In this document: one piece after another, positions 1 through 32,772 of the stretch | How the letters are laid out: every line of letters starts with the position of its first letter | Position numbering within the stretch: the stretch's first letter is position 1 | Source of the DNA: an uncultured bacterium | Lineage (GTDB): Bacteria; Bacteroidota; Bacteroidia; CAILMK01 | Direction: 5' to 3' | Assembly: GCA_903829945.1 (NCBI GenBank) | Contig: CAIKRV010000035.1 | Span: 1 to 32,772 of the forward strand | Length of the DNA: 32,772 nt | Notes under the pieces: model-generated | Databases searched by the model: none | What the model was told of the DNA's origin: nothing | Seen by the model: the letters and a program-made list of their open reading frames with translations, nothing else | Program-made: the position numbers and the translations under genes

Positions 1-79
1 ACCCATTCTAATATTTTAATTTATTATTATTCAATATATTGAATCTAAGTACTCCTGCATACCCCATTAAAAAACTTTT

Positions 80-2326
80 ATGCCTAATTTTGCATCATCA
101 AATTTTAAATCTGTGGAAAACTTAGAAACTGCCCTAAAGCTTGGCCTCATCGCTGAAGAATACGAGAAAATCAAAGAAATATTGGGACGTGAACCGAATT
201 TTACTGAATTGAGTATCTTTTCAGTCATGTGGTCAGAGCATTGTTCCTATAAAAATTCTATTATTTGGCTAAAAAAGTTACCAAAGAAAGGTTCTAGGAT
301 TCTGGCAGAAGCCGGTGAAGAAAATGCCGGTTTGGTAGATATTGGAGATGGCTTAGCATGTGCTTTTAAAATAGAATCGCATAATCACCCAAGCGCTATA
401 GAACCCTATCAAGGGGCTGCCACCGGCGTTGGCGGGATAAATAGGGATATATTTACGATGGGTGCACGACCAATTGCCTCTTTAAATTCATTAAGATTCG
501 GGAATTTAGACTTGGATAAAACTAAATGGTTGGTGAGAGGCGTTGCCAAAGGAATTGGAGATTACGGAAATTCATTTGGTGTACCTACGGTTGCCGGGGA
601 AGTTTATTTTGATGACTGTTATAATGTCAATCCATTGGTCAATGCCATGTCCATTGGCATCGTAGAAAAAGGAAAAACAGTTTCCGCCACTTCTCAAGGA
701 CTCGGCAATCCTGTATTTATTGTCGGTTCTGCCACTGGAAAAGATGGCATACATGGTGCTGCCTTTGCTTCCAAAGATATTTCCGAAGATTCCGCCAAAG
801 ATTTGCCTTCCGTACAAGTTGGTGACCCCTTTCAAGAAAAATTACTTTTAGAAGCTACCTTGGAAGCCATTCAAACCGGAGCCATCGTAGGGATGCAAGA
901 TATGGGTGCAGCAGGCATTACTTGTTCCACCTCCGAAATGTCGGCCAAGAGTGGAGCCGGTATGAAAATTTGGTTGGATAAAGTGCCGATGAGGCAAGCC
1001 AATATGAAACCATTTGAAATACTATTATCGGAATCTCAAGAACGAATGTTGGTAGTCGTAGAAAAAGGTCGAGAAGCTGAAGTAGAAAAAGTTTTTGAAA
1101 AATGGGATTTACATTGCGATTTAATAGCGGAAGTTACGGATGGCGGAATGTTGGAATATTATATGCATGATGAATTAGTGGCCTCCGTACCGGCAGAATG
1201 TTTGGTATTAGGCGGTGGCGCACCGGTATATGAAAGAGAAACCAAGGTTCCCTCCTATTTTGCTGAAATCAATAAATTTTCATTAGCTGACATTTCCGAA
1301 AATCAAGATTTAAAAAAGGCAGCTTTAGCCTTAGCTGCTGAACCTAATATTGCCTCTAAGCGTTGGATTTATGAGCAATATGATTCCATGGTACAAACCA
1401 ATACTACCAATACCAATGCTCCGGCAGATGCGGCCGTCATTCGAATAAAAGGCACCAATAAAGCATTGGCTGCAAAAGTGGATTGTAACCCTTATTATGT
1501 ATTTGCGGATCCATTTAAAGGTACTGCGATTGCAGTTAGTGAAGCTGCGAGAAATGTAGTTTGTTCCGGAGGTGAACCGGTAGCCATTACCAATTGCTTA
1601 AACTTTGGAAATCCATATAATCCTGAAGTATATTATCAATTTTCAGAATCCATTATGGGCATGCGTGAAGCTTGTTTGCGCTTTGATACGCCTGTAACGG
1701 GTGGCAATGTAAGTTTTTATAATCAAAGTGCAGATGGAGGTGCGGTCATGCCTACGCCGAGTATAGGCATGCTTGGTATTTTGGATAATATAGATTTAAA
1801 AACTACCCTTTCCTTTCAAAAGGAAGGCGATCAAATTTATTTAATCGGTAGTTCAAAAAATGATATTGCTTCTTCCCAATATTTAATAAAATATTTAGGC
1901 GTGAAATATTCTCCTGCGCCTGAATTTAATTTGGATGAAGAATATCACATGCATCAAAGTATTAAAAAAATTATATCCTCCGGACTCACAAATTCAGTAC
2001 ATGATGTATCGGACGGAGGTTTATTTATTACACTTTTAGAATCTGCCATACAAAATAAATTAGGCTTTTCTATTCGCACAAAAGAAGGAATAAGAAAAGA
2101 TGCCTTTTTATTTGGAGAAGCTCAGAGCCGCGCTGTGATAAGTATTTCAAAAGACAAAGTGAATGCCTTGGAAAATATTTTACAAACATGCAATCAAGCT
2201 TTTGAATATTTAGGAGAAGTCACCCAAGGTAAAATTTTAATTGATGGAGCTGATTTTTTAAATATTGAAGATTTAAGTTCGCCATACTTAAATAGCATAG
2301 GGGATAAAATGGAGCATCAAAACTAA
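80..2326 (+). CDS. purL: Phosphoribosylformylglycinamidine synthase subunit PurL (small type)
   Basis: PurL catalyses the ATP-dependent amidation of FGAR to FGAM, the fourth step of de novo purine synthesis, in the cytoplasm. At 748 residues it is the small, glutaminase-free form, which works with separate PurQ (glutaminase) and PurS; neither lies in this window. The N-terminal linker has the conserved [10 protein letters not shown] (residues 51-60). The first AIRS-type half carries SHNHPSA (100-106, with the catalytic histidine) and [13 protein letters not shown] (111-123). The second half starts near residue 450 and contains [12 protein letters not shown] (about 538-549) and a later HDVSDGG motif. 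The start codon follows AT-rich sequence without an evident Shine-Dalgarno, as is usual in Bacteroidota. The gene appears full length. crcB follows after two bases, so the two are probably cotranscribed. Confidence 0.97.
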
Positions 2327-2328
2327 AT

Positions 2329-2709
2329 ATGAAGCCATTATTTATTATAGGTATCGGTGGTTTTATAGGAAGTATAGCGCGCTACCTATTATCAAATGTG
2401 ATACAAAATAAATTTATTGCCTCCTTGGATGCCGGATATCCTTTCGGCACCTTAGGTGTAAATATTTTAGGTTGTTTTGTGATTGGCATAATATATGGAT
2501 ACAGCCTAAAATACACGCTTACCTTTGAATGGAGAATTTTTCTGATTACGGGAATTTGCGGAGGCTTTACTACTTTTTCCGCGTTCTCGGTGGATTTGAT
2601 TAAACAAATTCAGCAAGGCGATTTAATTAATGCCTTCACCTATATGCTTGGCAGTATTTTATTAGGTTTAGGCGCTACTTGGTCAGGAATTTTACTGATG
2701 AAATTATAA
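2329..2709 (+). CDS. crcB: Fluoride ion channel CrcB/Fluc
   Basis: This is a 126-residue membrane protein of the CrcB/Fluc family, dual-topology dimers that export fluoride across the inner membrane. Four hydrophobic segments are visible (about 3-22, 38-58, 68-90 and 100-123). Family motifs are present: GGFIGSIARY at 10-19, PFGTLGVNILG at 38-48 with the pore asparagine N45, and GGFTTFSAF at 78-86 with the two phenylalanines (F83 and F86) of the Phe box. The start lies two bases after the purL stop, so translation is probably coupled to purL. No fluoride riboswitch can precede it, because there is no leader. Its stop codon is only five bases from the convergent stop of the DUF3108 gene at 2715. 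Confidence 0.95.
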   Translation: MKPLFIIGIGGFIGSIARYLLSNVIQNKFIASLDAGYPFGTLGVNILGCFVIGIIYGYSLKYTLTFEWRIFLITGICGGFTTFSAFSVDLIKQIQQGDLINAFTYMLGSILLGLGATWSGILLMKL

Positions 2710-2714
2710 GCTGA

Positions 2715-3536
2715 TTATTTTATTTTAGAACTCAGTTTATATTTTAAATGCTGAAAGTTCACTAAATCAGCTTTTACTTTATCTAAATAAACCGCAGATT
2801 CAATCCTGATCGGTACTTGATTACTATCATCCGAAACATATAAAGTCATGTCCGATTGATTGGCAAATAAACGTCCTTCTATTAATTTCGGCTTGAATAC
2901 TTTTACTTTAAAAGTACCCAATCCGGTCGTCACTGTTGATTTACCGACATAGGTAGCACCCAAGGGAAAAAACTGCTTATCAAAATAAGTATTTACTCTC
3001 AGTCGTGTTCCCTTTTTCATCGTGTTAAAATTTAAGGAACGTAAGTAATAAAAACCTGAAATAATATCAAAAGTACGAGGGGCAATACTATCCTCTTTAG
3101 CTTCCATTTTTACACGATGAAGTTTCTGATCAAAAACATAACTTTCCTTTTTAATATAATTATTTTCCTTAATATCCCTATTAAATAAAGAAGGTAGTAA
3201 AGTATGTGAATTAATAAAGGATTCGTATTTATCCCTTACCATATATATTCCATCGAGGAATTTATTGGTTTTAGCATCAATATAAATATGATAATGATCT
3301 TCCTCATTTATTTTGGTTAAATCCTTTTTCACTTCCAGCGTGGCATGAGCGCCTGTAATCATGGCATATTTTAAACTATATTCTAATTTTTCACCTGGAT
3401 CATACGCTTGATATTGTGGGGCCGGCAATGGAATTTCAATGGTATCAATGGCCTTTTTACTTACCTTCATGGAATCAGGCTCCTTATTAAAGGCGCACCA
3501 TAAAAGTACCATCCAAATTATTCCCAAAAACCTCAT
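2715..3536 (-). CDS. DUF3108 domain protein (second of a tandem pair)
   Basis: A 273-residue exported protein of the DUF3108 family, whose function is unknown; family members are predicted all-beta proteins of the cell envelope. Residues 1-16 are a hydrophobic N-terminal segment. A cysteine follows (LLWC), but tryptophan before it does not fit a lipobox, so I read this as a signal peptide or anchor. The mature part starts with a proline-rich stretch, then YDPGEKLEYSLKY, VRDKYESFI and a C-terminal DMTLYVSDDSNQVPIRIES block that align with the protein encoded just upstream. The two are clear paralogues and probably one operon: this start lies 33 bases after the upstream stop. Envelope biogenesis is a guess only. 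Confidence 0.8.
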   Translation of the reverse strand: MRFLGIIWMVLLWCAFNKEPDSMKVSKKAIDTIEIPLPAPQYQAYDPGEKLEYSLKYAMITGAHATLEVKKDLTKINEEDHYHIYIDAKTNKFLDGIYMVRDKYESFINSHTLLPSLFNRDIKENNYIKKESYVFDQKLHRVKMEAKEDSIAPRTFDIISGFYYLRSLNFNTMKKGTRLRVNTYFDKQFFPLGATYVGKSTVTTGLGTFKVKVFKPKLIEGRLFANQSDMTLYVSDDSNQVPIRIESAVYLDKVKADLVNFQHLKYKLSSKIK

Positions 3537-3569
3537 GAGGCAAAATTAATCATTCGGAAATGGATTCCC

Positions 3570-4361
3570 TTACAATTTAGAATTTAATGGGTTTTTTAAA
3601 TTTTCATAGGCAGTTAATTCCATTTTTATACTCCCTACACTGATGCCTGACATCACAAGAATAGGGATGTGATTGTCATCGTCGGTAATCCATAAGGCCA
3701 TATCCTCCTTGGATTTAAATATTCTGTCTTTTACCAAAAGCGGCTTTAATTTAATGCATCTAAATTTTCCGGCATCAGTTTTAATCACTTCTTTGCCAAC
3801 ATATTCCATACCTACTCTATAGGCGGAATCATCAATAAATGTACAAAACATATATTGTTGACCGGGTTGAGCATTGGTAAAATCAACATTACGGGCATAA
3901 TAAAGTGTAGATAACACATCCATTGTTGTGTCGGGTATTTTTTGAGTCCTCTTCTTTGTTTGAGCAGTTTTTGCCTTTGGATCAAAAACTACAGTTTCAT
4001 TAAAACTAAAGCTTCCCTCATTTACATCCCTGGAGGAATACATCGTTTTCATGGTAGCCAAATCAATAAAACTTTCATAATTATCTCGAATTTTAAAGAA
4101 AGGATCATAAAATCCGAAAGTTTTCCCTTTGGCGGTAAGGTGAAAACAGGAGCTGCCATTCATATCTTGAGGAGTTGCTTGAACCTGAACTTTCAATTCA
4201 CCGACAGGTACATTGACGTACAAACTGTATTTTGCCTTAAAGGTGAGTTTTTCTCCAAAAGTAAAAGCCTTATTTAAAGGAGAAACTTCAGGGATTTGTG
4301 CATGCATAGCATTGATGCTTAGCATGCAAAGTAAAATGGTATTTCTTATGATCTGTTTCAT
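3570..4361 (-). CDS. DUF3108 domain protein (first of a tandem pair)
   Basis: A 263-residue exported protein. Residues 1-21 form a typical signal peptide ending in a MHAQ-like cleavage region. The rest matches DUF3108: FGEKLTFKAKYSLY near the start, IRDNYESFIDLATM in the middle, a TLYYARNVDF segment, then TFIDDSAYRVGMEYVGKE and DMALWITDDDNHIPI near the C-terminus. Function is unknown for this family; a periplasmic or outer-membrane-facing beta protein is the best structural reading. It is the promoter-proximal gene of the DUF3108 pair and is transcribed divergently from the T9SS protein at 4426, with 64 bases between them. I see no clear promoter box for it in that gap. Confidence 0.82.
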   Translation of the reverse strand: MKQIIRNTILLCMLSINAMHAQIPEVSPLNKAFTFGEKLTFKAKYSLYVNVPVGELKVQVQATPQDMNGSSCFHLTAKGKTFGFYDPFFKIRDNYESFIDLATMKTMYSSRDVNEGSFSFNETVVFDPKAKTAQTKKRTQKIPDTTMDVLSTLYYARNVDFTNAQPGQQYMFCTFIDDSAYRVGMEYVGKEVIKTDAGKFRCIKLKPLLVKDRIFKSKEDMALWITDDDNHIPILVMSGISVGSIKMELTAYENLKNPLNSKL

Positions 4362-4413
4362 ACCTTTATATATTCAAAAGCTGTTCCAATTCAGCAATAT
4401 ACCTATAATTCAT

Positions 4414-4421
4414 TATTTTTG
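4414..4421 (+). promoter_or_regulatory. Bacteroidota -7 promoter element (TAnnTTTG), leaderless start
   Basis: TATTTTTG matches the Bacteroidota consensus TAnnTTTG exactly and ends four bases before the ATG at 4426. Transcription would begin at or within a base or two of the start codon, so the mRNA is predicted to be leaderless. No good -33 element is visible about 20 bases upstream. Confidence 0.55.
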
Positions 4422-4425
4422 TACA

Positions 4426-6330
4426 ATGAATACTTTTTTAAAAATACTGGTAGCCTGTTTTTTAATGAGTCAGAGCGTTTGTTTTGCTCAAGGACTAAAA
4501 TACCAAAGCTATGCCTTTGCCCAGGTACCGCTAAGTGGTAAAGTGGTTCCTTCAAAAATAGTAAAAGATTTTGCACCCAGCCTAAGAACTTTGGAAATGC
4601 CAAAACCTGGCGGTGAAGAGTACAGTGCCTTATTGGAAGGGATTAAAAAAAATATTCAAGAAAAACAAAGCTCGATGCCTGAAAACAAAGGTTATTTGAG
4701 GAAACCGGTTTTAGGGATAAATTTTGAAGGAAATCGTTATCCTAGCGGGGTGCCTAATGATAATCATATGGCAATTTCCAATTCAGGAATAATCGTTTCC
4801 ATGGTTAATACCACAGTAGGTGTATTTGATACCAACGGAGTAATTAAGAAAACATGGTCCTTCGATGCATTTTCAGATACCTTAAAAATTAATGCCGGCA
4901 AATATGATGGCAGAGTATTATATGATCCGGTAGCAGATCGATTTATCGTCGTATTTTTGGCCGGTTTTAATGATAGTACCAGTTATGCAATTATTGGATT
5001 TTCCTCCAGTGCTGACCCTAGTGCCTCGTGGAATCTTTATAAATTACCCGGCAGCCCTTTGGCTGATAAAACTTGGTCGGACTTCCCAATGGTAAGTATT
5101 ACTAATGACGAATTATTTTTAACCCTGAATGCGATTGAGAATAAGATGAGCTGGCAAGCAGGCTTTAAGCAATCTTATATCTGGCAAATAAATAAAACTG
5201 ACGGATACAATGGCAAAGCATTAACACATCAATTATATACCAATATATCATATAATAATAAACCGATACGAAATTTATGTCCGGTACGCGGCGGCGCCGG
5301 TTTAAAAGGTCCGGAATGTTATTTTATTTCGAATAGAAATTTTGATGCCAGTAATGACACTTTTTTTCTTGTAAAATTAGGAGGGAAAATAAATACTCCG
5401 GATACAATATTAAGCTTAACCACCTTAACTTCTTTGAACCAATATGGTGTAGCACCGGATGCCAGACAAGCTTTTCATGATACTTTGCAAACCAATGATT
5501 GCAGAGTTTTGGATGCCTTTATTGAAAATAATACCATTCAGCTGGTAGGGAATTCCAATTATTTTCCGAGTGGCAGGTCAGGTGTTTATCATGGCATTAT
5601 TAGCAATGTAAATTTAAATCCGAGTATACAATTAAATTTAATCGGTGCTAATAAAATGGACTACGGTTATCCGGCCATTGCTTATGCCGGTAAATCCGAA
5701 GGCGATGACGATGCCGTCATCGTTTTAAATTATACTTCTGATTCTTTTTACTCAGATAATAATGGCAAGCGTATATATATTTATCCGGGCTATGCAGTGG
5801 TATTTTATAAAAATAATATGTATTCCGATACATTTATGGTTCGGAAAGGAAATTCTATAATAAATATGGTATATGTAGGGAAAGACCGTTGGGGGGATTA
5901 TAGTGGTATCCAACTTAGGTATAATCATCCCGGTGAAGTGTGGGCTGCGGCAACCTTTGGACATTTAGTACGTAGTGGTACGGGTAATGTAAATGCTGCG
6001 GGAACATGGATCAGTCAGCTGACTGCACCAAGTAATACCGTTGGCATTGCAAGCATTAATAAAACATCAATGGAAGTAAATGCCTATCCTAATCCCTTGC
6101 GGAAAGATAATTATTTCAGTTTAGATTTTACTTTGGAGGAAGAAGCCATCCTAAGTTTCGATTTATATGATAGTAAAGGCACATTGGTGCGCAAACTCAT
6201 GCAAACCAAAGCGGATGAAGGCAAAAACCGTTTTAGTTTTAATTTATCAGCATTATCCTCCGGAAATTACATTTTAAAAATCAGCAGCCATGAAGGAATC
6301 ATGGTCAATAAGAAAATTATAATTAATTAG
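4426..6330 (+). CDS. Secreted propeller-like protein with T9SS type A sorting domain
   Basis: A 634-residue exported protein. The frame is open upstream to 4213, but I chose the ATG at 4426: it begins a good signal peptide (residues 1-21, ending CFAQ), it directly follows a TAnnTTTG promoter element, and the longer version would overlap the divergent DUF3108 gene. Residues about 90-530 are beta-rich with recurring aromatic and aspartate-containing strands (for example YDPVADRFIVVF and DRWGDYSGI), resembling beta-propeller secreted proteins; I see no catalytic motif. Residues about 548-634 are a type A T9SS sorting domain (YPNP start, LYDSKGTLVRKL, SSGNYILKI, VNKKIIIN end). It is therefore cargo for secretion across the outer membrane. 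Its stop is three bases from that of the convergent gene at 6334. Confidence 0.85.
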   Translation: MNTFLKILVACFLMSQSVCFAQGLKYQSYAFAQVPLSGKVVPSKIVKDFAPSLRTLEMPKPGGEEYSALLEGIKKNIQEKQSSMPENKGYLRKPVLGINFEGNRYPSGVPNDNHMAISNSGIIVSMVNTTVGVFDTNGVIKKTWSFDAFSDTLKINAGKYDGRVLYDPVADRFIVVFLAGFNDSTSYAIIGFSSSADPSASWNLYKLPGSPLADKTWSDFPMVSITNDELFLTLNAIENKMSWQAGFKQSYIWQINKTDGYNGKALTHQLYTNISYNNKPIRNLCPVRGGAGLKGPECYFISNRNFDASNDTFFLVKLGGKINTPDTILSLTTLTSLNQYGVAPDARQAFHDTLQTNDCRVLDAFIENNTIQLVGNSNYFPSGRSGVYHGIISNVNLNPSIQLNLIGANKMDYGYPAIAYAGKSEGDDDAVIVLNYTSDSFYSDNNGKRIYIYPGYAVVFYKNNMYSDTFMVRKGNSIINMVYVGKDRWGDYSGIQLRYNHPGEVWAAATFGHLVRSGTGNVNAAGTWISQLTAPSNTVGIASINKTSMEVNAYPNPLRKDNYFSLDFTLEEEAILSFDLYDSKGTLVRKLMQTKADEGKNRFSFNLSALSSGNYILKISSHEGIMVNKKIIIN

Positions 6331-6333
6331 TCC

Positions 6334-7029
6334 CTATTCAAATTTCAAGGACCTAACTAATTTATATTTTTCGCTGGTTCCATTAGAAAACTGAAAAGTA
6401 GCAATGTACTCCCCGGCAGGCAAATTTCCAAAATCAATAATTTGATTATTCCAGGACCATTCGCTTTGCTGCTTACCATTCATATTATATATGGTGATGC
6501 TTCTTACATAAACATTAGGCGCAAGACCTTCAAAGCTGGCATATTTTTGGGCAGGATTCGGGTAAAATCTTAGGTGGCTTGTATTATTTTCCAAAGGAGC
6601 TATGGCGGTATAAGATTTTAAATAAAGCTGTACAGTGATACTGTCTTTAGCAGTAAAACCATTACCGGTAGGCCAAACCACCACAATATTTGTAGTATCG
6701 GCGTGGAATTTAGGATACCCGATTTGATTGGTATGCGGTTTATTAAAATTAACACTGACATATCCAAACTCACCGGAATCCAAACTCACCCTGGTAATTC
6801 CAATACCGGGATTTTTAGTAGTATCAAAATTGGTTTTCCAAGAAGAAGATACATAGCCGGTAAACTTTTTATGGCCGGCATTTGAGAAAAACAAAACCCC
6901 TTGCGCATCATCCCCAATCACATCTGGCTGGCTCCACCATACGAAAGTGTCTGATTTTAAAACATTTTGAGCCTGAGTTTTTGAAAACCCAAGGAAGGCA
7001 AAAAACAAAATTAAAAGTAACTTTTTCAC
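6334..7029 (-). CDS. Small secreted protein with T9SS type A sorting domain
   Basis: I start this gene at the GTG at 7029, giving 231 residues. That codon begins a good signal peptide (KKLLLILFFAFLGFS followed by an AQ cleavage region). The frame extends to 7221, but that extension has no signal-peptide character and would run into the divergent gene at 7113. Residues about 22-140 form one small beta-rich domain of unknown function (VWWSQPDVIGDDAQG, GYVSVNFNKPH). Residues about 150-231 are a type A T9SS sorting domain (RFYPNPAQ, ITIYNMNGK, LPAGEYIATF). The protein is presumably exported and anchored or released at the cell surface. It converges tightly with the T9SS protein at 4426 (three bases between stops). 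Confidence 0.75.
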   Translation of the reverse strand: MKKLLLILFFAFLGFSKTQAQNVLKSDTFVWWSQPDVIGDDAQGVLFFSNAGHKKFTGYVSSSWKTNFDTTKNPGIGITRVSLDSGEFGYVSVNFNKPHTNQIGYPKFHADTTNIVVVWPTGNGFTAKDSITVQLYLKSYTAIAPLENNTSHLRFYPNPAQKYASFEGLAPNVYVRSITIYNMNGKQQSEWSWNNQIIDFGNLPAGEYIATFQFSNGTSEKYKLVRSLKFE

Positions 7030-7112
7030 GGCAGTATAGTTTATTGAAGTAAAGATATTACAAATATTTAAAATAAGTATCGTAAATTTACAAAATCTTA
7101 TTCGATTAACAA
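7030..7112. promoter_or_regulatory. Divergent promoter region
   Basis: These 83 bases separate the GTG at 7029 (minus) from the ATG at 7113 (plus). On the minus strand AATATTTG (7068-7061) is one mismatch from TAnnTTTG, with TTTG 22 bases further upstream (7094-7091). On the plus strand TAAATTTA (7083-7090) is also one mismatch from the consensus. Both are candidate promoters only. Confidence 0.3.
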
Positions 7113-8570
7113 ATGGATATCTTAAAACAAATAATTTTGGGAATGGATCGCAAAGAGGTAAAGAACTACAAAATCTTTGCGGGCAGATTGGTGCAAACAG
7201 AAGGCAGGAAGGATTTAGCATTGTTTGAAAAAATTCGTAAAACCGGCCAATCCTTTGATGACAGTATGATTTTCAGTAAATTATATTCGGCTGAAGAAGA
7301 TAAAAATTCATTTTACCAATTAAAAAACAGACTGGCAGAGGACATTAATTTAAGTATTTTCCTGCAAGAACATACCGATGATGAAACAATGCTGACCCTT
7401 TATTTTATATCCATCGGTTATTATTATTATAGCAAGAAAAACAATTATAAGTTAGGATTACATTATCTCAAAAAAGCAGAAAAAAGAGCTAAAAAGCTGG
7501 AAAACTTTTCTTTATTGGACTTAATTTATTCCAGGCTCATTCATATTACCCAAGAAACCTTTTACGAAAACCCGGAAACCTATCTCAAAAAACGCCGTGA
7601 AAACAGTATTTTATTAAATAAAATCACAGAATTAGATAATATCCTCCAAGCGGTGGAATACAAAGTAAAGATTACTCAAAATCTTTCACAATCAGATTTC
7701 CAAGAATTATTAAAACTTACTATTGATACTTATTCCAATGATGAAGAGTTAAAAAATAGCCCAAAACTTCAATTAGGAGTTTATGTTATTATTACACGAA
7801 AACTATTAAAGGACAATGACTTTATTGCATTAGAAGATTACTTAATCACTACCTATAATGACTTTAAAAATAAAAAGATATTTAGCAAATCCAATCATAG
7901 TGTAAAGTTAGAAATGATATCATGGATTGCAAATGCTTCATTTAAAAATAAAAAATACCATCAATCCTTAGAATATGCAGAAATTTTGAAGCATGAAATG
8001 GAGAAATTTGACAAGTTCTTGTATGAGCGATTTGAATTCTTTTATTACAATTCCTTAGTCATAAATTATTCTGCTATTCATCCGCAAAAGGCAATAGATA
8101 TTTTATTGGAATTGACCCGAAAAGAGAAGATGGATAAGCTTCATTTTCAAGGCGTATTTGTGTATTTAAATCTTGCAGTATTGTATCATATGCAAAAAGA
8201 TTATACCAAAGCCTTAAAATATTTGAGCCGTTTATATGCTTATGAAGATTTTAAAAACACAGAACCATTATTACAGCTTCGCATCATGATCGGGGAATTA
8301 ATGATGCGCTACGATATGAGTGATTTAGAAACTTTAGAGTATCGACTCAAACAAATAAGCAAAAAATACAAAGAGCAAATTGAAGATGTTCAAACTTGGG
8401 AAGGAGAATTCATACAAATTATTCGCGATTTGACTAATAATGAATTAAAAAAGAATAAGAAAAATCTGCAAATGGCAGCCCTAGATTTATCTAAGAAGAT
8501 TCACGGTTCCAATGAAAGTGAAAATATGCTTTTCAAATACGACGATTGGTTATTAAGTAAAGCAAAATAA
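7113..8570 (+). CDS. Uncharacterised alpha-helical repeat (TPR-like) protein
   Basis: A 485-residue protein without signal peptide or membrane segment, so probably cytoplasmic. It is strongly helical and rich in Lys, Glu, Leu and Tyr. Several helix pairs resemble tetratricopeptide-type repeats, for example around residues 97-130 (a run of tyrosines, then LGLHYLKKAEKRAKKL), 285-300 (HQSLEYAEILKHEM) and 340-375 (LAVLYHMQKDYTKALKYL). The first 90 residues form a distinct segment (GRKDLALFEKIRKTG, then FYQLKNRLAEDINLSIF) that looks conserved in kind rather than repetitive. I do not recognise a catalytic motif or a named family. A scaffold or protein-binding role is the only inference possible. 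It is transcribed alone, divergent from the small T9SS protein at 7029. Confidence 0.8.
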   Translation: MDILKQIILGMDRKEVKNYKIFAGRLVQTEGRKDLALFEKIRKTGQSFDDSMIFSKLYSAEEDKNSFYQLKNRLAEDINLSIFLQEHTDDETMLTLYFISIGYYYYSKKNNYKLGLHYLKKAEKRAKKLENFSLLDLIYSRLIHITQETFYENPETYLKKRRENSILLNKITELDNILQAVEYKVKITQNLSQSDFQELLKLTIDTYSNDEELKNSPKLQLGVYVIITRKLLKDNDFIALEDYLITTYNDFKNKKIFSKSNHSVKLEMISWIANASFKNKKYHQSLEYAEILKHEMEKFDKFLYERFEFFYYNSLVINYSAIHPQKAIDILLELTRKEKMDKLHFQGVFVYLNLAVLYHMQKDYTKALKYLSRLYAYEDFKNTEPLLQLRIMIGELMMRYDMSDLETLEYRLKQISKKYKEQIEDVQTWEGEFIQIIRDLTNNELKKNKKNLQMAALDLSKKIHGSNESENMLFKYDDWLLSKAK

Positions 8571-8758
8571 TAATTATTAAATGAATAAGATTGTAAATGC
8601 TTTCTAATCTTACATTTAACTATATTTAAACTTCATTTTTTTGCTTTTATCCACATAAGATTATTGTAGATTGTATATAGTAGTATCAAGCAATTTTATA
8701 AATTTGTTTAGGAAAACTATAAAATGAAGCGTGGGGCTATTTACATAATTTCTTAATT

Positions 8759-8778
8759 TTAAGTAATTTCGTACTTAA
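8759..8778 (+). promoter_or_regulatory. Dyad overlapping a candidate promoter of the giant surface-protein gene
   Basis: TTAAGTA (8759-8765) and TACTTAA (8772-8778) are perfect inverted arms around a six-base spacer. The dyad covers TAATTTCG (8764-8771), one mismatch from the TAnnTTTG promoter element. Transcription from here would give a leader of roughly 55 bases before the ATG at 8834. The dyad could be an operator or chance in AT-rich DNA. The rest of the 263-base gap 8571-8833 shows nothing else I can support. Confidence 0.3.
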
Positions 8779-8833
8779 GTCCCGCTCTGAATACAGCAAA
8801 ACTTACCCTAGCCAAAGGGCCTAAATTGAAGCC

Positions 8834-11800
8834 ATGAAAAAAACACTGCTAAATATCTTTTATTTCTTATTAATACTACTTGCTACACAAAATGTACAAG
8901 CAACACACTTAACCGGGGGCGAGCTCACCTATGTATGGGTAAAAGATAGTACTTATTCTTTAAAATTTGTCATGTACCGTGACTGTAGTGCGGGCAGTAG
9001 CAAATTTGCCACGAGTTTTACTTACAAAATATTTAGTGCCTCTAATAGTAAAACTTTTGCTACGCGGACCATCAATATTGCTTCAAAAAAATCTGTAACA
9101 CCTAGTGCGCCGCACTGTCTTACACCATCAGGCTATTGTTTGGAACAAGCCATCTATTGGGATACCGTAACCCTTGGCGGAGATACGGTTGGTTATCATG
9201 TGGTTGATTTTATGGGTAATAGAAATGGCTCTATTGTAAATTTATCCAGTCCTACCACTTCAGGGGCAGTATGGTATGCATTTATTCCACCAAATAAATA
9301 TCACAATTCATCTCCTCAATTTTTAAGTAGCCCTTTGCCATACCAATGTGTAGGCAAAAGAAGTTTTTATAATCAGGATGTATATGATCCGGATAGGGAT
9401 TCCTTAGCTTTCGGCTTGCCGGTGCCTTATATTGGTCCGGGTGGTTCAGGAAATCCTACGGCTACCATGCCTCCCTTTAAAAAAGCAACCTACAATTCAG
9501 GATATAATGCTACTTATCCATTTGGAACTTTAGGCAAGCCAATTCAAATTGATACTATTACCGGAACTTTAACCGACTCCCCTACGGCTACCGGACAATT
9601 TGTTGTGGCTGTATCTGTATCGGAATATCGTTATGACCCGGTCCGAAAAAAATCTGTTTATTTAGGTGAAATCCGTCGCGATTATCAATATTTTGTAAAT
9701 TCATGTGCCAGTTCCACCAATAAACCTCCCGTATTTGATGCTGACTCCTTAGGCCAAACTAGAAAAATCAGTCCGGATAGCTCCTTATGTTTTAATATAT
9801 CAGGTACCGACCCCAATGCGAGCGATACTGTATTTCTATGGTCCACGGCGGGTATATATAGCAATTCGCCCAACAGCAAGGCACCTTATGCTACCTTCCC
9901 GAATGATACGGGATACAAAGGGAAATATGCCGGTTTTTCAACACCGCATGCCAAAAGCACCTTCTGCTGGAAACCAAGTTGTAATCAGATTACCTATACC
10001 TCTCCTTATTTGATAACATTCAACTTAGCAGATAATGCTTGTAATGTGGTACAAAAAGTTTACAAGGTTTATGTTAATCCGCGTCCAATATTAAGCGGTC
10101 CGAATTTTTATTGCGCAGATATTAATAGCGCTACTCAGGTTAGTTTAACTTTAAAACCGATTTCACCGCCGAAAGGTAGTTTTTTACAGTATAAACTATA
10201 TCGAAAGGCAGACACGGAAAGTGTTTATAAAGCGATAGACTCCTCGAGTACCAGTTCCATAACTTCATGGGTGGATAAAACGATCACCAATGGTTACAAT
10301 CATTATTACTCGTATTATATCACCTCTACTAACTCATGTAATTTGGAAGGTTTGCCCGGTGATACTATTAACACCCTCCATGTAAAATACACGGTACTTT
10401 CTGATAAAAAAGTAAGTTTTTCATGGAATAAACAGCAAAGTACCAGTGTCAATTATCGAATAATGATTGATCAGGGCAGCGGATTTAATAAAATAGATTC
10501 GACCAAATCATTATCGTATTTAATGCAGGCATGTAATCAAACCTTCAAAATGAAAATCCAGGTGATTAGTGATTCAGGCAGTTGTACCTCGAATTCTAAT
10601 GTTACGCCATCCATTTCACTAAAGGATGTTACAGCACCTAATATTACCAATAAGCTTATTAATGCATCCTTCGGGACAAGCAATTATGTAACGCTAACTT
10701 TTAATGCTTCCGATTCAAATGATGCCTATTATTATTATGTTTACAGAGGCACCGGAGTCACCTATGCTAAATTGGATTCTATTAAAGCAATTAAAGGACA
10801 AAAAGTATATACTTATTTGGATAAAACCTTAACCAATCCTACAGTCACTAAATATTATTATGAATTAAAAGTAAAAGACACTTGCGGTAATATCAGTCCT
10901 TATAGCAATATGCATAGTCCGGTTACCTTAAGCGGTACGGCAGGTGAACTGAGGGCGACATTAAAATGGAAAAAATATCAAGGCTATACTTTAGATACTG
11001 TAGAAGTTCAAAAATTTAATGGTACCAAATGGGCCACCATAAAATATGCTGTTACCACAGATTCGAGCTATGTAGATTCAGTTGGAAATTCATGTAATGT
11101 AAAACAATATTATCGGATTTTAGTGAGAGAATCCGCCGGGAACGGACAGTTCAGTTATTCAGATTCCATCATGGTAACGCCTACGGATACGATACGTCCG
11201 GCTGAAGTTAATTTAAAAAATGTAAGTGTTAAAAATAGCACTTCCATTACCATTACTTGGGATAAAGTAGCAGATAAAGATGTAAAGAAATATTTAATTT
11301 ATTCCAGTAAAAACGGCTCGGCTTTTTCTTTCTTGACAGGATATGTAGTTTCCGGTGCCGCTACCACATTTACTTATACCAATACCGGGTTAAATACCCA
11401 AACAGACACTTTCAGTTACCGTGTATATGCTACCGATACCTGCGGACCAAACACCTCGGCATTATCAGAAACGCATACAGCAGTTAAACTTACCGGTAAT
11501 GGCGGACCTTTATCCTCTTTATTAAAATGGAGTTATTATTCAGGCTTCACGGTAAATAATTATACGGTTCAAAAATTGGTCGGAAAAGTTTGGACAAATA
11601 TTGCCGCATTATCAGATACTGCAAGTACCTATGCAGATACAGGATTAAATTGTAATGTAAAATATTACTACAGAATTAAGATTACTGAAAAGAATGGAGA
11701 TTTACAAACCTCCTATTCGGACTCCGTACAAACGGTACCGTATGATACCATTAAGCCTTCTACCGTAAATATGCTGAGTGCCTCCGTTAAAAACGGAAGT

Positions 11801-14800
11801 TCGATAGACATTACGTTTAATAAAGTGCCGGACTTAAGAGTAAAAGATTACGAGATAGATTATTTTATTAATGGCAGCACGACCTCAAGTTTTGTGGCTA
11901 AAGTTAGCTTGCCATTCAGTAGTCCGTATACTTATACCCAAACAGGCGTCAATCCGGGATCAAATACTTATTGTTATCAAGTATTTGCTTTGGATAGTTG
12001 CGGCGGTACCAAATCCAAAGTTTCGGAATTGCATTGTCCGTCAAAAATTGGCGGCTCTGCCATGGATAATTCAAATAAAATAACCTGGAGTAAATACTCC
12101 GGTTTTATAGTTGGCAAATATTATATCCAACGCTGGAATGGAACTTCATATGTTGATATTGCCAATGTAGATAGTGCTACCACAAGCTATTTGGATACAG
12201 GTTTAAATTGTAATGTTTCCAGAATATATCGAATCAGAGGCGTAGAAACAGGAGGCACTGGTATTCAATCCTATTCTGATTCCATTTCATTAACACCTTA
12301 CGATACGGTATCACCGGCTAGAGTAGATGTAATTGTAGCTACCGTAAAAGATACCACCAGTATAAATTTAACCTTTAAAAAGGTTCCGGATAAAGATGTT
12401 AAAAAATATGAAATATACTACGCCACCAATGGAGGTGCCTACAGTTTACTTACTACTATAAATTTACCGTTTACGAGCCCTTATACCTATACACATAACG
12501 GTTTAAAAACAACAAAAAATACTTATTCTTACAAAGTTTTGGCAGTAGATAGTTGTGCCGCTAATAAATCAAAATCGTGGGAAACACATACGCCGGTTTT
12601 ATTAAAAGGGAAGGCTAAAGATATGTCTTGTTTATTAACTTGGACAAGATATGCAGGCTTTGCTGTTGACAGCTATTATGTACAACGATGGAACGGAAGT
12701 TCATGGCAAGTAATTAAAGCATTGGATAGTTCAAAACTAAGTTATTTGGATACTCCTGCTGCTTGTAATGTTCCTAAATACTACCGCATCAAAACCAATG
12801 AACATGGTGGTGCATTGGCCAGTTCATATTCTGATACTATCAATGTCGTTCCGTTTGATACCGTAAAACCGGATGTACCGAATATACATTCCGTAAGCTT
12901 ATTAAATGATCAAACCATTTATCTCAGTTGGAGCAAGGTAAAAGCAAATGATGTAAAAAATTATATTGTTTACCGAGCATCACCGGGCTCGGCTGTATTT
13001 ACAGCGATTGATACTACTTTAAATGACACCTTCTATACGGATAAGTTTGCCTCTAAAATTAGTGGTTCTTACAGTTATAAAATAGTTGCCATGGATAGTT
13101 GCGCCAATAATAGAAGTGCGGCATCCATTATGCAATCTTCCATCTATGCCACTTCTTACATCAGCGGATGTAAACAACAAATCGTTGTTAAATGGAATCC
13201 ATATATCAATTGGGGCGGCGGGGTAAATAGTTATAAAATTTATAGGAGTACCAGTGGCGGTGCGGAAACTTTAGTTGCAACGATCAGTGGGAGTATTGAT
13301 ACCTTTACGGATGCTACCGTAAATCCTCGTGATTATTATATTTATAGAGTACTTGCTGCTGAGAAAGGAACAACTTATACCTCCTATTCAGAGCATGATT
13401 CTAACCAAACCTTTAAACCGGCCACGCCAGTAATTTTACATGCTTCCAAAACATTTAGTTCGGCCACTTTAGGGCAAATTACCATAAAATGGACCGCCCA
13501 AAATACTGCTGCTACGCCTTATATCAAATCACATAATATTTATTACAAAAAGGTTGGAGGAGCCGGTTTTGCATTATTGCAATCCAATATTCCGGTAAGC
13601 AAGGATAGTTTTGTACATACCGGTTTAAATACCTTAGCAGATGATTATGAATATTACATAACTGCAAATGATAGTTGTGGGAATGTATCTGACACCTCCA
13701 TTATTCATAAAACAATGAATCTTAAATTAACCGTGATTCAATTGTTTCATAAATTAAGCTGGACTGCTTATAAAGGATGGCCGGTGAAAAATTATGTGGT
13801 TCAACTTAAAGTAGGTAGCAGTTGGACAAATTATGATTCCGTTTCAGGAAGTGTCACAAATTATACACGATTCCCGGCCCCTTGTTATAAAATTATATTT
13901 TATCGCATCATAGCGAAAGATTCATTTGGTAATTCTGCACTTTCCGATACTGCAGGCGGGGAAGCCATAGATTCTGAACCACCAAATAAAGTAATTATAC
14001 ATAATGCTACGGTGCTCACCGGTAAAACGGCAAAATTATGGTTCCGTGGTGCCGATTCATTGGACTTGTACAAATATGCAATTATGCGTTCTAACGACGC
14101 AGGCACTGTATTTAATACTGCCGGAAGTATGTTATTTACTACGCCTGGTGCCGCACTAAGTTTTGTGGACTCGGTCAATACGATGAATGATTATCATCGC
14201 TATGTAATTCTGGCAATGGATAGTTGTTTGAATACTTCGATATCGGACACCTTTGCCACCATACAATTACGAGGGCTGGCACAAAATTTACAAAATCGAT
14301 TATTCTGGAAACCATTTAAAGGAAATCCAATTGATAGTTATTATGTACAGTTGTATTCCGGAGGAACTTGGACTACTATTGCTACCTTAAAACCAACTGA
14401 TTCTTTTTATGTACATACGCCTTTAAATTGCGGAGTAGCCAGAACTTATAAAATACTTGGCAAGGAAAGCGGTGGGGTTTATACCACCCTATCGGATAGC
14501 ATTACATTAACTCCGTTTGATACTACTGCTCCGCCGGCACCTGTAACAGATTATGCTAGCGTTTTAAATCATTCCAGCATTTATTTCCAATGGGAAAAGG
14601 CCGTAAGCAAGGTTAAAAAATATGAGGTTTCCATTAAATCTGCCAATGGTCCGTGGACGGTAGCAGCCACATTAATCAATAAATTAAATTACACTTTCAC
14701 CGGTTTAAATACCTTGGATTCTACGTATAGTGTACGTGTGGTGGCTATCGATTCATGTGCCGGCAATAGAAGTACCGGAAATACAATTCATACTGTCATT

Positions 14801-17800
14801 AATGTGGTTCCAACGGCAATGGATCAAAGTGCTTTATTAAATTGGAATGCTTATCAAGGTTTCACTGTAAAACAATATATTATTTACAGATATAACGGCG
14901 GATGGAATAAAATTGATTCTGTAAAAGGCAGTGTACTTACCTATACGGATAAACCATTAGCTTGTAACGTAAAACAAACATATAAAATAGTTGCGCAAGA
15001 TAATGTGGGCAAATTTAGTTCTACGTCTGATTCAGTCTCTACCCTTCCATTTGATACGATCAAACCTCCTGCTACTACCTTAAATTATGCTACTATTTTA
15101 CCAAATCATAGCATTAAAGTATCCTGGGTTTGGAACACCAAAACAGATGTAAAAGATTTTAATATTTACCGCAAAAAAGATGGTGGTTCATTTAATAAAA
15201 TTGCGAGTGTAACATATGATAGCAGTTATACGGATACCTCCACGCATCCTCAATTTTCCACTTATTCTTACTATGTAGTTGTGGTGGATTCATGTAGCAA
15301 TAAAAACATTTCGCCACCTTCCGATAGTGATAAAGTAATGTTCCTGACTTCACATACCGGTGGATGCAAACCTTATGCTACTATTTATTGGACACCGTTT
15401 AAAGCTTTACCTAACGGAACCAGCAAATATTATATATATAAATCATCGGGAGCAGGATTTACCTATTTAGCATCCGTTAGCGGTACTACAAATACTTATA
15501 TTGATTCTGCAGTTTTAGAAAATAAGACGTATTGTTATCGAGTGGTAGCGCATGATGCCACCAGTGGTTTCTCTTCCTCTTCGGACAGTATATGTGTTAC
15601 TCCTTATATATATCCAAGACCAAAATCAATCAGCACGCAATATGTTAGTGTAAGTGCTAGCAGTGCAAGTAATGGTGCCGTTCAAATATACTGGAATAAA
15701 CGAGTAAAAGGTGATACTTTCACTATAGCCTATCGCATTTACCATGCTACCGCTAAGGCCGGGCCTTATACTTTAATCCATGAAGAAAAAGACACGAATA
15801 CCACGAGCTACCTGCATAAAGGAATAAATACATTGGGCGCAAACCATTTTTATTATGTGGTTACCGTAAATGTTTGCAGCTTGGAAGCCTTCCCGCTGGA
15901 TACGCATAAAACCGTATTGCTGAAAGTAAGTAATCGCAGTTTGGCAACTAATTTAATTTGGAATACCTACCAAGGCTTTACAGTTTCAGGATATGAAGTT
16001 TATCGCTCTATAAATGGAGCAACTGCAACTTTATTGAAGAAGAAATTGCCAAGTGATACCAGCCTAACAGATTTGAATATTCGATGCGGAATAAACTATT
16101 CTTATATTGTTAAAGCAATTTCTACGACAGGATTAAATTCTTGGTCCGATTCAGTAGGTGTTACCGGTGTAGATAGTACTGCCCCATTAAAAGCAAAAAT
16201 TATTTTTGCCAGTGTAACGGCTACTGATACCAAAACAGGTACTGTATCCTTAGCATTTAATGCTGCCAATGATATTAACCGCAAAGGGTATAAAATATAT
16301 AGACAGGATAATGGTGCAGGACCTTACAACTTATTGTTAAGTGCAAATGACACCAATTCCAATGGCATTGTGTTTACGGATAAAAACATCAATACCTATA
16401 AATCTACCTACAGTTATTATATTCAAACTTTTGATAGTTGTGGTAATATAGCCATGCCTTCAGATACACATACCACCATATTATTAAGTGCCACACCAAT
16501 CAGTAATATGAATATTATTAATTGGACCAATTATCATGGATTTAAATTCATGTACTATAAATTGGAACGAATGACTGCCACCAATCCTTGGAAAACCATT
16601 GCAATATTTGCACCGGGAACCAATAACTTCAGTGATTCCTTGATTACTTGTCATGTTAAATATACCTATCGTATTACAGCGCTGGATACCTTAAATGCAG
16701 TATTTAGTTATTCAAATATTGATACGGCTACCGGAATTAGAAATACACCGCCACGTCATCCGGATTTAATTTTAACTACGGTTACCAAAACGGATATTAA
16801 AAACGGAAATATACTTCTTGAATGGCATCCAAGTACCACCTATGGTATTGCCACGTATTTTATTTATAGAAGTACAGATAATTTAGTTTGGAGAAAAATA
16901 GCCACTGTATCTGCTACGGATACCTCCTATACGGATAATATGTTTGAGACCTACGAGAAAAGTTATTATTACAGGATTGAAGCTTATGATTCATGTGGAA
17001 ATATCAGTAAAGATGCTGCCCTGTTAAATACACACAGGACCATTGGCCTAAGCACTAAAGCCGGTAACCAAGAAACTGATATTTCATGGAATCAATATAT
17101 GGGATTCCCTGCGGTAGTTTACAAATTATATAGAGATGGACAAGTTTGGGCACGCTTTACAGATACTACTACACATTATATCGATACCTTGGTAATATGC
17201 GGTAGGATGTACCACTACGTTATGCAAGCAATGAGTGCAGATAGTGCAACTATTTCTTGGTCTAATCGCGACAGTGTAGTTACCGTGGACCATAAAGCGC
17301 CAAGAGCCATACATATAGTTACCGCAACAGTTGATTCTCCTAATATTAGTATTTTGGTGCGCTGGACCAAATCTACCAATTATGATGCATTGAAATATGT
17401 ATTGTACCGCCGCTATGGTGATTTAGGAAATTGGACAATAGCGCATAGTACTACTAATTTAAATGATACCGTATTTATTGACAGCTTACCAAACTTTGGA
17501 TCCAGGCCGCATTGCTATATGATACAAGTGGTGGATTATTGTAATAATAAAAGTGAACAAAGTAATTTGGCCTGCACTATATATTTAACAGGTAAGGTCG
17601 ACCCGCTGATTCATACCTTGAACTGGACACCATATAAACAATGGGGACAAGGTGTAATGTTATACAATATTTATAAGAAGGAAGATAGTGCCAGCTGGAA
17701 ATTAATTGCAAAAACTGACAGCACTACTTATACATATAAGGATGAGAATTTGAGCAATTATGTAAAAGACCATTGCTATCAAGTAGAAGCTATTGAGAAA

Positions 17801-18130
17801 AATGGATACATGGCTAGTTCACGTTCAAATATGATATGCTTGGAACAACCGCCACTAATATTTATGCCTAACGTATTTACACCGGGTACTTCTCCAGGTT
17901 TAAATGATTATTTTGGACCTAAAGGTACCTATTTCGGTGCCTATGAAATGCGCATCTTTGATAGATGGGGAGAAGAAATTTATCATACCGTTTCCGGGAA
18001 GCCATGGGACGGTAGAGCTATGGGTAGTAAAATAGTGCCGGAAGGTGTCTATATGTATCAAATTACTGTTCCTGATTTCCAAGGATTGAAAGAATATCAT
18101 TTTAATGGAACAGTACATGTATTAAGATAA
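8834..18130 (+). CDS. Giant multi-FnIII surface protein with gliding-motility-type (T9SS type B) C-terminal domain
   Basis: A 3098-residue exported protein. Residues 1-23 are a signal peptide. Residues 24-415 form an N-terminal region opening with THLTGGELTYVW and YRDCSAG, an arrangement common at the start of large Bacteroidota adhesin-like proteins. Residues 418-3004 are 14 tandem units of about 185 residues; each is a pair of fibronectin-III/Ig-like beta-sandwiches, with linkers like PYDTIKP between units and a conserved DSCG in the first sandwich. Residues about 3008-3098 are the gliding-motility-associated (CHU_C-like, type B) sorting domain: FMPNVFTPG, MRIFDRWGEEIY, KPWDGRAMG, PEGVYMYQI. 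The protein should be secreted by the T9SS and displayed on the surface; adhesion is inferred, with no enzymatic motif seen. It is monocistronic, ending in a strong terminator. The reading frame is intact throughout. Confidence 0.92.
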   Translation: MKKTLLNIFYFLLILLATQNVQATHLTGGELTYVWVKDSTYSLKFVMYRDCSAGSSKFATSFTYKIFSASNSKTFATRTINIASKKSVTPSAPHCLTPSGYCLEQAIYWDTVTLGGDTVGYHVVDFMGNRNGSIVNLSSPTTSGAVWYAFIPPNKYHNSSPQFLSSPLPYQCVGKRSFYNQDVYDPDRDSLAFGLPVPYIGPGGSGNPTATMPPFKKATYNSGYNATYPFGTLGKPIQIDTITGTLTDSPTATGQFVVAVSVSEYRYDPVRKKSVYLGEIRRDYQYFVNSCASSTNKPPVFDADSLGQTRKISPDSSLCFNISGTDPNASDTVFLWSTAGIYSNSPNSKAPYATFPNDTGYKGKYAGFSTPHAKSTFCWKPSCNQITYTSPYLITFNLADNACNVVQKVYKVYVNPRPILSGPNFYCADINSATQVSLTLKPISPPKGSFLQYKLYRKADTESVYKAIDSSSTSSITSWVDKTITNGYNHYYSYYITSTNSCNLEGLPGDTINTLHVKYTVLSDKKVSFSWNKQQSTSVNYRIMIDQGSGFNKIDSTKSLSYLMQACNQTFKMKIQVISDSGSCTSNSNVTPSISLKDVTAPNITNKLINASFGTSNYVTLTFNASDSNDAYYYYVYRGTGVTYAKLDSIKAIKGQKVYTYLDKTLTNPTVTKYYYELKVKDTCGNISPYSNMHSPVTLSGTAGELRATLKWKKYQGYTLDTVEVQKFNGTKWATIKYAVTTDSSYVDSVGNSCNVKQYYRILVRESAGNGQFSYSDSIMVTPTDTIRPAEVNLKNVSVKNSTSITITWDKVADKDVKKYLIYSSKNGSAFSFLTGYVVSGAATTFTYTNTGLNTQTDTFSYRVYATDTCGPNTSALSETHTAVKLTGNGGPLSSLLKWSYYSGFTVNNYTVQKLVGKVWTNIAALSDTASTYADTGLNCNVKYYYRIKITEKNGDLQTSYSDSVQTVPYDTIKPSTVNMLSASVKNGSSIDITFNKVPDLRVKDYEIDYFINGSTTSSFVAKVSLPFSSPYTYTQTGVNPGSNTYCYQVFALDSCGGTKSKVSELHCPSKIGGSAMDNSNKITWSKYSGFIVGKYYIQRWNGTSYVDIANVDSATTSYLDTGLNCNVSRIYRIRGVETGGTGIQSYSDSISLTPYDTVSPARVDVIVATVKDTTSINLTFKKVPDKDVKKYEIYYATNGGAYSLLTTINLPFTSPYTYTHNGLKTTKNTYSYKVLAVDSCAANKSKSWETHTPVLLKGKAKDMSCLLTWTRYAGFAVDSYYVQRWNGSSWQVIKALDSSKLSYLDTPAACNVPKYYRIKTNEHGGALASSYSDTINVVPFDTVKPDVPNIHSVSLLNDQTIYLSWSKVKANDVKNYIVYRASPGSAVFTAIDTTLNDTFYTDKFASKISGSYSYKIVAMDSCANNRSAASIMQSSIYATSYISGCKQQIVVKWNPYINWGGGVNSYKIYRSTSGGAETLVATISGSIDTFTDATVNPRDYYIYRVLAAEKGTTYTSYSEHDSNQTFKPATPVILHASKTFSSATLGQITIKWTAQNTAATPYIKSHNIYYKKVGGAGFALLQSNIPVSKDSFVHTGLNTLADDYEYYITANDSCGNVSDTSIIHKTMNLKLTVIQLFHKLSWTAYKGWPVKNYVVQLKVGSSWTNYDSVSGSVTNYTRFPAPCYKIIFYRIIAKDSFGNSALSDTAGGEAIDSEPPNKVIIHNATVLTGKTAKLWFRGADSLDLYKYAIMRSNDAGTVFNTAGSMLFTTPGAALSFVDSVNTMNDYHRYVILAMDSCLNTSISDTFATIQLRGLAQNLQNRLFWKPFKGNPIDSYYVQLYSGGTWTTIATLKPTDSFYVHTPLNCGVARTYKILGKESGGVYTTLSDSITLTPFDTTAPPAPVTDYASVLNHSSIYFQWEKAVSKVKKYEVSIKSANGPWTVAATLINKLNYTFTGLNTLDSTYSVRVVAIDSCAGNRSTGNTIHTVINVVPTAMDQSALLNWNAYQGFTVKQYIIYRYNGGWNKIDSVKGSVLTYTDKPLACNVKQTYKIVAQDNVGKFSSTSDSVSTLPFDTIKPPATTLNYATILPNHSIKVSWVWNTKTDVKDFNIYRKKDGGSFNKIASVTYDSSYTDTSTHPQFSTYSYYVVVVDSCSNKNISPPSDSDKVMFLTSHTGGCKPYATIYWTPFKALPNGTSKYYIYKSSGAGFTYLASVSGTTNTYIDSAVLENKTYCYRVVAHDATSGFSSSSDSICVTPYIYPRPKSISTQYVSVSASSASNGAVQIYWNKRVKGDTFTIAYRIYHATAKAGPYTLIHEEKDTNTTSYLHKGINTLGANHFYYVVTVNVCSLEAFPLDTHKTVLLKVSNRSLATNLIWNTYQGFTVSGYEVYRSINGATATLLKKKLPSDTSLTDLNIRCGINYSYIVKAISTTGLNSWSDSVGVTGVDSTAPLKAKIIFASVTATDTKTGTVSLAFNAANDINRKGYKIYRQDNGAGPYNLLLSANDTNSNGIVFTDKNINTYKSTYSYYIQTFDSCGNIAMPSDTHTTILLSATPISNMNIINWTNYHGFKFMYYKLERMTATNPWKTIAIFAPGTNNFSDSLITCHVKYTYRITALDTLNAVFSYSNIDTATGIRNTPPRHPDLILTTVTKTDIKNGNILLEWHPSTTYGIATYFIYRSTDNLVWRKIATVSATDTSYTDNMFETYEKSYYYRIEAYDSCGNISKDAALLNTHRTIGLSTKAGNQETDISWNQYMGFPAVVYKLYRDGQVWARFTDTTTHYIDTLVICGRMYHYVMQAMSADSATISWSNRDSVVTVDHKAPRAIHIVTATVDSPNISILVRWTKSTNYDALKYVLYRRYGDLGNWTIAHSTTNLNDTVFIDSLPNFGSRPHCYMIQVVDYCNNKSEQSNLACTIYLTGKVDPLIHTLNWTPYKQWGQGVMLYNIYKKEDSASWKLIAKTDSTTYTYKDENLSNYVKDHCYQVEAIEKNGYMASSRSNMICLEQPPLIFMPNVFTPGTSPGLNDYFGPKGTYFGAYEMRIFDRWGEEIYHTVSGKPWDGRAMGSKIVPEGVYMYQITVPDFQGLKEYHFNGTVHVLR
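10085..17846 (+). repeat. 14-unit tandem array of double FnIII-like modules (about 555 bp each)
   Basis: Unit starts, set at the linker proline, fall at residues 418, 601, 789, 975, 1161, 1346, 1529, 1717, 1901, 2079, 2263, 2451, 2640 and 2823 of the giant protein. Spacings are 178-189 residues. Units are diverged at the DNA level apart from short shared words, so the array looks old rather than recently amplified. Units 5, 9 and 13 (counting from 0) carry a different second sandwich, with extra residues after its first strand (for example NPYINWGGGV) and a relocated cysteine. Confidence 0.85.
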
Positions 18131-18147
18131 TAATTCAATTAAATTTT

Positions 18148-18181
18148 AAAAGGTGTGCATTTGCAAATGCACACCTTTTTT
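18148..18181 (+). terminator. Rho-independent terminator of the giant surface-protein gene
   Basis: A perfect 32-base palindrome (18148-18179) centred between 18163 and 18164. It folds into a GC-containing stem with a TGCA loop and runs directly into six T residues. It begins 17 bases after the stop codon at 18130. Confidence 0.9.
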
Positions 18182-18304
18182 ATTACTATCAAGTTGATAT
18201 TTTAGCCGTTCTTCACCTAAAAATTAATACAGTGTTCTTAAGATAAATTATGTAGGCAACTATGCCATTAGATTATAAAAGCAATTTGACATAATCTCAA
18301 CGAC

Positions 18305-18336
18305 TTAGTTAGACTAAACATTTTTAGTTAATTTTG
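18305..18336 (+). promoter_or_regulatory. Promoter of the acyl-CoA carboxylase gene (leaderless)
   Basis: TAATTTTG (18329-18336) matches TAnnTTTG exactly and ends four bases before the ATG at 18341. TTAG (18305-18308) lies 20 bases upstream in the -33 position, one base from TTTG. Both elements sit in copies of TTAGTTA (18305-18311 and 18324-18330) spaced 19 bases apart. The start-codon distance predicts a leaderless transcript. Confidence 0.6.
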
Positions 18337-18340
18337 CAAC

Positions 18341-19981
18341 ATGACGAACAAAATTACTAAAGAGATTAGTCCTAATGAGTTGGAAAACAATGCACAATTA
18401 GCAGAAGTTGAAAAACGACTCAATAAAATAAAAGAAGGTGGCGGCGCTAAAAGTGCCGCCAAACAAAAGGAGAAAGGTAAATTATTAGCGCGTGAGCGAA
18501 TAGCCTACCTATTGGATAAAAATTCTGAATTTCTAGAAATAGGAGCCTTTGCCGGAGATGATATGTACCAAGCGGAAGGTGGTTGTCCTGCAGGTGGTGT
18601 AGTAGCCGGAATTGGAAGGGTCAGCGGTAGATTATGTATGGTCGTGGCAAATGATGCTACCGTAAAAGCAGGAGCATGGTTTCCAATTACAGCTAAGAAG
18701 AATCTGAGAGCACAGGAAATAGCCATGGAAAATAGATTGCCTATTATTTATTTGGTAGATAGTGCAGGTGTTTATCTTCCGATGCAAGATGAAATTTTTC
18801 CGGACAAGGAGCACTTTGGCAGAATGTTTAGAAATAATGCCATCATGTCCTCTGAAGGCATTATTCAAATTGCAGCGGTAATGGGTAGTTGCGTAGCGGG
18901 TGGTGCATATCTTCCAATAATGAGTGACGAGGCATTAATTGTAGATAAAACAGGTTCAATATTTTTGGCCGGGCCTTATCTGGTTAAAGCTGCCATCGGG
19001 GAAGATGTAGATCAGGAAACCTTAGGCGGTGCCACTACGCAGAGTGAAATTTCCGGAGTCATAGATAATAAATTCCCGAATGATGAATCTTGTTTGGATG
19101 CCATCAAAAAAATGATGGATAAAATTGGAGATTTTGAAAAAGCAGGATTTAATCGTGAAACACCATTACTTCCTAAAAAAGATCCAAAAGAAATACTTAG
19201 TATTTTTCCTGCCTTACGTTCCAAACCTTATGATACTTTAGAAATAATTGAACGCTTAGTTGATGATAGCGACTTCCAACAATATAAAGATGGCTATGGA
19301 CAAACTATTTTATGCGGCTATGCCAGAATAGATGGTTGGGCGGTAGGAATTGTTGCAAATAACCGTAAGGTGGTAAAAAGCAAGAAAGGTGAAATGCAAG
19401 TGGGCGGTGTGATTTATTCTGATTCCGCTGATAAAGCTGCACGTTTTATCATGATTTGTAATCAGAAGAAAATTCCGTTGGTTTTTTTACAGGATGTCAC
19501 CGGATTTATGGTGGGCTCACGTTCTGAACAAGGGGGCATTATAAAAGATGGTGCAAAATTGGTTAATGCCGTCGCCAATTCAGTCGTCCCTAAATTTACA
19601 ATTATTACAGGCAATTCATATGGTGCCGGAAACTATGCCATGTGCGGCAAAGCTTATGACCCCAGATTAATTGTAGGATGGCCGGGAGCAAAAATAGCAG
19701 TAATGGGCGGGGAACAAGCCGCAAAAACTTTATTACAAATTCAAGTAGCTACACTTAAAGCTAAAGGCGAAATAATAGACCCTGAAAAGGAAAAAGAATT
19801 ATTAAAAACAATCACGGATAGATACGAACGTCAAACCACTCCATTTTATGCAGCAGCTCGTTTATGGATTGATGCGATCATTGACCCATTAGAAACGCGT
19901 AAATGGATTTCGGTAGGGATAGAAGCAGCTAATCATGCTCCAATTACAAAAAGATTTAATGTTGGGGTTTTGCAAACCTAG
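18341..19981 (+). CDS. Acyl-CoA carboxylase carboxyltransferase (beta) subunit
   Basis: A 546-residue cytoplasmic enzyme subunit that transfers the carboxyl group from carboxybiotin to an acyl-CoA. It has two crotonase-fold halves. The N half includes CPAGGVVAGIGRV (82-94), ANDATVKAGAW (103-113) and VAGGAYLPIMSDE (185-197). The C half includes AGNYAMCGKAYDP and WPGAKIAVMGGEQAA. These motifs, especially the last, resemble methylcrotonyl-CoA carboxylase beta and related acyl-CoA carboxylases more than the acetyl-CoA carboxylase AccD. The substrate cannot be fixed from sequence: propionyl-CoA or methylcrotonyl-CoA are the main candidates. No biotin carboxylase or biotin carrier gene lies nearby, so its partner must be encoded elsewhere. 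The gene is monocistronic, with its own promoter, and converges with nadD (11 bases between stops). Confidence 0.92.
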   Translation: MTNKITKEISPNELENNAQLAEVEKRLNKIKEGGGAKSAAKQKEKGKLLARERIAYLLDKNSEFLEIGAFAGDDMYQAEGGCPAGGVVAGIGRVSGRLCMVVANDATVKAGAWFPITAKKNLRAQEIAMENRLPIIYLVDSAGVYLPMQDEIFPDKEHFGRMFRNNAIMSSEGIIQIAAVMGSCVAGGAYLPIMSDEALIVDKTGSIFLAGPYLVKAAIGEDVDQETLGGATTQSEISGVIDNKFPNDESCLDAIKKMMDKIGDFEKAGFNRETPLLPKKDPKEILSIFPALRSKPYDTLEIIERLVDDSDFQQYKDGYGQTILCGYARIDGWAVGIVANNRKVVKSKKGEMQVGGVIYSDSADKAARFIMICNQKKIPLVFLQDVTGFMVGSRSEQGGIIKDGAKLVNAVANSVVPKFTIITGNSYGAGNYAMCGKAYDPRLIVGWPGAKIAVMGGEQAAKTLLQIQVATLKAKGEIIDPEKEKELLKTITDRYERQTTPFYAAARLWIDAIIDPLETRKWISVGIEAANHAPITKRFNVGVLQT

Positions 19982-19992
19982 TTTAACTTTCG

Positions 19993-20565
19993 CTATTGAA
20001 ATAAATTATTGTCTTTGATATACTGATATACCTTCTGCGGAAGAAGGTATTGGGCATCTTTAAAATCTCTGAGCGTTTTGCGAATAAAGGTAGCCGATAT
20101 TTCCATACACGGTACCTCCTCAAAAAGTGTCACAGTATTTGGGATTGAATTTGGATCTAATGAAAATCCGGGACGAGGATATGCCAAAATTTTACATAAG
20201 GACTGTAATTCTTCATAATTTTTCCATTTAGGCAAGGATGCTAAAGCATCTGCTCCCATGATAAGTGCCCATTGATGATCCGGGAATTGTTGTTTTAATT
20301 CCAGTACGGTATTAATCGTATAAGAAGGCCTGGGCATATTAAACTCAATATCCAATACTTTAAAACGAGGATCATCTTCTATGGCCAATTGAACCAATTC
20401 TAAACGTTGGTATTCATCCAATAAATTCTTTTTATTTTTCAATGGGTTTTGAGGACTGACTACAAACCAAACTTCTTCGAGTTCGGCATAGTCTGCCATG
20501 TACGAAGCAATTATTAAGTGACCAATATGAATGGGATTGAAAGAACCAAAGAAAAGTCCATGCAT
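19993..20565 (-). CDS. nadD: Nicotinate-nucleotide adenylyltransferase
   Basis: NadD adenylylates nicotinate mononucleotide to deamido-NAD in NAD biosynthesis. The 190-residue protein has the nucleotidyltransferase signature GSFNPIHIGH (residues 7-16, with the HxGH pair H13/H16), SPQNPLK (37-43), the GADALASLPKWKNY segment (104-117) and the C-terminal ISATFIRK motif (156-163) that contacts ATP. Length is normal for the family. It is the last gene of a yicC-gmk-nadD operon, starting 16 bases after the gmk stop. This gene order is frequent in Bacteroidota. Confidence 0.96.
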   Translation of the reverse strand: MHGLFFGSFNPIHIGHLIIASYMADYAELEEVWFVVSPQNPLKNKKNLLDEYQRLELVQLAIEDDPRFKVLDIEFNMPRPSYTINTVLELKQQFPDHQWALIMGADALASLPKWKNYEELQSLCKILAYPRPGFSLDPNSIPNTVTLFEEVPCMEISATFIRKTLRDFKDAQYLLPQKVYQYIKDNNLFQ

Positions 20566-20581
20566 AAAATTGCTTTAAGAA

Positions 20582-21160
20582 TTAAATTTTATCGGATAAA
20601 TAATTATCCAAAATCTGCTGTACTTCTGCTTGAGCTGTGGCAAGATCAATATTAAGTACCGTCTTGTCAAATATACCGGACATGCTCAATTCTTCTTCTG
20701 CACGGTGAATTCTTTTTCTGGAGCTTTCCTCATTTTCCGTGGCCCTTAATTTTAATCGCCTTTTTAATGTTTCTACATCCCCGGGATGGATAAAAACAGT
20801 TAAGGCTTGGGGAGCAAATTTTTCTTTAATATTTAAAGCGCCATACACATCAATATCCAACATAGGAACTTTACCGATATTCCAAATACGCTCCATTTCA
20901 CTTTTTAAAGTTCCATACAAAATACCGGCATATACTTCTTCCGTTTCTACAAATTCATCCATTTGCATTTTTTCGCGAAAATCACTTTCCGTAAGGAAAT
21001 AATAATCTTGTCCGTCTATTTCATTGGATCTTTTTGCTCTTGTAGTTGCAGAAATCGAAAAACTCAAAATGGAATTCTTTTCCAACAAATGTTTTGAAAT
21101 GGTTGTTTTACCGGAACCGGAAGGCCCTGCAAGAATAATAATTTTTTTTTCAGGTGTCAT
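20582..21160 (-). CDS. gmk: Guanylate kinase
   Basis: Guanylate kinase phosphorylates GMP to GDP using ATP and is essential for GTP and dGTP supply. The 192-residue protein has the P-loop GPSGSGKT (12-19), the GMP-binding segment SISATTRAKRSNEIDGQDYY (35-54), the lid-side FVETEEVYAGILYGT and the LDIDVYGA strand, where most family members have DVQGA. Its start overlaps the yicC stop by four bases (ATGA), so translation is coupled. Length is normal. Confidence 0.96.
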   Translation of the reverse strand: MTPEKKIIILAGPSGSGKTTISKHLLEKNSILSFSISATTRAKRSNEIDGQDYYFLTESDFREKMQMDEFVETEEVYAGILYGTLKSEMERIWNIGKVPMLDIDVYGALNIKEKFAPQALTVFIHPGDVETLKRRLKLRATENEESSRKRIHRAEEELSMSGIFDKTVLNIDLATAQAEVQQILDNYLSDKI

Positions 21161-22029
21161 ATAATATTGAATACCTGTTCTTTTATTTTCTCCAGTTCTT
21201 CCTTCATAATCACTACCTCTTTTTGCATTTCTGCATCATTACTTTTTGAACCCGTGGTATTGATTTCACGTCCCATTTCTTGCACAACAAAACCTAATTT
21301 TTTACCCGGAGCAACTTCATCCAGCGTATTATAAAATAAATCTATATGGCTTTGTAAACGTACCAATTCTTCGGAGATGTCAAATTTTTCAGCATAATAC
21401 AATAACTCTTGCTCCAATCTATTTTCATCAATATGATCTTCTTCAATAAGTTCTTTAAGTTTATCACGCATACCTTGTTTCACCTTCACCATTCTATCTT
21501 CCTTCCAAGGTTGTAAACGTGCTAAAGCCAACTCAATATTTTTAACGTATTGACGAATTTCTAATTCCAAAGTTGCACCTTCATTTATTCTAAATGTTTC
21601 AAATTGATTTAAGGCTTCTTGTAAAGCTTCATCTACGGCCGACCAATCTTGCAAATCTGGCTCACTCGCCGGCATTTGCAATACATCATTAATGGTAAGT
21701 AAGGAACCTAAGGCATTATCAGCATTTACTCCGGCTTCGCGCGCTGCTTCTTGTACTTCTTTTAAGTATGAAATTAAAAGTGGTTTATTAATGGTGCGCT
21801 TCATTTGAACCCCGTTGGTATATTCGATATCAATGCTCAAATTTACCTTCCCGCGTTGAACACGTTGGCCAATGGCAGATCGTAAACTTATTTCTTTTTC
21901 CGAAAATTGCCTCGGAACGCGGATATTCAGGTCGAGATGCTTGGAGTTAAGAGACTTTATTTCTATACGGATAATTAAATCGCCCGTCTCTTTAACTACA
22001 TTACCAAACCCGGTCATTGATTGTATCAT
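21157..22029 (-). CDS. yicC: YicC/YloC family endoribonuclease
   Basis: A 290-residue protein of the YicC/YloC family, now regarded as endoribonucleases acting in RNA turnover. The N-terminal domain opens with MIQSMTGFGN, typical of the family, followed by EIKSLNSKHLDLNIRVPR. The C-terminal DUF1732 region contains DIDEN-like acidic residues (EEDHIDENRLEQELLYYAEK), GKKLGFVVQEMGREINT and SNDAEMQKEVV, all strongly conserved. It is the first gene of the yicC-gmk-nadD operon. A consensus -7 element lies 16 bases upstream of the ATG. Confidence 0.95.
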   Translation of the reverse strand: MIQSMTGFGNVVKETGDLIIRIEIKSLNSKHLDLNIRVPRQFSEKEISLRSAIGQRVQRGKVNLSIDIEYTNGVQMKRTINKPLLISYLKEVQEAAREAGVNADNALGSLLTINDVLQMPASEPDLQDWSAVDEALQEALNQFETFRINEGATLELEIRQYVKNIELALARLQPWKEDRMVKVKQGMRDKLKELIEEDHIDENRLEQELLYYAEKFDISEELVRLQSHIDLFYNTLDEVAPGKKLGFVVQEMGREINTTGSKSNDAEMQKEVVIMKEELEKIKEQVFNII

Positions 22030-22045
22030 GGGTAAAAATTTAGCG

Positions 22046-22053
22046 CAAATATA
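22046..22053 (-). promoter_or_regulatory. -7 promoter element of the yicC-gmk-nadD operon
   Basis: Read on the minus strand these bases are TATATTTG, an exact TAnnTTTG match, ending 16 bases before the yicC ATG. A leader of about 10-12 bases is expected. No clear -33 element is visible. Confidence 0.5.
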
Positions 22054-22153
22054 AGCACCCTAAGTTGTTTAGTGCTATGAAACTAGATAAAATTGAAGCT
22101 CATTGCAAAGCCACCGGACGGATAACAATTTAAAATTTAATACTTTAAACCTA

Positions 22154-23371
22154 TTAATTGATTTCAAATTTAGGGGCAGCTTTCGGTAAGCTGTCCTTTT
22201 GGGCTTCATGTAAGCGAATTCTAAAGGTAGTTCCTTTACCTATTTCAGAATCCTTCACAAAAATCTCTCCGCTATGATAATTTTCAATTATTCTCTTACA
22301 GAGTGATAAACCCAAGCCCCATCCCCTTTTGCGGGTGGTAAATCCAGGCTCAAAGACCGTCTTAAAATCAGATCGACTTATTCCCTTTCCGGTATCTTTT
22401 ATATCAATTACAATAAAACCTTTGGACCTGCGAATATTAAACTTCAATTCGCCTACGCCGGTCATGGCATCCACTGCGTTTTTAGTAAGGTTTTCTATTA
22501 CCCAATCAAATAAATTTTTATTAATATTGGCGTAAACCTCCGTTTCAGCTTCATTGGCTAAATAAATATTGACTTTTTTTGAAATTCTACGTCGTAAATA
22601 ATCAATACCTTCATTAATGACTTCATTTAAATTATAAGTCGCCAATTCCGGCGTTGAACCGATTTTAGAAAATCTTTCAGTAATAATTTGCAATCGTTGC
22701 AAGTCTTTTTCCAGTTCCCCAATGACCTCCTCTCCTGCCGGCTCATTGGAACTTTTTAAATATTCCACCCATGCCATTAAAGACGATAAGGGCGTGCCTA
22801 TCTGGTGTGCCGTTTCTTTAGCCATACCTACCCAAACTCGATTTTGTTCAAATCTTCTACTACTACTAAACGCCATATAGGATATGGTTAAAAATATGGC
22901 AATCAGTAGCAATTGAATATATGGGTAAAAACGTAATAAGGTAATGACGTCCTTTTCTTCGAAATAAATATACTGATAATCACTAAGTTTTATACCTTTA
23001 TTAAAAAAACGCCACTTTTTAATCAAGCTTTTTAAATAATTTGGGTCTTGTCTTACCTTGGCAGTATCCACATTATTATATAAACTGACGCTGTCATTTT
23101 TATCTGCAACAATTAATGGAATAGTGGTAGAGCGTATCACTTGAAATTGCTTAGTATAATCACCCAGAGAAGGATTATTTAATTGTTCATAAGCATCAGC
23201 CACAACTTTTACTTTCTCTAATTCATCCTTAGATAATTCTTTTACTAAATAATTGGTAAAGAGTAAAAAGAAAATACTAATCAGCAAAGCTCCGCTCAAT
23301 AAAAAGAGGGTCCAACGCCTCCTTTTAGTGGCTGCAAAAGCAATAATATTGGAGCTGAACGGTATTTTCAC
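22154..23371 (-). CDS. Membrane sensor histidine kinase
   Basis: A 405-residue inner-membrane histidine kinase. One transmembrane segment spans about 20-42 and a second about 147-168; they flank an extracytoplasmic sensor region of about 105 residues with no recognisable named domain. No HAMP domain follows. The dimerisation domain has the H-box KETAHQIGTPLSSL with H189 as phosphoacceptor. The ATPase domain has the N-box (ENLTKNAVDAM, 293-303), G1 (DTGKGI, 326-331), the F-box region (FEPGFTT, 340-346) and G2 (GWGLGL, 350-355). The start is GTG at 23371, chosen because it overlaps the upstream HxlR stop as GTGA, giving tight translational coupling. No response regulator is encoded in the window, so the partner is unknown. 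Confidence 0.93.
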   Translation of the reverse strand: MKIPFSSNIIAFAATKRRRWTLFLLSGALLISIFFLLFTNYLVKELSKDELEKVKVVADAYEQLNNPSLGDYTKQFQVIRSTTIPLIVADKNDSVSLYNNVDTAKVRQDPNYLKSLIKKWRFFNKGIKLSDYQYIYFEEKDVITLLRFYPYIQLLLIAIFLTISYMAFSSSRRFEQNRVWVGMAKETAHQIGTPLSSLMAWVEYLKSSNEPAGEEVIGELEKDLQRLQIITERFSKIGSTPELATYNLNEVINEGIDYLRRRISKKVNIYLANEAETEVYANINKNLFDWVIENLTKNAVDAMTGVGELKFNIRRSKGFIVIDIKDTGKGISRSDFKTVFEPGFTTRKRGWGLGLSLCKRIIENYHSGEIFVKDSEIGKGTTFRIRLHEAQKDSLPKAAPKFEIN

Positions 23372-23775
23372 TGACTAACTAAACTATTTTTTGAAGGGTC
23401 GGGTTTATTTATTAAAATCATTTTACCACTCAATTCACCTTTTTGACGTCCCCATTTTGCCATTTCTTCCAACATCGGAATTAAGCTTTTTCCCTCTTCG
23501 CTTAGACAATATTCAACCTTTGGCGGAACTTCAGGATAAACCTTACGGTGAATTATCCCATCCCTTTCCAATTGTTTTAATTGGATAGAAAGCATTTTTT
23601 CAGTAATTTCAGGAATATGCTTTTTTAATTCGCTAAAACGCTTGGTACCATTACGAAGGTACCATAAAACTACAGTTTTCCATTTCCCGCCAATATAGTT
23701 CATGGTGACATCCAAAGCACAATGGAAGATTTGCCCCTCCATTTCGATAACATAATCCTTGCCTTTTATATTCAT
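23368..23775 (-). CDS. HxlR-family winged-helix transcriptional regulator
   Basis: A 135-residue DNA-binding protein of the HxlR (MarR-like) family. It has the family hallmark IGGKWKTVVLWYL (28-40), then RFSELKKHIPEITEKMLS and LKQLERDGIIHRKVYPEVPPKVEYCL, covering the recognition helix and wing. A cysteine (C19) lies ten residues before the GGKW motif, about where redox-sensing members such as YodB carry their reactive cysteine; that it senses thiol stress is inference. The gene overlaps the histidine kinase by four bases and is divergent from the NADPH-binding protein at 23933, which is the likely regulatory target. The 157-base gap between them should hold the operator. Confidence 0.92.
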   Translation of the reverse strand: MNIKGKDYVIEMEGQIFHCALDVTMNYIGGKWKTVVLWYLRNGTKRFSELKKHIPEITEKMLSIQLKQLERDGIIHRKVYPEVPPKVEYCLSEEGKSLIPMLEEMAKWGRQKGELSGKMILINKPDPSKNSLVSQ

Positions 23776-23864
23776 TAAAAAAATATTGAAAAGTTAATAA
23801 TTATAAGTTACTGTATATCAATTATTCTGTCATTTTAATCGGATACTATACTTTTTAACAGCCC

Positions 23865-23895
23865 TTGTAAAAAGTAAATAAACCACCTAGATTTA
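23865..23895 (+). promoter_or_regulatory. Candidate promoter of the NADPH-binding protein gene
   Basis: TTG (23865-23867) is followed, after 20 bases, by TAGATTTA (23888-23895), one mismatch from TAnnTTTG. A leader of about 33 bases precedes the ATG at 23933. The spacing is the expected one for a Bacteroidota primary sigma promoter. The divergent HxlR protein could act here. Confidence 0.4.
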
Positions 23896-23932
23896 CAGCA
23901 AGATTACAAAACTAAATTAAATATCCAATAAA

Positions 23933-24580
23933 ATGAAAATCGGAATACTAGGAACCGGACAAGTAGGTGCCACCTTAGGCACCAAATTGCTTCAATTGGG
24001 ACATGAAGTAAAAATGGGATCCAGAAGCGCTCACAATGAAAAAGCTTTGGCATGGGTAAATTCCAATGGCGCACATGCCAGCAATGGAACCTTTAGTGAT
24101 GCCGCCTCTTTTGGTGAAATTCTTTTAAATTGTACTTCCGGACAGGGAAGTTTGGAGGCACTATCTTTAGCAGATGCAGCCAATATGGAAGGTAAAATCC
24201 TTATTGATGTATCTAATCCCTTGGATTTTTCTAAAGGCATGCCCCCAACAATGAGTATTTGCAATACTGATTCTTTGGGAGAACAAATCCAAAGAACCTA
24301 TCCAAATGTAAAAGTGGTAAAAACGCTCAATACCTTGAATTGTATTCTTATGACTAAACCTGAATCTTTAGGGGCAGGCGATCATGATTTATTTATGAGC
24401 GGCAATGATGCCGGCGCCAAAGCGGTGGTTCGTGAATTATTAAGCTCCTTCGGTTGGAAAAACATTCATGATTTGGGTGATATCAGTACCAGTCGAGGTA
24501 CAGAACAATGGCTACCCTTATGGATTAGGCTCATGGGGTCGCTAGGTACGGTACATTTTAATTTAAAGATAGTAAAATAA
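23933..24580 (+). CDS. NADPH-binding reductase-like protein (F420-dependent NADP oxidoreductase family)
   Basis: A 215-residue cytoplasmic protein with an N-terminal Rossmann fold. GTGQVG (7-12) is the dinucleotide-binding turn, and GSRS (29-32) after the second strand is typical of NADPH preference through the 2'-phosphate. LIDVSNPLDFSKGMPP and VKVVKTLNTLNC match proteins of the NADP oxidoreductase, coenzyme F420-dependent family (PF03807) found in organisms without F420. The true substrate is unknown; reductases of quinones, flavins or electrophiles are possible. Genes of this type are often found beside HxlR or other stress regulators, and an HxlR gene is divergent here. The gene ends before a strong hairpin at 24639. 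Confidence 0.87.
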   Translation: MKIGILGTGQVGATLGTKLLQLGHEVKMGSRSAHNEKALAWVNSNGAHASNGTFSDAASFGEILLNCTSGQGSLEALSLADAANMEGKILIDVSNPLDFSKGMPPTMSICNTDSLGEQIQRTYPNVKVVKTLNTLNCILMTKPESLGAGDHDLFMSGNDAGAKAVVRELLSSFGWKNIHDLGDISTSRGTEQWLPLWIRLMGSLGTVHFNLKIVK

Positions 24581-24638
24581 GGATTCTATACAGTGGCATT
24601 TTAAAATGAATGCCTACTGAAATCTAATATTCAGTCAA

Positions 24639-24676
24639 GCAAAGCCTATTTCATTAAAAAATGGAATAGGCTTTGC
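24639..24676. terminator. Strong intergenic hairpin, possible terminator
   Basis: Arms 24639-24654 and 24661-24676 pair over 16 positions with a single G-U wobble on the plus strand, around the loop TAAAAA. No T-run follows on either strand, so simple intrinsic termination is doubtful. It lies between the reductase-like gene and the TonB-C gene and ends 27 bases before the latter's -7 element. Confidence 0.45.
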
Positions 24677-24703
24677 AATAGTCTTACAAACGTAGCAAAA
24701 TAT

Positions 24704-24711
24704 TATATTTG
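24704..24711 (+). promoter_or_regulatory. -7 promoter element of the TonB-C protein gene
   Basis: TATATTTG is an exact TAnnTTTG match, 17 bases before the ATG at 24729. A leader of about 12 bases is expected. The upstream -33 position has no good match. Confidence 0.5.
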
Positions 24712-24728
24712 CCACAGAATCAAATTTT

Positions 24729-25208
24729 ATGAAAAAAATTATATATTTAGGATTAGGACTGAGTCTGAGTTTATTTTCCTATACAAGCGTACAAGCCCAA
24801 GCCAAGGACACGTCCAAAACAAAGGTGGTAAAAAAGGAAAACTCCAATGAGCTCTTGTATTATACAGAGACCATGCCTCAATATCCGGGAGGCAATGATG
24901 CCATGAAGAAATTTATCCGAGAAAATTTAAAATACCCACAAGAAGCTTTGGACAAAAAAGTTAAAGGAGCAGTTTTTGTGGAAGTGAATGTAGAAAAAGA
25001 CGGCTCTCTATCTGATATTAGTGTGGTATTTGGTATTGGAAGTGGCTGCAATGAGGAAGCCATTCGCATTGCCAAGGCCATGCCTAAATGGAAACCGGGT
25101 TTAAAAAATGGAATGCCGGCGCGTGTGTTGATGCGCTTTCCGGTGATGTTTGAATTGCCGGGCGAAAAATCAATGTATCAAAATCAAGGTGATATGAAGA
25201 AGAAATAA
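24729..25208 (+). CDS. Secreted TonB C-terminal domain protein
   Basis: A 159-residue exported protein. Residues 1-23 are a signal peptide ending VQAQA. A short charged linker (25-40) leads to a TonB C-terminal domain (about 50-143): MPQYPGGNDAMKKFI, LKYPQEALDKKVKG, VFVEVNVEKDG, then KWKPGLKNGMPARVLMRFPV. True energy-transducing TonB proteins keep an uncleaved N-terminal anchor and a long proline-rich region; here both are missing, so the protein is probably a free periplasmic TonB-C domain. Such small proteins are widespread in Bacteroidota and their role is not established. No ExbB/ExbD or TonB-dependent receptor gene is present nearby. It is monocistronic, between its own promoter and a terminator at 25238. 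Confidence 0.88.
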   Translation: MKKIIYLGLGLSLSLFSYTSVQAQAKDTSKTKVVKKENSNELLYYTETMPQYPGGNDAMKKFIRENLKYPQEALDKKVKGAVFVEVNVEKDGSLSDISVVFGIGSGCNEEAIRIAKAMPKWKPGLKNGMPARVLMRFPVMFELPGEKSMYQNQGDMKKK

Positions 25209-25237
25209 CTGATAAAAGCAGTTTAAATCTAAATTAA

Positions 25238-25279
25238 AAAATAATAGCCCCAACATTAAAATGTTGGGGCTATTATTTT
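25238..25279. terminator. Bidirectional terminator between convergent genes
   Basis: A perfect 19-base-pair stem with a four-base loop (TAAA, 25257-25260) and a core of GCCCCAACAT. T-rich sequence follows on both strands. It serves the TonB-C gene (stop 25208, plus) and the beta-helix protein gene (stop 25293, minus). Confidence 0.88.
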
Positions 25280-25292
25280 ATTTCAATGCCAG

Positions 25293-28076
25293 TTAATTGA
25301 TGGCAATAATTTGCTTAGTGCTTTGGATGCCTCCAATATTTACTTTAACAATAAATATTCCTTTGGCCATTAAATGATATTGGCTTGGATTAAATGCTAA
25401 ATTGTATTCACCCGCAGGTTGTAATCCACTCATTAAAGTACAAACAGATTTGCCTAGTACATCGAATACTTCAACACTAACTTGATTGCTAACAGCCAAT
25501 CCAAAATGAATATTGGTTTGTTGTGAGAATGGATTAGGATATATGCTTAAGGAAAGTGCATCATTTACCTCAGTAGCTTGATTTATTGAGGTAGTTACAT
25601 CCTCACTTAAATAAGAAGGATATAAAGTTAATTTTAAATTTTCTTTGGTAACTTGGTTAGAAGACAAAGTGACTTTAGGAGATACAAAATTATCTATGCC
25701 CGGCTTATCTACCCAAATATGATATTCCATAATTTCAACATTCTTGAAAGTGAAATTGCCTTGTACATCCGTATAGGATATTCCATGACATACGCCAAAT
25801 TTATCCACCAATAATAATTTAACGCCGGCTGCAGGTACGCCACCGGATGTTTTACATAAAGCACATAAATATACTTTACCGCTTACAATTCCTGTATTAG
25901 AATTATTGGCTCCTGCCAAGGTATGGAAATTGATGGTTTGATTGCTTGGGAAATGAATTCTAACCGCCTTGGCATGTTGGAATGTTAATGAAGTATCTCT
26001 CCAAGTAGCAACCTCTGATGGGAAATTAGAAGAATCAGGTAAAGCAATTAAATAAATTACAGAATCCATCAAATGATTAAAGGCATAGTTTCCTCCTGTA
26101 TCAGTTGTTGTGTGGGCCACAACATTAATAATGGTATCTGCACTGTCATATTTAATGGCATATACGTTACTATTTCCAAGAGATACACCTTTAGAAGTAG
26201 TAATCATTCCGCTGATCGTATTAAAACAACTATCTACTTTAACCGTGCGATAAAAAGTATCAGTACATCCATGACTGGAAGCTACACTTAATTTAACGGT
26301 ATATATACCTACCCCGGAATAATGGTGACTAGGCTTTGCAGCGGTGGAAGACATGGCATCACCAAAGCTCCATAATTGTGTGGCGGCGCCAACACTGGTA
26401 TTGATAAAATTAAAGGTATCAGATATGCAAATTAAAGGTGCCGGAGCAAAACCTGCTTTTGGATAATTATAAAAGCTATCTGTAGCAGTACTGGTATCAT
26501 TTTTATTATTAAAATCTGCGGCAATAACTGTATAGGAGGTAAAGGTATAGGAACCACCTAATTTTGCATTAAGGGACGGAGTAAATACCACATCTAAAGT
26601 CGTATCCATTCCTGAGAATAAGGTGCCGGTAAAATTTTGCACTACCGAAGCTGAAACTGCGCCTGAAACGCTGGTATAAATTCTAAAGTTATTGGTTTGA
26701 TCTTGGTAACCAAAATTATGAACTTTAACTTTTACACTTATGGCACTAGGTCCGCAAGTGCCCGTACTAGGAAGATAAATGGCAGTAACTCCAACATCAT
26801 TGGAATCAGGAAATGAAAACTCATCTGCTCCAATATCAGGTTTAGATTTTCTTGCATCACCATCAATATCTACGTCCACTTTACGTAAATAAACGCCTGC
26901 ATGACTAATTACTTTTGAAGAACTTGTACCATGCAAATCATTTATGCTCACATCATTCAAATTTGGATTACCGCTTACACTATTATTATCTTGAGCGGAT
27001 GCGGATTGCCAATCTGACAATGCCGTACAAGCCGTAGATTTCCAAGAACCCAAGGTACCGCCGGTGGTATATAAATCGTTATAGTTAGAGGTAAATCTTA
27101 CCGGAGCATTAACGTACATTGCAATGCCGCCACCTAAATTGGATACAATATTATCTTTAAAATTTACAGAGGCTTTGGTAATCGTATTGTCAAAAATCAT
27201 GGTATAATCATTTGATAAGTTTACAAAATCATTGTAAAAAATATTTAATGATTCATTATCCACAAACTTAGCAGCCGTTCCACTTTTTACAGTTACAAAG
27301 TTGTTGTAAATATAAGACACTCCATAATCATCATATCTGGTCGTATTGGTAAGAATAATACCATAACTACCCGATTGCAGCAAATGAATTCTATTATTAT
27401 AAATACTTAATCCTGCTTGGTAATGGATATTTAAACCACAATGTGTTACACTATCAATTACATTTTCATAAATCTTGTTATTGGTTTGCACATAGCCATT
27501 TGGATCATGTTCAATGCCCCAATAACCACCAATAATATGATTATGTCTAACCACATTATAGTCATTATCCGGATAATCACCATCCAATACCGCTTCATGA
27601 TACGGTACTGTTTTTCCTTTAATGTAATGTAAAATATTATTTTCAATAGTCACATGGTCGCAACTTGCAAATTGCATCACATCACCGGTTATTGAACCTG
27701 CAGTGTAGGTAATGGTCATTTTCCTAAATGTAACCCAAGAGCATCCATTTAATATAACCGTTTGATCTGAATTACTGGAATTCAAAGTAACCTTAGTGCT
27801 ATCCAGTGAAGAAGATTGGAATATAATTTGATGAAATCTGGAAGCATTTTTAATATATCCAATACTAATAGCTTCATTATAGGTACCATCTGCAATGTTA
27901 AAGGTAACCGTTCCCCTTACACCATCCTTGGTTAGAGCAGCAATAGCATCTGTAAATGATTTAAAATTTGTTGAACCACTTCCGCTCGGATCAATGGTAT
28001 AAGCCCCTTTCAAGGCTTTGCCTTCAGCAGAAAAAATTAAAAAAAGTGCGACTAAAAAGAGACCTAACTTTTTCAT
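25293..28076 (-). CDS. Secreted parallel beta-helix protein with PKD, carboxypeptidase-regulatory-like and T9SS type A domains
   Basis: A 927-residue exported protein. Signal peptide 1-19. Residues 24-420 form a right-handed parallel beta-helix: GAYTIDPSGSG, DGTYNEAI, repeated short IYNN/ENNI strands, NYNDLYTTGG, and a closing DIDGDARKSKPDIGADE. A CARDB-like beta-sandwich follows (427-535, NDVGVTAI to NNKNDTST). Then come a PKD domain (about 540-615, WSFGDAMSS and YTVKLSVAS), two carboxypeptidase-regulatory-like domains (about 618-720 and 728-818, each with TDTGGNYAF or TDVQGNFTF) and a type A T9SS sorting domain (840-927, YPNPF, VEVFDVLGK). The first two domains form the same module that is reiterated in the gene upstream at 28181. 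No catalytic residues of pectate lyase type were recognised; surface polysaccharide binding is a guess. It is 104 bases downstream of the giant gene and may share its transcript. Confidence 0.88.
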   Translation of the reverse strand: MKKLGLFLVALFLIFSAEGKALKGAYTIDPSGSGSTNFKSFTDAIAALTKDGVRGTVTFNIADGTYNEAISIGYIKNASRFHQIIFQSSSLDSTKVTLNSSNSDQTVILNGCSWVTFRKMTITYTAGSITGDVMQFASCDHVTIENNILHYIKGKTVPYHEAVLDGDYPDNDYNVVRHNHIIGGYWGIEHDPNGYVQTNNKIYENVIDSVTHCGLNIHYQAGLSIYNNRIHLLQSGSYGIILTNTTRYDDYGVSYIYNNFVTVKSGTAAKFVDNESLNIFYNDFVNLSNDYTMIFDNTITKASVNFKDNIVSNLGGGIAMYVNAPVRFTSNYNDLYTTGGTLGSWKSTACTALSDWQSASAQDNNSVSGNPNLNDVSINDLHGTSSSKVISHAGVYLRKVDVDIDGDARKSKPDIGADEFSFPDSNDVGVTAIYLPSTGTCGPSAISVKVKVHNFGYQDQTNNFRIYTSVSGAVSASVVQNFTGTLFSGMDTTLDVVFTPSLNAKLGGSYTFTSYTVIAADFNNKNDTSTATDSFYNYPKAGFAPAPLICISDTFNFINTSVGAATQLWSFGDAMSSTAAKPSHHYSGVGIYTVKLSVASSHGCTDTFYRTVKVDSCFNTISGMITTSKGVSLGNSNVYAIKYDSADTIINVVAHTTTDTGGNYAFNHLMDSVIYLIALPDSSNFPSEVATWRDTSLTFQHAKAVRIHFPSNQTINFHTLAGANNSNTGIVSGKVYLCALCKTSGGVPAAGVKLLLVDKFGVCHGISYTDVQGNFTFKNVEIMEYHIWVDKPGIDNFVSPKVTLSSNQVTKENLKLTLYPSYLSEDVTTSINQATEVNDALSLSIYPNPFSQQTNIHFGLAVSNQVSVEVFDVLGKSVCTLMSGLQPAGEYNLAFNPSQYHLMAKGIFIVKVNIGGIQSTKQIIAIN

Positions 28077-28180
28077 ACATATATTGTTTTGCTGACAATA
28101 TTAAGAAAATATTTGAATACTTAATACACATTCCAAAAAAATAATGTTAATATACAAGGGGTTGATATATATGTATCTGA

Positions 28181-31100
28181 CTATCTTGATTTTAAAATTA
28201 TAATTTCTTGGCTAATAATATGTGTACCCATGCTTAATTTCAATATAAAGTGCCCTTGATTTTCAGGCCATAAGCCAATTGTAGCCAAATTAATGGCATA
28301 GGAACCGGCAGATAAATTCCCAATTTTATTATATCTTAATAAATGACCGTTTAAATCATACAATTCGAAAACAACCAATAAATCCTCCTTCAAATTAAAT
28401 GAAACAAAGGCTTGATTTGAACTTGGATTTGGATAAACCCTAAGCTTAAAATTATTGTTTAAAATACTTTGAACTCCCGTCAGTAAAATCAAAACAGAGT
28501 CTTCATGATAAGCAGTACAATTACCGCCATTATTTACTGAAAGAACAATATGAAACAACCCCAATTTCCTGAATACATGAACTACTTTTCTTCCGGTATC
28601 ATTACTCAAATCACCAAAATTCCAAGCATAAGATTTATATGTTTGGTTAATGGCAGAAAGTTTAACCATATTAGAATCTAGGATTAAAGTAAAATCGGCA
28701 TTTAAACTATCTACATGCACACCATTTGAAATAGAATCCATACACAATAGACTATTGTAAACAATTTGTTTAATCCTATAATAACCATTTTTAGGAATGA
28801 TAAATATCGGCGATGCATTATTGGATGAATCAATACTATTTCCTTTCGAATCTTGTAAGATATATTTATATTTAGAACCACCGGAGCTATTATTTATTGC
28901 CATAAGAGTATCCCCTTCGCAATATTGTGTTTTATTAAAATAAAACCCGGCACTAGGAATACTTGTAATTTGTACTTTACTAACCAAGGTATCATTTGAA
29001 TTATCACCATCGGTAGCCAAATCAGTAAATACCTTTATCGTATATTTTCCTCCTGCAGATGTATTCCACGCAGTAGGAAAAGTTAAATTAATAAGGGTAT
29101 CATTTGTTGGACTTAAGCCGGGAGAGCCTTTGAGACTACCGGTAAATGAATAAATAAAGGAATCTGAATTTTTACCATATACAAATACGTGTACATTAAA
29201 ATTATTGGTTTCAGTTCTGATACCATAATTTGCAATTTTAATTGAAATCATCGCATTATTAGAACCACAAGAATTATTAAGCGGATTGCTTATTGCCTCT
29301 ACCCCTACATCGTCTGAATCTTGTGGCATTTCATCAGCTCCTATATCAGGATTACTTAATTTTCGCAATTGATTATCTATATCAACTTTTATAGATGCTA
29401 AATGCAAGCCTTTATGTCGCGTATAAATGGAAGCTGCGGTTTGATGCAAATCTCCACTACTAATATCATAAAATGCGGGATCACCTGCAAGGCTATGGGC
29501 ATCTAATTTTGATAAACTTTGCCATTTACTTAAACTGTACCATGTCCCATTCCAATTACAATTGGTAGTAGTACCTGCAGAATATATATCATTATAATCA
29601 CAGCTACTCATGCCATAACTGTCACCATAAATTGCAGCACCATTAATACCATTGTAAAAAATATTATTAAATACCCGCGTTTTATTAGAAGAAGTACCGG
29701 TAAAATATCCACAGGCAAATCCCAAATTATTTGAATTATTTGCCACACTATTATAATAAACATTCATAAGGGAATTATCCTTTGAATATAATCCAATTCC
29801 GGCGACACCGCTCAGCGTAATAAAATTATTATAAACCATACTGGTATCCTTGCCTCCACAGTTGGATAAGTACAAACCATAATTTACGAGTCCTATATTA
29901 ACAATATTATTTCTGACCACTAAACTATCTTGGTAAGTGCAAACAATTCCATTGGCATACATGGTATCCACTTTATTGTGATCAATTATATTTCCTTTTT
30001 CCAATCCCCCGCTGTAACCTTCCAATGATAAAGCATTCAATCCACCCATAATATGATTATTATAAATTGTATTATGAGATTCCACTGTATTCATATCATC
30101 ATAAATATTGGAACCAAAGCTTTCAATAGTTTGCGGATAAGTGTAAATTATGTTTCCGGATAAACTATCAAATTGCGCGCCTCCGGCAATTTCCACCGCA
30201 TCAGCATAAGTGAAATTAAAGAGTGAAATAATTCCAATACTCATTTTTTTGAAGGATACAAATTGAGCTCCATCAAAACGTAAACTCACCGAGCGATCAT
30301 TATAATAAGTCCCACCACTCCAGGTAGTATCAATTAATACTTTGGTACTATCCTTGGATTGAGATTGAAAACATACAGCATTATTTAAGGAGGCGCCGGG
30401 AATTTTCTTGATCACTACTGATTCATTATAATATCCATCACGAACATTAATTAGAGTGGCGCCACAAACGCCATATTTGTACAAAGAAGCCATTGCAATA
30501 TTAAAACCTGCAAAATCCGGACTAATTCCGCCTAGGGTATAAGTTCCACTCATACCCGAACCGGTAGTAGTTAAAATAGTATCATTGGAAGGATTGGAGT
30601 CAATGCCGCCATTAGGCAAACTTGTCCATACCTTTATTGTTTTCAAATCATGTATGGCATAGGTTAATGATCCTAATTTGACCTGAATTGAAGTATGAGG
30701 ATTTAGCGTACCTTTCCAAGCATACGATGACTGTAAAGTCCCATTTACACTCCAATTTAAACTCACCGATTTCAGGGTATCATGGCCTGCATTATAAAGT
30801 GTCGTATAAATATTTTTTGTGCCGGAACAAAATAATGTCGTTGGACTATCAACTGCTATGGCAGCTGCATCCAAATTAATTAATTTAGTTTCATCAGCGC
30901 CTATATTGGGAGGATTATTTCTTAATTCTCCATCATAATCCGTTTTTACGGCGGATAAACTAATTCCCTTTTGCATCACGGAAACTGATGCTGAGGTTAA
31001 ATGTAAATCACCATTAGCTACTGAATAAAATAAAGGATTTACAGAAATACTTTTAGCATCAAGTGAGGTGGTAGTCTGCCAATCGCTCAACGAATTACAT

Positions 31101-32772
31101 GTATTAGTATTGTTCCACAAACCAAATACTGAACCGGTGGTATATAAATCGTTATAATTAGAATTACCCATGCCGGACAGATTCCCATTAATAACATATC
31201 CTCCTCCCAAATTCATAAAAATATTATTCAGTGTTTTTATTCCTTTGGAACTGCCGCTACTATATAATATTGCAGCATAATATGAATTTCCAAATACGAC
31301 GACACTATTATTGGCAACTATAAGAGGATAATTATAGTTGACCAATAATCCATTCCCGGTATGCCCTAATAAACGAATAAAATTATTACTAATAATTGTG
31401 GTATCAGTATTGGAGGTACTTGTTGCATAAATGTACATCCCATAGTTTACAGAGGATAAAATTAATCTATTCGCACTAATCGTTAAGCTATCATTATAAT
31501 GAGTTATAATACCATAACCCCAGGCACTATCCATGGTATTATGCAACAAAACATTGCCACGTTCGGAAATAATAGTAGAGGTATAGTAGGATGCTTCCAG
31601 CTCAACGCTGCAATATCCGCCGGATAAATAATTATTTTTTAAAGTAATATAATTTTCAACGCTTGCAGCGGCATCATTAACTACATATCCCGCATTATAA
31701 AAAGAAGGAGAACATTTCAAATAACAATTTTCAAATGTTACATGATGCGCCCCATTATTTATTTCCACTGCATCCTGGTAACCCCAAGTAGCGGTAGAGG
31801 TATTAATGACTGATATATTTTTAAAAGTAACATAATTTGCACCGCTCAATGAAATAACATTTCCACGATAGGCCCAAACCCCCGTTGATGCAGTATCAAT
31901 AATAACTTTAGCGCTATCACCGGATGCAGATTCGAAAGTAATATTATTAATTGCAGAGGCCCCTGCTATATGAGTAATAACTATAGACTCGGTATAGGTA
32001 CTATCCGCTGCTTTAAAGGTAACCGCACCACATACGCCACGAGTAATTAAATCATGAACTGCACCTCTAAAACTTGTATAATCAGGCGTAGATATTCCGG
32101 TATTATCAATGGTATAAGTCCCGGTTAAACCACTTTGTAAAATAGTAGAATCATAATTTGTTTTGGTACGGACCATGGCAATGCCATTACAAGAATCGGG
32201 AGATATTACAAAAGTATATTTAAGGGATGAAGATGCAAAATTAAAGGCGCCGATATTTATAGAATCTTTAGTTACGGGAGCAAGAGAACCACTCCAATAA
32301 TATGGGTTTTGTGCAATACCATTTACGCTCCAAGCTATTTTCAAATGCTTGATGGTATCATATCCCCTATTATCAACAAGAATATAAATATCATGATTGC
32401 CACTGCAAAAACCGCTATCGGGTTTAACGATGGCTTTTACTTCAGGATTTACGGCTATTGAAACAAATTCATCCGCACCAATATCCGGGGTTTTAGGATC
32501 TCTTTTATCACCATCTATATCTGTAGAATCATAGCTTAATACTTTAGCTCTTCCATTAATAAAATGATTGCTGACATGTAAATCTGTATTCGAATTATAA
32601 ACGGGATTCACACAAGTATCGTGCTTTCCGAACCCTTTACCGGAAGCAATCCATGAGGTCAATTTCTTATAATCTGTTCCACCGTAATTCACAAAAACAC
32701 TACTATTCGTTTTTATATTATTATAATCTTCACTGTTAAAGTTGGAACCGTAAAGGCCATAGTCATAGCTGC
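28181..32772 (-). CDS. Giant multi-module parallel beta-helix protein with T9SS type A domain (5' end outside window)
   Basis: The frame stays open to the window edge at 32772, so the N-terminus, signal peptide and start are missing; the GTG at 32692 is an internal valine codon. At least 1529 residues are visible. Numbering from that valine: the end of a first module (to about 190, GADE at 72-75), a second module (191-715, GADE at 598-601) and a third (716-1242, GADE at 1118-1121). Each has a beta-helix ladder, an NYNDLY-like strand, a GDLH-type turn, a closing GADE motif and a CARDB-like sandwich. Then comes a short beta region, a PKD domain (about 1330-1405, YAWNFGDLSND and FHIVLSVNNGG) and a type A T9SS sorting domain (1415-1503, YPNPSS, FELYDLNGH). 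It is secreted cargo; the ligand is unknown. The upstream stretch before 32692 reads as the same module type, supporting continuation. Confidence 0.88.
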   Translation of the reverse strand, partial: SYDYGLYGSNFNSEDYNNIKTNSSVFVNYGGTDYKKLTSWIASGKGFGKHDTCVNPVYNSNTDLHVSNHFINGRAKVLSYDSTDIDGDKRDPKTPDIGADEFVSIAVNPEVKAIVKPDSGFCSGNHDIYILVDNRGYDTIKHLKIAWSVNGIAQNPYYWSGSLAPVTKDSINIGAFNFASSSLKYTFVISPDSCNGIAMVRTKTNYDSTILQSGLTGTYTIDNTGISTPDYTSFRGAVHDLITRGVCGAVTFKAADSTYTESIVITHIAGASAINNITFESASGDSAKVIIDTASTGVWAYRGNVISLSGANYVTFKNISVINTSTATWGYQDAVEINNGAHHVTFENCYLKCSPSFYNAGYVVNDAAASVENYITLKNNYLSGGYCSVELEASYYTSTIISERGNVLLHNTMDSAWGYGIITHYNDSLTISANRLILSSVNYGMYIYATSTSNTDTTIISNNFIRLLGHTGNGLLVNYNYPLIVANNSVVVFGNSYYAAILYSSGSSKGIKTLNNIFMNLGGGYVINGNLSGMGNSNYNDLYTTGSVFGLWNNTNTCNSLSDWQTTTSLDAKSISVNPLFYSVANGDLHLTSASVSVMQKGISLSAVKTDYDGELRNNPPNIGADETKLINLDAAAIAVDSPTTLFCSGTKNIYTTLYNAGHDTLKSVSLNWSVNGTLQSSYAWKGTLNPHTSIQVKLGSLTYAIHDLKTIKVWTSLPNGGIDSNPSNDTILTTTGSGMSGTYTLGGISPDFAGFNIAMASLYKYGVCGATLINVRDGYYNESVVIKKIPGASLNNAVCFQSQSKDSTKVLIDTTWSGGTYYNDRSVSLRFDGAQFVSFKKMSIGIISLFNFTYADAVEIAGGAQFDSLSGNIIYTYPQTIESFGSNIYDDMNTVESHNTIYNNHIMGGLNALSLEGYSGGLEKGNIIDHNKVDTMYANGIVCTYQDSLVVRNNIVNIGLVNYGLYLSNCGGKDTSMVYNNFITLSGVAGIGLYSKDNSLMNVYYNSVANNSNNLGFACGYFTGTSSNKTRVFNNIFYNGINGAAIYGDSYGMSSCDYNDIYSAGTTTNCNWNGTWYSLSKWQSLSKLDAHSLAGDPAFYDISSGDLHQTAASIYTRHKGLHLASIKVDIDNQLRKLSNPDIGADEMPQDSDDVGVEAISNPLNNSCGSNNAMISIKIANYGIRTETNNFNVHVFVYGKNSDSFIYSFTGSLKGSPGLSPTNDTLINLTFPTAWNTSAGGKYTIKVFTDLATDGDNSNDTLVSKVQITSIPSAGFYFNKTQYCEGDTLMAINNSSGGSKYKYILQDSKGNSIDSSNNASPIFIIPKNGYYRIKQIVYNSLLCMDSISNGVHVDSLNADFTLILDSNMVKLSAINQTYKSYAWNFGDLSNDTGRKVVHVFRKLGLFHIVLSVNNGGNCTAYHEDSVLILLTGVQSILNNNFKLRVYPNPSSNQAFVSFNLKEDLLVVFELYDLNGHLLRYNKIGNLSAGSYAINLATIGLWPENQGHFILKLSMGTHIISQEIIILKSR
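28967..32122 (-). repeat. Two complete beta-helix plus CARDB-like modules, about 1.57 kb each
   Basis: Module borders are set at the GTYT motif that opens each helix (residues 191 and 716). GADE-motif spacings are 526 and 520 residues. The remains of an earlier module run from 32123 to the window edge. The downstream gene has one more copy of the module at 28007-26472. Motif order is the same in all, but the sequences are diverged. Confidence 0.8.

Follow-up and report, generated by a model that had tools for sequence, protein, structure and literature searches.

A giant T9SS type B cargo gene with 14 paired sandwich units

The window, 32,772 nucleotides of DNA from an uncultured member of the Bacteroidota, carries a 3098-aa open reading frame on its forward strand (8834..18130) that is predicted to encode a giant T9SS type B surface protein. 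All features described below lie on this strand. The frame begins with an N-terminal region without repeat units (aa 1-414, 8834..10075), which has a signal-peptide-like start by eye and is widespread in the class, with matches at E ≤ 0.001 in 53 of 60 genomes. This region is followed by an array of 14 AB units of 178-190 aa each (aa 415-3007, 10076..17854), or 28 FnIII-like sandwiches; a preliminary description of this DNA had placed the array at 10085-17846, which is close. At the C terminus, aa 3010-3082 (17861..18079) form a CHU_C secretion signal of type B; PF13585 scores 40 bits there (cut-off 27), which identifies the protein as T9SS type B cargo, while NCBIfam TIGR04131 reached 27.4 bits in the frame, below its cut-off of 35. 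Just upstream, at 4213-8570, the window holds two more T9SS cargo genes, of type A (705 and 295 aa), as well as a gene whose 485-aa product matches TPR weakly.

The array falls into three blocks. Unit alignment delimits block 1, which consists of the six units 0-5 (10076..13414) and in which units 2, 3 and 4 are 42-50% identical. Block 2 (units 6-9, 13415..15607) and block 3 (units 10-13, 15608..17854) are delimited by unit alignment together with trees of units from several proteins.

The units are modelled as tandem FnIII-like sandwiches

Pfam fn3 (PF00041) remained below its curated cut-off of 25 bits, with a best stretch in the frame of 23 bits, and it was not one of the two Pfam families matched at E ≤ 1 in the 3098-aa frame. 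Profile matches of the array sandwiches included neogenin, titin and RPTP-delta. We built AF2 models of units 4B-7A (pLDDT 89.5, pTM 0.53) and 8B-11A (pLDDT 91.3, pTM 0.58), in which the orientation of the units is uncertain because of these pTM values. Foldseek recognized the 4B-7A model as an FnIII-like tandem, and VIA-align of the 8B-11A model against tandem FnIII pairs gave Z of 12-13 over 177-184 residues with an rmsd of 5.7-8.2. As modelled, the sandwiches would therefore have the seven-strand fold of solved tandem FnIII domains. The sole Pfam domain above its cut-off in the array, GH85_C at aa 1174-1251 of P0001 (39.4 bits, cut-off 27), probably reflects nothing beyond the FnIII-like fold.

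Foldseek with model m0fb5c46338b8 (window 12605-14269) also returned, at rank 40, GhpA, the grappling hook protein of Aureispira (its base, 9fly_A; E 7.7e-11, 13% identity). Since no GhpA chain was among the matches listed in the sequence searches, we take this likeness as shared sandwich architecture only.

Three units carry a variant second sandwich

In the second sandwich, the loop separating the Trp of strand B from the Tyr of strand C has 12 residues in three of the 14 units and 9-10 residues in the other 11. The three are unit 5 (variant sandwich at 13151..13414, loop WNPYINWGGGVNSY), which ends block 1, unit 9 (15347..15607, loop WTPFKALPNGTSKY), which ends block 2, and unit 13 (17588..17854, loop WTPYKQWGQGVMLY), which adjoins the secretion signal. 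Each of the 11 ordinary units has a Cys in the EF loop (in an NCNV-like motif) that is missing from the variants. In units 5 and 9 the AB region is longer and contains a Cys, whereas unit 13 lacks the EF-loop and AB-loop Cys alike. The variant units begin at aa 1341, 2073 and 2818, a spacing of 732 and 745 residues.

Most of what the preliminary description had said about these units is borne out. It had singled out units 5, 9 and 13 as alone in having a different second sandwich, and the loop lengths agree; its spacing of 733 and 744 residues was nearly exact. It had, however, placed the extra residues after strand A instead of between strands B and C. Its statement that units 6 and 10, which follow a variant, lack the DTxxP linker is correct, but they are not the only ones: the linker is NPRP in unit 0 and RNTPP, lacking the Asp, in unit 12. 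It had further expected units 5, 9 and 13 to cluster. Within the protein, units 5 and 9 are each other's closest unit in the multi-protein trees of AB units, A sandwiches and B sandwiches, and the profile grouping described below joins them as well, whereas the nearest unit to unit 13 is unit 5 in the AB tree, unit 12 in the A tree and unit 2 in the B tree.

Relatives keep three blocks and vary their size

The searches covered 12 genomes from the same order, 295 from the class and 296 from the phylum, together with 64 from the family that includes G218 and 21 from the order that includes G137. A whole-protein scan of genome contigs gave one distant match (L024), and the orthologues came from the genome searches instead. 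The family is narrow: 15 of the 295 class genomes matched at E ≤ 1e-50, and in the phylum sample the window's own genome alone matched at E ≤ 1e-40. HMMs of the A and B sandwiches found ABAB alternation in the relatives, apart from a few missed or cut sandwiches.

All 14 complete proteins, from 14 genomes including that of the window, have three variant units with a variant always last, a constancy that holds for a manual selection in which three blocks and both ends were required. The window protein has block sizes of 6/4/4, and the others are 6/5/4 (two proteins), 8/5/4 (three), 4/5/4 (one), 4/4/4 (four, all of one family), 5/3/3 (two) and 5/7/3 (one), so that block 1 has 4-8 units, block 2 has 3-7 and block 3 has 3-4. 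The first interval between variants is accordingly 3, 4, 5 or 7 units and the second 3 or 4. The preliminary description had suggested checking the four-unit spacing in homologues, and four turns out to be one case among several; a fixed period of four units or eight sandwiches was rejected on the basis of this variation.

For counts over all relatives, which are not independent of each other, a unit was labelled variant by its loop length or an AB-loop Cys together with the absence of the EF-loop Cys. Of 79 variants, 72 had a loop of 12-13 residues, and 251 of 256 normal units had one of 9-11. A DxxP-type linker was present at 235 of 260 joints after a normal unit versus 11 of 48 after a variant, leaving 25 normal joints without the motif and 11 post-variant joints with it. 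Other relatives that bear the signal depart from the three-block plan: L029 has two units, L073 and L075 have two variants each, and L082-L084 have six units with three variants. L031 includes a long-loop unit that retains its EF-loop Cys, and L097 has one variant in 13 detected units, with an open frame that reaches the end of the fetched sequence. Some genomes contain several such genes. In G001, of the same genus, the short L029 (880 aa) and a 2673-aa frame with seven units (L075) occur besides an orthologue fragment (L076) beside accD, and in G002 the shorter paralogues L082-L084 accompany L077.

Block ends are ancient and interior units turn over

Trees were made from 134 units of ten of the 14 complete proteins, with the near-identical L044, L098, L089 and L091 left out. 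In the AB tree, the nearest unit of another protein occupied the same position in 10 of 10 cases for the first, second and last units of block 2 and the first and last of block 3, in 9 of 10 for the first and last of block 1 and the second of block 3, and in 7 of 7 for the penultimate unit of block 3. These families therefore diverged after the block ends had arisen. Profiles were built for the first, second, penultimate and last positions of each block, with other interior units omitted, and their comparison groups the three variant sets together (5, 9 and 13) and likewise the units that follow a variant (6 and 10). End to end, last units scored 310 between blocks 1 and 2 and 236 between blocks 2 and 3, and first units scored 243 between blocks 2 and 3.

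The middles of the blocks behave differently from their ends. The second and penultimate units of block 2 both found their best match in the penultimate unit of block 1 (278 and 321), compared with 174 and 225 for the units in register in block 3. Of the 187 interior units, 23 belonged to a pair at least 60% identical within their protein, as did 1 of 24 first-listed units but none of the 126 variant or post-variant units. The Fisher value for this contrast is indicative only, as the proteins are related. In L077, adjacent interior units 7-9 are 87-90% identical, a recent expansion within block 2. In L097, interior units of blocks 1 and 2 (units 4, 5, 6, 11 and 12) are 60-80% identical, as if copied across blocks.

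This bears on the proposal in the preliminary description that units 2-5, 6-9 and 10-13 are a higher-order four-unit repeat formed by block duplication, here with a middle blurred by later turnover. Its prediction that units n and n+4 should be closer than random pairs failed: in the window protein, whole-unit identity at lag 4 was 30.6% versus 30.2% for random pairs (p = 0.38), and p was 0.41 after dropping the pairs 5-9, 9-13 and 6-10. Whole-unit identity instead peaks at lag 1, with units 2-4 the closest; the best pair of units is 50% identical and the median 29%. TRF found no tandem array in the window (0 rows), and a recent DNA duplication as the origin of the array was accordingly rejected. 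An older duplication does find some agreement in the correspondence of the ends (5, 9 and 13; 6 and 10), in the four 4/4/4 proteins of one family, in the z-scores of B sandwiches at lag 4 (p = 0.024, compared with 0.39 for A sandwiches) and in the in-register pairing of whole units, which ranked 1-2 of 24 for blocks 1 and 2 and also for blocks 2 and 3, where the ends carry it. Against it, B sandwiches alone ranked 17 of 24 in the tree and 6 of 24 in the profile comparison for blocks 2 versus 3, the middles of block 2 resemble those of block 1 and not those of block 3, and block sizes range over 4-8, 3-7 and 3-4 units. The correspondence of the block ends is thus what remains of the proposal, with the middles out of register and lag 4 flat, and we consider duplication of four-unit blocks rather unlikely.

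The variant is the common signal-proximal sandwich

A type B tail match was present in 45 open reading frames, of which 15 lay outside the array set. Six of these 15 have a B-sandwich match adjoining the tail; the rest are an array fragment (L086) and eight frames without a unit match. In all six, the last sandwich before the tail scored highest with an HMM of a variant group. We conclude that the variant subtype is the common signal-proximal sandwich, of which the array holds two extra copies in its interior.

Such a distribution could also arise if the array were a fusion of the C-terminal parts of three type B proteins, with the two inner signals lost and the inner variants left as fossils of sandwiches that once preceded a signal. 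The variant group of unit 5 indeed scores as high as the terminal group with generic signal-proximal sandwiches, and a distinct kind of first sandwich follows each inner variant. The translation at the two inner joints, however, has no visible CHU_C remnant, and the AB-loop Cys of internal variants is missing from terminal ones. We therefore regard a fusion of three ends as unlikely.

Cysteines suggest that each unit is linked to the next

In FnIII domains the EF and AB loops lie at one pole and face the FG loop of the next unit, and in an extended pair of sandwiches the FG loop and the EF and AB loops are at opposite poles. AF2 models place the conserved Cys residues of the array in these three loops. 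The AB-loop Cys of unit 5 (aa 1446, 13169..13171) and of unit 9 (aa 2178, 15365..15367) each lie between two strands in the model and are invariant in alignments A1 and A2, respectively. The ordinary site is exemplified by the EF-loop Cys of unit 4 (aa 1311, 12764..12766), in the loop preceding strand F. The FG-loop Cys residues of unit 6 (aa 1615, 13676..13678) and unit 10 (aa 2348, 15875..15877) come right after strand F and are the proposed partners of the AB-loop Cys of units 5 and 9, respectively.

Across the relatives, every one of the 334 A sandwiches has a Cys in the FG loop just past strand F, and every one of the 48 internal variants has the AB-loop Cys. Among 250 normal B sandwiches, 249 have the EF-loop Cys, and the remaining one is truncated by a contig end. 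The absence of the EF-loop Cys from variants is partly built in because the label requires it; when units were called by loop length or AB-loop Cys alone, 5 of 84 kept the EF-loop Cys, namely three first units and the third units of L031 and L081. Last units have the FG-loop Cys in 31 of 31 cases and lack both the EF-loop and AB-loop Cys in 30 of 31. An even number of Cys occurs in 218 of 242 normal units and 42 of 48 internal variants, and an odd number in 29 of 31 last units, with 24, 6 and 2 exceptions, respectively. Paired Cys on strands F and G (YCY and a later Cys) would, by their position, explain most of the others. If each B sandwich donates one Cys to the next A sandwich, an odd count would be expected in the last unit and an even count in internal units. 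In type B proteins where a single AB pair follows a different domain, the pair has the FG-loop Cys without an EF-loop or AB-loop Cys in B, and the preceding domain has a Cys (5 of 5). Together, this parity suggests that each EF-loop or AB-loop Cys forms a disulfide bridge to the FG-loop Cys of the next unit.

The same residues could instead pair inside a unit, with the FG-loop Cys of A bound to the EF-loop or AB-loop Cys of B, so that each unit would be a closed clamp of two sandwiches. This arrangement equally predicts the even number of Cys in most internal units, but it would leave the FG-loop Cys of last units without a partner and give no role to the Cys of the preceding domain in single-pair proteins, and it would have to join loops at opposite poles of the extended pair. 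We find a clamp within the unit quite improbable. A fixed superhelical repeat that needs a special joint every four units, the structural alternative in the preliminary description, is very improbable, as the spacing of exactly four in the window protein and the four 4/4/4 proteins gives way to 3, 5 or 7 units in the first interval and 3 or 4 in the second among the other complete proteins.

A probable block-ended stalk

Three blocks with conserved ends and a variable interior, the relocation of a Cys and a change of linker at the inner block ends are observed. We think it probable that the protein is a block-ended stalk exported by the T9SS, in which three ancient blocks (here of 6, 4 and 4 units) have conserved ends, a free interior and putative disulfide staples between units. 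The product would be a very large surface stalk made of the N-terminal region, the 28 sandwiches and the type B signal. Every block closes with a copy of the sandwich subtype that normally precedes the signal, and the next opens with a distinct first sandwich lacking DTxxP. Interior units duplicate, are lost and are apparently sometimes copied across blocks, and the comparison of relatives shows length shifting in this way while the two special joints persist. At an ordinary joint, a disulfide may connect the EF loop of sandwich B with the FG loop of the A sandwich that follows and, along with the DTxxP linker, stiffen the chain into a rod. At either inner block end, a staple from the AB loop and a different linker may give joints of another angle or flexibility. 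The stalk likely serves adhesion by keeping the N-terminal region well away from the outer membrane, although this role is a guess from the architecture and from known type B cargo and repeat-number stalks, and no adhesive domain was identified in the protein.

The fullest form of this model is a covalent daisy chain, in which every unit is stapled to the next and three stiff rods meet at two conserved joints where the AB loop takes over from the EF loop as the origin of the staple; interior units would set the length, and the end-piece would be reused before many type B signals. It may be correct, though we lean somewhat against it as a whole. A disulfide chain, if real, would help to account for the extended state of a 28-sandwich protein outside the cell, and the sequences of other type B proteins would then reveal their block structure. 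The apparent rule of every fourth unit thus becomes a testable design rule for giant T9SS stalks, with fixed ends, a free interior and a cysteine code that predicts covalently linked neighbours.

Type B cargo is thought to be retained by PorP-like proteins (PMC9143113). The window protein is of a known kind, a T9SS type B stalk, and resembles SprB-like giant cargo in having an N-terminal export start, a long array and a C-terminal type B signal; it differs in that its array consists of paired FnIII-like units in three blocks. Like the A-band of titin, it combines FnIII domains of several types in a higher-order pattern, yet titin super-repeats have a fixed period, whereas here block length varies and lag 4 brings no significant rise in whole-unit similarity in the window protein. 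The titin A-band has been termed highly repetitive (PMC10665226). Periscope Proteins and fibrillar adhesins are rod-like tandem sandwiches of variable number (PMC8201768, PMC9704523), and repeat-number stalks are also described in PMC9210967. Some interior units of L077, L095 and L096 are 87-99% identical, as in Periscope Proteins. The window protein itself lacks such highly similar domains, since its unit pairs are at most 50% identical and TRF reported no array, and unit number here varies between species around fixed block ends. The titles and abstract openings listed in literature searches, which mostly did not cover subscription papers, contain no description of such an array in three blocks or of FnIII units stapled together in T9SS cargo.

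Gene order was compared by tblastn of 12 window neighbours against 52 relative loci. The accD gene lies beside the array in L076, of the same genus (94%), and the other match was purL in L037 and L038; no further neighbour matched, so gene order says nothing on the distant relatives. The purL gene (80-2326 in the window) is near the array gene, and in L037 and L038 it stands beside giant relatives of the N-terminal region, a proximity that could reflect old gene order or chance.
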